A stretch of DNA of 64,000 nucleotides from Microbulbifer salipaludis (GTDB taxonomy: Bacteria; Pseudomonadota; Gammaproteobacteria; Pseudomonadales; Cellvibrionaceae). The notes under the pieces are model-generated. The model was not told the origin of the DNA. It searched no databases and was given only the letters and a program-made list of their open reading frames with translations. Shown here piece by piece: positions 1 to 64,000 of the stretch. The DNA is taken from the NCBI RefSeq assembly GCF_017303155.1, contig NZ_JAEKJR010000003.1, forward strand, positions 1-64,000, given 5' to 3'. The first letter of the stretch is position 1, and each line of letters opens with the position of its first letter. The position numbers and the translations under genes are program-made.

Positions 1-75
1 GATCCGTCGCTCCGCAAGCACCCACACATATTGCTTGATCGAATTTTTAAACAACTCAGCGTGGCGCTCGGCCCT
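1..75 (-). other. rRNA operon leader, 5' portion (16S gene lies off the left edge)
   Basis: Read on the minus strand, the segment has a GTTTAAAAATTCGATCAAGCAA stretch broken around GTGTGGGTGCTTGCGG, which is the boxA/boxC-like leader sequence that precedes rRNA genes in Pseudomonas-type gammaproteobacteria. It lies directly downstream of three rRNA-type promoters pointing the same way. The structural rRNA gene itself is not in the window, so which rRNA comes first is inferred (16S is usual). Confidence 0.7.
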
Positions 76-90
76 CACTGTGGGATGCGC

Positions 91-118
91 ATTTTACACA
101 TCCAATCTGCTGAAGCAA
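91..118 (-). promoter_or_regulatory. rRNA-type promoter, proximal copy
   Basis: On the minus strand a -35 box TTGCTT (113-118) is followed after 16 bp by a -10 box TAAAAT (91-96) and a GCGC discriminator. GC-rich discriminators next to the -10 box are typical of stringently controlled rRNA promoters. It is the third of three tandem promoters with the same layout. Confidence 0.6.
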
Positions 119-214
119 GTGCTTTTTGCAGACTTTTTTGAAGCTCGAATCCGTTGAAAATCAACATCGTCCGAAGCTTCGATCACCTGCTCGGTGACCC
201 CGAGAAGGACGCGC

Positions 215-242
215 ATTATATGGCGCCAATCTCGTTTGGCAA
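215..242 (-). promoter_or_regulatory. rRNA-type promoter, middle copy
   Basis: On the minus strand TTGCCA (237-242), a 16-bp spacer, then a perfect TATAAT (215-220) and a GCGC discriminator. The sequence just upstream (about 243-295 on plus) is A/T-rich with runs of A and T, as expected for an UP element that binds the RNA polymerase alpha subunit. Confidence 0.75.
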
Positions 243-347
243 GCTCTTTTTTTGAAATTCTTTTTCCGAGAAAACTCGTTGAAAATCAAAAGGTTAACTT
301 GCCACCTCGCCGCGTTTTGCGTTGCCGCTCAAGCAGCGAGGGCGCGA

Positions 348-376
348 ACTATACGGAGCATCCTGGCGACTGGCAA
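348..376 (-). promoter_or_regulatory. rRNA-type promoter, distal copy
   Basis: On the minus strand TTGCCA (371-376), a 17-bp spacer and TATAGT (348-353), followed by TCGCGC. A T/A-rich tract lies upstream at about 381-402. It is the promoter furthest from the rRNA gene and closest to the tRNA-Ser terminator. Confidence 0.65.
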
Positions 377-457
377 GCTGTTTTTTCAAACTTTTTACCA
401 GCCTCGGTAGCGCTTCGCTGCCGCACAAGCAGAGGTCAAAACACCGACCTCTACCCA

Positions 458-490
458 TAAAAAAACACCCTCAATTGAGAGTGTTTTTTA
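458..490 (-). terminator. Terminator after tRNA-Ser
   Basis: A 10-bp arm at 465-474 pairs with 475-484 (ACACTCTCAA against TTGAGGGTGT on the minus strand, one mismatch) and is followed in the minus direction by a T7 run. It separates the tRNA-Ser transcript from the rRNA promoters. Confidence 0.8.
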
Positions 491-492
491 GA

Positions 493-582
493 TGGCGGTG
501 AGGGAGGGATTCGAACCCTCGATGAGTTTAACCCCATACGCCCTTAGCAGGGGCGCGCCTTCAGCCACTCGGCCACCTCACC
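493..582 (-). tRNA. tRNA-Ser (anticodon GCU)
   Basis: A 90-nt class II tRNA including an encoded CCA end (plus TGG at 493-495). The acceptor stem GGTGAGG pairs with CCTCACC, the anticodon loop reads CTGCTAA giving GCU for AGC/AGU serine codons, a long variable arm is present, and the T-loop is GGTTCGAATCC. The order lysC-csrA-tRNA-Ser is the same as in Pseudomonas and relatives. Terminator immediately downstream. Confidence 0.95.
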
Positions 583-751
583 GTAACTTCTTCTGCCCTC
601 ACTCGTCTGTTTGAGCCGGGCAACAGCAGCTTGAGACACTGGGTCTTGGCTGCTGAAAGTGAGCGGCATCATACCAACGGCAATGTAAAAATCAATGGGG
701 AATCAATAACTTTTTGCGTTTTCTTAAAGGTCGGCTACAAAGTATACAGAC

Positions 752-782
752 ATAAAAAAAGGCCGCTGGGCGGCCCTTTCTG
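752..782 (-). terminator. Terminator after csrA
   Basis: On the minus strand GGGCCGCC ... GGCGGCC-like arms (GGGCCGCCCAGCGGCC) form a stem that is followed by a run of seven T. It sits a few bases downstream of the csrA stop codon. Confidence 0.8.
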
Positions 783-794
783 ATCGGCTACTCG

Positions 795-989
795 TCAGTC
801 TGCACTTCCGTCATCGGAGGTCTGCTTCTCGCGCTGGATGCGCTGATAGATCTCCTCACGGTGAACCGCGACTTCTTTCGGTGCATTGACCCCGATTCGT
901 ACCTGGTTGCCTTTTACACCCAATACGGTAACCGTCACATTATCACCAACCATCAGTGTTTCACCGATACGGCGGGTTAAAATCAACAT
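795..989 (-). CDS. csrA: Carbon storage regulator CsrA (RsmA)
   Basis: A 64-residue RNA-binding dimer that represses or activates translation by binding GGA motifs in mRNA leaders. The protein begins [16 protein letters not shown] and keeps the core [16 protein letters not shown], with the conserved Arg44-equivalent in VHREEIY that contacts RNA. The start is supported by an AGGAG box about 8 bases upstream. The C-terminal tail after about residue 55 is polar and variable, as usual. It lies 215 bp downstream of lysC and has its own terminator, so it is probably transcribed from its own promoter in that gap as well as by read-through. Confidence 0.97.
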
Positions 990-1204
990 TACCTACTTCT
1001 CCTTGATCATCCTGTGATTTGGCACGACCGGTTATCCCTGGCCAGCGCCTTAGGTCATCATAACCCGAGAAGGCGTTGAACCGGGAATCTTGTCCGTCAC
1101 TTTATTCAGTATCGCCCAGTCGCTGAAAATCTCAACAGGTCGCACCGCACGCCAGACAACAGAATTGCTATGGTTGCCCGCGGGATCCATCACTCTGGTT
1201 ATAG

Positions 1205-2443
1205 TTATTCCACGTTTTTCGGCTCGGAGAGCTCAAAAGCACTGTGTAGCGCACGCACGGCCAGCTCCAGGTACCGCTCATCGATAATCACGGAAATCTT
1301 GATTTCAGAGGTGGTGATCATCTGGATGTTGATATTGTCTTCGCCCAGCGCCTCGAACATCTTCGACGCCACATTAGCGTGAGAGCGCATACCCACACCC
1401 ACAATGGACACCTTGGCGATCTTGTCATCGGACACCACTTCCCGGGCACCCAGCTCGTTCGCCACTCGCTCCAGCACACCGCGCGCCTTGCTCAGGTCAT
1501 TGCGGTGAACGGTGAATGTGAAGTCAGTAGTGCCATCCACCGCGCTGATGTTCTGGACAATGACATCAACCTCAATATTTTCCGCACCCACCGGCGCCAG
1601 AATGCGGCAGGCAACCCCCGGGGTGTCGGGTACGCCGCGAATGGTCAGTTTTGCCTCGTCGCGGTTGAATGCAATGCCAGAGACTACAGGCTGTTCCATC
1701 TCGTTGTCTTCCTCATCCAGACTAATCAGTGTGCCGTTACCCTCTTCGAATGTAGAGAGCACACGCAGCGGCACCTTGTACTTCCCGGCAAACTCTACTG
1801 CCCGAATTTGCAGAACCTTGGAGCCCAGGCTCGCCATTTCAAGCATCTCTTCGAAGGTGATGCGATCCAGGCGGCGGGCACTGTCCACCACACGCGGGTC
1901 GGTGGTGTAGACGCCATCAACGTCGGTGTAAATCTGGCATTCAGTTGCATCCAGGGCCGCCGCCAGGGCGACACCGGTGGTGTCTGAGCCACCGCGACCG
2001 AGGGTGGTAATGTTGCCGTCGTCGTCAACCCCCTGGAAACCGGCAACCACAACCACTTTGCCTGCATCTAGGTCCCGACGCATACGCTCCACATCAATGC
2101 GCTGGATACGCGCCTTGGTATGGGCATTATCCGTGAGAATCTTCACCTGGCCGCCGGTGTAGGAGCATGCGTCGTAGCCACGCTTTTTCAGCGCCATACT
2201 GAGCAGCGCAATCGTCACCTGCTCCCCGGTGGACACCAGTACGTCCATCTCACGGGGATCCGGGTGCTCCTGAATCTGCCGTGCCAGGTCGATCAGGCGA
2301 TTGGTTTCGCCACTCATTGCGGAAAGCACCACCACCATGTCGTGGCCCTTGGCTCGAAAGCCCGCCACCTTGTCGGCCACCGCTTCGATGCGCTCGATAG
2401 AGCCCACCGAAGTGCCACCGTATTTCTGCACGAACAAACTCAT
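1205..2443 (-). CDS. lysC: Aspartate kinase
   Basis: Phosphorylates aspartate, the first step to lysine, threonine, methionine and diaminopimelate. 412 aa. The kinase domain opens with FVQKYGGTSVG (substrate and ATP binding) and includes GRGGSDTTGVALAAALDA; two ACT domains occupy roughly residues 265-412, where lysine and threonine feedback is sensed. The start is set at the ATG giving MSLFVQKYGG, because an upstream in-frame extension of 24 residues has no similarity to the family and this ATG has an AAGGA box. Gene order alaS-lysC-csrA is conserved in pseudomonads. A TTGATT/17 bp/TTAAGT promoter candidate lies in the 160-bp gap after alaS. Confidence 0.96.
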   Translation of the reverse strand: MSLFVQKYGGTSVGSIERIEAVADKVAGFRAKGHDMVVVLSAMSGETNRLIDLARQIQEHPDPREMDVLVSTGEQVTIALLSMALKKRGYDACSYTGGQVKILTDNAHTKARIQRIDVERMRRDLDAGKVVVVAGFQGVDDDGNITTLGRGGSDTTGVALAAALDATECQIYTDVDGVYTTDPRVVDSARRLDRITFEEMLEMASLGSKVLQIRAVEFAGKYKVPLRVLSTFEEGNGTLISLDEEDNEMEQPVVSGIAFNRDEAKLTIRGVPDTPGVACRILAPVGAENIEVDVIVQNISAVDGTTDFTFTVHRNDLSKARGVLERVANELGAREVVSDDKIAKVSIVGVGMRSHANVASKMFEALGEDNINIQMITTSEIKISVIIDERYLELAVRALHSAFELSEPKNVE

Positions 2444-2602
2444 CGCTCTAGTGTTCCTTGCTGCCCAAATGCACCGCGGCACCTGCCGCGCGCGCGTCGC
2501 GCACTTAATCACCAAAACCCGGGCAAATCAACTGCAAAGGTGCATTTTTTTCCGGGTAGAAACCGTCAGATCAACTTTTTCCGGAGTTTTTGTCTGATGG
2601 TT

Positions 2603-5215
2603 TCACTTGATATTATTTTTCACCCAATCGGGGACGGCCTTCAGCACACCCGGCAGAGATGCGACATCGGTACCGCCGCCTTGCGCCATGTCCGGGCGAC
2701 CACCGCCCTTGCCACCCAGCTCGCCGGCGGCAAAACGCATCAGGTCGCCAGCAGCCAGGCGCTTGGTCAGATCCTTGGTCACCGCAGCAATCAGGGCCAC
2801 TTTGTCGTCTCCCGGCGCCGCCAGGAAAACAATGCCGCTGCCCAATTTGTTCTTCATCTGGTCTGCCAGGTCGCGCAGGGACTTGGCATCCGCCCCTTCA
2901 ATCGCCGCAGCCAGAACTTTTACCCCGTCGATCTCTATCGCCTGGCTCGCCAGATCACCACCAGCACCGCTGGCGAGGCGCGTCTTCAGTTGCGCAACTT
3001 CCTTCTCCAGCTTGCGGTTACTGGCGAGCAATTGCTCCACTTTGTCAGCCAGCGTGTCGGGACGAGCCTTGAGCACCGCCGCGGCATGGTCCAGGCGCTG
3101 CTGGGCTTCATCGAACAATGCCAGTGCATGCGCGCCTGTCACTGCTTCGATTCGACGCTGCCCCGAAGCGATACCGCTCTCGCCCACGATACGCAGCAAG
3201 CCGATATCACCGGTGCGCTTCACATGGGTGCCGCCACACAACTCTACCGAGAAGGCACCGCCATCGGCCTGCTCTCCCATAGACAGGACGCGCACGGAAT
3301 CACCATATTTCTCACCAAACAGGGCCATGGCCCCTTTGGCTTTTGCCGATTCAATATCCGTCACCTCGGTTTCCACCGGTGTATTGGCGCGGATCTGGCT
3401 GTTCACCAGTGACTCGATGGCACGCAACTGCTTCGAAGTCACCGCCTCCGGGTGCGAGAAGTCAAAACGCAGGCGTTCGGAGTCCACCAGAGAACCCTTC
3501 TGGGTCACATGTTCACCGAGAACCTTACGCAGCGCCGCATGCAGCAAGTGAGTGGCGGAATGGTTCAACGCAGTGGATTGACGCACGTCATCAGCCACCT
3601 CTGCAGTCACCTCGTCGCCAACGGCGACACGGCCAGACAAAAGTTTCCCCTGGTGCACGTGATGACTGCCCAGCTTCACACAATCAGCCACCTCAAAACG
3701 ACCGTCGGCCGACTGCAGGTAGCCACTGTCCCCTACCTGACCGCCAGACTCGGCGTAAAACGGCGTGCGATCGAGCACCACCGCACCGGCCTCACCCTCT
3801 TGCAAGGTGTCTACCTGCTCGCCGTCTTTAACAATGGCAACCACCTTGCCGGTGGCCTCAGTACTGCCGTAGCCTAGAAATTCCGTAACACCCTCAAGCT
3901 CGAGATTGCCTGTGTAGTCCTGCTTGAACTTGCCCGCTGCACGGGCGCGCTCGCGCTGGGCATTCATGGCGTCTTCATAGCCCGGCATATCCAGGGTGAG
4001 GCCGCGCTCGCGGGCAATATCCTGGGTCAGGTCAGTGGGGAAGCCGTAGGTATCATGCAGGGTGAACACCAGCTCTCCCGGGACCTCGCTTCCCTCGAGC
4101 GAAGCCAGCGCGTCGTCGAGTAGCGCCATCCCCTTGTCGAGTGTTTTTGCAAATTGTTCTTCTTCTTTGCGCAGGGCTGTTTCAATGACGGACTGCTTCT
4201 CCCGCAGCTCGGGATAGGCCTCGCCCATCTGCTCCACCAGCGCCGGCACCAGCTTGTAGAAGAAGATTTCCTTTTGGCCCAGCTTGTTTCCATGACGCAC
4301 CGCACGGCGAATGATCCGTCGCAGTACAAAACCACGCCCTTCATTCGACGGCATGACGCCATCCGCGATAAGGAAGGAACAGGAGCGGATATGGTCCGCA
4401 ATAACCCGCAGGGATTTCTCTTCGGTGTTTTCACAGCCAACAATTTTTCCTGCCGCATCCAGCAACGCCTGGAACAGGTCGATTTCGTAGTTGGAGTGCA
4501 CGCCCTGCATCACGGCGGCAATACGCTCGAGCCCCATTCCCGTGTCGACGGAGGGCTTGGGCAGTGGATGCAGCTCGCCATCGGCTGCGCGCTCGAACTG
4601 CATGAACACCAGATTCCAGATCTCGATATACCGATCCAGGTCATCGTTCTCGGAACCCGGAGGGCCACCCGGCACATCCGCACCGTGGTCATAGAAAATT
4701 TCTGAACTCGGACCACACGGACCGGTATCACCCATTTGCCAGAAATTGTCTTCATCCAGCCGTGAGAAACGGTCGGCACTGACTCCGATCTCCTTGAGCC
4801 AGATATCGGCAGCTTCGTCGTCACTGATATGCACCGTTACCCACAAACGCTCTGGCGGCAGTTGCAGGACTTCGGTCAGGAACTGCCAGGCAAACTGAAT
4901 CGCTTCACGCTTGAAGTAGTCGCCAAAGCTGAAGTTGCCCAGCATTTCAAAAAACGTATGGTGGCGAGCGGTGTAGCCGACGTTTTCCAGGTCATTGTGC
5001 TTGCCACCGGCACGCACGCAGCGCTGGGAACTGGTAGCACGCACGTACGGACGCGATTCCTGCCCCAGAAAAGTGTCTTTGAACTGCACCATGCCGGCGT
5101 TGGTGAACAACAGCGTAGGGTCATTCCCGGGCACCAGAGAACTGGACGCAACACGGGTGTGTCCCTGCTCGGCAAAATAGTTAAGAAATGCTTCGCGTAT
5201 CTGTGCGCTCTTCAT
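2603..5215 (-). CDS. alaS: Alanine-tRNA ligase
   Basis: Charges tRNA-Ala and edits mischarged Ser and Gly. 870 aa, the usual length. The class II catalytic domain is at residues 1-250 (starts [30 protein letters not shown]), the tRNA-recognition region follows, and the editing domain carries HSATH near residue 551 and CGGTH near residue 660, which bind the editing-site zinc. The C-terminal domain has a heptad-rich segment ([17 protein letters not shown]). It is followed by lysC 160 bp downstream; a T-rich imperfect stem in that gap may end some transcripts. Confidence 0.97.
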
Positions 5216-5276
5216 TCAGGCAACTTCCACATCATCAGTAAATTTTGTTCCGACGCGTGCATCGCGTCGCCAGTGT

Positions 5277-5639
5277 TCAGTCCCGCAGGTCGTCGGCAAG
5301 GCCGGCCTCAGGCATTTTGCGCTGGGCCAGCAAATGGATATGCAGGTGAAATACGGTTTGCCCCGCTTCGCGGCCATTGTTGACCACCAGGCGAAAGCCC
5401 TTTTCCAGATTCAGGCGCCGCGCCATCGTCGAGGCAACCCACATCAAGTGCCCCAGCAATGGGCCATCCTCCGCCGCCACATCCGCCAGATTGACCAAAG
5501 GTTTGCGGGGGATGACCAGCAGGTGGGTCGGCGCTTGCGGCGCGCGATCTTCAATGACAATACACTGATCGTCCTCATAAAGGCGTCGAGCAGGAAGCTC
5601 GCCCTCGATGATTCGCGTGAACACACTGCGCTCAGCCAC
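5277..5639 (-). CDS. HIT family nucleotide hydrolase (HinT-like)
   Basis: A 120-residue histidine-triad protein; relatives hydrolyse purine nucleoside phosphoramidates such as aminoacyl-AMP. The triad HLHIHLLA lies near residue 100, and the strand THLLVIPRKP precedes the nucleotide-binding helix. GTG start with an AGGAG box 6 bases upstream. It sits 61 bp upstream of alaS in the same direction, a setting that fits removal of stray aminoacyl-adenylates, though that link is only inference. Confidence 0.93.
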   Translation of the reverse strand: MAERSVFTRIIEGELPARRLYEDDQCIVIEDRAPQAPTHLLVIPRKPLVNLADVAAEDGPLLGHLMWVASTMARRLNLEKGFRLVVNNGREAGQTVFHLHIHLLAQRKMPEAGLADDLRD

Positions 5640-5687
5640 ACTGGTCTCCTGCGCCGTCCCGGGCCAAAACCGCCTGCGTCAAGCAGG

Positions 5688-5873
5688 CTATTTGTCGAGT
5701 TTCTCGTCGGTGGTCAGTGGCCTTGCCTCTGACTCCAGCATCACGGGAATACCATCGCGCACCGGATACGCCAGGCCACTGGCCTTGCAGATCAGCTCCT
5801 GAGACTCCTCGCGATACTCCAGCGGTGCCTTGCTGACCGGGCAGACCAGCAAACTCAGTAATTTTTTGTCCAT
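5688..5873 (-). CDS. Trm112-like small protein (YcaR family)
   Basis: About 61 aa: [15 protein letters not shown] ... [13 protein letters not shown], matching the UPF0434/Trm112 family, whose eukaryotic member activates methyltransferases. The start is the ATG at 5871-5873 behind a GCGGGG box; a longer frame adds seven residues without support. The family usually has CPxC at this place, but here the second cysteine is serine (CPVSK), so a classical four-cysteine zinc site is not complete. It lies 48 bp upstream of the HIT gene. Confidence 0.85.
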
Positions 5874-6039
5874 GATGTACCCCGCTTGTGCCAACAGCCC
5901 GCCATGACTGGGCTACCGGTCAAAAATGACCGCGTATGGTACAACGCTTTCAGGGGGTTTTCACGGCCGCCGGAAGATTTCCGGGTACGGAGGGAGAAAG
6001 GGGCCTGGGGGCCCATGCGGGCTGGTGGACAGCCCCCTC

Positions 6040-6909
6040 TCAGGTGGCGGCCCGCTGTGGCTCGGACAAGCCCCCGCGCTGGCCTGACGGCGCATGCTCG
6101 GCGAGATGTTCGAGTACCGCCGCGAGTGCCTGCTCCGCCCCATCGGGCTCGTTAAAGATCTCATGATAAGCGCCCCTGAAGGCACACAACCGGTGCTGCG
6201 CACCTTGGAGCCGCCGCTGCCAGTCCCGCGTAACCTCGGGCGCCACCAGTTGGTCGCCCTCCGGCAGCAGGGTCAATGTCGGGATCGCGATCGCCTCGGG
6301 CTGCGCGAGCAACTGATCGCGGGTCTTGCGGTAGGCCAGAAACCAGCGCGGCGTCACCCTGTCGTGTACCAGGTCGTCACTGCAGTACTCCTGAACGATT
6401 TCCGGGTCGCGGCTTATATAGGAAGGATTCAGCCGATTGGGGAGGGACAACCCGGGGCAGACGCTCGCCAGCAGGCGTATCAGGCCCAGCTCGAGCTTGC
6501 CCGGCTCGCTCTTCCCGGCAAATGCGGGGGCGGACAAAATCAGACTATCGACCTGAGCGCCTTCAACCGCGCGAGCCACCGTGGCACAGGCAATCACTCC
6601 GCCCATACTGTGACCAAGCAAGTGAATCCGCTGGTCCGGGTTTTCGTGGCGCACCAAGCGAATACAGCGGGCGAGGTCCTCGGCGTAGGCTGAAAAATCT
6701 TTGATATCGCCGCGTCGTCCTTCGGACTGTCCATGGCCTGCATGGTCCAGGGCATAGACACTGTAACCGTGCGCATTGAGCACGCGCGCAAGGTGCCGGT
6801 AACGACCACTGTGTTCACCAAGCCCATGGGCAATCACCACCGCACCCAATGCGTGCTCCACCCACCACCGCCGATAGTGCAACCGGACACCACGAGATTC
6901 CAGGAACAT
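6040..6909 (-). CDS. Alpha/beta hydrolase, monoacylglycerol lipase/lysophospholipase type
   Basis: 289 aa with the alpha/beta-hydrolase fold. HGLGEHSGRY forms the oxyanion hole, GHSMGG near residue 100 is the nucleophile elbow (Ser), and the C-terminal PEGDQLV and AYHEIFNEPD segments supply the Asp and His. This pattern belongs to the Hydrolase_4 (serine aminopeptidase S33) family containing monoglyceride lipases and E. coli PldB. No signal peptide, so it acts in the cytoplasm. Start supported by AGGAGG 6 bases upstream. It lies 115 bp downstream of glpK, so a role in glycerolipid breakdown that feeds glycerol kinase is plausible but inferred. Confidence 0.85.
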   Translation of the reverse strand: MFLESRGVRLHYRRWWVEHALGAVVIAHGLGEHSGRYRHLARVLNAHGYSVYALDHAGHGQSEGRRGDIKDFSAYAEDLARCIRLVRHENPDQRIHLLGHSMGGVIACATVARAVEGAQVDSLILSAPAFAGKSEPGKLELGLIRLLASVCPGLSLPNRLNPSYISRDPEIVQEYCSDDLVHDRVTPRWFLAYRKTRDQLLAQPEAIAIPTLTLLPEGDQLVAPEVTRDWQRRLQGAQHRLCAFRGAYHEIFNEPDGAEQALAAVLEHLAEHAPSGQRGGLSEPQRAAT

Positions 6910-7024
6910 GGGCCCCTCCTGTTTTTATACTTATCCGAGGATTCAGGCGCTGCAAGCGGGTTGAACGATAACAGGCCTGTCGCTATCCGTTTTTGTACAA
7001 CGAATAGCGCCCCTTCGCCAGCGA

Positions 7025-8512
7025 TTATTCTGCGCGGAACGTGCGGCAGGAGGCGACGGCCCTTGCCCAACCGTTCAACAGGTCCCGACGTTGCAGCTCC
7101 CCCATCTGTGGCAGGAAATCTTGCTCGACATCCACCAGCGACTCCGGAAGGCCGCCGGGAGACCACACGCCGGCACCGATACCGGCCAACAACGCAGCGC
7201 CGACCGCGGTGGTTTCTATCTGCCGGGGGCGCTCCACACAAAGCCGGGAAATATCCGCCTGGAACTGCATCAGGAAGTTATTGGCACTGGCACCACCATC
7301 GACCCGCAAGCATTGCAGCTCGACACCCAGGGCCTGCGCCATCAGCTGCGCCAGTTCGTGACTCTGGAATGCAATGGACTCGAGGGTAGCGCGCACAATT
7401 TCCGCCCGGCCCGCGCCGCGGGTGAGGCCAAATATGGCGCCGCGGGCGCCCGCGTCCCAGTGCGGCGCCCCAAGGCCGCTGAAGGCCGGCACCAGATACA
7501 CACCCCGCGTATCCGGAATCCCCTGCGCAATCTGCTCCGTTTCCGCAGCCTGCTGGATGACCCCGAGGTCATCTCGCAACCACTGCACCGCCGCGCCACC
7601 GTTGAATACGGAGCCCTCAATGGCAAATTGCGGTTGCCCGGCCGCATCACAGGCAATGGTGGTGAGCAGCCCATCGGGCACCAGCGGGCGCACAGCCCCG
7701 GCACAGGCGAGCATAAAGCACCCCGTTCCGTAGGTATTTTTCAGGCTGCCGGGTTCCACACACCCCTGGCCGAACAGCGCGGCCTGCTGGTCCCCCGCTA
7801 CGCCACTGATAGGAACCTCGGCGCCGAGAAATGCCGAAGCATCGGTGGTCGCAAACTCGCCCGCGGAGTGACTGATTTCGGGAAGAATGGCGGGAGGGCA
7901 GCCGAACAGGTTCAACAGTTCGCCATCCCACTGGCGGCGATCCAGATCGTATAACAGGGTGCGGCTGGCATTGGTGTGGTCGGTCAGGTGGGATTTGCCG
8001 CCGGTCAGCCGCCAGATCAGCCAGCTGTCGATGGTGCCAAAACACAGGTCTCCCGCTTCTGCGCGGCGCAACAGCTTCGGCGATTGCTGGAAAATCCAGC
8101 GCAACTTGCTGGCGGAGAAATACGCATCCAGCAGCAACCCGGTTTTCGCCCGGATCATTGACTCGGCGCCTGCCTCGCGCAGCTCGCTGCAGATGCCCGC
8201 CGAGCGGCGGCACTGCCAGACAATGGCCCGGTGTACCGGCTTGCCGGTATGGCGATCCCAAAGCACCGTGGTCTCCCGCTGGTTGGTAATCCCCAGCGCG
8301 CGGAGCTCACTGGCTGCCACGCCGGCCCGCTGCAACGCAGCCGAACAAACCCTGAGCGTTACCTGCCAGATTTCTTCGGCATCGTGCTCCACCCAGCCAG
8401 GTCGGGGGTAATACTGGGGAAACTCGGAATAGCTGCGCCCACGCAGGCGGCCATCAGCATCAAAGACAAGCGCAGTGGTACCCGTTGTACCCTGGTCAAT
8501 GGAGAGAATCAT
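7025..8512 (-). CDS. glpK: Glycerol kinase
   Basis: Phosphorylates glycerol to sn-glycerol-3-phosphate. 495 aa, the typical FGGY kinase length. N-terminal IDQGTTGTTALVFD binds ATP, GITNQRETTVLWD lies in the substrate cleft, and SGVAGDQQAALFGQ and GGASANNFLMQ are FGGY signatures. No glpF or glpD lies beside it, unlike the common glpFKD arrangement; the lipase gene is the next gene downstream. Confidence 0.96.
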   Translation of the reverse strand: MILSIDQGTTGTTALVFDADGRLRGRSYSEFPQYYPRPGWVEHDAEEIWQVTLRVCSAALQRAGVAASELRALGITNQRETTVLWDRHTGKPVHRAIVWQCRRSAGICSELREAGAESMIRAKTGLLLDAYFSASKLRWIFQQSPKLLRRAEAGDLCFGTIDSWLIWRLTGGKSHLTDHTNASRTLLYDLDRRQWDGELLNLFGCPPAILPEISHSAGEFATTDASAFLGAEVPISGVAGDQQAALFGQGCVEPGSLKNTYGTGCFMLACAGAVRPLVPDGLLTTIACDAAGQPQFAIEGSVFNGGAAVQWLRDDLGVIQQAAETEQIAQGIPDTRGVYLVPAFSGLGAPHWDAGARGAIFGLTRGAGRAEIVRATLESIAFQSHELAQLMAQALGVELQCLRVDGGASANNFLMQFQADISRLCVERPRQIETTAVGAALLAGIGAGVWSPGGLPESLVDVEQDFLPQMGELQRRDLLNGWARAVASCRTFRAE

Positions 8513-8612
8513 CGCGGCTCACTGTTCATTATTCGTTGTGCAGACCGTTACTCCCTAGCCAGTATATACGCCTCGTTTACCACATCCACTACGTCCAGCC
8601 TCCGCCGCGAGC

Positions 8613-9227
8613 CTAGAAACCCGAGTACGGATATTCTTCTGGCTCGACGGCATCCAGCTCGGCGATGGCGTACTGAATCGCGTCGCTGGGAAAACCCCGA
8701 TAGGCTAGATAGCGCTGCCGGCGGGCACGCTCCTTGGCCTGCTGCTGGCGATCCAGCGAGGGGGAAATTGGGCGACGGAACTTGCGCTGTAATTGCTCGA
8801 GGGCCAGCTCGAACCAATCCACGCCCTCCTGCAACTGCTCCATGACCGCTTGCGCCAGCGCACTGTGAATACCACGCAACTGCAGCTCCTGGCGAATTCT
8901 GATGGGGCCCTGTCCGCGCTGTACCCGGGAGCGGCAGAATACCTCGGCAAAGCGCTGGTCAGACTGGTAGTTGAGTTCTTGCAGGCGCAGCAGTACCGCG
9001 TCAAAGTCATCGAGTGGATGCTTTTTAGCAAGCTTCTGGCGGAGTTCGTGGCAGGAATGTTCGCGACGCGACAGCAACTCAAGCGCGTGATTAAACAGGG
9101 TCTGGAAGGTGTCGGTAGACTCCCCGGTAGCCGCGCTAGCGTCGGCGGGGGAGGATGAGGCAGTTTGCGATAAGGCAACCGGCGGCCAGGAGGGCTGGCC
9201 GCCGGAATTGTCGTCGGGCAAAGACAA
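8613..9227 (-). CDS. recX: Regulatory protein RecX
   Basis: Binds RecA filaments and limits their extension. 204 aa; the RecX three-helix repeats begin near residue 45 (ALELLSRREHSCHELRQKLAKK, then FAEVFCRSRVQRGQGPIRIRQEL). The N-terminal 40 residues are Ser/Ala/Pro-rich and not conserved. The start is a TTG only 2 bp after the recA stop with GGAAG 7 bases upstream inside the recA 3' end, so translation is likely coupled to recA. It should therefore be co-induced by the SOS response through the recA operator. Confidence 0.92.
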   Translation of the reverse strand: MSLPDDNSGGQPSWPPVALSQTASSSPADASAATGESTDTFQTLFNHALELLSRREHSCHELRQKLAKKHPLDDFDAVLLRLQELNYQSDQRFAEVFCRSRVQRGQGPIRIRQELQLRGIHSALAQAVMEQLQEGVDWFELALEQLQRKFRRPISPSLDRQQQAKERARRQRYLAYRGFPSDAIQYAIAELDAVEPEEYPYSGF

Positions 9228-9229
9228 GA

Positions 9230-10261
9230 TCAGTCTTCCGCAGCTTCCAGCGCTTCCGGCTTAGCCTCCACCACGTCACCCAGCAACTGGGCGCGCAACT
9301 GGGCTTCGATTTCATCCCGAATATCGGTGTTTTCCTTCAGGAATTTCACCGCATTGGCCTTGCCCTGGCCAATCTTGTCACCCTTGTAGCTGTACCAGGC
9401 ACCCGCCTTATCGATCAGCCCCATCTTCACGCCGTAGTCGATAATCTCGCCAAGCAGGTTGATCCCCTGGCCGTACATGATCTGGAATTCGGTCTGCTTG
9501 AACGGGGGCGCCACCTTGTTCTTGACGACCTTGACCCGCGTCTCGTTACCGACCACCTCGTCGCCCTCTTTCACCGCGCCGATGCGGCGAATATCCAGGC
9601 GCACAGAAGAGTAGAACTTGAGGGCGTTACCACCGGTGGTAGTCTCCGGGGAACCGAACATCACGCCAATCTTCATACGAATCTGGTTGATGAATACGCA
9701 CAGCGTATTGGTATTCTTGATGTTACCGGTGAGCTTGCGCAGCGCCTGGGACATGAGACGAGCCTGCAGGCCCACATGGGAATCTCCCATCTCACCTTCG
9801 ATTTCAGCGCGTGGCGTCAGCGCCGCCACGGAGTCGACCACCAGCACATCCACCGCACCGGAGCGCACCAGCATATCCGCCACTTCCAGCGCCTGTTCGC
9901 CGGTATCCGGCTGCGATACGATCAGTTCGTCAACATTGACGCCCAGCTTCTCGGCGTAGATCGGGTCCAGCGCGTGCTCGGCATCGACAAACGCACAGGT
10001 GCCGCCCTTGCGCTGGGCTTCCGCGATCACCTGCAGGGTCAGGGTGGTTTTACCGGAGGATTCCGGGCCATAGATTTCCACAATACGCCCACGGGGCAGG
10101 CCGCCAATGCCCAGTGCCACATCCAGGCCCAGGGAACCGGTGGAAATCGCGGGGATGCGCACGCGCTCTTTATCCCCCATGCGCATGACGGTGCCCTTGC
10201 CGAACTGACGCTCAATCTGTGACAGCGCCGCCTGTAAAGCCTTGTCTTTGTTGGAATCCAT
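9230..10261 (-). CDS. recA: Recombinase RecA
   Basis: Homologous recombination ATPase and LexA co-protease. 343 aa from the chosen ATG ([13 protein letters not shown]), which has GGAAGGG just upstream; a further ATG four codons earlier lacks a ribosome binding site. Walker [10 protein letters not shown] and Walker [13 protein letters not shown] are intact, with the L2 loop region [17 protein letters not shown]. The acidic C-terminal tail (EALEAAED) is typical. A LexA box lies 55 bp upstream; recX follows directly. Confidence 0.99.
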
Positions 10262-10315
10262 GACCCTTCCCATGTACTTGAAGATTACTTATGGGAGGGA
10301 GCTTAGAGAAAAATT

Positions 10316-10335
10316 ACTGTATAAGCAACCAGTAA
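10316..10335. promoter_or_regulatory. LexA (SOS) box of recA
   Basis: CTG-N10-CAG pattern: ACTGTATAAGCAACCAGTAA, close to the gammaproteobacterial consensus CTGTATATAAAAACAGT. It lies 55-74 bp upstream of the recA start in the expected place for operator overlap with the promoter. Confidence 0.9.
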
Positions 10336-10408
10336 TCTGGAATTGATGGTCGCCGCACAGGCGAGCCGGGCAACGGCGGTTTCAGAGCCCGCCGGAACGG
10401 TGCGCGGG

Positions 10409-10921
10409 TCAGCGCTGGCGATGGGACTCGGCAATCTCGAGCAATCCGTTCAGTGCCGCAATAACGGTCTGCGCCTGAATCTGTTGACGGTCACCATCAA
10501 AGTGCAGCAGACGCGCGTCGGCCTGCAACGGCTCCTGCCCCTGGCCGTGGGCCCAGCCGATCCACACGGTGCCGACCGGCTTTTCGGCACTGCCGCCGTC
10601 CGGCCCGGCGACACCGCTCACGGCCACCGCGAGATTCGCGTCGAGGCGGCTGAGCACACCCACCGCCATCTGGCGCACCACCGTCTCACTCACGGCGCCA
10701 AGCTCCACCAGGTCCCCGGCATCCACCCCCAGAAACTCGCGTTTGATACGGTCGGCATAGGAAACCACGGAGCCCTCAAACCAGCCAGACGCACCGGCAA
10801 CCGAAGTGATCGCGGCCGCGATGGCACCTCCGGTGCACGACTCCGCCGCCGTTACCTTCCAGCCGAGATCCGCGAGCACCTCGCCGAGCTTCTCCGCCAA
10901 CTGTCGGGTCTGTAAATCCAC
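10409..10921 (-). CDS. pncC: Nicotinamide-nucleotide amidohydrolase PncC (CinA C-terminal family)
   Basis: Deamidates nicotinamide mononucleotide to nicotinate mononucleotide in NAD recycling. 170 aa, equal to the stand-alone CinA C-terminal domain with no N-terminal MoCF domain. AAESCTGG near residue 27 carries the catalytic Ser, GSVVSYA and GVSGVAGPDGG-type turns (VSGVAGPDGGSAEKPVGTVWIG) complete the active site. Gene order pncC-recA-recX is common in pseudomonads and Cellvibrionales. Confidence 0.93.
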   Translation of the reverse strand: MDLQTRQLAEKLGEVLADLGWKVTAAESCTGGAIAAAITSVAGASGWFEGSVVSYADRIKREFLGVDAGDLVELGAVSETVVRQMAVGVLSRLDANLAVAVSGVAGPDGGSAEKPVGTVWIGWAHGQGQEPLQADARLLHFDGDRQQIQAQTVIAALNGLLEIAESHRQR

Positions 10922-10998
10922 CAGCTTTCCTCAGAATGATCAAATGAACCAGATAACCATAGATACACAGATTGACACGAAGCAACCAGACCCGGGGG

Positions 10999-11898
10999 CT
11001 AGATGCGCTCGATCCGCCCGCTCAGGTGGGCGCGCTTGCCTGTACCATCGACGAGGCTGAAGCGTACCCCGGATTCAACGCCACAGAACTGAAGATTGAC
11101 CTCCGAGGGCAACAATACCGGCTTGTTAAACGCCACACTGAGCTCAAAAGGCCCCGCTACGACATCCGCTGCCGCCTCCGCCAGTGCAGCGAGACAGTGC
11201 GCCTTCAGCCACATGCCGTGGGCAATCGCCCGCGGAAACCCAAACAGCCGGGCCGTAGACCCATAGAGATGAATCGGGTTTCTGTCGCCAGACACTCTCG
11301 CGTAGCGACGGCCGATATCCGCGGACAGCACCCATGGCAGCGTTCGAACGCCGCGCATATCCATACCTTCCTCCGGTGCCGGGGCTCGGGAATGCGCGCC
11401 GCCACCGGTACCGGACGCACGAGGCTTCGTGCGGCTGAGCAGGGTGCTCACGCACTCCCATACCAGCTCACCAGCCACCTGCACCCGGGTAACCAGGTCA
11501 AATTCGTAGCCCCGCTTGACCGGCACGGGGGCCATCAGGTCACACTGGATATCCAGCCGGTCGCTTTCGACAAGACAACGGTACTGACGGATTCGGTTGC
11601 GCAGGTGCACCACCCCCAGCACGGGAAACGGAAAGGCATCAGACACCAGCAGGTTCAACTGCAGGGGCATCGCCAGCACAAAGGGATAGGTCGCCGGCAC
11701 CGCTGAATCCGGTGTAAATCCGCAGACGGCGCGATAATCATTCAGGTGCGCGGGCTCGAGACGCTGGCGCGGGAGGCTGACCGTCGCGAGTACCCCATCG
11801 CGGTTCCCGCTCGGCTGGCCGGGTTTACGTGCGGTCAGCGCGCGAAAATACAGAGGCAGTACCGATGGGCGGGTGTTGAGTTGAATCTGTAATGGCAT
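10999..11898 (-). CDS. MaoC-like (hot-dog fold) dehydratase/hydratase
   Basis: About 299 aa. The C-terminal half has the MaoC hydratase signature YARVSGDRNPIH followed by FPRAIAHGMW, which carries the Asp and His of (R)-specific enoyl-CoA hydratases. The N-terminal half resembles a second, degenerate hot-dog domain, as in two-domain FAS1/MFE2-type hydratases. The frame is open up to 12036, but that region overlaps the terminator hairpin of the preceding gene, so the start must be further in; MPLQIQLNTRPS at 11898 is chosen and MTRFTIAP at 11940 is an alternative. Neither has a strong ribosome binding site. Substrate unknown. Confidence 0.8.
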   Translation of the reverse strand: MPLQIQLNTRPSVLPLYFRALTARKPGQPSGNRDGVLATVSLPRQRLEPAHLNDYRAVCGFTPDSAVPATYPFVLAMPLQLNLLVSDAFPFPVLGVVHLRNRIRQYRCLVESDRLDIQCDLMAPVPVKRGYEFDLVTRVQVAGELVWECVSTLLSRTKPRASGTGGGAHSRAPAPEEGMDMRGVRTLPWVLSADIGRRYARVSGDRNPIHLYGSTARLFGFPRAIAHGMWLKAHCLAALAEAAADVVAGPFELSVAFNKPVLLPSEVNLQFCGVESGVRFSLVDGTGKRAHLSGRIERI

Positions 11899-12032
11899 GA
11901 AATTGCTTTGTGCGTCAGGCGCGATGGTAAATCTGGTCATCACCAGGATTGACTGCGCATCATAGTGCGAATCCGGGCTGAAGAGGTACCCCCCCCTGCC
12001 GGTGTTCCCCAAAAAATGGCACGGTGAAAACG

Positions 12033-12061
12033 ACAAAACCCGGCGAGCGCCGGGTTTTGTA
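12033..12061 (-). terminator. Strong hairpin terminator after the prolyl oligopeptidase gene
   Basis: ACAAAACCCGGCG / CGCCGGGTTTTGT form a near-perfect 11-13 bp stem with a small loop; the minus-strand side ends in TTTTGTC. It begins 23 bp after the peptidase stop and shows that the MaoC-like gene must start downstream of it. Confidence 0.75.
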
Positions 12062-12083
12062 GCTTGTGTCAGACCGGAGTTGT

Positions 12084-14264
12084 TCAGCTGCCGGGAAGCT
12101 CGGTGATACCCATGTTGTACAGGGTAAATCCAAAGATGTCGGCGTACTGCTCGATGGTTTTCGAGACCGGGGTGCCCGCACCGTGACCGGCATTGGTTTC
12201 AATGCGGATCAGTGTCGGGGCCACACCCTGCTGCTTGTCCTGCAGCTCGGCCGCAAACTTGAACGAATGTGCCGGCACCACACGATCATCGTGATCGGCG
12301 GTTGTGACCAGTGTCGCCGGGTAGTTCACACCCTTCTTCACGTTGTGTACCGGGGAGTAACCTTTCAGGTACTGGAACATCTCTTCACTTTGCTCGGCGG
12401 TACCGTAGTCATAGGCCCAACCCGCACCGGCGGTAAAGGTGTGGTAGCGCAGCATGTCCATCACGCCCACCGCAGGCAACGCGACCTTCACCAGCTCAGG
12501 GCGCTGGGTCATCACTGCACCCACCAGCAGGCCACCGTTGGAGCCGCCGCGAATGGCCAGGTAATCGCTCGAGGTATAGCCATTATCGATCAGGTACTCG
12601 CCTGCGGCGATAAAGTCGTCGAACACGTTCTGCTTCTGCAACTTGGTACCCGCATCGTGCCAGCGCTTACCGTACTCACCACCGCCGCGCAGGTTCGGTA
12701 CCGCGTACACGCCGCCCAGCTCCAGCCACACCGCATTGGCAATATTGAACGATGGCGTCAGGCTGACATTAAAACCACCGTAACCATACAGGATGGTCGG
12801 GTTCTTGCCGTTCAGCTCGAGCCCCTTTTTGTAGGTGATCATCATCGGCACCTTGGTACCGTCTTTGGAAGTGAAGAACACCTGCTTGGACTCGTAGCCC
12901 GCCGGATCAAACTCCGCGCCAGACTCACGGTAAATATCGGAAGCACCCTTCTCCACGTCGAACGCAAAAATGGTCGACGGCGTTTTGTAGTTGGTGAAGG
13001 AGTAGTACAGGGTTTTATCTTCACGCTTGCCACTGGGAGAGGACACACTGCCCGGGCCCGGCAAGGAAATTTCGCGCACGCGCTTGCCATTGTAGTCGTA
13101 CTGGTACACGCGGGACAGCGCGTCCACCATGTACTCGGCGAAGAAGTAGCCCCCGCCGGTCGACGCGGTCAGCACGTGGTCGGTTTCTGCAATGAAATCC
13201 TGCCAGTTTTCCGGAGCCGGATTTGATGCGTCTACCGTGACCACTTTTTTATTCGGCGCACCGCGGTTGGTGACTAGAAACAGCTGGCTGCCCTGGTTAT
13301 CGATTACATAGGTATCGGAATCAAAGTCGCTCAACACCTGCACCAGCGGCGCGTCTTTCCGGGAGAGATCACGGATAAAGAGATCATTACCGGATGTGGA
13401 GTTAGCACCGGAGATGACAAGATACTGATCGTCTTCGGTGACATAACCGGAGACGTAGCGGCGCTTCTCTTCGTCCGTGCCGCCAAATACCAGCGCATCT
13501 TTTGACTGAGGCTGCCCCAGCTTGTGGTAATAGAGCTTGTGCTGGTCGGTTTTCGCCGAAAGTTCGCTACCTTCTGGCTTGTCGTAACTGGAGTAATAGA
13601 AACCCTCATTACCCTTCCAGGAAATACCGGAGAACTTCACGTCAACCAGCGGTTCCTCCAGCAGCTTTTTGCTTGCGGCATCAATGATGTAGATCTTGCG
13701 CCAGTCGCTGCCACCTTCAGAAACCGCGTAAGCGGCGATGGAACCGTCTTTGGAGAACTTCAGGGTAGCCAGCGAAGTCGTGCCATCTTCGCTGAACGTA
13801 TTGGGGTCGAGGAAAATTTCGGCTTCGCCGTCGCCTTTCTTGCGCCACACCACATACTGGTCTTGCAGGCCGTTGTTGCGATAGAAATACGTGTAGTCCC
13901 CTTCTTTGAACGGGGATCCCACCTTCTCGTAATTCCAGAGTTTTTCCAGACGCTGCTTGAGGCTGTCGCGGAAGGGAATCTGCTCGAGATAGCTGAAGGT
14001 CACCTGATTCTGGGCCTGCACCCAGGCTTCCGTTTCTTCACTGCGGTCGTCTTCCAGCCAGCGATAGGGATCCGCAACCTCGGTACCGAAATAGCTATCG
14101 ACCACATCGTCCTTGCGCGTTTGCGGATAGGCCAGCGCCGTCTTTTCCGCAGCGACTTTCTGTGTTTCCGCCTGCGCGTCGCCCATCGTCTGCGTTCCCT
14201 CTGGAGACTCACCCGAGCACGCGGCAAGTACGCCGGCTACTGCAAGTATGGATAGTTTTTTCAT
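12084..14264 (-). CDS. Prolyl oligopeptidase family serine peptidase (S9A), lipoprotein
   Basis: 726 aa from [14 protein letters not shown], preceded by GGAGG; LAAC at residues 13-16 is a lipobox, so the protein is membrane-anchored and extracytoplasmic. The N-terminal seven-bladed propeller domain starts [20 protein letters not shown]. The catalytic domain contains [15 protein letters not shown] (Ser near residue 575), an Asp in [10 protein letters not shown] and His in NAGHGAG. Family enzymes cleave after proline in short peptides. It lies 180 bp downstream of the DASS transporter gene and has its own terminator. Confidence 0.93.
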
Positions 14265-14444
14265 TATCGGGGGTTCCTCCACGGGTTGGTCTGAAACCGT
14301 CTAGGAAACCCAATTCACCCTTTCAGATCAAGCGCTTGAGGCGCAAGAGGGATTTGCCGAGCATTATTTCAATAAAGCAAAAAATGCCAGAACAAACACC
14401 TGCACAGGAAACCATATACAGCATGCACAGTGCCAGCCCAATCA

Positions 14445-15815
14445 CTATACCAGCATGACCCAGCACACCCCGGCAATGATCAGGGACGCCAGTACACTCA
14501 ACACCGCGCCCTCGCGCACCATCTCCTGAATCCGCAACTTGCCGGTGCCGTAGGCAATGGCATTGGGCGCGGTGGCCACCGGCAGCATGAATGCACAGCT
14601 GGCGCACATGGCTGCCGGGATCATCAGCACCATGGGGTCAAAGCCGGCACTGCTGGCAACCACTGCCAGAATGGGCATCAGTAAAGTTGCGGTCGCGGTG
14701 TTGCTGGTAATTTCCGTCAGGAAAGTGACGGAAAGGCACAACAGGACCAGCATGAGCCACAACGGCATGGCAGTCAGGAAGTTGAGTGCCTGCCCCATCA
14801 TGTCGCTGAGGCCCGACGCGGTGAAGCCCTTGGCAATGGCAATACCGCCGGCAAACAGCAGTAACATCCCCCACGGAATACTCTCCGCGGTTTTCCAGTC
14901 CAGCAGGCGCCCGCCCTTGCCGTTGGGCACCAGGAACATCAGCACCACCGCGCCCAGTGCCACGGTGCTGTCACCGGCCTCGTCAACCCCGAGCCACTCG
15001 CTCCAGCCGCCAAACGGCTCATTGCGCGTGACCCAGAACAGAATGGCCACCGCAAACACCAGCAGGGTACGTACCTCTTCGGCCCGCCAGGCACCCACCG
15101 CCGGCGCCTCCAGTGCCTTGTGTAACTTGATACCCCGGGTCAGCCACAGGGCCATAATCGGCAGGGTGATCAGTACCACCGGCAAGCCAATTTTCATCCA
15201 GCTCGCGAAACTGAATTCCCGTCCGGTCACTTCTTCATAAATACCCATGAAGATCACGTTGGGCGGGGTTCCCAGCGGGCTGCCGACGCCGCCCAGGCTC
15301 GCCGCGTAGGCGATCCCCAGAATCAGCGCCACCGTCAGCCGGTGGTTGTCGGCCCGCGCCAGTATCGCCAGCGCGATGGGCAACATCATCAGGGTGGTGG
15401 CGGTATTGGAAATCCACATACTCAACAGCCCGGCCGCCAGCATGAAGCCGAGCACCACCCGGCGGCCACTGGAGATACCGACCACCTTCAGCATGTACAG
15501 GGCCAGCCGTTCGTGAGCGCCACTTTTTTCCAGCGCTTTGGACAGCATGAACGCGCCCATCAACAGCAGGATCACATGGCTGCCCAGAGACGATGCCACT
15601 AGTTTGTGGTCGGCCACACCAAACAGCGGCAGCAGCACAAACGGTACGATGGAGGTTGCCGGAATCGGCAGGGCTTCCGTCACCCACCAGATCACGGTCA
15701 ACAGAGTGATGGCCGCGGTCACCGCGGGCAAATAAGGCATCCCCAGCGTTTCCAGCAGGAAAAAGAATCCGGCCGCGAGAACCGGGCCGAGTGGAATGAA
15801 TAGATGTTTGTTCAT
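14445..15815 (-). CDS. DASS/SLC13 family anion:sodium symporter
   Basis: 456 aa with about 11-12 hydrophobic segments. Hallmarks are the two clamshell SNT motifs (WISNTATTLMMLP near residue 135 and TEITSNTATATLLMP near residue 375) that bind sodium and the carboxylate substrate in DASS transporters such as VcINDY. Probable substrates are C4-dicarboxylates, citrate or sulfate-like anions; the sequence alone cannot decide. Its ATG overlaps the stop of the PhoD-like gene by 4 bases (ATGA), so the two are translationally coupled. Confidence 0.9.
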   Translation of the reverse strand: MNKHLFIPLGPVLAAGFFFLLETLGMPYLPAVTAAITLLTVIWWVTEALPIPATSIVPFVLLPLFGVADHKLVASSLGSHVILLLMGAFMLSKALEKSGAHERLALYMLKVVGISSGRRVVLGFMLAAGLLSMWISNTATTLMMLPIALAILARADNHRLTVALILGIAYAASLGGVGSPLGTPPNVIFMGIYEEVTGREFSFASWMKIGLPVVLITLPIMALWLTRGIKLHKALEAPAVGAWRAEEVRTLLVFAVAILFWVTRNEPFGGWSEWLGVDEAGDSTVALGAVVLMFLVPNGKGGRLLDWKTAESIPWGMLLLFAGGIAIAKGFTASGLSDMMGQALNFLTAMPLWLMLVLLCLSVTFLTEITSNTATATLLMPILAVVASSAGFDPMVLMIPAAMCASCAFMLPVATAPNAIAYGTGKLRIQEMVREGAVLSVLASLIIAGVCWVMLV

Positions 15816-17380
15816 AGTGCTTGTTCGTTTTTATGCGTCCGCAACAGTATCTCGCGGCACTCCCAGTCAATCGCCGGCTCCCCCTGCCCGTTGCGAGCAT
15901 TGACATTCCAGCACACGACATCCACCGACACGCCGGCACAGGCCCGGGTAAAACTGAGAGTGACAAAGTTATTGTTACTAATGACCGAACGCTTGTGCGG
16001 CCGCGTGGTTCCCGCCTTCAGGTACTCGACCTCCGCGCGAATCCCTTCAATCGGCCGATCGGGGAAAACGTCCGGGTGCTGGTTGGCGGCCGCGGGAGCG
16101 CTGGGCAAACAGGACAACGGCGACGAAACCACTTCCAGCACCTTCTTGCCATTCAGCTCGAAGCGGGCCAACCGGCTAAAGTGCACATCCCCCGCCACAA
16201 TCAGTACATCCTGCGGGCAGGCATTCAGTGCACGCACCAGGGTTTCGTATTGGCCGGTATCGGCGAGGGTGTGATCGCCCAAACCCAGCTTCACCATCAG
16301 GGAACGCTTGCCGCTGGACTGCCAGCGCGTGAGTACAGGCGCCGGCAATACCAGCACACCCGGACAGCGCAGCCCGGTCAGCCACTGCTGCAATCGTTCC
16401 AGGGTGGCCGCGTCGGTAAACTGGCCATCGCGACCGCGACCCCGCTGCAACCGTGTATCCAGCACGAAGAAACTGAGGTCATCGCCAATATCGAAGCGAC
16501 TGCAGGTTTGGATATCCGGTAACTGGTAGGCATCAAACAGTTGTCGCGCGCAGTCGCGCCAGATGTGACGCACTTTGGCCGACCAGAGCGTGGGCAGGAA
16601 CCCCGGCGGGTTGGGGTAATCGTTCCAGAATTCATGATCGCCGGCGAGAAAATAGTGTTGGCCCGCACTCAACAGCTGCCGCAAACCACCGCGCCAGGTT
16701 TTGCGATATTCGCGGGAAAAAATTCGGCGCAGCTTGCGGCGAATGTTGGTTTCCGAGCGCAGTGCCAGCGGCGAGAAGTTGGCCGAACCGAAGCCGGGGG
16801 TCAATACCCAGCCCCGATTGGCGTAGGCGGTGTCCAGATACACCTGATCGCCTCCCAGTACCGACACATTGGGACGATAGGCTTCCGGCAAGCCAGTGAA
16901 GGCCTCGGCCAGCGCCCCGTGATCGGTGTGGCGATAGAAACAGGTGCCGAACCAGAGATTGAAACGCTGCGTCAACGACGCGGGCTGGCCCTCGCACCGA
17001 CCCCGTGCCAGCAGAACGGGCGCGCCGGTATCACAGAACTGCCAGAGCGACAGCCGATAACTGCAGCCAGCCGCCGTGGGAACAGACAGCAGCGTATAAC
17101 GCAGCCCTTCAGCCTTTCGATCCAGATGCATGGGAATGTCACGGCAACGGCTCTCAAACAAAGGCACCGCAGCCCCCTCGCTGGCCACCGGTTCACAGCG
17201 CAGCCACAGGCGCTCAGCGGTCGCTACCGGCTGCGCACCACCAATATCACCAACCCAGACGCGCGTGCGCCCTTCGCCGGCATAACCGTGGGGGACCAGT
17301 AAAAAGCGCCCCTCCTCTTCAGTTCCACCCGGCCTGCGCAGCGACTCCGTCACTGGCTCTGCGATTTGCACTGCATCCAT
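15812..17380 (-). CDS. PhoD-like metallophosphatase
   Basis: 522 aa. Metal-binding motifs of the PhoD/metallophosphatase fold are visible: FGTCFYRH, GGDQVYLD, AGDHEFWNDYP, and VAGDVHFSR. No signal peptide is seen at the N-terminus, unlike secreted PhoD enzymes, so it looks cytoplasmic. The first 140 residues form a beta-rich domain like the N-terminal domain of PhoD. Its substrate is unknown; phosphodiesters or phosphomonoesters are possible. It is the first gene of a two-gene unit with the DASS transporter (4-bp overlap). Confidence 0.85.
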   Translation of the reverse strand: MDAVQIAEPVTESLRRPGGTEEEGRFLLVPHGYAGEGRTRVWVGDIGGAQPVATAERLWLRCEPVASEGAAVPLFESRCRDIPMHLDRKAEGLRYTLLSVPTAAGCSYRLSLWQFCDTGAPVLLARGRCEGQPASLTQRFNLWFGTCFYRHTDHGALAEAFTGLPEAYRPNVSVLGGDQVYLDTAYANRGWVLTPGFGSANFSPLALRSETNIRRKLRRIFSREYRKTWRGGLRQLLSAGQHYFLAGDHEFWNDYPNPPGFLPTLWSAKVRHIWRDCARQLFDAYQLPDIQTCSRFDIGDDLSFFVLDTRLQRGRGRDGQFTDAATLERLQQWLTGLRCPGVLVLPAPVLTRWQSSGKRSLMVKLGLGDHTLADTGQYETLVRALNACPQDVLIVAGDVHFSRLARFELNGKKVLEVVSSPLSCLPSAPAAANQHPDVFPDRPIEGIRAEVEYLKAGTTRPHKRSVISNNNFVTLSFTRACAGVSVDVVCWNVNARNGQGEPAIDWECREILLRTHKNEQAL

Positions 17381-17542
17381 TACCCTGACAATCCTGCCTT
17401 TATTTCCGCATTCTTCTGTTATTTACCCGAAGCGCCTGCTCGAGGGAAGGGGCAGCCATGGTCGCAGAATTTCACCAGAGGTCAATATTACCCATCGGTG
17501 CGATACACTCCGGGGAAATGCACACAGGCAGGGGACCACCCG

Positions 17543-18439
17543 TTGACCACGTTTCTGGGAATTGTTGTTTTTGCGGTATTGGTGTGGGTTGTGCCGATGG
17601 CATGGCAACACAGCCGACGGCGCTACCTGCGCTCACGCCCTTTGAGCAAAAAGCAGGAAAGCATTCTGCACAGCCGACTGGCACTCTACCCGGTGCTGCC
17701 AGCAGACACGCAACTAGAGCTGAAACAGAACGTCAGCCTGTTTCTGCGCGATAAGGAATTTGTCGGCTGTAATGGATTGCAGGTTACCGAGGAAATGTGC
17801 GTGGTCATCGCCGCACATGCCTGCCTGCTGCTACTGGGCCGGGAGAACAGCTGCTACCCGAACCTGTGCACGATTTTGCTGTACCCGGACGCTTACGTGG
17901 CGAAGGAAACCCACCATCATGGCCATGTGCAGTCCACCCGCTTGAGCGCCCGTGCGGGGGAAGCCCATTACCGCGGACCGGTGGTGCTTTCCTGGGACGA
18001 TCTACAGCAAGGACTGGCGCACCCCGGGCAGGGGCACAATATGGCCATTCACGAGTTTGCACACAAACTGGATGAGGAGGACGGCCATGTGGATGGGCGG
18101 CCGCCATTTGCGCGCAGTGAGGACGGCAAAGACTGGGCACCGGTGATGCACGAGGCATTCGCGGCATTGCGCCAGCGCCTGCACGCTTTGCATCAAGAGC
18201 ATCAAGAGGTAGAGTCGGCAAGCGCGAATGACCGTGAGCCCGATGCAGCGCAACCGGTCTCTGTACTGGACACCTACGGTGCGCAATCCCCGGCCGAGTT
18301 TTTTGCCGTAGCGACGGAAGCCTACTTTGTTATTCCGAAGGCGATGGCAGCGGCTCATCCGCGACTGTATCGGGAGATGCAAAAATTTTACCGAACAGAT
18401 CCTGCCGCACTGCTGCATGGAAGTCATCAGGGCGATTGA
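17543..18439 (+). CDS. mtfA: Zinc-dependent peptidase MtfA-like (M90)
   Basis: 298 aa from a TTG start with AGGGG 9 bases upstream; the frame is open further upstream but that stretch shows no family similarity. Starts with a hydrophobic segment (TFLGIVVFAVLVWVVPMAW), so it is membrane-anchored, while E. coli MtfA is soluble. The zinc motif HEFAHKLDEEDG (HExxH) and YGAQSPAEFFAVATEAYF follow the MtfA pattern. In E. coli MtfA inactivates the Mlc repressor; whether this applies here is not known. Its last 110 bases overlap the convergent MobA-like gene. Confidence 0.88.
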   Translation: MTTFLGIVVFAVLVWVVPMAWQHSRRRYLRSRPLSKKQESILHSRLALYPVLPADTQLELKQNVSLFLRDKEFVGCNGLQVTEEMCVVIAAHACLLLLGRENSCYPNLCTILLYPDAYVAKETHHHGHVQSTRLSARAGEAHYRGPVVLSWDDLQQGLAHPGQGHNMAIHEFAHKLDEEDGHVDGRPPFARSEDGKDWAPVMHEAFAALRQRLHALHQEHQEVESASANDREPDAAQPVSVLDTYGAQSPAEFFAVATEAYFVIPKAMAAAHPRLYREMQKFYRTDPAALLHGSHQGD

Positions 18440-19010
18440 TATCACAATTGATCGCCGGGTCGCTGACCTCGATATCCACCACCGCATCCGCAAAGATACG
18501 CAGGACCTTTTCCATGCCGGTATTGCGCAAGCGGGGCAAGGCGGACAGATACTTGCGGCCAATGGCGATCGGGTAACCTCGGGTACCGGCACAAACGGGA
18601 ACATGGATACGGTCTTCGCGTGCGGCCTTGAGAATGGTAACGAGGGTTTCCGGCTCAACGAACGGCATGTCGCCCATACACACCAGCACAGCCTTAGGAT
18701 TGGCGCCGGTACGCTGCAGGTTTTCCACGGCGGAAGCGAGACTGGCGCCGATACTAACCGGCCATACCGGTGCGTGCAGTACCTGCACCGGCATTTTCTT
18801 GAGGCCGTTGGCAATCACCGGGTCGCGGGCGCGCAGTACCACCTGCACCGCGGCATCGTCCATTGACTGCGCGGCTTCCTGCGCCACTTCGAGAGTACGC
18901 AGCAACATGGGCTCGCCCTGAATGCTGGCAAGGCGCTTGTCACTGCCAAAGCGATGAGAGTATCCGGCGGCCAATACGACGATTGAATATTCCATTTCGT
19001 TTTTTTCCAT
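18330..19010 (-). CDS. MobA/MocA-like nucleotidyltransferase
   Basis: 226 aa. VVLAAGYSHRFGSDKRL is the GTP/CTP-binding loop of molybdenum cofactor nucleotidyltransferases, followed by VLVCMGDMPFVEPETL (the metal-binding DMP) and NCDINRPDDF. The protein is nearer the MocA/YgfJ type (cytidylyl- or guanylyltransferase) than to true MobA. It lies 32 bp downstream of tamB in the same direction and overlaps the 3' end of mtfA by 110 bp on the opposite strand. No other molybdenum cofactor genes are in the window. Confidence 0.85.
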   Translation of the reverse strand: MEKNEMEYSIVVLAAGYSHRFGSDKRLASIQGEPMLLRTLEVAQEAAQSMDDAAVQVVLRARDPVIANGLKKMPVQVLHAPVWPVSIGASLASAVENLQRTGANPKAVLVCMGDMPFVEPETLVTILKAAREDRIHVPVCAGTRGYPIAIGRKYLSALPRLRNTGMEKVLRIFADAVVDIEVSDPAINCDINRPDDFHAAVRQDLFGKIFASPDTVADEPLPSPSE

Positions 19011-19042
19011 CGCTTTTAATTCGGTTCAATTTTTATAGTTGT

Positions 19043-22000
19043 TTAGTAATCCTTCTTCCACTGCAGTTCCACACTTCCGCCGCCGCTTTCCTCACTGTCG
19101 GCGGATTTGATGTCAAGCCGTAGATTTCTGCGAAGCTCGATCTGCATTTCCGCCTGCCAGGGGTTCAGCGGGTCGGTACTGCGCTGGAGTTCAAGATAAA
19201 TACGGCTGGTGATGTACTTGCCGAGGCTGAGGGAGTACTGGTCGCCGTCGTCTGTGGCCTCGGACTCGAAGTCCAGCGTGTCGAGCCCCACCAGGTCGCG
19301 AGTACTGGCAAGCGGGTCAAAACCGGCGGTCCCCGTCTGCAGGCTGCGCACTACCCCCACCAGCCGTACCGCCTGTAGCGGCGAGATATCCGTCAGCGAC
19401 TTGCCGAACAGCAGCTGGGCGAAAATTTCATCCTGCGCGGCCGCCGGGCTCGAACTGAACTCAATTTTGGGGTCATCGGTGGTGCCGGAGATGACCGCGG
19501 TAATCTCTCCCTCCGGGTACGAATACACCCCTTTGACATAGACGGCGGCCACATTGTTCTCAAACTGTACCTGGCCCTCCTGCAATTCAAACTTCTTGCC
19601 CAGCAAATCAAACTTGCCGCGCACAATGGTCAGGGTGCCCGATGCCTGCGGGTCCGCCGCGGTACCCGCAATATCCACCTTGCCCTTGAGTTCCGAATCG
19701 AGGCCCAGGCCGCGCACATAGGACTGCTGATCCAGTACCACTTCCAGTGCCAGTGTGATGTTCTCCATTAGTGCAGAGCGCTGGGCGCTTTCGCCGCCAT
19801 ACACTTCCACTTCGACCACATCGATTTCCGGCACACTGCTGCCAATAAAGTGCTCCACCTGTACCGCCAGCGGCCGCAGGTTGAGGGTACCCGCCAGCAG
19901 CGCATCTTCGGTGGTGCCGGTGAGGCGCAGTTCGCCGCTGAACGCCCCCTTGGCGCCGGGCATATTCAGCAAATGAGCGTTGCGTGCGTTGAGGGAAAAA
20001 TTGAGCGATGGGGGCGCATCGCCACTGAAACGCGCCGCGCCCTGCAGGTCTACCCGGCCGCGGTCGGCATCCCGCGCGCTTGCCTCCACGATACGCCAGG
20101 TGTCGGGGTCCATTTCCGCAATGAAGACGATACGGCGCAGGCGGGTGTTGCTCGGGCGGTGCTCGTAGTAGCCGTCTTGCAGGTTGATGTTGCCCCGAGC
20201 GTTGGGAGACACACTGGTGCCGTCGGCGCTGAAGCTGAAGTCGAGCTGTCCGCGCATGGTGTGGATTTCGGGATCAAAAAATGCCCCCAGCGCCGCCAGG
20301 TCCGCCTGCCCACTTGCGCTAAAATCTACCGGCAGGGGCGGCGACTCGCCAGCGGGGGTGTCGCGGAACCACTGCTCGAGAATGGGGGCAATCGCCAGGG
20401 TCGCCTCCGCATCGGCGGCCTTGCGACTACCGTGACGCGCGTCCAGCGTTACTTCCAGGTTGCCCGAGCGGGTCTGCCACTCCAGCAGCAGGGCGAGTGG
20501 CGCCTGCACCAGTGCGTCATCCCTCAATGCAGGCGCGCGCCCGGAGATTTTCAGTTCGCCGGTAAGGTCCGGATCCTTCGGAGTACCCTTGGCGGTGGCA
20601 AACAGTGACAGTTCGCCACTGTCGGCAATATCGGCACTGATCCACTCCTCGAAATCCATCAGCACTGCCTGCGCGCGTACCTCCAGGTCCAGTGCCTGCG
20701 CACTCAGGCTGCCATCAGCGGTAAGCTGGTTGCGGCCGGCCCACAACAGTTTCACATCCGACAGCATCACCTGGGCCTTGCCGTAACTCACATCCCCCTG
20801 CACCTGCCAGGGTTCGCCGAGATACTCGCCCAACCCCAGGATATTGGCGGTCGCCTCCGGTGCGCTAAACGGCCCGGAGAACTGGCCGTCGATACTCAGC
20901 TCACCGCGCAGCGACGAGGGCAGGTCCACGCCCGCGAGGCGGGCCAGCCCGAGGGGTATATTGCGCCCGGCCACACTGCCCCTGGCTCGCTGTGCTTTCG
21001 GTTCCACTACGCCATTCAGTTCGAGCCAGGCATTGCCCCGCTGGCGCGCCTGCGCCGAGTCCGCCGCCAGGGCAGCGGTGCCGCTGACCCGCTCGCGGGA
21101 TTGCTGCAGCGGATAATCATCACCCGGCTCCGTCACCGGGAGCGGCACCAGCGACTGGCCGCCATTCTCGACCACCGGCGCCGCCCCCCCGGTGTAGAGG
21201 TCGAGACGCAGGCGGTCGAAAGTCAACTGCTCCGCATTCCCGGCGGCCCCACCGCGCAGGCGATAGCGGTATTCCCGATACTCTCCGTCCGACGACAGGC
21301 GTGCGGACATTTTCGGATTGTCGAACGGGCCCGAGACCGAGACCACCGCATCCAGGTCCACCTCGGTGCCCGGATCCACCGGCAGCCCGAAGCGTTCTGC
21401 CGGCTGTAGTCCGCGCGCGGCCACATCCAGTTGGAACTGCAGGGTCTTCCCTTGCAGATTGACTTCGCCACTGCCACCCACCCGCAGCCCGTCGCCCTCC
21501 ACCAGCAAGTCGCGGACGGCAAATTTTTCCAGGTTCCCTGCCGCGCGCCCGTGCACATCGGCCTGCAGGTTTTTAAAACTCAACGCGCTGGCCAGATCCA
21601 CGGTGAGTTGCGGGTTGCTCCACGGGCCGACCGCGGTCACCTGCAGGCGTTCGACCGTACCGTCCAGCTCCGCCGGAATTTCCACATCCCGGGTCTCCTT
21701 AAGCGACGCCAGAATGCGGCGAATATCCGCAAGTGGTAATTGCTTCACCCCACCCTGGAGATCCAGTGATTGTGCGCCGATGTCCACCTTGCCACGCACC
21801 GCCATCTCAGCCGCGGCGAATTTCAGCCTCGCGGCGCGCAGCTCGATCACATCGTCAACGGTTTCCACGGTACCGGTCAGATGTACCGGTTGTTTCTGAT
21901 AGCGGGATCTCAGCTCGAGTGTGCCATCGGCACTGGGCAGCTTGAGCGGGCCGCGCACCACGAGATCTGCTGATAGCCAGCCGCCCTGTAGATAATCCTG

Positions 22001-23008
22001 CCAGGGCTGCGAAATGGCCAGGGGCAAGCGGTTGAAGCGCACCTTCAGGTCCACGGCTTTACCATCCACCACCCCGCGCACGCTGTGCCGGGTGTCGTCC
22101 ACGGTCAGTTCGAGATCGTCCGTGGAGACTGACCAGGGCGTGAAGACCACATCGGCGTTGCCGGCCAGGCCGAAGCGGTGATGTAACAGCGGCAGTGAGA
22201 AACGCTCGATCGTCACTGCCAGCCGGTCATCACCGGCAAGAGTCAACAGCAAACGTCCATCGGCATCGAGCGACTCCCCCTCCGGCAGCTGCAGTTTGCG
22301 CCCCAAAAAGCCACCGGCCTGCTCATCGGCGGAAAACGATAGTGCGTACACCGTTTCGCTTTGCATCTGTCCCTCGACGTTCAGACGCATTTCTTGGCCC
22401 TGTATTTCAGCCACGTCCAAAGCCAGCGCCGAGTCGCGATCGGGCCACTGGTAACTGCCGTGGCCGGTTACCGACACCACCGGCAAGCCCTCCAGCGCGC
22501 CATCGATAATGATCAACTTCTCTACCGCAAGGTGCTCCAGCCAGATGGGAGGCACCGTAAGCTGATCCACTTCCTCGACCGTTTCCTCCACGTCTTCTTC
22601 ACTGACGTGGCTCTGCAGGTATTCCCCGAGCAGGGTATTGTCGAAGAGCAGCGAGCGCGCGCTGAGGCGGGGGATGTGGATCTGATTGCGCCACAATCGG
22701 GAGATATCGACCTGCAGGGTCAGCTGCTGGGCGTCCACCATCGGGCGCTCTTGGTAGCGCACCTGCAGTCGTTCAAAGTACCAGCTGCCCAGCGCTTCGC
22801 TGCGCAGCCCCTCGGCGTTGATTTCAAGATCCGGCAAATAGTAGCGAGCGATGGCCAGGCCACCGCGAGTTAGTGCCTCACGACCGGTTTCCGAACCCAC
22901 CAGAAACAGGGCCATCAACAGCGGCATAACCAGCGTGGCGACCATCACCACCAGCCGCGGCGCTCGCAACCGCAATTTGTCCGATCTGCTCCTGGACTCA
23001 GTAACCAT
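19043..23008 (-). CDS. tamB: Translocation and assembly module subunit TamB
   Basis: 1321 aa, normal for the family. A single N-terminal transmembrane helix (LVVMVATLVMPLLMALFLVG) is followed by a long beta-strand-rich AsmA-like domain and the C-terminal DUF490 domain (KKFELQEGQVQFENN; SSSPAAAQDEIFAQLLFGKSL). It spans the periplasm, working with TamA in outer-membrane protein insertion, and the family is also implicated in phospholipid transport between membranes. It starts 2 bp after the tamA stop. Confidence 0.95.
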   Translation of the reverse strand: MVTESRSRSDKLRLRAPRLVVMVATLVMPLLMALFLVGSETGREALTRGGLAIARYYLPDLEINAEGLRSEALGSWYFERLQVRYQERPMVDAQQLTLQVDISRLWRNQIHIPRLSARSLLFDNTLLGEYLQSHVSEEDVEETVEEVDQLTVPPIWLEHLAVEKLIIIDGALEGLPVVSVTGHGSYQWPDRDSALALDVAEIQGQEMRLNVEGQMQSETVYALSFSADEQAGGFLGRKLQLPEGESLDADGRLLLTLAGDDRLAVTIERFSLPLLHHRFGLAGNADVVFTPWSVSTDDLELTVDDTRHSVRGVVDGKAVDLKVRFNRLPLAISQPWQDYLQGGWLSADLVVRGPLKLPSADGTLELRSRYQKQPVHLTGTVETVDDVIELRAARLKFAAAEMAVRGKVDIGAQSLDLQGGVKQLPLADIRRILASLKETRDVEIPAELDGTVERLQVTAVGPWSNPQLTVDLASALSFKNLQADVHGRAAGNLEKFAVRDLLVEGDGLRVGGSGEVNLQGKTLQFQLDVAARGLQPAERFGLPVDPGTEVDLDAVVSVSGPFDNPKMSARLSSDGEYREYRYRLRGGAAGNAEQLTFDRLRLDLYTGGAAPVVENGGQSLVPLPVTEPGDDYPLQQSRERVSGTAALAADSAQARQRGNAWLELNGVVEPKAQRARGSVAGRNIPLGLARLAGVDLPSSLRGELSIDGQFSGPFSAPEATANILGLGEYLGEPWQVQGDVSYGKAQVMLSDVKLLWAGRNQLTADGSLSAQALDLEVRAQAVLMDFEEWISADIADSGELSLFATAKGTPKDPDLTGELKISGRAPALRDDALVQAPLALLLEWQTRSGNLEVTLDARHGSRKAADAEATLAIAPILEQWFRDTPAGESPPLPVDFSASGQADLAALGAFFDPEIHTMRGQLDFSFSADGTSVSPNARGNINLQDGYYEHRPSNTRLRRIVFIAEMDPDTWRIVEASARDADRGRVDLQGAARFSGDAPPSLNFSLNARNAHLLNMPGAKGAFSGELRLTGTTEDALLAGTLNLRPLAVQVEHFIGSSVPEIDVVEVEVYGGESAQRSALMENITLALEVVLDQQSYVRGLGLDSELKGKVDIAGTAADPQASGTLTIVRGKFDLLGKKFELQEGQVQFENNVAAVYVKGVYSYPEGEITAVISGTTDDPKIEFSSSPAAAQDEIFAQLLFGKSLTDISPLQAVRLVGVVRSLQTGTAGFDPLASTRDLVGLDTLDFESEATDDGDQYSLSLGKYITSRIYLELQRSTDPLNPWQAEMQIELRRNLRLDIKSADSEESGGGSVELQWKKDY

Positions 23009-23010
23009 GC

Positions 23011-24834
23011 TCAGAACGCCTGCCCGAGACTGACGTAGATCTGGTAACTGCTGTCGCCGAGCCCGTCTCTGCGATCCAGCGGGAAGGCGATATCAAAGCG
23101 CAAGGGTGCGAACGACGTCATGTAGCGCACCCCGAGGCCCGCGCCCCAGTAGAGGTCACTAAAATTTGGCTCGGGGCCGGCGTAGGCGTTACCGCCATCC
23201 ACAAACAGCACGCCCCCCCACGACTCGGTGAAACGAAACCGCCCCTCCAGAGAGATTTCACTGAGGGCGCGGCCACCAATCGGGTCCGACAGCTCCGGGG
23301 GCTCCCCGGCCACCGGCGAGGGCATCAACCGTCTGGGTCCGAGTGCCTGATAACTGTATCCGCGCACCGAGCCACCGCCACCGGCGTAGAAGCGTTCGTC
23401 TGCAGGAATGTCCAGGTTGTCGATACCACTGATTACGCCCGCCTTGATGCGCACCGCCAGGGTGGGGTCAAAGCGTATTTCTTCCCCGGTCAGGTAACCG
23501 GTAGCCACCAGCGTATTTTTAACAAAGCGCGTGCCGCTATCTCTCAGGTCAACGTAGGGCTTGATCTCCAGCGCCACCGTGGCGCCGCGGCGGGCATCGA
23601 GCAGGTTATCGGTGGTATCGATCTTCAGGCCCAGCGGGAAAGACAACAGGTTGTAGTTCTCGCTCTCCTCCCCCTCTTCCTGCACCCGGCTGAATTTCAG
23701 CTCGCTGCCCACACTGAAGGTGCGGTGCCTGGTATGCCGGCGGGAAATGGTGCCGCCGATTGTGATGGATTCTGCCTGATAGGAGTCCCGGTCTTCGTTG
23801 GAAGCCTCCGCGGTGGCGGAAAACTCCTGGTCATCGCGAAAAAAGCGCGGCACCAGCAGCTGCCCCTTGAGCGACTGCTTGACTTCATTGACCCGGGTTT
23901 CCACCTCGATTTTTTCGCCGCGCCCCAGAATATTCCGGTGCTCCCACCCGGCCGACACGCCGCCCCCCTCATCGGAGGTGTAGCCCACCCCCAACCTGAC
24001 CGTGCGATGCTTGCGCTCAATCACCAGGAAGGTGATATCCACAATGCCCGCATCCGGCTCGGAGACCTCGGTGTTCACCCCGGCGACCAGGTTAGTACGC
24101 AACAGTCGCAACTTCGCCGCATCCATCTTGCCGCGGGAAAAACAAGCGCCCTCGTCCAGTTTCAGCCGCTTGCGCAGGAAGGCTTCGTCGATGGTGGTGA
24201 TGCCTTCCACATGAATCTGCCCGATACGCACTTCCGGGCTGTCGGCCACGCGGTATTCGAGACGCGCGGCATGTTCGCTGTGCACCACCGTGGCCTGATA
24301 ACTCACATCCACGTTCAGCAGGCAGGCATTCTCGGCAAGGTAGGTCTCGATTTGCTGGACGCCCTCGGTCACCTTCTCCGCTTCCAGCGGATCGCCAACC
24401 CCGATCCCCACACCGGGAAACCCCGACTTCAGGCTTGGCGGCATACGTACATCGAGACTGCTGACGCGATATATCCGCCCGGGCACCACCCGGTAAAGAA
24501 TCTCACCGTCGCTGACGGACTGGCGCACGCGGCCATCGTAATAGCCCCGGGAGCGCAATAACTTTTCCAGCGTACCGCGCTCGTAGCGCGCCACATCCAG
24601 CGCGTCTTCGTAGGATTTGAGCACGCTGCTGGATTTGCGCTGCTCGTTCAGCTGGTCTTTCAACCACTCCTGCAGCTCGCGGTTTTCGGCAACCCGAACC
24701 TTGAATTTCGGCAGGCTATCGAAAAACGGCAGCGCCAAGCCCTGCTGCGGCCACAGCAGGAATAACGATGCGAACAGCACACCGACTGCAAAAGAAAAAA
24801 CCGAAGCTCGGGAAGCGAAACAAGATGCGCGCAA
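23011..24834 (-). CDS. tamA: Autotransporter assembly complex protein TamA
   Basis: 607 aa Omp85-family outer-membrane protein. Signal peptide with hydrophobic core VFSFAVGVLFASLFLLWP ending ALA, then three POTRA domains (about residues 35-275) and a C-terminal 16-strand barrel with the family loop motif around RFYAGGGGSVRGYSYQ (VRGY/F) and a terminal beta-signal ending GQAF. The chosen TTG start has GGAA upstream; a GTG 18 codons in is an alternative. First gene of tamA-tamB-mobA-like. Confidence 0.93.
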   Translation of the reverse strand: MRASCFASRASVFSFAVGVLFASLFLLWPQQGLALPFFDSLPKFKVRVAENRELQEWLKDQLNEQRKSSSVLKSYEDALDVARYERGTLEKLLRSRGYYDGRVRQSVSDGEILYRVVPGRIYRVSSLDVRMPPSLKSGFPGVGIGVGDPLEAEKVTEGVQQIETYLAENACLLNVDVSYQATVVHSEHAARLEYRVADSPEVRIGQIHVEGITTIDEAFLRKRLKLDEGACFSRGKMDAAKLRLLRTNLVAGVNTEVSEPDAGIVDITFLVIERKHRTVRLGVGYTSDEGGGVSAGWEHRNILGRGEKIEVETRVNEVKQSLKGQLLVPRFFRDDQEFSATAEASNEDRDSYQAESITIGGTISRRHTRHRTFSVGSELKFSRVQEEGEESENYNLLSFPLGLKIDTTDNLLDARRGATVALEIKPYVDLRDSGTRFVKNTLVATGYLTGEEIRFDPTLAVRIKAGVISGIDNLDIPADERFYAGGGGSVRGYSYQALGPRRLMPSPVAGEPPELSDPIGGRALSEISLEGRFRFTESWGGVLFVDGGNAYAGPEPNFSDLYWGAGLGVRYMTSFAPLRFDIAFPLDRRDGLGDSSYQIYVSLGQAF

Positions 24835-24968
24835 GACAAAATTCCGTTTGCCAACTACCTACACTGCGACGTCAAACACCGGCGAAAGTTGCCCGGTCAG
24901 CAAAACTTTACCGCTCTTTACATCCGCGAGGTACGGGCCTGGATCCAGATGGCCGGTGGTGATTCAGC

Positions 24969-25349
24969 TCAACGCGCCGGCACCGAGCCGGTGCGTTCCA
25001 TCAGCGGGTTGCAATTGCGAATGATGACCCGCCCTTCCAGCAGGTTACCCTTCGAATACTCGCTGAAGATGCACTCATTGGTTTTGGGGTTGTAGTTCTC
25101 CACCCACAGGTTGTCTTCCTTCCAGGTGGCACCCAGATGCCGATGCCCTTCGGGCACGGTAATACGCATCACACCGCCAAAGCGTTTGACGAAAACCTGT
25201 TCGAAATGAAAGTAGTAGGCAAGCCAACCGGCGAGAAAAATGATCGCGCCGACAATTGCCCCTTTGCCCAGACTGCCCAGACGGCTACCGGCAAACAGCG
25301 CAAGTACAACCAGGGCGATAACGGCGGCCCAATACAGGTAGGTAATCAT
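24969..25349 (-). CDS. Small membrane protein, function unknown
   Basis: 126 aa. Two hydrophobic segments (LYWAAVIALVVLALFAGS and GAIVGAIIFLAGWLAYYF) are followed by a soluble beta-rich C-terminal part with one pair of cysteines (ECIFSEY and RNCNPL). It is not recognised as a named family. It lies upstream of tamA on the same strand, 134 bp away. Confidence 0.6.
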   Translation of the reverse strand: MITYLYWAAVIALVVLALFAGSRLGSLGKGAIVGAIIFLAGWLAYYFHFEQVFVKRFGGVMRITVPEGHRHLGATWKEDNLWVENYNPKTNECIFSEYSKGNLLEGRVIIRNCNPLMERTGSVPAR

Positions 25350-25569
25350 ACTGATCTTCCGTGAATTTATTGGTTTATAGACAGAATTATCGGCGTTTTT
25401 TGGTCACTACCATCAGTTACCAACAGCTTAGCGCAAGACCGGCAAAGATTCGCAGGCAGCCTTGATCTGAATCAAGCTGGCCAATTGGCGCAACTTTACA
25501 CTGGGCTCAGTTAAAGACAAGCCGCGGGCGAATTCAGAAGCCCAGCGCCAATTGACCCTGGAGGCAATC

Positions 25570-25752
25570 ATGGACGCAATGATCGACCTTTTCACCAGCT
25601 TTTCCGGCCTTTTGAGCCTGGGAATTATCGCTTTTGTATGTGTGATGGGCGGGTTTTTCACCCGACTGGCGCTGCGCAAGATGAATGAAGAGCAGGCACA
25701 GCTGGCCGAGACGCAAGCGGGCCAGCAAATGCAGGACATGAAAGCCGCCTGA
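25570..25752 (+). CDS. DUF3149-like single-pass small protein
   Basis: 60 aa. The ATG giving MDAMIDLFTSFSG has GGAGG 6 bases upstream, which fixes the start 18 bases inside the longer open frame. One transmembrane helix (LSLGIIAFVCVMGGFFTRLALRK) and an acidic, Gln-rich tail, as in the DUF3149 family. Function unknown. It stands alone between minus-strand genes. Confidence 0.7.
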   Translation: MDAMIDLFTSFSGLLSLGIIAFVCVMGGFFTRLALRKMNEEQAQLAETQAGQQMQDMKAA

Positions 25753-25955
25753 TCAGAAATTCCAGGCGGCCTCCCGTCACACACTGACCGGCAGTTCAGC
25801 GCCAGCCTGATCGCATTGCATCGGCGCGCACTGCGCGGAGAAGAGTCCGCCGGGACATTTACCCCAACCGTTAGCCGGGTCAGGCGATGCCTGCACCCGG
25901 TATTTTTGCCGTTTCAGAAGACGGCAGATCAGGAAACAGCAGTTCAGAGAACACC

Positions 25956-25985
25956 AGGCCGGGCGCTGCTGCCAGCGCCCGGCCT
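25956..25985. terminator. 13-bp perfect hairpin downstream of acetoacetyl-CoA ligase
   Basis: AGGCCGGGCGCTG pairs perfectly with CAGCGCCCGGCCT around a CTGC loop, 16 bp after the aacS-type stop codon. No T-run follows on the minus strand, so it may stabilise the 3' end or pause polymerase, not terminate by itself. The rest of 25753-25955 shows no gene. Confidence 0.5.
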
Positions 25986-26001
25986 GTGACTTGCCCGCCC
26001 G

Positions 26002-27975
<1,974 letters not shown>

Positions 27976-28040
27976 TTCGGTGGGCTCTCTCATTTTTTTA
28001 TACAGCGTTTTTTTGCTTCAGCGGTGTTAGCGGTGTTGTG

Positions 28041-28054
28041 AATGGTTGACCATT
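28041..28054. promoter_or_regulatory. Candidate operator between the ligase and LysR genes
   Basis: AATGGT-TG-ACCATT is a perfect 6-2-6 inverted repeat in the divergent intergenic region. LysR-type regulators usually bind dyads with a T-N11-A pattern; TGG and CCA arms fit loosely. Assignment to this regulator is inference. Confidence 0.35.
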
Positions 28055-28179
28055 ATTGGCCGTCTCGCCATTTGAACAATCATGCCTTGGTCTAACACTT
28101 AAGACTAATTTAAACTTATTAACAAATCATAAATTTTCCTTAATCTAAAGTGAGGGCCCGCGCGGCGTTGAATCCGAGC

Positions 28180-29079
28180 ATGAACACCACCATCAAGCAG
28201 CTGCGCGCCTTTGTCACGGTGGCCAGAACCCGCAGTCTGGCGGAGGCGAGCGCACAGCTGCACGTTTCGCAGCCGGCCATCTCCATCGCCATTCGCAGTC
28301 TGGAAGAGTCCCTGGGGGGTGCCCTGTTCAGCCGCGACGGCAGGCAACTGGTTCTCACCCCCGAGGGCGTTGGGTTTGTGGAACGCGCCCAGCAACTGCT
28401 GCACAACTGGGACAATACCCTCGATGCGGTGCAACAGCGCTTCCGTCTGCAACAGGGGCAACTGTCCATCGCCGCCATCCCCGCCTTTGCCCTGAACCAG
28501 TTACCGGGCCTACTCAAGCAGTTTCACCGGCAACATCCGGATATCAATATCGTGCTGGAAGACATCGTGATGGAGGGGGTAGTGAATGCGGTGCAGGAGG
28601 GACGCGCGGAACTGGGGTTCAGTTTTCGCCCGGACGATCTGGGCAACCTGGGCTTCACCCCCATCGGGGATGACCGGTTTGTGGCAGTACTGCCCGAGGG
28701 CCACAAGTTACAGGGCAAAAAAGTGGTGCGCTGGCAGGATCTGGCACAGGAGCGGTTTATTGCCATGAACCGGGGCTCGGCGGTGCGCCGCTGGACCGAC
28801 GCCGCGTTTGCCCAAAACGCGACCTCCGGGGAAGCCTCCCCGAGGCTACTATGTGAGGCAAGCCAGCTCAGCACCATCGGCCGGCTGGTACAGAGTGGCC
28901 TGGGGGTCAGCGCGGTTCCCAACTTGTGTGCGGAACAAATGCGTGACTATGGACTGGTGTGCAAACCACTGGCGGAGCCTGTGGTGACCCACGCAGTGGG
29001 AATTCTCGCGCGGGAAGCCGGCGCCCTGTCGGCGCCAGCCCAGGCGTTTCTTGCCCTCGTGTTAGACGCGCACACCTGA
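28180..29079 (+). CDS. LysR-family transcriptional regulator
   Basis: 299 aa. N-terminal winged helix (MNTTIKQLRAFVTVARTRS, then LHVSQPAISIAIRSLEESLG) and a C-terminal effector-binding domain from about residue 90. ATG at 28180 is chosen over a GTG ten codons upstream because family members start NTTIKQLRAF. Divergent from acetoacetyl-CoA ligase, so it probably controls that gene. Its 3' end overlaps the convergent membrane protein gene by 18 bp. Confidence 0.93.
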   Translation: MNTTIKQLRAFVTVARTRSLAEASAQLHVSQPAISIAIRSLEESLGGALFSRDGRQLVLTPEGVGFVERAQQLLHNWDNTLDAVQQRFRLQQGQLSIAAIPAFALNQLPGLLKQFHRQHPDINIVLEDIVMEGVVNAVQEGRAELGFSFRPDDLGNLGFTPIGDDRFVAVLPEGHKLQGKKVVRWQDLAQERFIAMNRGSAVRRWTDAAFAQNATSGEASPRLLCEASQLSTIGRLVQSGLGVSAVPNLCAEQMRDYGLVCKPLAEPVVTHAVGILAREAGALSAPAQAFLALVLDAHT

Positions 29080-30021
29080 TGGCGAGCGCACTAGCCGGCG
29101 AATATTTTCAAACAGATCCCACGCGGTAATGGCGACCACAACACCGATGGCCACCTGCCAACCTCCCTGACTCGGCTGCCAAAATTCACCACTTGGCCAC
29201 TCGATGGAAAACGGCGCCTGCAGGCCCAACAGAAAAGCCAGTAACGTCAGCCAATACATATTCAGCGCCCCATCAATCAGCAGGCGCGATCGTGTCCAGA
29301 AAGGGGAGAACAGTTTGTGGAGCGACATCAGCACGCTGGCACCGAGTGCGATATTGATCCACGGCAACAGCGACACGAGTTCCGGCGATAGCGCCAGCGC
29401 GGTGTGCCCGCCAGTGCCCGGCAGCAACCAGATATCGTTTAGCCACGCCATCGCCAACAGGGTCACGACAAATTCCACCGAGGAGTCGAAGCGCTTGATA
29501 CGCCGACCACTGTCGACCACGTTCGGCATCGAGCGGGGATTCCAGTTGCCAAATACCTGACGACTACTCAACCCCTCCCCGATGAGATAAAACACCAGAG
29601 TGACCGCAGCAAAAGAATGCACACCGCTTTCATAAAGACCGCTAAACCAGCCGAGTGCGGCAGAAAGCAGGTCCGGATCTTCAGCAAAATACAGGGAACC
29701 GACCACATCGACCGCCGATACCACCGCAATCACCAGAAATGTCCACTTCAGAACCTGCAGGTACAGGGGAAACAGCGGCTCACTGACCAGTGCGCGGCGC
29801 GGCTGATAGGCGGCCGCCACCGACATGGGGTGGCCCTTCTGTTTTAGCAGGTCGAGAATATCCTGCTCAGTGGGTGCCCGCGCCAGGGATTCTTGCAGGT
29901 CATCGCACTGATCCTGCAGGTCAGACAGCAGCTCGTTGCCCACATCCTCGCGCAGCCGCACCGGTAAATGGGTGCGCACATTGTCCACGTAGCGCTGCAA
30001 CCAATCAGTCTCTTTCGCCAT
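29062..30021 (-). CDS. Membrane protein with HAAS-like N-terminus, PadR partner
   Basis: 319 aa. The first 80 residues are a helical soluble part (WLQRYVDNVRTHLPVRLREDVGNELLSDLQDQ) resembling the HAAS signalling domain that often follows PadR regulators; about six transmembrane helices follow. Start at ATG MAKETDWLQR with AAGGAG upstream. It lies 13 bp after padR, so they are one operon. Function unknown. Confidence 0.75.
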   Translation of the reverse strand: MAKETDWLQRYVDNVRTHLPVRLREDVGNELLSDLQDQCDDLQESLARAPTEQDILDLLKQKGHPMSVAAAYQPRRALVSEPLFPLYLQVLKWTFLVIAVVSAVDVVGSLYFAEDPDLLSAALGWFSGLYESGVHSFAAVTLVFYLIGEGLSSRQVFGNWNPRSMPNVVDSGRRIKRFDSSVEFVVTLLAMAWLNDIWLLPGTGGHTALALSPELVSLLPWINIALGASVLMSLHKLFSPFWTRSRLLIDGALNMYWLTLLAFLLGLQAPFSIEWPSGEFWQPSQGGWQVAIGVVVAITAWDLFENIRRLVRSPSGVRV

Positions 30022-30034
30022 TGATTCCGTCTCC

Positions 30035-30376
30035 TTATTGAATCTTTTCCGCAAGCTGGCCGATCACCAGGTTGAGGCTTTGCCACTCTCTGCGCATTGC
30101 TGCCAGCGCGATCTCGCCACTGCTATCGATCTGGTAAAAACGCCGCTTGCGCCCCTCTTCCTGCTGCCAATAGCTGGACAGTAGGCCCTGCTCTTCCAGC
30201 CGGCGCAGCAGTGGGTAGAGGGTGCCCTCGTCGATCTCCAACCCTTGCCGGGCCAGCTTTTTGCGCAGGGAGTAGCCATAGTGCGGCTCTGCCAGCGCAA
30301 GCAATACCGCCAACGTGAGAGCCCCACGGCGTACTTCCATCACCATTCGCTGAAGTCTTTCCGGTGCTTCTGTCAT
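30035..30376 (-). CDS. PadR-family transcriptional regulator
   Basis: 113 aa. A winged-helix domain with the PadR signature LALAEPHYGYSLRKKLARQGLEIDEGTLYPLLRRLEEQGLL and a short C-terminal dimerisation helix. PadR proteins repress their own operon. Two adjacent 19-bp palindromes just upstream of the start are the probable operators. Partner gene downstream is a HAAS-like membrane protein. Confidence 0.92.
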   Translation of the reverse strand: MTEAPERLQRMVMEVRRGALTLAVLLALAEPHYGYSLRKKLARQGLEIDEGTLYPLLRRLEEQGLLSSYWQQEEGRKRRFYQIDSSGEIALAAMRREWQSLNLVIGQLAEKIQ

Positions 30377-30390
30377 CCCGCTTTAGCCCA

Positions 30391-30430
30391 TACTGTGTGC
30401 CACACAGTAAATACTGTGCACTACACAGTA
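30391..30430. promoter_or_regulatory. Tandem PadR operators
   Basis: Site 1, 30391-30409, TACTGTGTG-C-CACACAGTA, is a perfect 9-1-9 palindrome. Site 2, 30412-30430, TACTGTGCA-C-TACACAGTA, has one mismatch. The centres are 21 bp apart, two helical turns. They lie 15 bp upstream of the padR start codon, the right place for autorepression. ATAC-N-GTAT-like PadR boxes resemble this, but the match to this protein is inferred from position. Confidence 0.75.
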
Positions 30431-30487
30431 ATAAAGTGCAAGTAGTAAACACGACCGTGGATTGACGTAAAACGAAAAAATCGCAGG

Positions 30488-30522
30488 CACAAAAAAACCG
30501 GCCAAGGGCCGGTTTTTCGGAA
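30488..30522 (-). terminator. Terminator after dps
   Basis: AAAAACCGGCC / GGCCGGTTTTT arms with a CTT-type loop and a T-run on the minus strand, 16 bp after the dps stop codon. Confidence 0.85.
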
Positions 30523-30536
30523 GGGGAGCGGTCAGA

Positions 30537-31007
30537 TTACTGGGCGGTGGCCCGCAACATCCAAGCGGTCTTCTCATGCACACGCATACGGTCGCCCACC
30601 AGTGCTGCGGTGGATTCGTCATCCGCGTCCTGCGCAGCTTTCAATACGTCGCGACAGGTTTTCACCACCTGCTCGTGGCCTTGGGTCAGGATCCGCACCA
30701 TCTCTTCGGCAGCGGGTACATCTTCCACTTCCTTCACCGAGCTCAGCTCAGCAAATGCCTTATAAGTTCCCGGCGCCACAACATCCAGGGTACGGATGCG
30801 CTCGGCAATATCATCAACGGCGACCGCCAGTTCGGTATAGTGTTCCTCGAACATCAGGTGCAACTCACGGAACAGGCGACCGGTTACATTCCAGTGGAAA
30901 TTGTGGGTCTGCAGATACAGGGTGTAGGAGTCCGCCAGCAGACGCTTCAAACCCTCCGCGACCTTCTCACGATCTTGTTCACCAATCCCGATATCAATAT
31001 TGCTCAT
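30537..31007 (-). CDS. dps: Dps family DNA-protecting ferritin-like protein
   Basis: 156 aa dodecameric ferritin-like protein that oxidises and stores iron and shields DNA under stress. Ferroxidase residues sit in [34 protein letters not shown] and are typical of Dps. ATG start (MSNIDIGIG) with AAGAGG upstream. C-terminus [16 protein letters not shown] matches Dps from marine gammaproteobacteria. Its 5' region (31008-31266) carries long complementary segments (see findings). Confidence 0.93.
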
Positions 31008-31043
31008 TAGCAACCTCTTTTCTGGTTTGAGTTCAATCCATGT

Positions 31044-31115
31044 CAGGGCCTGTGTGCGGAGCAGGTAGTGTCACTACCACTTCCTGCAGCCCGAAAAACG
31101 GACTGCCAGGCCCTG
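31044..31115 (-). promoter_or_regulatory. Structured dps leader
   Basis: CAGGGCCTG (31044-31052) pairs perfectly with CAGGCCCTG (31107-31115), and inside it GGTAGTG-T-CACTACC (31064-31078) is a perfect 7-1-7 palindrome. Both lie just upstream of the dps ribosome binding site and would form a two-level hairpin in the mRNA leader if transcription starts upstream. No transcript evidence. Confidence 0.4.
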
Positions 31116-31266
31116 CGAAGCCATTCCGGCGGAACTGCAATTAAAAGCACTCCCGCCAACCAACTTCAGCTCATACCTAATACTATGGTCACAAACCGCG
31201 TTTCAAACCCCGGACGCCATTGACTGTAAATATGTAGCCAATAGCGTCAGGCAATGGGGCGAACAG

Positions 31267-33198
31267 TTACCAGCCGCACTGGCGATCCGCGTTTTGCTCC
31301 TTGAGGTAGCCCATCAGCGGCTGGAAGTAATCCACAATCGCGGAGGCATCCAGCTCCCGCTGCCCGGTGAGTGCTTCCATCGCATCCGGCCACGGTTTGC
31401 TCGCGCCCATGGCTAGCATGTTGCGAAGTTTTTCACCGGCGGCCTTGTTCTTGAAAATGGAACAGCGGTGCAGCGGCCCGGTCTCGCCGGCGGCCTCACA
31501 CAAGGCACGGTGGAACTGGAACTGCTGGATACGTGCGAGGAAGTATCGCGCGTAAGGGGTATTGCCCGGAATATGATACTTGGCGCCCGGATCGAAATTC
31601 GCCTCACTGCGCTCTACCGGCGCCTGGATACCCTGATACTCTTCCCGCAATTTCCACCAGGCCTTGTTGTAATCACCGGGCTGCACTTCGCCGTTGAATA
31701 CCTGCCAGCGCCACTTGTCCACCAGCAGACCAAACGGCAGGAACGCAATCTTGTCCAGTGCCTGCTGCATCAGGTAGCCGATGTCTTTGTCGGCCCCGGG
31801 AATTTCATCCATCAATCCAATTTCTTTCAGGTACTTTGGCGTAATGGACAGTGCAATGGTGTCACCCACGGCCTCATGGAAACCATCGTTGGCGCCTTCC
31901 TTGTACAGGAACGGCTGCTCATTGTAGATACGCTGGTAGAAGTTGTGCCCGAGCTCATGGTGCACGGTGATCAGGTCTTCACCGGTTTTATTGATGCACA
32001 TCTTGATGCGGATATCGTCCTTACCATCCAGGTTCCAGGCACTCGCGTGGCACACCACATCGCGATCCCGCGGCTGCACAAACTGCGAGCGCTCCCAGAA
32101 AGTTTCCGGCAATGGTTTGAACCCGAGTGAGGTGAAGAACTTTTCGCCCACCTTCACCATATCTTTTTCACTCATGCCGGAGTCCACCACCAGCTGAGTC
32201 AGGTCATAGGGCGCCTGCATGTCATCGTCTTTGACCACGTCGTAGACGTTGCCCCATTCCTGGGCCCACATATTGCCGAGCAAGTGCGCCGGGATTTTTC
32301 CACTGGCCGGCGCCACATCATCGCCATAGTGTTCGTTGAGCTTTGCGCGCACATGGCAGTGCAATGCCTCGTACAAGGGCTTTACCTTGTTCCACTGGTT
32401 GTCCATATCCGCCGCAAAGGCGTCCGCAGGCATATCGTATTTGGAACGCCACATCACACTCAGGTTGTCGTAGCCCAGCTCCTTGGCACCGGCATTGCCA
32501 ATTTCCACCTGGCGCTCGTACAGAGGCTTCATCGGTGGCGACACCTTGCGCCAGCCAACCCACAGGTCCTTCAGTAGCTTGGGATCCCGGCTGTTGGCCA
32601 TCATCTGGCCCATTTCCGTGAGGGTGTAACACTTGCCGCCTTCCTCACCAGACTGATCCCCATCGTTCTTGTTATCCGGGCAATATTTTCCGGCCCCGTA
32701 CATGCCCTGCATCTTCGAACCGATCTGCGCCAGCTCGGCCGTCAGCTTGGGATCGTTGGGGGCGGGGAAAACCAGGCCCTGCTTGAGCATGGTGAGCATG
32801 CGGCGGGTTTCGGGATCCAGATCGACGCTGTCGAACTTGGCAGCTTCCTGTGCCAGCTCCACCGCAAGGGATGTGTAACGCTCCATCGCCAGCGCCTCGA
32901 CAAACTGCGAGTCGAGATTGATATAGGTGGACGCCAGCCAGCTGGCATGGCTCGCTTCTTCAGCCATTTTGGCCAGGCGCTGCTGCGCGTCGTCCAGGAA
33001 TGCCTTGGCACCCTCTGCATTCAATTGATCGCCGCTTTGCGCCGCCTTTGCCACGGTGCCAGCGTCGGTGGAATCGGCGGCGTAATTCAGGTTTGAGGGG
33101 GGATTGGCGGCAGCGGGAGGCTGTCCTCCGGTAGATTCTCGATCACACCCCGCAAGGGTGAAGGTGGCAGCGGCGATTACCAACGCAAGCTTTTTCAT
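31267..33198 (-). CDS. M2-family (ACE-like) peptidyl-dipeptidase, lipoprotein
   Basis: 643 aa. MKKLALVIAAATFTLAGC has a lipobox (LAGC), so the enzyme is membrane-anchored outside the cytoplasm. HHELGHNFYQ near residue 415 is the gluzincin HExxH site, and EAVGDTIALS supplies the third ligand Glu. Resembles angiotensin-converting enzyme in the M2 family, which removes C-terminal dipeptides. The gene before it in this direction is the 4.5S RNA; 33199-33486 shows no gene. Confidence 0.92.
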   Translation of the reverse strand: MKKLALVIAAATFTLAGCDRESTGGQPPAAANPPSNLNYAADSTDAGTVAKAAQSGDQLNAEGAKAFLDDAQQRLAKMAEEASHASWLASTYINLDSQFVEALAMERYTSLAVELAQEAAKFDSVDLDPETRRMLTMLKQGLVFPAPNDPKLTAELAQIGSKMQGMYGAGKYCPDNKNDGDQSGEEGGKCYTLTEMGQMMANSRDPKLLKDLWVGWRKVSPPMKPLYERQVEIGNAGAKELGYDNLSVMWRSKYDMPADAFAADMDNQWNKVKPLYEALHCHVRAKLNEHYGDDVAPASGKIPAHLLGNMWAQEWGNVYDVVKDDDMQAPYDLTQLVVDSGMSEKDMVKVGEKFFTSLGFKPLPETFWERSQFVQPRDRDVVCHASAWNLDGKDDIRIKMCINKTGEDLITVHHELGHNFYQRIYNEQPFLYKEGANDGFHEAVGDTIALSITPKYLKEIGLMDEIPGADKDIGYLMQQALDKIAFLPFGLLVDKWRWQVFNGEVQPGDYNKAWWKLREEYQGIQAPVERSEANFDPGAKYHIPGNTPYARYFLARIQQFQFHRALCEAAGETGPLHRCSIFKNKAAGEKLRNMLAMGASKPWPDAMEALTGQRELDASAIVDYFQPLMGYLKEQNADRQCGW

Positions 33199-33486
33199 CG
33201 GCGTCCTCTGGTCATTATTGGAAGTTATTCGTGGTATTCCCCCCCGGGCACCGGGGTGGAGATCCTAAAATCTGTCGCGGTTTTATAGCACAGGCCCCAC
33301 CCCCACCGGGACGGTGGCGAGTGTGCGCAAACCACATCGGCACAAAATTCCTTCTACGGGCGAATATTTGGAGAAAAATTTCGGCAACGAGCTTTTCCGC
33401 GAATCAGCCAATGGCGCAGGAGGCGGGCCCAATACAGGCAGACTTTGCAACAGAAAGAGGGAATGAATAGAGAGAAGAAAACTGGA

Positions 33487-33596
<110 letters not shown>

Positions 33597-33664
33597 ATCA
33601 CGCTTGAGCACTCAGGTTAGCACCGCTTGCTGAAAAAAAGCGGCCTGTGCTCGAAGAGGGCGCG

Positions 33665-33670
33665 ATTATA
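33665..33670 (-). promoter_or_regulatory. Probable -10 box for ffs
   Basis: TATAAT on the minus strand, about 70 bp upstream of the inferred 5' end of the RNA; a CCGCTT/AAGCGG hairpin lies between, which may be trimmed off. The -35 candidate is TGGAAC at 17 bp and is weak. Confidence 0.4.
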
Positions 33671-33847
33671 GAGATTCGAGGCGCCAGGTTCCAGCCCTAA
33701 TTTTCCCGCGCGCGACTTATCGCTTGTGGTCAGTAAAATCCTCTCCGCCGAGGGCACCAATCATGACCGCAAAAAAGCTATACTGTGCCGCGCCCGAATC
33801 CGGGCCCTTCGCTTTCGTTTCAGCCACTTTGCCATGCCGGAAAACCT

Positions 33848-34690
33848 ATGCACCTGTTTGTCGACAGCCTTACCAACGTGGATTTCAGTTATCTCCACCG
33901 CAGCCGCGGCATTGTTGGTGAAACCTGGCTGGCCAACGCCGCCCTCGATGGCGCGCTGGATCATCAGGGCATGGTGTGCGACTTCGGGATCGTCAAAAAG
34001 ACCCTGCGTAACTGGCTGGATAGCGAGCTGGACCACCGCTTGCTGGTGCCTATTCTGGCACCCGAGCTGGAACTTGAGCGCACCGACGACGGCATCCGCC
34101 TGCAGTGGACACTCGACGATGGCGAAGTCATCACGGTAGGGGGCCCCGCAGAGGCGTTCGCCCTGGTCGCGGTGAACGCAATTTCGCCGGAATCCGTGGC
34201 GCACTGGTGCGTGGGCGAACTGGAGGGCATCTTCCCCACCAGCGTGAAGCGGCTCGACCTGCGCTTTACCACCGAGGCCATCGATACCCCGTTTTATCAC
34301 TACAGTCACGGCCTGAAAAAACACGACGGTAACTGCCAGCGCATTGCCCACGGCCACCGCTCGCGTATCCAAATCGATATGGATGGGGTACGCCATCCAC
34401 AGTTGGAAGCGGAATGGGCGAAGCGCTGGGCGGATATTTACCTCGGCACCCGCGAAGACCTGCGCGAGGAATCTGCGCAGCAACTGCACTTTGCCTACCG
34501 CGCCCGCCAGGGCGAGTTCACTCTGAGTATCCCCGGCAACCGCTGTGAAATTCTCGACTGTGATACCACCGTGGAACAGCTGGCGCAGTACATGGCCGAC
34601 CAGTTAGCCAAGGCGCATCCCGGACACGACATCCGCGTTCGCGCCTACGAGGGTATCGGCAAGGGCGCCGTGGCCTCGGCAAAGTGCTAA
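33848..34690 (+). CDS. 6-carboxytetrahydropterin synthase-like protein, double length
   Basis: 280 aa, about twice a normal QueD. Starts MHLFVDSLTNVDFSYL, with MVCDFGIVKKTL and DHRLLVP (zinc-site His/catalytic region of the 6-pyruvoyltetrahydropterin synthase fold) in the first half, then a second PTPS-like half with CxxxHGH-like NCQRIAHGHRSRI and a C-terminal VRAYEGIGKGA (Glu-containing). The family makes 6-carboxytetrahydropterin for queuosine or related pterins; the precise product of this double form is not settled. rsmE follows at 6 bp. Confidence 0.83.
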   Translation: MHLFVDSLTNVDFSYLHRSRGIVGETWLANAALDGALDHQGMVCDFGIVKKTLRNWLDSELDHRLLVPILAPELELERTDDGIRLQWTLDDGEVITVGGPAEAFALVAVNAISPESVAHWCVGELEGIFPTSVKRLDLRFTTEAIDTPFYHYSHGLKKHDGNCQRIAHGHRSRIQIDMDGVRHPQLEAEWAKRWADIYLGTREDLREESAQQLHFAYRARQGEFTLSIPGNRCEILDCDTTVEQLAQYMADQLAKAHPGHDIRVRAYEGIGKGAVASAKC

Positions 34691-34696
34691 ACAACC

Positions 34697-35416
34697 GTGA
34701 ACCTGATCCTTCTTGAACCCAGCGATTTTGCCGAGGCGGCCGACGTCGCCGTGCTGCGCGGGCGCCGCTTCCAGCATATTGTCGACGTGCACAAAGCCGA
34801 GGTGGGCGACACGCTCAAGGTCGGCGCGCTGCAGGGGCAGATTGGCGAGGGCGTGGTCATCGAGCGCGGCGAACAACATATCGCGCTCGCCGTTTCTCTG
34901 CACCGCGCACCGCCACCGCCGCTGCCGCTGAACCTGATCCTCGCCCTGCCGCGCCCGAAAATGCTCAAGCGCACCATCCAGCACGCCACCGCGCTCGGGG
35001 TAAAGACGCTGTACCTGATCAATGCCTACCGGGTGGAGAAGTCCTACTGGCAAAGCCCCTGGCTGGCGGAAGACAAACTCCGCGAGCAGTGCCTTCTGGG
35101 CCTGGAGCAGGCGGTGGACACCACCATGCCGGCGATATTTCTGCGCAAGCGTTTCAAGCCGTTTGTCGAAGATGAGCTGCCGGATATCGCCGCCGCCTCG
35201 CGCAAGCTGGTCGCACACCCCGTCACCGACACCCCCTGCCCGGTAGATATTGCCGAGCACACCACCCTGGCAGTGGGGCCGGAGGGCGGCTTCATTCCGT
35301 ACGAAGTAGAAAAGCTACAGGCGGCGGGATTTGAATCCGTACATCTGGGCCCCAGAATCCTGCGGGTAGAAACAGCCCTGCCCGTCCTGCTAGCGCGACT
35401 GTTCCCCGGACGCTAG
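34697..35416 (+). CDS. rsmE: 16S rRNA (uracil1498-N3)-methyltransferase
   Basis: 239 aa SPOUT methyltransferase acting on U1498 of 16S rRNA. GTG start 6 bp after the queD-like stop. Motifs: LRGRRFQHI, RPKMLKRTIQHATALGV, AVGPEGGF near residue 193 (knot), and LGPRILRVETALPVLLA near the C-terminus, the SAM-binding knot. Forms a two-gene unit with the upstream pterin gene. Confidence 0.96.
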   Translation: MNLILLEPSDFAEAADVAVLRGRRFQHIVDVHKAEVGDTLKVGALQGQIGEGVVIERGEQHIALAVSLHRAPPPPLPLNLILALPRPKMLKRTIQHATALGVKTLYLINAYRVEKSYWQSPWLAEDKLREQCLLGLEQAVDTTMPAIFLRKRFKPFVEDELPDIAAASRKLVAHPVTDTPCPVDIAEHTTLAVGPEGGFIPYEVEKLQAAGFESVHLGPRILRVETALPVLLARLFPGR

Positions 35417-35476
35417 ATCACCTCACACGCCATCGCACCGACAACGAAATAACACAGCGCACCTGAAGAACGGGCA

Positions 35477-35506
35477 CAAAAAAGCCGCGCTAAAAAGCGC
35501 GGCCAC
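35477..35506 (-). terminator. Terminator after ald
   Basis: GGCCGCGCT / AGCGCGGC arms with a TTTT loop and a T6 run on the minus strand, about 100 bp after the ald stop. Confidence 0.8.
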
Positions 35507-35605
35507 AATGGCAGTCAAGACACTGCCGGGTCTCACAGAGCGGGGCATGGGGCTGCCCCAAAGAGAACGGGAGTTACCTGTTCAATTCTTTGCTCGGGCT
35601 GCGGG

Positions 35606-36751
35606 TTACGCAGCGACTTCAGACTCAACTGCAGACTTTTGCAGGGCGAGTTTCGGATCTACGTACTCGTAACCCAGCACATCCGCTACCGCTTTATAAG
35701 TCACCATACCGGCGTGCACGTTCAAACCTTCCAGCAGGTTGGCATCGTCCAGCAGTGCCTGCTTGGCACCCTTGTTGGCCAGCGATACGGCGAACGGCAG
35801 GGTGGCATTGTTCAGAGCCATGGTGGAGGTACGGGCAACACCACCCGGCATATTGGCAACACAGTAGTGCACCACGCCATCTACCACGTAGGTCGGCTCC
35901 TGGTGCGTGGTCGCTTTGGAAGTTTCGAAACAACCGCCCTGGTCGATCGCAACGTCCACAACCACCGCACCTTTCTTCATACGGCTGATATGGTCGCGAG
36001 TCAGCAGCTTCGGTGCCGCCGCGCCCGGGATCAGTACCGCACCGACAACCAGGTCAGCTTCCAGCGCGTGCTTCTCGATCGCATCGTTGGTGGAGTATTC
36101 GGTGCGCACCGCGCCGCCGAAGATATCGTCCAGCTGGCGCAGACGCGGCAGGGAACGATCCAGGATGGTCACGTCGGCACCCATACCCAGCGCCATCTTG
36201 GCCGCCTGGGTACCTACAACACCACCGCCAATAATCAGCACTTTGGCCGGTGCTACACCCGGTACGCCGCCCAGCAGTACGCCGAGGCCGCCCTGAGCTT
36301 TTTCCAGGTGATGCGCGCCGCACTGCACGGACATACGACCGGCTACTTCCGACATAGGCGCCAGCAGCGGCAGGCCACCGAAGCGGTCGGTCACGGTTTC
36401 ATAAGCGATACAGGTCGCACCGGATTTCACCAGCAGTTCGGTCTGCTTGGGATCGGGCGCGAGGTGGAGGTAGGTGTACAGCAGCTGGCCGGGGCGCAGC
36501 ATTTCGCATTCGTGCGGCTGGGGTTCTTTTACCTTCACGATCATATCGGCAGTGGCGAAGATTTCTTCAGCGCTGTCGATGATCTTGGCACCCGCCTGCT
36601 CGTACATTTCATCGGTAAAGCCAATGGCTGAACCGCCGTCTTTCTGCACGATCACGTCATGACCATGGCCGATCAGCTCGCGTACACTCGCCGGCGTCAG
36701 GCCGATGCGATACTCGTGGTTCTTAATTTCTTTTGGGACACCGATCAACAT
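35606..36751 (-). CDS. ald: Alanine dehydrogenase
   Basis: 381 aa, NAD-dependent conversion of alanine to pyruvate and ammonia. MLIGVPKEIKNHEYRIGLTPASV (substrate region) and the Rossmann motif KVLIIGGGVVGTQAAKMALGMGADVTI near residue 170 are typical; VAIDQGGCFETSKATTH is the family signature. Start is the ATG behind AGGAG. The divergent Lrp-type gene 291 bp away probably controls it. Confidence 0.95.
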   Translation of the reverse strand: MLIGVPKEIKNHEYRIGLTPASVRELIGHGHDVIVQKDGGSAIGFTDEMYEQAGAKIIDSAEEIFATADMIVKVKEPQPHECEMLRPGQLLYTYLHLAPDPKQTELLVKSGATCIAYETVTDRFGGLPLLAPMSEVAGRMSVQCGAHHLEKAQGGLGVLLGGVPGVAPAKVLIIGGGVVGTQAAKMALGMGADVTILDRSLPRLRQLDDIFGGAVRTEYSTNDAIEKHALEADLVVGAVLIPGAAAPKLLTRDHISRMKKGAVVVDVAIDQGGCFETSKATTHQEPTYVVDGVVHYCVANMPGGVARTSTMALNNATLPFAVSLANKGAKQALLDDANLLEGLNVHAGMVTYKAVADVLGYEYVDPKLALQKSAVESEVAA

Positions 36752-36836
36752 AACGAATCTCCTCAATCACTCTGTGAGCGCAACTTCGCGCGCCCCGTTC
36801 TTTTGTTGGATTCCCGCAGTATAAGACCCTCGTTCG

Positions 36837-36880
36837 AGTGGATTTCTGCAAATTTTTCAATATCATTAGTGGAATCCACT
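36837..36880. promoter_or_regulatory. Palindromic operator candidate between ald and the Lrp-type gene
   Basis: AGTGGATT at 36837-36844 faces AATCCACT at 36873-36880, and the second copy is part of AGTGGA-A-TCCACT (36868-36880), a perfect palindrome. Three AGTGGA half-sites in 44 bp suggest binding of a multimeric Lrp/AsnC protein, though the usual Lrp consensus is more A/T-rich. Confidence 0.45.
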
Positions 36881-37042
36881 GGTTATTTTTTGAAATGACC
36901 GTTTTTTAGCCAAACGAGACCAGAATTCGCGCCACAGACAAGTCAAGCCGGGCTTTCACGCCTTTTTTCTGTGGTATTCCCGACGGGCCAGAAAGGCTCG
37001 ACCACTTGGTCAAAAACAGATATCCGAGAGCATGTCAAAAAC

Positions 37043-37528
37043 ATGAAAAGGCGCGCCAACGAACTCAGCACCATTGATCGCAACATCCTGCGTGTACTGC
37101 AAAAAAACGGGCGCACCAGCTACGCGGAACTGGCCCGCCATGTCGGACTGACCGCCACCCCCTGTGTCGAGCGGGTGAAAAAAATGGAGTCCGACGGGGT
37201 TATCCAGGGCTACACCGCACTGATCAACCCCGAGTATCTGGACGCGGCGCTGGTGGTTTTTGTACAGATCCGCCTGAACCGCTCTGCGCAGGATGCATTC
37301 GAGGATTTTCGCACCGCGGTCTCTGCCCTGCCGGAAGTTCAGGAGTGCTATCTGGTGTCGGGGAATTTTGATTACCTGATCAAAGCCCGCGTGGCCGACA
37401 TGAGCGCCTACCGGAAATTTTATGGCGAAACCTTACTGACCCTGCCGGAAGTGCAGGAGTGCACCAGCTATGTGGTGATGGAGCAGGTCAAGGAAACCCT
37501 GGAAGTACCGGTGCACTACAACCGCTGA
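37043..37528 (+). CDS. Lrp/AsnC-family transcriptional regulator
   Basis: 161 aa. Helix-turn-helix NELSTIDRNILRVLQKNGRTSYAELARHVGLTATPCVERVKKME, then a RAM (Lrp effector) domain with LPEVQECYLVSGNFDYLIKARVAD. ATG at 37043 chosen since the previous 24 codons have no homology. Divergent from ald, so a leucine/alanine-responsive activator of ald is likely. Confidence 0.92.
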   Translation: MKRRANELSTIDRNILRVLQKNGRTSYAELARHVGLTATPCVERVKKMESDGVIQGYTALINPEYLDAALVVFVQIRLNRSAQDAFEDFRTAVSALPEVQECYLVSGNFDYLIKARVADMSAYRKFYGETLLTLPEVQECTSYVVMEQVKETLEVPVHYNR

Positions 37529-37704
37529 TACCACAGGCCTACCCAGGGCCTCCCGTCCATTCAATGCACCGCCTCGAGCAACGGGCACACACGCGCCCCA
37601 CCGCAAGGGTTGCATTCCGCGTCAACCGGCTCGCGAGAGCCGCCCGCCCCGTGAACGACGACTAGGATTAAAAGGCAAAGGTTTCCTAATTCAAGTGCGC
37701 GGAA

Positions 37705-39021
37705 ATGATGTCTTATTCCAACCTCTTCCCTGTTCACTGGCAGAAAGTCTTCGTTCTCGTATGTGTGCTCAGCACCGGCTGCGGGGACAAGACGCCAGAA
37801 AAACCCACCCCGCCCCCCAAAAAGGTGGAAGTGGTGGAAGCCCAGCGCCTGAAATTCCGCCCCAGTTTCGAGGTGCCCGCGGTTATTGAAGCGGTGGAAA
37901 CGGCACAGATTTTCCCGCTGGTACAATCCAGGATTCTCTATCAGAACATCACACCCGGCGCCTTTTTCAAGCAGGGTGAGGAGCTGGTGCGACTCGATCC
38001 CTACAAGTTCGAGTCGGCGGTTGCCACCGCTGAATCCATGGTGGCGGAAGCAACCGCAAACTTTGAGCAGGCCGACGGCAACTTTCGGCGGGCGCGTGAG
38101 TTAAGCCCCCAGGGTTACATCTCGGCAAAAGATTTCGATACCGCGAAATCCGCCAAGCTGGCCGCCGAAGCAGAGCTGGATAAAGCCCATGCAGCACTGA
38201 TACAGGCACGGCAGGACCTGTCGCATACGTCCATTGTGGCGCCGTTTTCCGGGCGTGTCGGGCACCCCAACTACGCGCCGGGCGACATTGTGATATTGCC
38301 GACGTCGCTCCCTATCACCAAGATGGTCAAGCTCGACCCCGTGTACGTACTGGCCAATGTGGGCCAGAAGGCCTACAACGATTTTTACGCCGTGGTGGAA
38401 AGACTGAAGCAGCAGGGGCGCGCCATTCCCAATATGGAGCTCTATATGGAGCTTCCCGGCGGCAGCATCTATCCCTTTAAAGGGGAATTTTTCTCCTGGG
38501 ATGCCACCGCCGCCTCCACCCGTGGCACCATCGCCGCGCGCGTACTTTTCCCAAATACGGACGGCCTGCTGATCCCCAAAGAGAATGTCACGCTGCACGG
38601 GAAACTGCTGGAGGAAATCGAACGCATCGTCATTCCGCAGAAAGCGGTATCCCAGGACCAGCAGGGGTTTTACGTCTACCTGCTCGACAAAGACAACAAG
38701 GTAAAACGGGCCAATGTGGAAGTGGGTGTCCGAATCGGGCCCAACTGGGCCATTCGCAAGGGCCTGAAAACGGGCGACCGGGTTCTGGTCGAGGGCCTGC
38801 AAAAAGTCAGCCCGGGCGATCAGGTAACCGTGGTGCCAGTCAAACTTGAGGACTTCAAGAAGCAGACACCCCTCAATCTGAAGTCCCCGCCCCACTCCCT
38901 CAAGGAACAGCTGGCCCGAGACCGGGAGGCCCAATCGCAGATGCTGGAGTCCCTGCAACGCGAGCAGAGGGACAGAAACCAGCCGGGCGAGCCCTATGAC
39001 CCGAATGACATCGGCAAGTAA
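37705..39021 (+). CDS. RND efflux periplasmic adaptor, lipoprotein
   Basis: 438 aa membrane fusion protein. Signal peptide with lipobox LSTGC (Cys26). Membrane-proximal and barrel-sandwich domains follow the HlyD_D23/AcrA layout: VPAVIEAVETAQIFPLV, then a coiled-coil hairpin (ATAESMVAEATANFEQADGNFRRARELSPQG ... KDFDTAKSAKLAAEAELDKAHAAL), then DLSHTSIVAPFSGRVG. Partner pump gene starts 17 bp downstream. Confidence 0.92.
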   Translation: MMSYSNLFPVHWQKVFVLVCVLSTGCGDKTPEKPTPPPKKVEVVEAQRLKFRPSFEVPAVIEAVETAQIFPLVQSRILYQNITPGAFFKQGEELVRLDPYKFESAVATAESMVAEATANFEQADGNFRRARELSPQGYISAKDFDTAKSAKLAAEAELDKAHAALIQARQDLSHTSIVAPFSGRVGHPNYAPGDIVILPTSLPITKMVKLDPVYVLANVGQKAYNDFYAVVERLKQQGRAIPNMELYMELPGGSIYPFKGEFFSWDATAASTRGTIAARVLFPNTDGLLIPKENVTLHGKLLEEIERIVIPQKAVSQDQQGFYVYLLDKDNKVKRANVEVGVRIGPNWAIRKGLKTGDRVLVEGLQKVSPGDQVTVVPVKLEDFKKQTPLNLKSPPHSLKEQLARDREAQSQMLESLQREQRDRNQPGEPYDPNDIGK

Positions 39022-39038
39022 CCAGAGGCGCTCCTTCG

Positions 39039-42000
39039 ATGGGTGGTGATACCAACCTGTTTATTCGTCGTCCCCGCTTTGCCTTTGTCATCGCGATCCT
39101 GATTACTTTTGCCGGCATTCTGGCCGCGATCGTCATGCCGGTGGATCAATACCCAGACATCGCACCGCCGAAAATTGCGGTGGTTGCCGCCTACCCCGGT
39201 GCAGACGCAGAAACCGTAAAGAATGCCGTCGCCATCCCCATTGAAGAACAGGTCAACGGTGCAGAAGGCATGGTCTACATGGCTTCAAATGCGGGCAGTG
39301 ATGGCACCTACTCGCTGTTTATCACCTTCGGCATTGATGTCGACGCCGACATGGCGCAGGTCGACGTACAGAACCGGGTAGCACTGGCGGAACCCTCCCT
39401 GCCCCCCGAGGTGCTGAAACGCGGCATCAAGGTGCGCAAACGCTCTTCCGACATGTTGATGGTGGTCAACCTGTTCTCACCGGAAAATACATTTGATGGC
39501 ATTTTCCTGTCCAACTACGCCTCCATTAACCTGCTCAGCGAACTGGCGCGGGTGCCCGGGGTCGGTGAAGCAAGAATCATCGGCGCGCTGGACTACGGTA
39601 TGCGCGTGTGGCTGGACCCGGTCAAAATGGCCGGCCTCGAAATATCGGTGCCGGAAGTGCTCGCCGCCATCCGCGAGCAGAACGTACAGGCGGCAGTGGG
39701 CCAGTTGGGTGCACCACCTTCGCCGGACTCCACCCAGTTTCAGTACATTCTCAGCACCAAAGGGCGGCTCAGCTCGGAAGAAGAGTTCGGCAATATCGTA
39801 TTGCGCGCCGATGACGAAGGCGCTGTGGTGCGCATCCGGGATATTGCGCGGGTCGAACTGGGAGCGCAGACCTATAAGGGGTTTGGTGAGTACAACAACG
39901 GTCCGGGCGTACTGCTGGCAATTTACAAACTGTCCGATGCCAATGCACTGGAAGTGGCCAACAGCGTAAAGGCGAAGGTCAACGAATTATCCGAATACTT
40001 CCCGGACGGCGTGGAGGCTGTGATTGGCCACGACACCACGGAGTTCATCTCGGTCTCGTTGGAAGAAACCGTCTATACGCTGATTATTACCATCATTCTG
40101 GTGATACTGGTTACCTACCTGTTTCTCGGCAACGTACGTGCGGCCCTGGTGCCCACTCTCGCGGTCCCGGTTTCCATCATCGGCACCGTAGCCGTGTTGT
40201 ATGCGCTGGGCATGACCATCAATACGGTCACCCTGTTCGGGCTGATTCTCGCCATCGGCGTGGTGGTGGACGATGCGATCATCGTGGTCGAGGACGTGGA
40301 GCGCATCATGCACGATGATGGGCTCGACCGGAGAGCCGCCACCGCCAAGGCCATGAAGGAGGTGTCGGGGCCCATCGTCGCCACATCCATGGTGCTGGTC
40401 GCGGTTTTTGGCCCGACCATGCTGCTGCCGGGCATGACCGGAAGAATGTTCGGGCAATTTGGCACCACCATCACCGTGGCGGTGCTGATCTCCATGGTCA
40501 ACGCCCTGACGCTCAGCCCGGCACTCTGTTCCACCATTCTCAAGGCCGGCCACAGTAAACCGAACTTTATCATTCGCGGGTTCAACAGCGGATTCACCCA
40601 CGTTGCTGCGGGTTACCTGCGTGTGGTGGGTTGGCTCGCCGAACATATCCTCCTGAGCCTACTGCTGGTTGCGGCGCTTTTCGTCGCGCTCTTCTTGCTG
40701 TTTCAGCAGGTGCCCAGGAGTTTTATTCCCGACGAGGACAAGGGCTTCTTCATGGTCGACATCCAGCTACCGGAAGCCGCCGCACTGGGGCGCACCGCTG
40801 AGGTGGTTGACCATGTGAATGAGACCCTCATGCAGGATCCCGCCATAGACAAAGTACTCTCGGTGAATGGTTTCAGCCTGTTAAACGTCGCCCTGCAGTC
40901 CAATGCCGGCATGGTGATCGCCAAGCTCAAACCCTGGGATGAGCGCGAGGATCCAGCGAGTTCCCAGCAAGCGCTGCAAAAGAAATATCAGGCGCAATTC
41001 GCACAGCTGCCCGAGGCACAGGTGCTGGTCTTCGGCGCGCCCGCCATTCCGGGGCTGGGCGCCATGTCCGGGTTTTCATTCATGCTGGAAGACACGCAGG
41101 GCGTTGGCCCACAGGCGCTATTTGAGGTGGCGCAGGCATTTTCTGCCGCAGCCACCGAGCAACCGGAAATTGCCCGGGCGTTCTCCGTTTTCAAGGCAGG
41201 CTCGCCGCAAATCCGGCTCAATATTGATCGGGTCAAGGCCAAAACATTCGGCGTGAGGATCAGCGATATCTTCATGACACTGCAAACCCAGCTTGGCGCT
41301 ATCTATGTCAACGACTTCAACCTGTACAACAAGACCTTCCGTGTCATGGTGCAGGCCGACTCCCGGTTCCGCCAGCAGGAAGCGGACCTGACCAAGCTGT
41401 ATGTCGCCAACAACAAGGGGGAGCAGGTTCCGCTGAGCAGCCTTATCAGCACGGAGCCCACCCTCGGCGCCGTCACACTCAAGCGCTACAACACCTACGA
41501 CGCGGCGAAAATCAGCGGTGGCCCCAATATCGCAGGCGGATACAGCTCGGGTGATGCCATGAATGCGCTGGAGCGCGTGGCCGATGAAACCCTGCCCGCA
41601 GGATTCAAATACGAGTGGTCCGACTCCAGCTACGAAGAACGTGGCGCGGGCAATGCTTCTGCCATCGCCATGGGGCTTTCACTGGTGTTTGTGTTCCTGT
41701 TTCTGGCGGCACTGTATGAATCGTTCATGACGCCCTTTGCAATTATCTTGTCCGTTCCGATTGCCATCATCGGCGCACTCCTCGCACTACTGATCGCACG
41801 CGAACCACTCAGCCTCTATGGGCAAATCGGCTTGGTTCTTCTCATCGCGCTGGCGGCCAAGACCGCGATTCTAATCGTAGAATTCGGCAAAACACAGCGG
41901 GAGGTGGAAAGGCTTTCCCTGCACGATGCGACCGTGATGGCGGCCCGGCTGCGCTTTCGTCCGGTCATCATGACCACGCTCTCATTTGTCGTAGGCACCA

Positions 42001-42218
42001 TTCCACTGGTGATTGCCTCCGGCGCCGGGGCCGCGAGCCGGGTGTCCCTGGGCACCGCGGTGATGGGCGGCACACTGATGGCGTGCGTGGTGGGTACGCT
42101 GCTGGTGCCGATCTTCTTCAAGACGGTTCAGGGTCTGCGCGAGAAGGTGCACGGCGGAGAGACCGGGGAGCCGGTAGTAACGGAAGGCGATCCGGAGCGA
42201 CCCTCCCACGCCCAGTGA
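39039..42218 (+). CDS. RND multidrug efflux permease (HAE1, AcrB type)
   Basis: 1059 aa inner-membrane proton-driven pump. TM1 opens NLFIRRPRFAFVIAILITFAG, the ESPDIAPPK-like motif is YPDIAPPKIAVVAAYPGADAETV, and the proton-relay pair is in VVVDDAIIVVEDVERI near residue 410; two porter domains (TGLESISTL-type MxxxF segments) and 12 TM helices are evident. Third partner TolC is not in the window. Confidence 0.95.
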   Translation: MGGDTNLFIRRPRFAFVIAILITFAGILAAIVMPVDQYPDIAPPKIAVVAAYPGADAETVKNAVAIPIEEQVNGAEGMVYMASNAGSDGTYSLFITFGIDVDADMAQVDVQNRVALAEPSLPPEVLKRGIKVRKRSSDMLMVVNLFSPENTFDGIFLSNYASINLLSELARVPGVGEARIIGALDYGMRVWLDPVKMAGLEISVPEVLAAIREQNVQAAVGQLGAPPSPDSTQFQYILSTKGRLSSEEEFGNIVLRADDEGAVVRIRDIARVELGAQTYKGFGEYNNGPGVLLAIYKLSDANALEVANSVKAKVNELSEYFPDGVEAVIGHDTTEFISVSLEETVYTLIITIILVILVTYLFLGNVRAALVPTLAVPVSIIGTVAVLYALGMTINTVTLFGLILAIGVVVDDAIIVVEDVERIMHDDGLDRRAATAKAMKEVSGPIVATSMVLVAVFGPTMLLPGMTGRMFGQFGTTITVAVLISMVNALTLSPALCSTILKAGHSKPNFIIRGFNSGFTHVAAGYLRVVGWLAEHILLSLLLVAALFVALFLLFQQVPRSFIPDEDKGFFMVDIQLPEAAALGRTAEVVDHVNETLMQDPAIDKVLSVNGFSLLNVALQSNAGMVIAKLKPWDEREDPASSQQALQKKYQAQFAQLPEAQVLVFGAPAIPGLGAMSGFSFMLEDTQGVGPQALFEVAQAFSAAATEQPEIARAFSVFKAGSPQIRLNIDRVKAKTFGVRISDIFMTLQTQLGAIYVNDFNLYNKTFRVMVQADSRFRQQEADLTKLYVANNKGEQVPLSSLISTEPTLGAVTLKRYNTYDAAKISGGPNIAGGYSSGDAMNALERVADETLPAGFKYEWSDSSYEERGAGNASAIAMGLSLVFVFLFLAALYESFMTPFAIILSVPIAIIGALLALLIAREPLSLYGQIGLVLLIALAAKTAILIVEFGKTQREVERLSLHDATVMAARLRFRPVIMTTLSFVVGTIPLVIASGAGAASRVSLGTAVMGGTLMACVVGTLLVPIFFKTVQGLREKVHGGETGEPVVTEGDPERPSHAQ

Positions 42219-42258
42219 GGTGCTCGCAAAAAGCACAGAGGACTTAGAGACTGGGATA

Positions 42259-42289
42259 CGGGTGCCGACGTCGCATTCGCTGGCACCCG
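42259..42289. terminator. Hairpin between the RND pump and Mpo1-like genes
   Basis: CGGGTGCC at 42259-42266 pairs with GGCACCCG at 42282-42289 (15-base loop), and further GTGAG/CTCAC and GAGTAA/TTTACTC arms follow. No T-run. It lies between two convergent genes, so it could act for either strand. Confidence 0.4.
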
Positions 42290-42320
42290 AGAGTAAGTGA
42301 GTCATCGCTCACGGGTTTAC

Positions 42321-42785
42321 TCAGTAAGAAATACCGAGCTTGCGATACAGGAAACCGATCACCCAGGCCGGGCCGATCAGCAGAAACTGCAGGTCTTTGA
42401 AGAAAGAAGGCTTCTTACCCTCGATATGGTGCCCAATAAACTGGAACACCCACATCACCACAAACACCCCTACGGACCACCATAATACGCTCTGCCCACT
42501 CCGCTCCAGCGCACTGCACGCACCCAGACACAGCAAGGAAAGCGCGACCATTCCCAGCGCGAGAGGGAACGACATCACCAGGTAAAACAGCATCGTTGGG
42601 ATCAGGGCCACCACCGCCCAGTTCAGCCACACCAGCTCCGCCATCCACTGGGGCTGCGGAATGGACCAGAAGAGGCCGACTACCGTCAGGTAAATCAGGG
42701 GCACCGCCATCCAGTGGATGGCTTTATTGGTGGGGTTTTGGTGGCTCTCGCCGTATTCATTAAGCCACTGGTCTGCTGTGCGCAT
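42321..42785 (-). CDS. Mpo1-like family integral membrane protein (DUF962)
   Basis: 154 aa with four to five transmembrane helices. Conserved HQNPTNKAIHWMAVPL at the N-terminus and FIGHHIEGKKPSFFKDLQFLLIGP near the C-terminus carry the histidines that bind iron in yeast Mpo1, a 2-hydroxy fatty acid dioxygenase (alpha-oxidation). Activity here is inferred from family. Confidence 0.85.
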   Translation of the reverse strand: MRTADQWLNEYGESHQNPTNKAIHWMAVPLIYLTVVGLFWSIPQPQWMAELVWLNWAVVALIPTMLFYLVMSFPLALGMVALSLLCLGACSALERSGQSVLWWSVGVFVVMWVFQFIGHHIEGKKPSFFKDLQFLLIGPAWVIGFLYRKLGISY

Positions 42786-42996
42786 GGTTTTCCCTCGCCT
42801 TGATTGTTATTTGGGTTTGGCTGTCGGGAATACTACCGCAGAACCAGAATAGACCAAGCGGTCACGAGCCGGCATCTCATTAAATTGAGGCAGCAGCTGT
42901 ATTTCTTCGGTGGCAACTTCAAAAAAGCAACCTGGCCACACGATTCAACTTCTCTTTGACTAATGGCCAAATTCAGTGTGCCACTACACTTCCATT

Positions 42997-43287
42997 TTAA
43001 AATCCGCGCGACAAACTGCGAAGCTCATTGGTTACATTGTCCAACAGTTTTTTTGTGTTCAGTTCAGCCCCGGTCGAGAACTCTCGGGATGAAATTACTC
43101 CATAAGTGAACTCGTCGTTATCTTCCAGTTCAGAAACCGGGTTTTTTTTAGAGTCAGCCATCCTCTTAATGAAAATCATTTGATTCCTGATAGCCTCCAA
43201 CGAGGATGACGTCCCATAAACATTAATTAAACCCTCCACAGAATGAAGAGCTTGATCCGCCGCTAGCGACAACGATTGAAAACTCAT
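42997..43287 (-). CDS. Tsi6-like immunity protein (candidate)
   Basis: 96 aa, all-helical by pattern, no signal peptide. The layout resembles Tsi6 of Pseudomonas: AADQALHSVEGLINVYG, then SLEAIRNQMIFIKRM and YGVISSREFSTGAELNTKKLLDNVTNELRS, where Tsi6 has a similar SIAVKEF segment. It starts 3 bp after the toxin gene stop, overlapping expression units as toxin-immunity pairs do. AT-rich relative to the flanking genes. The match is by eye, so moderate. Confidence 0.6.
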   Translation of the reverse strand: MSFQSLSLAADQALHSVEGLINVYGTSSSLEAIRNQMIFIKRMADSKKNPVSELEDNDEFTYGVISSREFSTGAELNTKKLLDNVTNELRSLSRGF

Positions 43288-43290
43288 AAA

Positions 43291-44904
43291 TTAATGTCCA
43301 TTAAGCATTAAAAGATTGTCTTTCACGGCATCACTGACAAATAACTGTGTACCGCCACCTTTGGTCTGCACAGGATTACTCCGATTAGTCCAAGTATCAA
43401 GTATCGGCCTAGAGACACTTTGCAAGCCTGTTCCATTAGGAACCTTAAATGAAACTACATTTCTTCCTTCACCATTAATACCCAAACTATCAGGTGTTTG
43501 ACCACCAATTGGATCCAGCCAATTTCCAGCACGCCCTCCCTCTCGTACATACTGGTGCATGACATCAGGTGGAGGAAATTCCACTATTGAAACAGGCTCC
43601 CTTAAGTCAACCCCCCCCTTACTGCCCACAAGAGGATCCCCAATAGCGTCAGAAATTTGGTTTTGAGTGAATCCATTACTTTCAAGGTAGTGTCGTGCCA
43701 CTTTCGATCTGGCAGCAATGTGCTCCGGCGAGCGCCCTTTGGATTTAGCCAAATTTATTTCTTGACGAATCGGAACTCTACTGTTTCGTCGAGGCTTAGA
43801 CTTTGGTGTAGAGGAAATAGGGTTCAGACGTGCTCCTGAGGGATCTATCGACTCAAATTCTGAGTAATCAGGACTCCCATTTTTCGCTCCTTTTGCTTTC
43901 ATTAACCGCTTGCGCTGCTTCTGATACTTGGCAAAATCCAGCATAAGATCGCCTACATCCTTGAAACGAAACATCAGGCGGGCGTTTTTTGCCATCGCTG
44001 CGGCGGCGCCAACACCCCCGGTAAAAGCAGCCAGAACAATGGTGAGCACAATTTCAAAGACACCCGCACCGGCGAACTCTGATATTTCCAAACTATGCTG
44101 GGCTTTTACATAGTCTTTGGCAAAGCGACCGATGGCTCCGCGTAGTGCTGCGTCGTCGCAGACCAGGTGAGCTATTTCAAAGGCCTGTTTTAGCTGTTCT
44201 GCGGTGATCGTGGCAGGGTCGAATCCAAGCACATCCACGACTTCTTTTTTGACTTCCCCCTGGTATTCTCTACCGGATTCCCCGAAGCGTTTCTCATGGA
44301 CGAAATAATCGTATGTAGCACCGAGCACCTGGGTTTGCATACGAATGGGGTTGATCACCATCGCCACTTCGGCGAGGTCTTTTGCCCATACCGCAAGCCC
44401 CCACACGGCGTCACCAAATCCCTGTGCGCCCCGGGAAAGATGCGCCCCCACTTTTTCAAGTGCACCGCGCTGCTCATGAACGGCCTGGATATGCGCTGCT
44501 TCGATACGCTCTTCCGCAACAATCTTCTGCAAAGACAGACGAATTTTTTGCCGAATATGAGACTGCCGCTCCTCCAGGATGGCCTCGCCCAGTGGCGCCT
44601 CTTCAATCAGGATCTGATGTCGGCGCACGGCGGTGTACACGGCTTTGTGTTCTTCAGAAAAATGCGCGGGGATACCGGGGAACTGAGCGACGTGTAGCGA
44701 AGACGTCTCGCCCACCGAAAGCGCGCTGACCATGCATTGCTGGTTGTGGGCCAGAAATTGCTCGAATATCTGATCCAGAGCCGTGGGAGGGAAGGACGTC
44801 AGCAACTCGGCGGAGGCATCGTTCTCGAATATCGTGCCGGGGCTTTGCCAACCTTCAACAGCCCGAAATCGCTGGCCAAACTTATTTTCTATATACACCT
44901 GCAT
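43291..44904 (-). CDS. Polymorphic toxin with Tse6/Toxin_46-like C-terminal domain
   Basis: 537 aa. Residues 1-265 are soluble and not assigned. A hydrophobic segment near residues 278-300 (GVFEIVLTIVLAAFTGGVGAAAA) is followed by a basic linker and a C-terminal tip from about residue 430: DVMHQYVREGGRAGNW, PDSLGINGEGR, and GGGTQLFVSDAVKD. This tip resembles the NAD(P)+ glycohydrolase tip of Tse6 (Toxin_46 family), a type VI secretion effector. No PAAR, VgrG or T6SS genes are in the window. Base composition falls sharply to AT-rich over the tip. SD GGGAAA supports the start. Confidence 0.65.
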   Translation of the reverse strand: MQVYIENKFGQRFRAVEGWQSPGTIFENDASAELLTSFPPTALDQIFEQFLAHNQQCMVSALSVGETSSLHVAQFPGIPAHFSEEHKAVYTAVRRHQILIEEAPLGEAILEERQSHIRQKIRLSLQKIVAEERIEAAHIQAVHEQRGALEKVGAHLSRGAQGFGDAVWGLAVWAKDLAEVAMVINPIRMQTQVLGATYDYFVHEKRFGESGREYQGEVKKEVVDVLGFDPATITAEQLKQAFEIAHLVCDDAALRGAIGRFAKDYVKAQHSLEISEFAGAGVFEIVLTIVLAAFTGGVGAAAAMAKNARLMFRFKDVGDLMLDFAKYQKQRKRLMKAKGAKNGSPDYSEFESIDPSGARLNPISSTPKSKPRRNSRVPIRQEINLAKSKGRSPEHIAARSKVARHYLESNGFTQNQISDAIGDPLVGSKGGVDLREPVSIVEFPPPDVMHQYVREGGRAGNWLDPIGGQTPDSLGINGEGRNVVSFKVPNGTGLQSVSRPILDTWTNRSNPVQTKGGGTQLFVSDAVKDNLLMLNGH

Positions 44905-45004
44905 GAAATTTCCCTTTCCATACGCAACGACACCAGTCGCAAAACCGGAACGGCAGTGCCAATTACGTAAATCCTTTAGGGAGAAATTCTAAAAGAAGCA
45001 AGGG

Positions 45005-45021
45005 GCCCGGCAAAGCCGGGC
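45005..45021. terminator. Short hairpin upstream of the toxin gene
   Basis: GCCCGGC-AAA-GCCGGGC followed on plus by TTTAAG. It stands in the 287-bp gene-free stretch 44905-45191, which has no other visible feature. Confidence 0.3.
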
Positions 45022-45191
45022 TTTAAGTGAAATGCTAAAAACCATGGAAAAAAAGCCGATTATTTTTGCAATTTTTCCTGACTGCTACGGCGGTCCCAAT
45101 TAACGCTCGCGGCGCAACTTCCTTGTGGGCTGATTTGTACCGCTAACTGGTACACCCGCGAACCTGTCACGCACTGAACAGCCGCTCTGCA

Positions 45192-45704
45192 TCAGCGCCG
45201 CACACAGGCATCCAGCTGCATCCGGTAAAGCTCGGCCATGTCATCATCAATACAGCAGAAAACAACGTGGCGTGGCCCTCCGTCTCTGTCGAGGTGATTT
45301 TGCACCTGCTCCACAGCTACCTCTACCGCCAGTTCTGGCGGGTAGTCGTAGACACCACAACTGATGGCGGGGAAGGCAATGGAATGGACGTTATCGCGAC
45401 GTGCCATGGCAAGACACTGACGATAGCAGGCGGCGAGCAGTTCCGGTTCTCCGAGGTTTCCACCACGCCACACCGGGCCAACCGTGTGATAGATACGCTT
45501 GACCGGCAGGTGGTAGCCCGGCGTTGAGCGCACGTCTCCCACCGGGCAACCGCCGATACGGCGGCAGGCTTCCAGTAATTCGGGGCCTGCAGCGCGATGT
45601 ATTGCGCCATCGACTCCGCCACCTCCCTGGAGCCTCTGGTTGGCTGCATTGACGATTACATCCACGTGCAACCGAGTGATATCACCGAGGTGTACTTCGA
45701 TCAC
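45192..45704 (-). CDS. Macrodomain O-acetyl-ADP-ribose deacetylase-like (YmdB type)
   Basis: 170 aa macrodomain. IVNAANQRLQGGGGVDGAIHRAAG near residue 20 binds the ADP-ribose, and SIAFPAISCGVYDYP near residue 110 is the second signature. GTG start with GGAG 8 bases upstream. Family members remove ADP-ribose or acetyl-ADP-ribose. It lies 64 bp after putP in the same direction. Confidence 0.93.
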   Translation of the reverse strand: MIEVHLGDITRLHVDVIVNAANQRLQGGGGVDGAIHRAAGPELLEACRRIGGCPVGDVRSTPGYHLPVKRIYHTVGPVWRGGNLGEPELLAACYRQCLAMARRDNVHSIAFPAISCGVYDYPPELAVEVAVEQVQNHLDRDGGPRHVVFCCIDDDMAELYRMQLDACVRR

Positions 45705-45768
45705 TCCCTATACTCCAACCACAGGCACCACCGGTCAGAAGCGCAACCCTGCGCACGTGCAATGATCG

Positions 45769-47244
45769 TTACCGCTTTTGCCCCAGCAACTGACGGTGGC
45801 GCGTTGATATTTCGTCAGGGCAATGCGTCAAAGCACTTACTAAAACAATAGCAGCTGCGGAGAGCACAAAACCCGGTAACAGCTCGTATATATCAAAGAT
45901 GCCACCCGAGAGATGTTTCCAGACAACAACGGTTATACCCCCTACCAGCACGCCCGCGATGGCGCCAGCGCCCGTCATTCGTGACCAGTAAAGGCTGATG
46001 AGTATCGTGGGGCCGAACGCCGCACCCAGTCCCGCCCAGGCATACGCCACCACATCCAGCACTTTCGAATAGGGATCCATCGCCACCGCCACCGCAATCA
46101 GCGACAGCGCCACCACCGCCCAGCGGCCGACTTTCACAAGACTTTCCGAGGATACTTTTTTGCCAAACCAGACGTGGTAGATGTCTTCCGCCAGGGCCGC
46201 CGACGAGACCAGTAACTGGGAGTCCGCGGTACTCATGATGGCGGACAAGATCGCCGCCAGCAGCACACCGGCCACCAGCGGATGGAACAGCGCCTCCACC
46301 AGTGCCATAAAGATGCGCTCCCCGTCGGGCAACGTCTGCGCAAGTTCCAAGTGGCCGAACAGGCCGACACACATGGCCCCAAGGAAGCCCGCCAGCGACC
46401 ACACCGCCGCTACGGAAGCCGCCACCGGCATATCGTCCGGGTGACGCAGCGCCTTGAAGCGCGCGAGAATATGCGGCTGCCCAAAGTAACCCAGGCCCCA
46501 CGCCAGCGAACTCAGGATCGCAGCCACCCCAAGCGCCGTTCCCGAGCTGTCGGTCATCCAGTGCATCAACTCGGGGTGCTGCGCACGCATGGTAGCCACC
46601 GCATCTCCCAGCCCACCGTGGTCGGAAATCACCATAACGGGCACGATCACCAGCGCCAGACTCATCAGCAGCCCCTGGAACACATCGGTCCAGCTCACCG
46701 CGAGAAATCCGCCGAACAGGGTGTAGGAGATGACCGCCACCGCACCAATTACCACCGCCCACTGGTAATCCCAGCCAAACACCGTCTCAAACAGCTTGCC
46801 ACCGGCAATCAGCCCCGACGCCACATAGAACAAGAAGAACAGCAGAATGAAAAATGCGCAGATGGTGCGCAGGTAAGGGTGACCCATATTGAAGCGACGA
46901 TGCAGGTAGGCCGGCACCGTGAGGGAGTCATCCAGCGCGTAGCTGTAAATCCGCAGGCGCCGGGCCATGGTGGTCCAGCTCAGCACAATGCCGCTGAACA
47001 GGCCAATGGCGATCCATCCGGAAGACAGGCCACTGGCATAGGCAGCCCCCGGCAACCCAAGCAGCAACCAGCCACTCATATCCGAGGCACCGGCACTGAG
47101 TGCGGCTACCGCGGGCGGCAGTGAACGACCGCCGAGAAAGTAATCACTGGCATTTTTCGTGCGCTGGTAGGCGTAGACACCGATCGCGAGAATAAGGGCC
47201 AGATAGGCGATGAACGTTAAGGCGACAAGCCACTGTCCGGACAT
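45769..47244 (-). CDS. putP: Sodium/proline symporter
   Basis: 491 aa SSS-family transporter with 12-13 transmembrane helices. GGRSLPPAVAALSAGASDMSGWLLLGLPGAAYASGL (sodium and proline site of PutP) and SAIMSTADSQLLVSSAALAEDIY (SSS signature) are present. ATG MSGQWLVALTF is preceded by GGGGA; the 12-codon extension upstream is unsupported. No putA is near. Confidence 0.94.
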   Translation of the reverse strand: MSGQWLVALTFIAYLALILAIGVYAYQRTKNASDYFLGGRSLPPAVAALSAGASDMSGWLLLGLPGAAYASGLSSGWIAIGLFSGIVLSWTTMARRLRIYSYALDDSLTVPAYLHRRFNMGHPYLRTICAFFILLFFLFYVASGLIAGGKLFETVFGWDYQWAVVIGAVAVISYTLFGGFLAVSWTDVFQGLLMSLALVIVPVMVISDHGGLGDAVATMRAQHPELMHWMTDSSGTALGVAAILSSLAWGLGYFGQPHILARFKALRHPDDMPVAASVAAVWSLAGFLGAMCVGLFGHLELAQTLPDGERIFMALVEALFHPLVAGVLLAAILSAIMSTADSQLLVSSAALAEDIYHVWFGKKVSSESLVKVGRWAVVALSLIAVAVAMDPYSKVLDVVAYAWAGLGAAFGPTILISLYWSRMTGAGAIAGVLVGGITVVVWKHLSGGIFDIYELLPGFVLSAAAIVLVSALTHCPDEISTRHRQLLGQKR

Positions 47245-47475
47245 GTGGGATTCCCCGTCAGAATTGGCAGATAAAGCCACTCTCTGCTGAAGAATAGGCT
47301 CAATCCGTCGTTATTGGTCTTTATTGCGCGTAAATCTACCCATTTGCTGGCGTTTGCTCAATCCACAAACTAAACCAAGGGGGTAAGTTGCGTGAAAACA
47401 ATCCGTTGATATGGCCACGGAACGGCCATTTCACCAAATGCAGTCAAGTTGCTGTCAGGGAATCGCGAAAGCACT

Positions 47476-48171
47476 ATGGGTATTTGTTTAGACGAGCTGC
47501 GCCTGCTCGTGGTTCGCCCCACATTGAAACAGCTGCGCGCCTGGTCACCGGGGATGGAATCCCTGTTGCTGGGGACCGCCGCACAGGAATCCGAGCTCGG
47601 GTTCCACCTTAAACTGGGTGGCCGCCGCGGCATGGGTATATTCCAGATACTCCCCACCACACACCGGCAGATCTGGGATAAATACCTGATCAACTTCCCG
47701 GCGCTCGCCTCCAAAGTACGGGGCCTTGCCAGCCAGCGGGATTTTCTCCAGCACCCCCACGTCGAACTCGCCACCAACCTGCGCTACGCCACCGCCATCG
47801 CCTGGCTCATTTATCGCGCGGCCGGTGTCGAAAAAGTGGAGAGCGACAACCTGCCGAAGATGGCAAAGCTGTGGAAAAAACATTTTCACCACGGGCCCAG
47901 TGCCAGCCTGCGGGATTTCGTCGACAGTTACAGCAAACTGATTAGCGAGAGAAACACCGCCCCGACAACCAAAACAGCCGCGGCAAAGGCCACGGCTGCA
48001 ACGCACGATACGCTATTGATCGAGGAAGGTGAACTGTCACCGACTAGAGATTGCGCGCCTCGATATACATCGGCGGTGCCGGCTCAACCGGCTCCTCCCG
48101 GGCGTCATCGGGAATCCAAGAATCCACCGACTGCTCGAGCGCACGTCCGTTCAACTCAGGCGCGGGTTTAG
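47476..48171 (+). CDS. Lysozyme-like (transglycosylase fold) protein, phage-related type
   Basis: Frame gives 231 aa. [29 protein letters not shown] (Glu as in the AQES motif of SLT-fold enzymes) and [16 protein letters not shown] resemble small phage-type lysozyme-like proteins in gammaproteobacteria. The ATG at 47476 is chosen over a TTG nine codons earlier. The last ~43 residues are Pro/Arg-rich and lie over the 3' end of ttcA on the opposite strand (128 bp), so only the first ~165 residues look like a folded domain. Confidence 0.6.
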
Positions 48172-48973
48172 AGCGATCCAGCTCCAGGCTCTCGAAATCG
48201 TATAGATCCCGATCCGCCAGCTGTGACGGCGACACCCGCGTCAACGCCGCAAAAATATTATCACTGCGCCCCGGGAACTTGCGCTCCCACTCCGCCAGCA
48301 TCCCCTTGATCGCCTGCCGCTGCAAATTCTCCTGACTGCCGCACAGGTTGCACGGAATAATCGGGAAATTCTTGTGCTCGGCAAAATCAATCAGGTCGGA
48401 TTCGCGGCAATAAGCCAGCGGGCGAATCACAATATTGCGCCCGTCATCCGCGCGCAGTTTCGGCGGCATGGCCTTCAGCCTGCCACCGTAAAACATATTC
48501 AAAAACAGCGTCTCGACGATGTCATCCTTGTGATGCCCCAGCGCCACCTTGGTTGCCCCAATCTCCTCGGCAAAACCATACAGCGTACCCCGTCGCAGCC
48601 GCGAACAGAGGCCACAAGTGGTCTTACCCTCCGGCACCACCTCTTTCACCACACTGTACGTGTCCTTGTTCACGATGTGGTAAGGCACCCCGATCGACTG
48701 CAGGTATTCCGGCAGAATGTGCTCCGGGAACCCCGGCTGCTTCTGATCCATATTCACCGCCACCAGCTCAAAGTGCACCGGCGCCGTCTTCTGCAGGTTC
48801 ATCAGGATTTCCAGCATCGCGTAGGAATCCTTACCTCCGGACAGGCACACCATCACCTTGTCGCCCTCTTCAATCATATTGAAGTCGGCGATGGCCTTGC
48901 CCACATTGCGACGCAGGCGCTTTTGCAGCTTGTTGAATTCCAGCCGCTCGCGGCGGTTTTCCAGATCAGACAT
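48044..48973 (-). CDS. ttcA: tRNA 2-thiocytidine(32) synthetase TtcA
   Basis: 309 aa. PP-loop [10 protein letters not shown] and two CxxC pairs ([20 protein letters not shown]) that hold the iron-sulfur cluster used to thiolate C32 of t[21 protein letters not shown] is chosen since the 47 codons upstream (open frame) show no conservation. The palindromic element at 49056-49153 lies 83 bp upstream. Confidence 0.95.
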
Positions 48974-49055
48974 GGGGTAAATCTCAAACTCCCGAGCGAC
49001 AACGGTTCGCTGGCGCCGGCTACGAAGTAATTCAGTTGAATGCGAAGGCGCTGAC

Positions 49056-49153
49056 GCCGGGTAAACCTTTGCGGGACCGTCTGTGGCCATGGATGGCCAC
49101 AGCCGAGCGTTCATGGATGAACTCGTAGCGTGTCCCGCAAAGGTTTACCCGGC
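49056..49153. repeat. Nested palindromic intergenic element A
   Basis: Perfect 21-bp outer arms (GCCGGGTAAACCTTTGCGGGA at 49056-49076 and its complement at 49133-49153). Inside are two more hairpins: CTGTGGCCAT-GG-ATGGCCACAG (49081-49102) and GTTCAT-GG-ATGAAC (49109-49122). The whole could fold as a three-armed structure. It sits between ttcA and tesA and has no ORF of its own. Confidence 0.85.
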
Positions 49154-49227
49154 GGCAGCGCCGCCACTAGCCCAAGCGACGAAGCCCTGGGCCAGCAAAA
49201 ATCAGGGCGCGATTGTACGCTTTCCGA

Positions 49228-49914
49228 TCAAGAAGTGCACAGGCTATCGGACCGCACGTCCTCATTGCCTTTTAATATGATTTCCAGGCACGGCCACACA
49301 TGCTCTAGCAGCGCCGGCTGTGCCTTCGCCGTCGGGTGAATACCATCGGTCTGCATCGCACCCTCCTCCAGCGCCACCGTCTCCAGGAAGAACGGCACCA
49401 GCGGCACCTGCTCCGCCTCCGCCACCTTCGGAAACACCGCCGCAAACGCCCGGGTGTACGCCTTACCGTAATTGGGCGGCATCTGCATCCCCAACAACAA
49501 CACCTCCGTACCCTGCGCCCGCGCCAGCTGCACCATCCGCACCAGATTCTGCTGCAACGCCCGCGGCGGGTAGCCGCGCAGCCCATCATTACCGCCCAGC
49601 TCCAGCACCAGCCACGCTGGCGAATGCTCGCTCAGCAGCCGCGGCAAACGCGCCAGCCCACCGGCCGTGGTCTCCCCGCTGATACTCGCATTCACCACCT
49701 TCACCGGCAGCCCCTGCTCCGCCAGGCGGTCGCGCAGCAACTGCACCCAGCCCTCGCGCTCATCGATCCCGTAGGCCGCGCTGATACTGTCGCCCAGCAC
49801 CAGCAGCGTATCCCGTTCATCCGCTTTGGCACCCGCGACGTAAAACAACACGATCAACAGCAGGCCACGCGAGATAAAACCGGGCCCAAGATACCGGAAA
49901 AAAACCGCCGCCAT
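49228..49914 (-). CDS. tesA: Arylesterase / lysophospholipase TesA (SGNH hydrolase)
   Basis: 228 aa. Signal peptide GLLLIVLFYVAGAKA targets it to the periplasm. Blocks of SGNH hydrolases are seen: LVLGDSISAAYGI (Ser), ASISGETTAGG (Gly), LELGGNDGLRG (Asn), TDGIHPTAKAQ (Asp, His). SD GGAGAG. It is divergent from ybbA with only 57 bp between, the classic tesA-ybbA-ybbP arrangement. Confidence 0.95.
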   Translation of the reverse strand: MAAVFFRYLGPGFISRGLLLIVLFYVAGAKADERDTLLVLGDSISAAYGIDEREGWVQLLRDRLAEQGLPVKVVNASISGETTAGGLARLPRLLSEHSPAWLVLELGGNDGLRGYPPRALQQNLVRMVQLARAQGTEVLLLGMQMPPNYGKAYTRAFAAVFPKVAEAEQVPLVPFFLETVALEEGAMQTDGIHPTAKAQPALLEHVWPCLEIILKGNEDVRSDSLCTS

Positions 49915-49971
49915 GTCATACTCTCCACAACTAATCTAAAGCGCATTTTGCAGAAATTTCAGGGACTTGCC

Positions 49972-50733
49972 ATGTCAGTGATGCTCAAAGCCGAAAATCT
50001 CCACCACCGCGTCAGCACCAGCGAAGGCCCGCTGACCCTACTGAACGACATCTCCCTGCAGCTCCCCGCCGGCCAGAGTCTCGCCATCACCGGCGCGTCA
50101 GGCTCCGGCAAATCCACCCTGCTGGGCCTGCTGGCAGGGCTCGACCGCCCCACAGAAGGCAAAATCTGGCTCGCTGGCGAAGAAATCACCGCCATGGACG
50201 AAGAGCAGCGCGCCGCCCTGCGCGCACGCTGCGTGGGCTTCGTATTCCAGACCTTCCAGCTACTGCCGGGCCTCACCGCGCGGGAAAACGTGATGCTGCC
50301 GAGCGAGTTGCGCGGTGAGCGCAACGCCGGCAAACGCGCCGAGGAATTCCTCGAACGGGTGGGCCTGGGTCACCGCCTGCACCACTATCCACGACAGTTG
50401 TCGGGCGGCGAGCAGCAGCGAGTGGCCATCGCCCGCGCCTTCTGCAGTATTGCGGCCGGCGAACGCGGCACCGCGGGTACCACTTCGACCGCGAACAACG
50501 GCATTCTGTTCGCCGATGAACCCACCGGCAGCCTCGACGCCCACAACGGCGAAAAAGTCATCGACCTGCTGTTCGACCTCAATGCCGAAAACGGCACCAC
50601 CCTGGTGCTGGTCACCCACGAGCAGCGCCTTGCCGAACGCTGTGGCGCCCACCTGCGCATGACCGCTGGTGAAATCACCACCGCCGACATTCCCGACTCG
50701 TACCTGGGCGACCAGGCGGAGGTGTCTGCCTGA
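49972..50733 (+). CDS. ybbA: ABC transporter ATP-binding protein YbbA
   Basis: 253 aa. Walker A GASGSGKSTLLG, signature LSGGEQQRVAIARAF, Walker B GILFADEPTGSLD, H-loop VTHEQRLAE. It has an insertion of Ser/Gly/Thr residues between the signature and Walker B (around AGERGTAGTTSTANNG). ATG with AGGGA upstream; the frame extends far upstream over tesA antisense, which is rejected. It overlaps ybbP by one base. Confidence 0.93.
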   Translation: MSVMLKAENLHHRVSTSEGPLTLLNDISLQLPAGQSLAITGASGSGKSTLLGLLAGLDRPTEGKIWLAGEEITAMDEEQRAALRARCVGFVFQTFQLLPGLTARENVMLPSELRGERNAGKRAEEFLERVGLGHRLHHYPRQLSGGEQQRVAIARAFCSIAAGERGTAGTTSTANNGILFADEPTGSLDAHNGEKVIDLLFDLNAENGTTLVLVTHEQRLAERCGAHLRMTAGEITTADIPDSYLGDQAEVSA

Positions 50734-53186
50734 TGCTGCCACTTCGACTACTCAGCCGTGACTGGCGCGGGGGAGAGCTGGCACTGATCGCCAGCGCGCT
50801 GGTCCTCGCCGTCGCCTGTGTCACCGCCATCGCGCACTTTTCCGACCGCCTGACCCGCGCCATGCACATTCAGTCGCAGAGCTTCCTCGCCGCCGAACAG
50901 GTGCTGAGAAGCAGCAAGGAAGTCCCCCAGGCATGGCTCGACAAGGCCGATGAACTTGGACTGGAACGGGCCAAAACGGTCACCTTCGCCTCGATGCTCT
51001 CCGCCGGCGACGAATTCCAGTTCGCCTCGGTAAAGGCAGTCAGCGATGACTACCCGCTGGTGGGCCACCTGGAAATGCGCCCCGCCGCCGACAGCGAACC
51101 CCGCGTGGTTCAGCAGGGCCCGGCACCCGGCGAAGTCTGGCTGGAAGCGCGCCTGCTGCCACTGATGCAACGCAACATCGGCGACCAGCTACAGCTGGGC
51201 GACGGCAGTTTCACCATCAGCGGCATCATCGACCACGAGCCGGACCGCGGCGCCAACCTCTTCTCCATGGGCGCGCGGGTGATGATGCACACCAGCGACC
51301 TCGCCGCCACCAACATCCTGCAGCCCGGCAGTCGCGTCAACTACCGCTACCTGCTCGCCGGCGACGATGCCGCGCTGGAAACCTACCTGAAGTGGCTGCG
51401 GCCCAAACTGACCCTGCACGAGCACATCACCGACCTCAAGGAAGGTCAGCCGCGGGTCGCCAAGGCACTGGAGCGCGCGGAAAGCTTCCTGTACCTGGCA
51501 GCCAGCCTCGCGGTACTGCTCGCCAGCGTCGCCGTCGGCCTCGCCGCGCGCCGCTACGGGCTGCGCCACGCCAACTACGTCGCGGTGATGAAAAGCCTCG
51601 GTGCCGGCAAGCACAAAATCCTCGGCATCTATCTCGGCCAGATGAGCGCGCTCGCCATCATCGCCACGGTGATCGGCCTCGCCGTCGGCTCCATTGTGCA
51701 ATCCCAGGCGGTCAACCTGCTCGCCGGCTTCTTCCCCGTCACCCCGCCACCCAGCAGCTGGCAACCGCTGCTGGTGGGCATCGCCACCGGCCTCGCCTGT
51801 GTCATCGGCTTCGCCCTGCCGCCACTGTTCCGCCTGGCGCAGACCGATCCCATGCAGACCCTGCGCCAGGACTGGAGCAACCCCGACAAGCGCGAGTGGT
51901 TCGGCCTGATTCCCGGCCCGCTATCCATGCTGCTGCTGATCTGGTGGCTCTCCGGCAGCCTCGCCACCACCCTCGCCCTGCTCGCCGGTCTCGGCCTGCT
52001 GGTGGGTGGCAGCGCGGTGGTCAACCGCTTGCTGGTACGCGGCAGGCTCGCCGCCCTCGGCGGCAGCTGGCGCATTGCACTGGGCAGCCTGCAACGCCGG
52101 GCCGGCTTCAACACCCTGCTGATTGCCGCCTTTGGCACCGGTCTACTCGCCATGCTCGCCATGTTCTACGCGCGCACCGCGCTGATCGACGAGTGGAAAA
52201 TGCAGCTGCCGGAAAACGCGCCCAACCACTTCCTGGTCAACATCGCCCCCTACGAACTCGACGGCGTGAAGCAGCGCGTCGCCGACAAAAACCTGGAGGG
52301 CACCGAGTTCTATCCCATGGTGCGTGGCCGCCTCATCGCCGTAAACGGCACCCCGGTGACCGAACGTGAAAACAAAGACGGCGCTATCCGCCGCGAACTC
52401 AACCTCAGCTGGACCAACACCCTCCCCGCCGACAACAAGATCGTCGCCGGCGAATGGTGGAGCGAAGACCTGACCGAGGGTGTCTCGGTAGAAGTCGAAG
52501 TCGCCGCACGCCTCGGCCTCAGCCTCGGCGACGTGCTGCGCTTCTCCATCGGCGGACTGGAAACCGAATCCACCATCACCAGCCTGCGCACCCTCGACTG
52601 GAACAGCATGCGCCCCAACTTCTTCATGCTGTTCGCCCCCGGCAGCCTGGAAAACTTCCCGGCCACCTACATCCAGAGCTTCTACCTGCCGCCGGAGGAC
52701 AAACTGTTCGTCAACGAGCTGGTGAAAAACTTCCCCAGTGTCAGCATCATCGAACTGGACAAAATCCTCGACAATATCCGCGAAACCATCGGCCAGGTCG
52801 CCATCGCCATCGAGTCCGTACTCGCCCTCATGCTCATCGCCGGGGTCCTGGTACTGATCGCCGGCGTCCGCGCCAGTATCGCCGAACGCTTGCAGGAGGC
52901 CGCCGTCATCCGCACACTGGGCGGCCGCAGGCAACTGCTGGTGCGCAGCCTGATGATCGAATTCGGATTACTGGGCATTGCGGCCGGCTTACTTGCGGCG
53001 TTTGGCACCGAGGCCACGCTGGCGGTGCTTTCGCAGCGGGTGTTTGAGCTGCCGTTTAACTTCCATCCGGGACTCTGGCTGCTGGGGCCGCTGGTTGGGG
53101 CATTGCTGGTTGGCACTGCGGGTACGCTGGCGTGTCGCAGCGCGGTTAGTCAGCCGCCGCTTAAAGTTCTGCGGGAATTGGCTTGA
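50733..53186 (+). CDS. ybbP: ABC transporter permease YbbP (FtsX/MacB-type)
   Basis: 817 aa. Two MacB-like periplasmic regions and FtsX-type transmembrane blocks: helix near residues 14-34 (LALIASALVLAVACVTAIAHF), then blocks around 255-395 and 700-810 (GVLVLIAGVRASIAERLQEAAVIRTLGGRRQLLVRSLMIE). It begins at the last base of ybbA. Complex role: transport or lipoprotein-related release at the inner membrane is inferred for this family. Confidence 0.93.
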   Translation: MLPLRLLSRDWRGGELALIASALVLAVACVTAIAHFSDRLTRAMHIQSQSFLAAEQVLRSSKEVPQAWLDKADELGLERAKTVTFASMLSAGDEFQFASVKAVSDDYPLVGHLEMRPAADSEPRVVQQGPAPGEVWLEARLLPLMQRNIGDQLQLGDGSFTISGIIDHEPDRGANLFSMGARVMMHTSDLAATNILQPGSRVNYRYLLAGDDAALETYLKWLRPKLTLHEHITDLKEGQPRVAKALERAESFLYLAASLAVLLASVAVGLAARRYGLRHANYVAVMKSLGAGKHKILGIYLGQMSALAIIATVIGLAVGSIVQSQAVNLLAGFFPVTPPPSSWQPLLVGIATGLACVIGFALPPLFRLAQTDPMQTLRQDWSNPDKREWFGLIPGPLSMLLLIWWLSGSLATTLALLAGLGLLVGGSAVVNRLLVRGRLAALGGSWRIALGSLQRRAGFNTLLIAAFGTGLLAMLAMFYARTALIDEWKMQLPENAPNHFLVNIAPYELDGVKQRVADKNLEGTEFYPMVRGRLIAVNGTPVTERENKDGAIRRELNLSWTNTLPADNKIVAGEWWSEDLTEGVSVEVEVAARLGLSLGDVLRFSIGGLETESTITSLRTLDWNSMRPNFFMLFAPGSLENFPATYIQSFYLPPEDKLFVNELVKNFPSVSIIELDKILDNIRETIGQVAIAIESVLALMLIAGVLVLIAGVRASIAERLQEAAVIRTLGGRRQLLVRSLMIEFGLLGIAAGLLAAFGTEATLAVLSQRVFELPFNFHPGLWLLGPLVGALLVGTAGTLACRSAVSQPPLKVLRELA

Positions 53187-53269
53187 TTACCGGCTTCATA
53201 GTGCTGGATTCCGGCCTGCGCCGGAATGACGGTAGAAGAAAGCTTACGAAGCAATAAAGTACAACGCGA

Positions 53270-53396
53270 AGGCAGAGCGCCGGGGATGGGGTTTCAGGGG
53301 CGTCGGCGACAGGACGTCGCCGCCGCAGCGCCCAGGGATGGATTCACAGGGGGGCGCCTAGCTCGGTCCTGAAACCCCATCCCCGGTGCTTTGCCG
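53270..53396. repeat. Nested palindromic intergenic element B
   Basis: Outer perfect arms CCGGGGATGGGGTTTCAGG at 53280-53298 and the complement at 53368-53386, extending outward to 53270 and 53396 with two mismatches. Inside, GGCGAC-AGGAC-GTCGCC (53305-53321) and GCGCCC ... GGGCGC (53328-53357) form two inner hairpins. Same three-arm plan as element A but different sequence. It lies between ybbP and bioA. Confidence 0.8.
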
Positions 53397-53422
53397 CCAC
53401 TAAACAAGACCAAAGCACCCAA

Positions 53423-54697
53423 ATGATGGATTTAGAGTTCGATAAAAACCACATCTGGCACCCCTACTCCTCCCTGATCAATCCCCCGCCGGTTTACCCC
53501 ATCACCAGAGCGGAAGGGGTCAGGATTTATCTGGAAGACGGCCGCGGGCTGATCGACGGCATGAGTTCCTGGTGGAGCACCCTGCACGGCTACAACGTCC
53601 CCGAGCTGAACGCCGCCATGCAGGCACAGATGGAAAAAATGAGTCACGTCATGTTCGGCGGACTCACCCACGAACCCGCCATCGAACTCTGTAAAAAGCT
53701 CGTCGCCCTCACGCCGGAACCACTGCAGAAAGTCTTCCTCGCCGACTCCGGCTCCGTCTCCGTCGAAGTCGCCATCAAAATGGCCCTGCAATACTGGCAC
53801 TCCCAGGGCAAACCCGAAAAAAACAAACTGCTGGCCCTGCGCAACGGCTACCACGGTGACACCTTCGGCGCCATGGCCACCTGTGACCCGGTCACCGGCA
53901 TGCACCACCTGTTCGCCAGCCAGCTCACCCAGCACCTGTTCGCCCCGGCGCCCGAACCCAAATTCGGCGAGCCCTGCGACGAACAGCACACCACTGAGCT
54001 TGCACGACTGATCGAACAAAACCACGCGCACCTCGCCGCAGTCATCCTCGAGCCGATCGTGCAGGGTGCCGGCGGCATGCGTTTTTATTCCCCCGAGTAT
54101 CTCAAGCGGGTACGGGCCCTCTGCGACCAGTACGACCTGCTGCTGATCGCCGACGAAATCGCCACCGGATTTGGCCGCAGCGGAAAAATGTTTGCCTGCG
54201 AGCACGCCGGAATATCGCCCGACATTCTCACCCTCGGCAAGGCACTGACCGGTGGCACCATGACCCTGGCCGCAACCCTGTGTACCGATAAAGTCGCCGA
54301 TGGAATCTGTAACGGAGAGGCGGGCGTTTTCATGCACGGGCCCACGTTCATGGGCAACCCGATGGCCTGTGCCGTAGCCAATGCCAGTATCGATCTGCTG
54401 CTACAGCAAAACTGGCACCAACAGGTCAGCGCAATCGAAACACAGTTGAAGAAAGAGCTGGCGCCACTGAACGACGCCGCCGGTGTGGCCGATGTACGCG
54501 TTCTCGGCGCCATCGGTGTGGTGGAGATGAAGCAGCCGGTGGACAACAGGACACTGCAGGAGAGCCTGATCAAACAGGGCGTTTGGTTGCGCCCCTTCGG
54601 CAAGCTGGTGTACACCATGCCACCCTACGTCATCGACACCGGCGATCTGAGCCAGCTCACTGGCGCCATGACCACTACACTCGCCCGCATAAAATAA
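53423..54697 (+). CDS. bioA: Adenosylmethionine-8-amino-7-oxononanoate aminotransferase
   Basis: 424 aa. Transfers an amino group from SAM to KAPA in biotin synthesis. Class III aminotransferase motifs: [15 protein letters not shown] [30 protein letters not shown] and [17 protein letters not shown] with the PLP lysine near residue 273. N-terminal [16 protein letters not shown] is typical of BioA. The other biotin genes are not near. It is preceded by palindromic element B, and no strong ribosome binding site is seen. Confidence 0.95.
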
Positions 54698-54702
54698 TGG
54701 CG

Positions 54703-54720
54703 GCCCGGCGTAAACCGGGC
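54703..54720. terminator. Weak hairpin between bioA and the redoxin gene
   Basis: GCCCGG (54703-54708) and CCGGGC (54715-54720) with CGTAAA loop lie between two convergent genes. No T-run, so termination is uncertain. Confidence 0.35.
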
Positions 54721-54731
54721 GCGTCACTCAC

Positions 54732-55376
54732 TCAGTATTTAACGCTGCATCCGTAAGCGCGGGACGAGGCAACCGCGATCGCCTCGCCAGCCATGGACGC
54801 ATCCAGTGCTGCGGCGACATAATTCGAAGACTTGGGGATTACCGCCGGATTGGCCGAATCATTGTCATCGATGGCCCCCGCGTACACCACCTGCCCTTCC
54901 GGATTGATGATAAACATGTGCGGTGTTGTCTTGGCGCCATAGGCGCGCCCCATGCTGCCGTCAGCGTCCAGCAGGAACGGCGCGGTTGCACTCAGGTTGT
55001 GACCTTCAGCTACCGTCATTGCCTGCGCAGGCTCCAGATAACCCTGCTTGCCTTGCGCAGAAGAAATCACGGTCAGCCAGTTGATGTCCTGGTCCGTGTA
55101 CTTCTTCTGCAACGCCTGCATATTGCCGCTGCCGTAGTGTTTCTTCACATAGGGGCAGTCCTTGTTGAACCACTCCAGCACCAGCCACTGGCCTGCATAG
55201 TCCTCCAGGCTGTGGGTCTTGCCCGCGGCATCCACTTCACTGAAATCCGGGGCCTTGGCACCCGGCACCGCCGCGGCCAGCGACACGCTCGGCAGTATCA
55301 ACAGCGCAGCGCCACCCAGCATGCCCGCCAGCAACTGACGCATTGAATCTTTATCACTTCGAGTTTTAGTCTTCAC
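54732..55376 (-). CDS. Periplasmic redoxin / thioredoxin-fold protein
   Basis: 214 aa. Signal peptide (LLAGMLGGAALLILPSVSLAAA) followed by an AhpC/TSA-like fold: KAPDFSEVDAAGKTHSLEDYAGQWLVLEWFNKDCPYVKKHYGSGNM. The site is DCPYVKKH, a single-cysteine motif; the only other cysteine is near the C-terminus. A GTG start at 55376 has GAGAGG upstream; an ATG (MRQLLAG) at 55343 would give a cleaner signal peptide. It lies 31 bp after the DsbD-like gene, so it may receive electrons from it. Confidence 0.85.
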   Translation of the reverse strand: MKTKTRSDKDSMRQLLAGMLGGAALLILPSVSLAAAVPGAKAPDFSEVDAAGKTHSLEDYAGQWLVLEWFNKDCPYVKKHYGSGNMQALQKKYTDQDINWLTVISSAQGKQGYLEPAQAMTVAEGHNLSATAPFLLDADGSMGRAYGAKTTPHMFIINPEGQVVYAGAIDDNDSANPAVIPKSSNYVAAALDASMAGEAIAVASSRAYGCSVKY

Positions 55377-55407
55377 GTTTACGCATCCTCTCTGGTTGAA
55401 AGTTCCA

Positions 55408-57468
55408 CTAGTCGTCCGTAAAAAGGGCCTCGATCATATCCGCCTTCAGGATTTGCGGGAGCAGCACCGGCGTGCGCTCACCGGGCGCATACCATGCATA
55501 TACCGGTACCGAATTTCTACCCAGCTCACCCAGGGCGCGGGTGATTTCCGGGTTCTGGTCCGTCCAGTCGGCGCGCACCAGATACACATCGTGCTGACGG
55601 AACAAGGCCTCAACCTCATCCGACTCCAGCACCAGTTTTTTGTTCACCTGACAGGTAATGCACCAGGCCGCGGTGTAATCGATAAATACCGCCTGCTCCC
55701 GTGCCAGCGCCTGCCCGATCGCATTGCGATCATAGGGTTGCCAACCCGTCTGCGACTCCACCGCGACCGGGCTCACGCCCGCATCCTGCAAGCGGTTGGC
55801 CGCACCAAAACTCACCACCAGCGCAACCAGCATTAACCCCCAGGCAATCCAGCGGCTGCCGCGGAACTGGTGACGCCCAAGCCAGAACGCAAACACGACC
55901 GCCAACATCAACAGTGCGCCGATCAACCATCCACTCTCCCCCACAAGCCGGCCCAATACCCACAACAGCCAGATCACGGTGGCGTACAGCGGGAACGCCA
56001 GGAACTGGCGCAGAGTTTCCATCCACGGGCCGGGCGCCGGCAGTCGGTTGAGCAGGGCGGGAAACGCGCACAGCAAGACAAACGGCAGCGCCAGACCAAA
56101 GCCGAGCCCGAGGAAAATCGCCATCGCACCGTAGGCCGGCAGCAGGGTTGCCGCCCCCAGCGCAGCGCCCATAAACGGCCCGGTGCACGGTGCCGCGACA
56201 AACACCGCAAGGATGCCTGTCACAAAGGCGCCACCGCGGCTATTGCCCGCAAGATTCATCAGGCGGTGGCCAAATTCATACAGCCCACTAAAGGACAGCG
56301 CCATCACCCAGAACAGCAAAATCAGCCCAAGCACCACCGGCGCAGATTGCAACTGGAAGCCCCAGCCAATGGCCGCACCGCCGGCACGCAATATCAGCAG
56401 TAACCCGCCCAGTGCAGCAAACGTCACCAGTACTCCGGCGGCATACCGCAGGCCCTCCTTGAGCCGCCCGGCGGCTGCGGCTTCCGGGCCCATCAGCCCG
56501 AACAGCTTGATCGACAGTACCGGGAACACACAGGGCATCAGGTTGAGAATCGCACCGCCGGCAATGGCGGCCAGCACCAGAAGCCACAGAGGCTGACCAG
56601 CGCCCGCGGACTGGGGCTGCGAACCCGGTGCGCTGGAGGAAGCAGGCTGGATGGCAAGGTCATCCAGCTGCCAGGCGCGTGTCCCATCGCTGACCACGAA
56701 CCCGGTGCTGGGGGTTAGCGCGGCACCCGGCACACGCTCGAAGGTATAGCGAATGATGTCGCCCGAACGCTCGAGCTGCGGCGCCTTGGCGGTAAGCAGA
56801 CCGCCATCCAGGGGAAATACCTGCGGGGGTGGCGGCTCACTGGCGCCCTCGCCCGCTTGCAAAATCAGTTGCAGGGAATCGCCTTGCGCGGCGGCGGACA
56901 GGTTGCTCACCGCCCAGGGGAAGCTTTGCCCAGCGGCTGGCTGGGGCACACGCGCGGCAAAGCGATCGCGCAATTGTCGGTCCTGAGCCGGCCACTGTGC
57001 ACGCTCACCCACCGGGCGCGACAGCGTCATATTGCCGTAGCCGGGAATGCAATCCACCTTGCACACCAGCCACTCCAGGTTCACCACAATTTCCATGCGT
57101 GACGCCGCCGGTGTCACCGTGAACAGATAGGCCACATCACCCTCGTAGCCGAGATTGGTGAGATGCTCGATAGGCAGCCGCACCGGGAACGGCCACTGGA
57201 TATCCCCCACCTCGCCACTGGCGCCCACAAAGTCAAACCGTGGCGCGGCGCCGGAATCTCCCGCATTGCGCCAATAGACATGCCAGCCGGGATCCACCTC
57301 GAAATAAAACCCGATGGTTTCCTGTCCCGGCCCAAAAGTCTCGGGCGCCAGCCAGCGTACCTTGACGTGATCGCCGCTGGCGGTCTCCTGCGCCGAGACC
57401 ACAGTGCTGCCAAGCCCGGCAGCCAGCAGGACTGTCATGGCGAAAACGAGAGAAAACGCGCGATTCAC
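55408..57468 (-). CDS. DsbD/ScsB-type thiol:disulfide interchange protein
   Basis: About 686 aa. Signal peptide (MNRAFSLVFAMTVLLAAGLGSTVVSAQ with the GTG at 57468), an N-terminal ScsB-like domain, eight TM helices with paired cysteines in LMPCVFPVLSIK and AAPCTGPFMG, and a C-terminal thioredoxin domain with WCITC near residue 603. It moves electrons from the cytoplasm to periplasmic proteins. An earlier TTG at 57513 is a weaker start. The redoxin gene downstream is the likely partner. Confidence 0.9.
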   Translation of the reverse strand: MNRAFSLVFAMTVLLAAGLGSTVVSAQETASGDHVKVRWLAPETFGPGQETIGFYFEVDPGWHVYWRNAGDSGAAPRFDFVGASGEVGDIQWPFPVRLPIEHLTNLGYEGDVAYLFTVTPAASRMEIVVNLEWLVCKVDCIPGYGNMTLSRPVGERAQWPAQDRQLRDRFAARVPQPAAGQSFPWAVSNLSAAAQGDSLQLILQAGEGASEPPPPQVFPLDGGLLTAKAPQLERSGDIIRYTFERVPGAALTPSTGFVVSDGTRAWQLDDLAIQPASSSAPGSQPQSAGAGQPLWLLVLAAIAGGAILNLMPCVFPVLSIKLFGLMGPEAAAAGRLKEGLRYAAGVLVTFAALGGLLLILRAGGAAIGWGFQLQSAPVVLGLILLFWVMALSFSGLYEFGHRLMNLAGNSRGGAFVTGILAVFVAAPCTGPFMGAALGAATLLPAYGAMAIFLGLGFGLALPFVLLCAFPALLNRLPAPGPWMETLRQFLAFPLYATVIWLLWVLGRLVGESGWLIGALLMLAVVFAFWLGRHQFRGSRWIAWGLMLVALVVSFGAANRLQDAGVSPVAVESQTGWQPYDRNAIGQALAREQAVFIDYTAAWCITCQVNKKLVLESDEVEALFRQHDVYLVRADWTDQNPEITRALGELGRNSVPVYAWYAPGERTPVLLPQILKADMIEALFTDD

Positions 57469-57656
57469 ACACCTTGGCAACAAAAGGCACCCCACCTTAA
57501 AACGTAAAAACAATCCAGCTCAGACCTTCTTATACTCACCAGTCATTCAAATGGATTGCAACGGCCCCTGCAAGCAGGATTCAGGGGATTCTGGTGAAGA
57601 ATGTATCCGCGCGCCATCGGCTGGTAACATCCCGCTATCTGACGCGTGGAGCCCCC

Positions 57657-58742
57657 ATGAACGATCCCCAAAACCCCGACACATTCGCTGAGACCACAAC
57701 CGCACCTGTGCGCCTGACGCAATACAGCCATGGCGCCGGCTGTGGCTGCAAAATCTCCCCTGCGGTGCTGGACAGGATTCTCGCTGATAGCGGCAATCCG
57801 TTCGATGATCCCAACCTGTGGGTAGGCAACAGTGCGCGCGACGATGCTGCGGTGTACGCCCTCGACGATACCCGCGGAGTGGTATCCACCACCGACTTCT
57901 TCATGCCCATTGTGGATGATCCCTTCGACTTTGGCCGCATCGCCGCCACCAACGCGATCAGCGACATATATGCCATGGGCGCCGACCCCCTGATGGCCAT
58001 CGCGATACTCGGCTGGCCCGTCAATCTGCTGCCACCGGAAGTCGCGCGCGAAGTCATTCGCGGCGGCCGTGCAGTGTGTGCCGAAGCCGGTATTCCATTG
58101 GCCGGCGGCCACTCCATCGACGCACCCGAACCGATATTCGGTCTGGCAGTTACCGGCGTTGTGGAGAAAGCGCTATTGAAACGCAACGATACTGCGACCG
58201 CAGGGTGCCGGCTGTACCTGACCAAACCACTGGGCATTGGCATACTGACCACAGCCGAAAAACAGGGAAAACTGCGCGCACAGGATGCAAACACAGCCCG
58301 CGACCTGATGTGCACACTCAACCGCGCCGGCAGCCGCTTCGCACGTATTCCCGCCGTCACGGCCATGACCGATGTCACTGGCTTTGGACTACTTGGCCAC
58401 CTGGTCGAGATGGCCGATGGCAGCGGACTCACCGCCATGCTCGACTTTTCTGCCGTACCGCGTATCGCCGGGGTTGAACACTACCTCGAGCACGGCTGCG
58501 TACCCGGTGGCAGCGGGCGTAACTTCGACAGCTACGGGCATCGCGTACAGCTGGCAGAAGAACAACAAAAACGACTGCTCGCCGACCCCCAAACCAGTGG
58601 TGGACTACTCGTAGCCGTCACCCCGGAAGGAGAGCCCGAATTTCTTGCCGCCGTCGCGGAAGCCGGCCTGCAGCTTTCCCCCATCGGCACGCTGGTCGCC
58701 CGGGATAGCGCCGCCGAGACACCTGCGGTCATCGTGCGATGA
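57657..58742 (+). CDS. selD: Selenide, water dikinase
   Basis: 361 aa, makes selenophosphate from selenide and [19 protein letters not shown] contains the catalytic Cys29 and Lys32 (Cys17 and Lys20 of E. coli SelD); it is a cysteine form, not selenocysteine. [11 protein letters not shown] and [18 protein letters not shown] bind nucleotide and metal. ATG MNDPQNP is preceded by GGAG. It overlaps mnmH by 4 bp (ATGA). Confidence 0.96.
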
Positions 58743-59869
58743 GCAAAAGCCCCAGCATGAACAATATCTCCAAACCGCGCCCGGACAGCGAGAACTACCG
58801 CGATATCTTTTTGCGCGACCTTCCGCTAATCGACACCCGCGCCCCCACGGAGTACAGCAAGGGCTCTTTCCCCACCGCGGTCAACTTACCGCTCATGACC
58901 GACGCCGAGCGGCAAAAGGTCGGCACCTGCTACAAACAGCATGGTCAGCAAGCGGCCATCTCCCTCGGCCACACGCTTGTCCGCGGGAAAATAAAACAGC
59001 AGCGGGTGGACCGGTGGGCGGAGTTTGCTCAGGCGAACCCCCAGGGCTACCTGTTTTGCTTTCGCGGCGGACTGCGCTCCCAGATCAGCCAGCAATGGCT
59101 ACATGAAGCCGGTGTCGACTACCCCCGCATCACCGGCGGCTACAAGGCAATGCGGAGTTTTCTCCTTCAGGAAATTGAGAGTGCCGTGCAGCAATGCCAG
59201 TTTATCCTGGTGGGTGGCATGACCGGCACCGGCAAGACCGAAGTGCTCGCGCAACTGGAGAATGCGGTGGACCTAGAAGGCCACGCCAACCATAGGGGGT
59301 CCAGTTTCGGCAAACGGGCAACGGCGCAACCGCCACAAATCGGCTTCGAAAACGCACTGGCCATCGACCTGCTAAAACGGCGCGCCGCTGGCCAGCAGCA
59401 GTTTGTACTGGAAGATGAAAGCCGGCTGATCGGAAAATGCTCGATTCCATTTTCCCTACATCAGCGCATGGCCACACTGCCCATCGCCTGGCTGGATGAC
59501 GCATTCGAAAACCGCGTCGAGAGAATCCTGCGGGATTATGTGATTGACCTGTGCGCTGAGTTCATCGATTGCTTCGGCACAGAAGAGGGACCAGAAAAAT
59601 TCGCCACCGCACTACTGCAAAACCTGTCAAAAATATCGAAGCGCCTTGGCGGCCAACGATATCAGGAACTTCAGGCAATCATGCAACAGGCCTTGCAGGT
59701 TCAAAGCAGTAACGGCGATGTCGAACATCACCGCGAATGGATAACCCGCCTCCTGCGTGACTACTACGACCCCATGTACGACTACCAGATATCACAGAAG
59801 TCTGACCGCATAATCTTTCGTGGCGATCAAACAGCAGTGGTGGAGTTCCTCAAGGCAAACCATGCATAA
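58739..59869 (+). CDS. mnmH: tRNA 2-selenouridine synthase
   Basis: 376 aa. N-terminal rhodanese domain with [12 protein letters not shown] (catalytic Cys near residue 107), and a P-loop [10 protein letters not shown] near residue 160 in the C-terminal part. It replaces sulfur by selenium at U34 of Lys, Glu and Gln tRNAs, using selenophosphate from SelD. No selA/selB are seen, so this pair probably serves selenouridine only. Its stop codon TAA (59867-59869) coincides with the edge of the cassette array. Confidence 0.96.
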
Positions 59870-59966
59870 GGCAAGGCGTTCTGTAGAAAACCGATATATC
59901 GCGATATCAACCGCTGGCCGATACTAAAGTTAGCCGACTTCTTGAGATACCAACGCTTGTTAAATG
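59864..59966 (-). repeat. attC site 0, degenerate terminal copy
   Basis: R'' box GCATTTAAC (minus of 59959-59967 area, GTTAAAT on plus at 59959-59965) is normal; the R' side, GCATAAG at 59864-59870 on plus, differs at the last base from GCATAAC and lies over the stop codon of mnmH. L-type arms AAGGCG and CGCTTG are visible. It ends the array. Confidence 0.55.
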
Positions 59967-60300
59967 CTAATGGGCACTGACCTTTGAGAAAAGATTTATG
60001 ACGGCTACGCCAGAAATTATCAATGCCATGCCAATTACACTCGCCACATCCAATTTTTGACCAAACATTATCCAGCCTAAAATTGAAATCAGTACAATAC
60101 CTAAACCAGCCCAAATTGCATAAGCGATGCCAACAGGAATTGCCTTTAAGGCCAGTGAAAGAAAATAGAATGCGAAGGCGTAACCCAGAACAACAACCAC
60201 GCTAGGCCAGAATTTTGTGAAGCCCGAACTGGCCTTCAGGCTCGATGTTGCGATCACCTCAGCAACAATAGAAACGCCAAGAAAAAAACCAACTTTTCAC
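59967..60300 (-). pseudogene. SMR-family multidrug efflux protein gene, frameshifted at a T7 run
   Basis: Four-helix small multidrug resistance protein (EmrE/QacE/QacH type): [45 protein letters not shown] and [14 protein letters not shown]. The N-terminal part is in another frame: GTG at 60298-60300 gives VKSWFF, then a T7 run (minus of 60282-60288) shifts the frame; removing one T restores [15 protein letters not shown]. The membrane-embedded Glu (VAEV) falls in the frameshifted part, so a protein starting at the downstream GTG (60257) would lack it. Could be a true pseudogene, a slippery phase-variable tract or a sequencing error. Confidence 0.75.
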
Positions 60301-60401
60301 AAAAATTATCCTTATAAAAATGCACCGAGAAGGTTACTAAAATGGCTGCATAAAGTTCAGTTTCATTATATCCGGCTACCTATGCGCAATTTTCAGAGCT
60401 C

Positions 60402-60518
60402 ATTTAACGCCGTGCGCAGCAGCGGCTTACTTTGTGTGCTTTTTGCACGAAAATGGGAGCGCAGTGACCGTGCAAAAAGTGCACAAAGTAAGACGTCAGC
60501 TGCCGCACCTTGTTATGC
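60402..60518 (-). repeat. attC site 1
   Basis: 117 bp. R' GTTAAAT (plus ATTTAAC, 60402-60408) and R'' GCATAAC (plus GTTATGC, 60512-60518), with inner imperfect arms around TACTTTGTG and CACAAAGTA that fold as a long hairpin. Confidence 0.85.
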
Positions 60519-60905
60519 ATCTAAGGCCCCGAAAATACGCACCTTTTCTCGTTTATACAGATTTATTGTGAAATATCCCCAATAAGTACCTATCGCGCCT
60601 GCTAATAGAATCAGTAAGAGTGTGAGCTGCGAGCCCACGTTGGACGCAATGGCAATGTAAGCTGCTAGTGCGCCAGCCAAAAACGCTATACAAGTTACCC
60701 AACGATACATCGGTACGTGAGCAAGTAGCGCCTTTACAACGCGATCAAAGAACGTAGTAATTGAGAACAAGAGGACGGGAATGCCTAAAATATATCCACC
60801 GCCTGCGATGAAAGTCACTCCTAGAACCATGAACAGATAGCCCGAGAAGATTCCTTTAAATAGGGTAAAGAGATCCCACCCATCTGTACTTGGTAAATTA
60901 CTCAT
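60513..60905 (-). CDS. Cassette membrane protein, function unknown
   Basis: 130 aa. Four hydrophobic segments: GYLFMVLGVTFIAGGGYILGIPVLLFSI, VTCIAFLAGALAAYIAIA and LTLLLILLAGAIGTYWGYFTI. No family recognised. Its TAA stop is inside the attC1 R'' box. Starts 10 bp after attC2's R' box. Confidence 0.65.
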   Translation of the reverse strand: MSNLPSTDGWDLFTLFKGIFSGYLFMVLGVTFIAGGGYILGIPVLLFSITTFFDRVVKALLAHVPMYRWVTCIAFLAGALAAYIAIASNVGSQLTLLLILLAGAIGTYWGYFTINLYKREKVRIFGALDA

Positions 60906-60914
60906 ATTTAAGAT

Positions 60915-61034
60915 GCATAACGCCCAGCGCAGGCGCAGCCAGCGCGGAGCACATTTTGTGTTAATGTTTGAGCGCCAGCGAGCAACACAAAAGGTGCGTA
61001 GCGTTGGCTGTCGCTCTGCCGCTGATTGTTATGC
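60915..61034 (-). repeat. attC site 2
   Basis: 120 bp. R' GTTATGC (plus 60915-60921) and R'' GCATAAC (plus 61028-61034). The arms GCGCAGCCAGCGCGGAGC and GCGTTGGCTGTCGCTC are complementary with bulges. Nearly the same sequence as attC4 and attC7. Confidence 0.88.
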
Positions 61035-61035
61035 A

Positions 61036-61410
61036 CTACTCGCTAGGAGCCTGGAAAATAGCTTGCCCCGAGACCAGACAATGTTTTGCTCCATCTATGG
61101 AAAACATTGCTTCACACTGGCTTCTTGAATCTGGCCACTCTTCCATTACGCTATTTATTAAATTTACTTTCTCGGAGATATCGCTACTACCGAGGTAATA
61201 GAAAGTAAAGTTACCACGATTCGAGTACGCGGTTACTATACAAAACCGTACACGGCATGAATTTACCACTCTTTCTGAGTTTACTCGATCAATGCTCCAT
61301 AGAATGAACTGCTGCTCATAAAAACTCTTTATCTGAGGCTTGAAAACCAGTGCAGTAAGGATCAGAAAAGCCAGAATCAATACCACTAACATCTTCCTTG
61401 ATGTGCTCAT
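61036..61410 (-). CDS. Cassette protein with N-terminal transmembrane helix
   Basis: 124 aa from ATG (MSTSRKMLVVLILAFLI) with GGAGAG upstream; a longer open frame reads into attC3 and is rejected. One hydrophobic helix, then a soluble part with four cysteines (NSCRVRFC, SQCEAMF, KHCLVSG) that may pair outside the cytoplasm. Not recognised. Confidence 0.65.
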   Translation of the reverse strand: MSTSRKMLVVLILAFLILTALVFKPQIKSFYEQQFILWSIDRVNSERVVNSCRVRFCIVTAYSNRGNFTFYYLGSSDISEKVNLINSVMEEWPDSRSQCEAMFSIDGAKHCLVSGQAIFQAPSE

Positions 61411-61425
61411 GCAACTCTCCGTATT

Positions 61426-61542
61426 GCATAACGCCGCGCTCAGGGGCGGCTTGCTTTGTGTATTTTTTGCGCAACAATGGAGCGAAGCGACGGCGCATAA
61501 AGTGCACAAAGTAAGCCGTCCCGTTGCAGCGCATTGTTATGC
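61426..61542 (-). repeat. attC site 3
   Basis: 117 bp. R' GTTATGC (plus 61426-61432) and R'' GCATAAC (plus 61536-61542). Internal arms around GGCTTGCTTTGTG and CACAAAGTAAGCC pair. Related to attC1. Confidence 0.85.
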
Positions 61543-61544
61543 GC

Positions 61545-61985
61545 TTACTCTGAGCGCCATAGGACCTCTGTTAAAACTGGAAACTCACCGTAACTCAGCA
61601 CGATTTCTTTTTCCAAACTGTCATTTAACCCGCTAAATCCAAGGTAAACATAGTGATCGAAGCAACCCTGCACCATAATGTCTCCCTGCTTAGGTCTTAC
61701 CTTTACCACCTCTAAATCATTGAATTCATAAGGCAGCTCATTATTTTGTAGCCTGGAGTATCCACCGAATGGCGTATCTTCACTCAGAGAGTAGTTATGC
61801 ATTTGATGGTAGAGCAACTCCAAACGCTCTTCAGATAATGAGCGTGCATATCTAACAGCCTCAGAGTCTTCATCACAAGAAGGACGGTCCCAGCCAAAAA
61901 TAAACCCACCGAGAATGAAAAAGAATAAGCAAATACCAAGAAATGCCGAGGTTAAGATTCCTATAAGTTTGAGAGTAAACTTCAT
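61545..61985 (-). CDS. Cassette protein with single TM helix, function unknown
   Basis: 146 aa. N-terminal helix LIGILTSAFLGICLFFFILGGFIF, then a soluble part (WDRPSCDEDSEAVRYARSLSEERLELLYHQM, GCFDHYVYLGFSG). Two cysteines. Its TAA stop lies 2 bp from the attC3 R'' box. No family recognised. Confidence 0.65.
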   Translation of the reverse strand: MKFTLKLIGILTSAFLGICLFFFILGGFIFGWDRPSCDEDSEAVRYARSLSEERLELLYHQMHNYSLSEDTPFGGYSRLQNNELPYEFNDLEVVKVRPKQGDIMVQGCFDHYVYLGFSGLNDSLEKEIVLSYGEFPVLTEVLWRSE

Positions 61986-61995
61986 CAGTCTCTAC

Positions 61996-62115
61996 GCATA
62001 ACGCCCAGCGCAGGCGCAGCCAGCGCGGAGCGCATTTTGTGTTAATGTTTGAGCGCCAGCGAGTAACACAAAAGGTGCGTAGCGTTGGCTGTCGCTCTGC
62101 CGCTGCTTGTTATGC
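61996..62115 (-). repeat. attC site 4
   Basis: 120 bp. R' GTTATGC (plus 61996-62002) and R'' GCATAAC (plus 62109-62115). Nearly the same as attC2 and attC7. Confidence 0.88.
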
Positions 62116-62436
62116 ATTGCGCTGGCACTTATGTTTGGGCTTAAACTCCAGGACTTTGTTGTACGTGTCACCTACAACGTAAGTTCCTTTTTTGAACCGG
62201 TACTTGCTTAGCGTCTTGATGGCGGCTCTATTGAATATTTCCGTTTCTGCCTTGACGACCTTTATATTTTTAGCCTCTCCAGCTTCATCAATTTGGAAGG
62301 CTAGCTTTACTGATCCCGATAGCTCTCTACAAACCGGAGGCATTGGGTAGATTGGCTCTATCTCCTCAACTGCCTCTTGGGCAACCGAGATCGCTGAAGA
62401 AAAGACCAAACTAAGTGTAAGTACGAATTTTCTCAT
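62110..62436 (-). CDS. TonB-C-like small secreted cassette protein
   Basis: 108 aa with a signal peptide (MRKFVLTLSLVFSSAISVAQ). The rest resembles the C-terminal TonB domain: YPMPPVCRELSGSVKLAFQIDEAGEAKNIKVVKAE and AAIKTLSKYRFKKGTYV. There is no TM anchor beyond the signal. The stop TAA is within the attC4 R'' box. TonB energy transfer is unlikely without an anchor; a secreted or periplasmic role is inferred. Confidence 0.7.
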   Translation of the reverse strand: MRKFVLTLSLVFSSAISVAQEAVEEIEPIYPMPPVCRELSGSVKLAFQIDEAGEAKNIKVVKAETEIFNRAAIKTLSKYRFKKGTYVVGDTYNKVLEFKPKHKCQRNA

Positions 62437-62443
62437 TACTGAT

Positions 62444-62541
62444 GCATAACGCCGCTAGCAGGGGCAGCCGGAGCGCAGCGTAGGCTGTCCAGCCCGGGGC
62501 CCCGCAGGGGCCTTGGGCGATCTTGCCTAGCCTGGTTATTG
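62444..62541 (-). repeat. attC site 5
   Basis: 98 bp. R' GTTATGC (plus 62444-62450) and R'' CAATAAC (plus GTTATTG, 62535-62541). GGCCCCGCAGGGGCC forms its tip hairpin. Confidence 0.8.
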
Positions 62542-62824
62542 CGGCCGCACTCTGAACCAGCTACTAGCACTATGCCAGCCACGACTTGGCTGGCCACTGC
62601 CTAAAATTTACGAGGAAAGAATAACGCACATTCCCCAATTATTTTCCATCTTACTGGCACTCCGAAAGATAACTCCGGACTGCCCTCTTCTACCAAAACA
62701 GACCGAACACTCTAGGAACGGATCTGATTGAATAGCAACCGGCCAAAACGGCTCGATATTGGAAGCTATTTAGTGGCACTAAAATTTCAGCAACCACGAA
62801 AAACAAAAAAATACCGACCGGCAC
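62542..62824 (-). other. ORF-poor cassette body
   Basis: 283 bp with no open frame longer than about 50 codons on the minus strand. The best start-bearing frame is the 44-aa frame listed separately; a second short frame ending in NWGMCVILSS (about 49 codons) lacks a clear start near its beginning. A GCCAGCC-ACGACTT-GGCTGGC arm pair lies near 62571-62591. May hold a small RNA, a decayed gene or nothing. Confidence 0.55.
62690..62824 (-). CDS. Possible 44-aa peptide
   Basis: GTG immediately after the attC6 R' box opens a 44-codon frame with hydrophobic start VPVGIFLFFVVAEILV and ending GLFW. Evidence is weak: no ribosome binding site and unknown sequence. Confidence 0.2.
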   Translation of the reverse strand: MPVGIFLFFVVAEILVPLNSFQYRAVLAGCYSIRSVPRVFGLFW

Positions 62825-62906
62825 CAATAACGCCGCCAGCACAGGCCGGAGCACGCAGTGCGGAGGTCCAGCCCCGAAGGGGCGATTGTGCCTGGCCTTG
62901 TTAAGT
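62825..62906 (-). repeat. attC site 6
   Basis: 82 bp, shortest of the set. R' GTTATTG (plus 62825-62831) and R'' ACTTAAC (plus GTTAAGT, 62900-62906). The tip is CCCCGAAGGGG. Confidence 0.82.
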
Positions 62907-62912
62907 GCTGAG

Positions 62913-63146
62913 CTACTTGCACGCTAGACACTCCACATTATTAATTGTTGAATATTCCGCAAACCAGTAATGCGGGTCATTTATTTTCCGGTACTCCAAA
63001 GCCTCGGATTTATAGGGCTTGTGAAAGCGACGTTTCAGGATTACTAAATTTTTGCACTTTGGAGGCCATCCAGAAGCTTCAGCTACTTCGTTACCACGAG
63101 CTAGCTCTACATTTAGAATTTCATTCAGCTCACTCGACTCGAACAA
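62913..63146 (-). CDS. Small cassette protein, function unknown
   Basis: 77 aa if the TTG at 63146 is used; AAGGAG lies 9 bases upstream of it. The frame also opens at a GTG (63167) within the R' box of attC7, which would add seven residues but has no ribosome binding site. Contains VILKRRFHKPYKSEALEYR and four cysteines in all, among them NNVECLACK. Not recognised. Confidence 0.5.
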   Translation of the reverse strand: MFESSELNEILNVELARGNEVAEASGWPPKCKNLVILKRRFHKPYKSEALEYRKINDPHYWFAEYSTINNVECLACK

Positions 63147-63165
63147 TTCTTGATTCTCCTTGGGC

Positions 63166-63285
63166 ACTTAACGCCCAGCGCAGGAGCAGCCAGCGCGGAG
63201 CACATTTTGTGTTAATGTTTGAGCGCCAGCGAGTAACACAAAATGTGCGTAGCGTTGGCTGTCGCTCTGCCGCTGCTTGTTAAGT
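63166..63285 (-). repeat. attC site 7
   Basis: 120 bp. R' GTTAAGT (plus ACTTAAC, 63166-63172) and R'' ACTTAAC (plus GTTAAGT, 63279-63285). Internal sequence is almost the same as attC2 and attC4, though the ends differ. Confidence 0.9.
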
Positions 63286-63801
63286 GCAGTCACACTCGAA
63301 TACCTCGTAGTCGAATACCGAATTTTCCTCTACCCATTGAAACCAGTGCATGTCGAAGGAAAGAAAAACTCCTTTCAATTCACATGGTAAGTTTTCTGCC
63401 TTAAATTTAGCTTCTTCTTTTAGCTCTTTCTTTAGGCTTCTACGATTAGATAGGCTTAACGATCGAAAATTTCTTGGAAGCTTGTTATCACAAAGTGTGC
63501 GAAAGATATATTTTTCTACTGCCTTAAGCTCTCTGTTTATTGCCAGTATTTTGAGATTAACATTTCCTGGAATTAACCCCCTTTCGTAAGCCCAAAACTG
63601 ATCCTCTAGCTTAAAACCAGAACCAAGCACTACGAGTTTCCCGTGCCTTTTATCTATGATTACTCCACTTGATCCGATGTAGCCAATAGGAAAGAAATAA
63701 TAGGAGTCTTTCTCAATCCTAGAGCCATTGTTCCAGGTCAAACCTTCAACTTGGCAATACTTTCTTGCTATTACTTCTGCCTCTTCAAGAGATAGTGACA
63801 T
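63280..63801 (-). CDS. Imm35-like cassette protein
   Basis: 173 aa. The N-terminal half SLEEAEVIARKYCQ ... YYFFPIGYIGSSGVIIDKRHGKLVVLGSGFKLEDQFWAYERGL follows the Imm35 (immunity protein 35 / YrhB-like) pattern. The C-terminal half is basic (NRRSLKKELKEEAKFKAENL) and unassigned. ATG at 63801 is chosen; a GTG lies three codons earlier. The stop is in the attC7 R'' box. No toxin is adjacent. Confidence 0.6.
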   Translation of the reverse strand: MSLSLEEAEVIARKYCQVEGLTWNNGSRIEKDSYYFFPIGYIGSSGVIIDKRHGKLVVLGSGFKLEDQFWAYERGLIPGNVNLKILAINRELKAVEKYIFRTLCDNKLPRNFRSLSLSNRRSLKKELKEEAKFKAENLPCELKGVFLSFDMHWFQWVEENSVFDYEVFECDCT

Positions 63802-63808
63802 AACTTGC

Positions 63809-63925
63809 ACTTAACGCCTTGCTCACCTGCACATACTGCGGAGAGCGTTTTTGTGTATTATGGAGCGCAGCGACACACAAAAACGAGCGTAGCAGTATGT
63901 GTCAGCGTGCAGCAACTTGTTATAA
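63809..63925 (-). repeat. attC site 8
   Basis: 117 bp. R' GTTAAGT (plus ACTTAAC, 63809-63815) and R'' TTATAAC (plus GTTATAA, 63919-63925). Arms CACATACTGC and GCAGTATGTG pair. Confidence 0.85.
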
Positions 63926-63930
63926 GGCAT

Positions 63931-63999
63931 TTACTCTGCGCCTTTGATTAAGCCGGAATGGTACTCAGAGATTTGGATTACCTTTTTCGATAACTCTGA
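63931..63999 (-). CDS. Partial cassette gene at the right edge, C-terminal end
   Basis: Minus-strand frame ends SELSKKVIQISEYHSGLIKGAE with TAA at 63931-63933, 6 bp from the attC8 R'' box. The rest is beyond the window. Function cannot be judged. Confidence 0.5.
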   Translation of the reverse strand, partial: SELSKKVIQISEYHSGLIKGAE

Positions 64000-64000
64000 A

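Follow-up and report, generated by a model that had tools for sequence, protein, structure and literature searches.

A cassette array between mnmH and sucD in Microbulbifer salipaludis has a conserved attI head and is read as a satellite of a multi-site integron

The window analysed here is a 64,000-nucleotide stretch of Microbulbifer salipaludis (genome G000 in the comparisons below; contig C3), and its right end holds a minus-strand cassette array that continues beyond it towards sucD. The left boundary is mnmH, encoding tRNA 2-selenouridine synthase (58739–59869, plus strand; NF008751, 573 bits against a cut-off of 361), and the distal end of the array lies here, as a preliminary description of the window had placed it. 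A degenerate, attC-like terminal remnant (59867–59966, minus) separates mnmH from the last cassette gene; it has an R''-like ATTTAAC and no canonical R', and it folds no better than shuffled sequence. The last cassette gene (59967–60257, minus) is an SMR (Qac-like) efflux family ORF (PF00893, 93.9 bits, profile positions 14–93), in which the family's first ~13 positions are unmatched and for which NCBIfam Qac models fall under their cut-offs.

Numbered from attI, the sites in the window run from attC 12 to attC 5, all on the minus strand. Site 12 (60402–60518) is followed by an ORF of 130 aa without a family in the profile search (60513–60905), site 11 (60915–61034) by one of ~124 aa from an internal ATG, with no family over cut-off (61036–61410), and site 10 (61426–61542) by one of 146 aa, also without a family (61545–61985). 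Site 9 (61996–62115) precedes a 108-aa ORF with a TonB C-terminal-like domain (62110–62436; PF03544, 41.2 bits). The cassette at 62542–62824, without a long ORF, lies between site 8, of a short type (62444–62541), and site 7, of an 82-nt type (62825–62906). Next come an 84-aa ORF (62913–63167), whose cassette is copied exactly at C3:64726-64980 (265/265 bp), site 6 (63166–63285), a 176-aa ORF without a family (63280–63810) and site 5 (63809–63925). Past the window, sites 4 to 1 (C3:64222-64366, 64638-64719, 64979-65122 and 65465-65609, minus) lead to the attI core, GAATAAAACTG|TTA, at C3:66042-66055. The attI leader, 258 bp long, extends to C3:66296 and precedes sucD (C3:66433-67305, minus), whose stop codon is ~140 bp away.

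Eight of the nine attC-like sites described initially are canonical, and the ninth, beside mnmH, is degenerate at best. Their ends all read AAC-N3-L''(9) and L'(8)-N3-GTT, and L'' carries a bulged base. The pairing arms reported earlier hold; the ends are often GCATAAC/GTTATGC rather than strict RYYYAAC/GTTRRRY. Counting the four sites past position 64000, the R''-L''...L'-R' architecture with its extrahelical base is present at 12 sites. One or a few genes occupy each cassette, and the ORFs between attC sites all lie on the minus strand, in agreement with the alternation first noted. attC sites are alike within a genome.

A relaxed detector finds 12 minus-strand sites in 59.8–66.1 kb against 6 in the remaining ~78 kb, and on the plus strand 3 and 7, respectively. 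A stricter detector finds 6 sites, whereas 100 dinucleotide shuffles gave 0.43 on average and never more than 3. The covariance-model check proposed at the outset, with a model trained on 9 of the 12 attC sites and 204 kb searched, recovers all 12; its sole other matches to E = 1 are eight on the opposite strand of the same sites. When these 12 sites and the terminal one were folded against 200 shuffles each, 9 of the 13 beat every shuffle, sites 12, 11, 10, 9, 6 and 5 among them; the fold is not significant for the two 82-nt sites (including site 7), the 98-nt site (site 8) and the terminal site. Two previous detectors, the first of which also required strict end motifs, found no array site because neither allowed for the bulge and the unpaired 3-nt spacers, and they were replaced by the relaxed detector and the covariance model. 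An Rfam scan returned only microRNA families at the hairpins, none up to its gathering score, and PADLOC returned nothing for nine cassette proteins. Plasmid blastn gave partial matches only, at attC sites and SMR genes. The region is AT-richer, as had been remarked, with 43–50% GC at 60–64 kb against mostly 54–68% before 60 kb; low-GC bins also occur at 1–1000 and 43–44 kb.

The initial expectation of a divergent integrase beyond position 64000 is not borne out: further attC sites do follow, but the array stops 2 kb on at the attI head, and the gene next to that head is sucD rather than intI. A profile search with TIGR02249 found no integron integrase genome-wide, the best match being a 304-aa ORF with 79.8 bits against a cut-off of 265. 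Permissive tblastn for a degraded intI at six loci of this genome gave only matches with E of 0.42 or worse. A CALIN is a cluster of attC sites without an integron integrase, and attI is not part of the definition. With more than two attC sites and no nearby intI, the window array is a CALIN by this definition; every array described here, unlike a CALIN as defined, keeps a conserved attI head. The start of the array is a putative attI, judged by the core and leader it shares with other loci and by the same junction base. In a promoter search of the leader nothing stood out: the single promoter-like match, where 1.2 would be expected, is on the strand reading away from the cassettes.

M. salipaludis has five attI-headed arrays, this one and four beside fumarase, ubiD, hipA and parE, and all five heads lead arrays. 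Heads were located by an exact 14-mer in 48 Microbulbifer genomes, a search that misses variant heads; this core occurs 77 times in 26 of the 48 genomes, compared with once for the reversed control, and 22 genomes have no exact core. Among 96 other genomes of the family, the core occurs 3 times and the reversed control 4 times. An intI lies within 1 kb of 13 of the 77 heads. The remaining 64 are followed by at least one attC in 53 cases and by at least two in 43, frequencies that compare with 12.5% and 0.4% at random positions of the M. salipaludis contig. Satellites are found next to the same gene in several genomes, in clusters that comprise 9, 9, 8, 5 and 4 genomes. The leaders carry palindromic repeats, and the satellites sit after the ends of host genes.

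Since the intI cluster had been grouped partly by intI itself, groEL was tested separately, and it lies upstream of 12 of the 13 intI heads. A CTGT-N8-ACAG box, which we take to be of the LexA type, is found upstream of 12 of these 13 heads, compared with 2 of the 64 satellites. In an alignment of four intI loci, the first cassette is separated from the intI promoter region by the same leader and core, and cassette ends meet the core at the same base. By sequence comparison, the core follows one integrase lineage: all 12 full-length integrases that adjoin exact cores share at least 77% identity with the integrase of genome G017, and among the 21 other integrase loci a close core (one mismatch) is present solely at the one with 84% identity. 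A core different from GAATAAAACTG|TTA is common to the four integrases beside sucD. The sucD site of G017 and G032 holds an integron with a different integrase; the idea that the head is the attI of that integrase was dropped, as that site has another core and no match to the leader.

Several genomes pair one integrase with many heads. G010, G026, G027, G037 and G039 each have a single integrase over cut-off, with 5, 5, 6, 5 and 5 heads, which suggests that one integrase can serve many attI sites from a distance. At least 27 of the 48 genomes have two or more integrases, so that the one-integrase pattern is clear-cut for only part of the set. In 13 of the 26 head-bearing genomes, including M. 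salipaludis, no exact-core head adjoins intI, and 12 of these 13 carry an integrase over cut-off; some genomes with heads have only divergent integrases among those examined. The integrase that follows groEL in G002, G005, G007 and G032 shares just 46–70% identity with the usual one and does not have the core, and the heads of these genomes may thus be orphans or depend on a non-cognate enzyme.

Cassettes are shared between loci of a genome. Cassettes at least 95% identical make up 13 of 4,213 cross-locus pairs within genomes compared with 7 of 73,089 pairs between genomes, in a comparison whose Fisher test treats pairs as independent and in which many arrays are incomplete at the ends of the stretches compared. 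Of the 13 pairs, 7 link a satellite with the intI array, and single-integrase genomes account for 7. G026 has one cassette immediately at a satellite attI and a second copy of it in the intI array, with 1 mismatch over 535 bp. The shared block begins and ends no more than 9 bases from the G|TT crossover in 6 of 7 pairs examined, and identity in the 60 bp outside is 18–73%. From these patterns we infer that IntI worked on the satellite heads in trans. In M. salipaludis itself such action cannot be shown now because no integrase was found, and the case rests on relatives.

Comparison with G027 indicates what may have happened in M. salipaludis. The five heads are orthologous to heads of G027 (88–98% identical), with unlike first cassettes at all five. 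Homology between the two genomes breaks off just after groEL and resumes 41 kb away; within this 41-kb stretch there is no exact core, and attC-like matches are only at background. This is read as loss of the cognate intI locus from M. salipaludis, with unrelated DNA in its place.

The array is therefore read as a satellite of a multi-site integron whose cognate integrase worked in trans and whose intI locus was lost in M. salipaludis, rather than as the end of a self-contained chromosomal integron; we put the probability of this reading at roughly 0.8. In such a multi-site ('multipartite') chromosomal integron, present in part of the genus, one integrase lineage encoded downstream of groEL would act in trans on several scattered attI platforms. 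Each platform would consist of a short leader that follows a host gene and ends in the core, and would build up a separate row of cassettes through ordinary recombination, both attI x attC and attC x attC. The leaders probably serve as attI, and perhaps as cassette promoter. Satellites are probably copies of the attI end of the platform: G042 has four satellites that match its groEL head over 252–358 bp, one match reaching the first intI codons and one satellite keeping the LexA-type box. Displacement of the intI locus by unrelated DNA would have left the five intact satellite arrays of M. salipaludis, including that between mnmH and sucD, stranded. A further proposal, on which our confidence is evenly divided, is a distributed network. 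The intI locus would be the source from which attI platforms are copied to new chromosomal sites, and the copies would keep pace with a single integrase lineage, as the core follows that lineage and a head is often more like other heads of its genome or lineage than like those at its own locus. One integrase would then have several first-cassette positions in parallel, and M. salipaludis would be a natural integrase knock-out of such a network.

An unlikely alternative is that these are ordinary CALINs, each array having once been a complete integron whose own intI decayed locally and left the head behind. The box kept at its usual place in one G042 satellite and the intI codons in another would fit such decay, as would the integron at the sucD site of G017 and G032 and the heads that, in several genomes, lack a cognate integrase among those examined. 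However, the clusters of the five M. salipaludis loci comprise 35 exact-core heads, not one of them next to intI, and the sucD-site integrases of G017 and G032 go with a different core. Leaders and arrays also persist across species while cassettes differ or are common to several loci, and a past intI at every locus would still leave later cassette traffic in need of trans action. Sharing without IntI, through homologous recombination at similar attC sites or transfer of arrays between strains, is quite improbable: it could draw on the likeness of attC sites within a genome, on the sucD head of G010, which groups tightly with the intI head (100/99) and suggests conversion, and on the one pair of seven, also from G010, in which identity continues beyond the right crossover, but the other six blocks stop at G|TT on both sides and not inside attC. 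A chance secondary (attG-type) insertion beside a leader that is just a host promoter or a repeat and does not act as attI would suit the palindromic repeats and the positions after host gene ends, but is very improbable given that the order intI promoter region, this leader with its core, first cassette recurs at four intI loci, that cassette ends join the core at the same base, and that the core is at background outside the genus.

The multi-site reading has partial counterparts among known systems. As in sedentary chromosomal integrons of the Vibrio and Xanthomonas type, relatives of M. salipaludis have intI with a divergent array, attI, attC sites and a LexA-type box upstream of intI; unlike in those, several dispersed attI-headed arrays are found here, with no integrase found in M. 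salipaludis. Xanthomonas CALINs also occupy conserved loci, and the portion of that report consulted mentions no attI heads (PMC12444791). In the related genus Saccharophagus, S. degradans 2-40 likewise has a core integron, with five satellite sites that carry the same repeat and some genes duplicated between clusters, but its satellites are mostly linked to a transposase gene, and the portion of the report consulted describes neither attI heads nor orthology between species (PMC2386152). A literature search of titles and abstract openings, with subscription papers and preprints outside its scope, found no description of several attI-headed arrays on one chromosome. Relatives are known to have satellite arrays; the conserved attI heads appear to be new. 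With such heads at a distance from intI, a CALIN would be able to act as a functional platform, more than one cassette could hold the first position at a time, and attI sites would be able to multiply. With five intact heads, no detectable integrase and a close relative that has one, the fate of integrase-less arrays becomes directly testable.

The attC array at the distal end of the window comprises, in the last 4.1 kb, eight canonical minus-strand sites alternating with short minus-strand ORFs. All eight share a uniform layout: AAC is separated by 3 nt from a 9-nt L'' that carries a single bulged base, and on the other side of the central hairpin an 8-nt L' is separated by 3 nt from GTT. The preliminary description counted nine sites, of which the ninth, beside mnmH, is at most a remnant. 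It also placed a divergent intI beyond position 64000; the array does continue there on the same contig (C3), with four more attC sites up to C3:66042, but the predicted integrase is absent. A covariance model trained on nine of the 12 sites recovers all 12, bearing out the attC region, and its other matches in 204 kb of C3 (E up to 1) lie only on the opposite strand at the same places. The full array spans ~6.2 kb between mnmH and sucD and holds 12 cassettes plus a terminal one; its last junction is followed by a ~250-bp leader and then the terminator region of sucD, with no intI. A Pfam family exceeds its cut-off in three of ten cassette ORFs scanned (SMR-type efflux, TonB C-terminal-like and GFA-family). 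The SMR (Qac-like) efflux ORF occupies the last cassette (window 59967-60257), and the first positions of the family are missing in its frame.

When the C3 leader was searched across the genus and L009:2039-2296, from the stretch beyond the window, was aligned with 17 others, all 18 leaders ended in AATAAAACTG|TTA, with a common block starting at CAG(C/A)AGCC. In the four intI loci of the alignment, a LexA-type box (CTGT-N8-ACAG) and intI precede this block; at the satellites, which lack intI within 1 kb, other DNA precedes it, several times a gene's terminator as judged by eye. A second type of leader combines the same core with different palindromic repeats. Heads, identified by the exact 14-mer core, number 77 in 26 of 48 Microbulbifer genomes, six per genome at most, and 96 other genomes of the family contain the core three times and the reversed 14-mer, used as control, four times. 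The 77 heads divide into 36 of type I, 19 of type II and 22 assigned to neither by the test. At L303:5698-6228 and in type II leaders at ubiD, the leader repeat seems by eye to extend into the 3' end of the ORF before it, whose last residues it apparently encodes.

Only 13 of the 77 heads lie within 1 kb of an intI, leaving 64 satellites; at one of the 13, that of G042, just a fragment of intI is present. Upstream of 12 of the 13 intI heads lies groEL, separated from the core by 0.8-1.6 kb in 11 loci and by 3.8 kb in G004; in the thirteenth, from G012, it falls outside the fetched stretch. A LexA-type box is found upstream of 12/13 intI heads versus 2/64 satellites; both of these belong to one genome, G042, and one has its box at the usual distance. 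At least one attC follows 53 of the 64 satellite heads and at least two follow 43, against 12.5% and 0.4% of random C3 positions. Clustered by upstream genes, satellites share loci in groups of 9, 9, 8, 5 and 4 genomes. M. salipaludis has a head at all five satellite loci, next to genes for UbiD, class I fumarase, HipA, ParE and SucD, and lacks the groEL-locus head.

No integron integrase was found in this genome (3.98 Mb, three contigs, 99.99% complete), where no match exceeds the TIGR02249 cut-off of 265 bits; the best match genome-wide, on a 304-aa ORF, scores 79.8 bits, and none of ten PF00589 matches is on C3. Across the 48 genomes, M. salipaludis included, 42 have an integrase over cut-off and at least 27, counted from the listed matches, have two or more. 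Judged by shared DNA, with 95-97% identity at groEL and 96% at the sucD head, the closest relative is G027, and the 95-97% match to it over groEL and its flank ends just past groEL. Genes from the far side of the integron in G027 are found in M. salipaludis 41 kb off, on the same contig, with order and orientation kept. The intervening 41 kb (C2:2195313-2236391; L348, L361, L362) contains no attI core, no covariance-model attC match at E up to 1e-5, and four marginal attC-like matches, equal to the background rate. Because the flanks are collinear on one contig with core-free DNA between them, the integron platform and its array at groEL have evidently been replaced; the gap does not reflect an assembly end. 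The replacement begins with what we take to be a transposase-like fragment, and its ORF of at least 4450 codons presumably encodes a YD-repeat protein. An 84-aa cassette occurs in the window's array as two exact copies (window 62913-63167 and L009:726-980) with three other cassettes between them, which suggests that an integrase was active not long before the loss. In G042 (L333, L331, L332, L334, L335), the groEL-locus intI is cut to ~90 codons and five attI heads persist, which represents a second, separate loss.

Cassette comparisons indicate that cassettes move between loci. Among 398 cassettes cut from 66 arrays, 13 of 4,213 cross-locus pairs within genomes reach at least 95% identity along their length, versus 7 of 73,089 between genomes (Fisher p ~2e-12, the pairs not being independent). 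The 13 consist of seven satellite–intI array pairs, four satellite–satellite pairs and two satellite–B-type array pairs (G032), and seven of them fall in single-integrase genomes (G010, G026, G027, G039). Where pair ends were checked (7/13), identity stops within 9 bases of G|TT on both sides in six, and in the G010 pair it runs past the right end. In the clearest case, from G026, a cassette adjoining the satellite attI in the hipA cluster has a second copy, with a single mismatch over 535 bp, in the intI array. Cassettes also appear to turn over at satellites without an adjacent intI. The five orthologous heads of M. salipaludis and G027 are 88-98% identical, the first 300 bp of cassette match at 23-62% (shuffled sequence, 4-58%), and no M. 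salipaludis cassette has a G027 copy of at least 90% identity in the compared set. At the fumarase locus, with nine heads, mean identity is 72% for the 247-bp leader, 46% for the 110 bp upstream and 41% for shuffled leaders.

The exact core goes with one integrase lineage. Relative to the groEL-locus integrase of G017, the 12 full-length integrases next to exact cores are 77-100% identical, and the G020 enzyme, encoded after groEL, reaches 84% and has the core with one mismatch. B-type integrases beside sucD (L137 G017, L135 G032, L141 G005, L139 G019) are ~42-46% identical to the G017 groEL-locus enzyme and have a different core in common, CGATATAACTGTTA, which lies at 353-355 bp. These four and the G020 locus are among 21 further integrase loci inspected; of the others, 15 show nothing resembling a core in 900 bp with up to three mismatches allowed, and one matches poorly. 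Divergent integrases after groEL (46-70% identical to the usual one) in G002, G005, G007 and G032 (L353, L168, L252, L340), genomes with 4, 1, 3 and 2 exact-core heads, look as if integrases had been exchanged at this locus. In 13 of the 26 head-bearing genomes no head adjoins intI, and their heads may be orphaned, as in M. salipaludis, or worked by a different enzyme. The cleanest genomes with one integrase and many heads are G010, G026, G027, G037 and G039.

Satellite clusters that share one repeat are reported for Saccharophagus degradans (PMC2386152); PMC12444791 describes CALINs at conserved loci in Xanthomonas and states that mobilisation of CALINs in trans is possible. The literature searched yielded no description of a conserved attI-head set at loci without an integrase, and for this reason such heads appear to be new.

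Platforms may have been copied or converted within lineages, a reading that fits, not firmly, both the copy lengths in G042 and the lineage-wise groups in the head tree. Four G042 satellites match their own groEL head over 252, 267, 307 and 358 bp, measured backwards from the core; of these, the 307-bp copy retains the LexA-type box and the 358-bp copy extends into the intI start. In a tree of 37 heads (type I plus G042), with 14 of 34 inner branches open, grouping by lineage is seen for the G042 heads with G024 and G025 (100/100), six G001/G002 heads from four loci (99/99), and the groEL and sucD heads of G010 (100/99). Pairing by locus is seen for M. salipaludis and G027 at sucD and at fumarase (100/100) and for G007 and G039 at a pyrophosphatase gene (99/97).

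A lone strong attC-model match (108.6 bits; L237:5970-6088, C2:1289969), with no attI core nearby, is possibly a cassette at a secondary site. The mnmH gene bordering the array (window 58739-59869) shares 73% identity with its G027 counterpart and no more than 75% with that of any relative matched (70-75% for the four best named relatives, all Microbulbifer); because DNA identity to G027 elsewhere is 92-97%, it may have been exchanged. An AT-rich pocket lies at window 42997-44904 (44.8% GC in 43-44 kb) and contains minus-strand ORFs of 537 aa and 96 aa.
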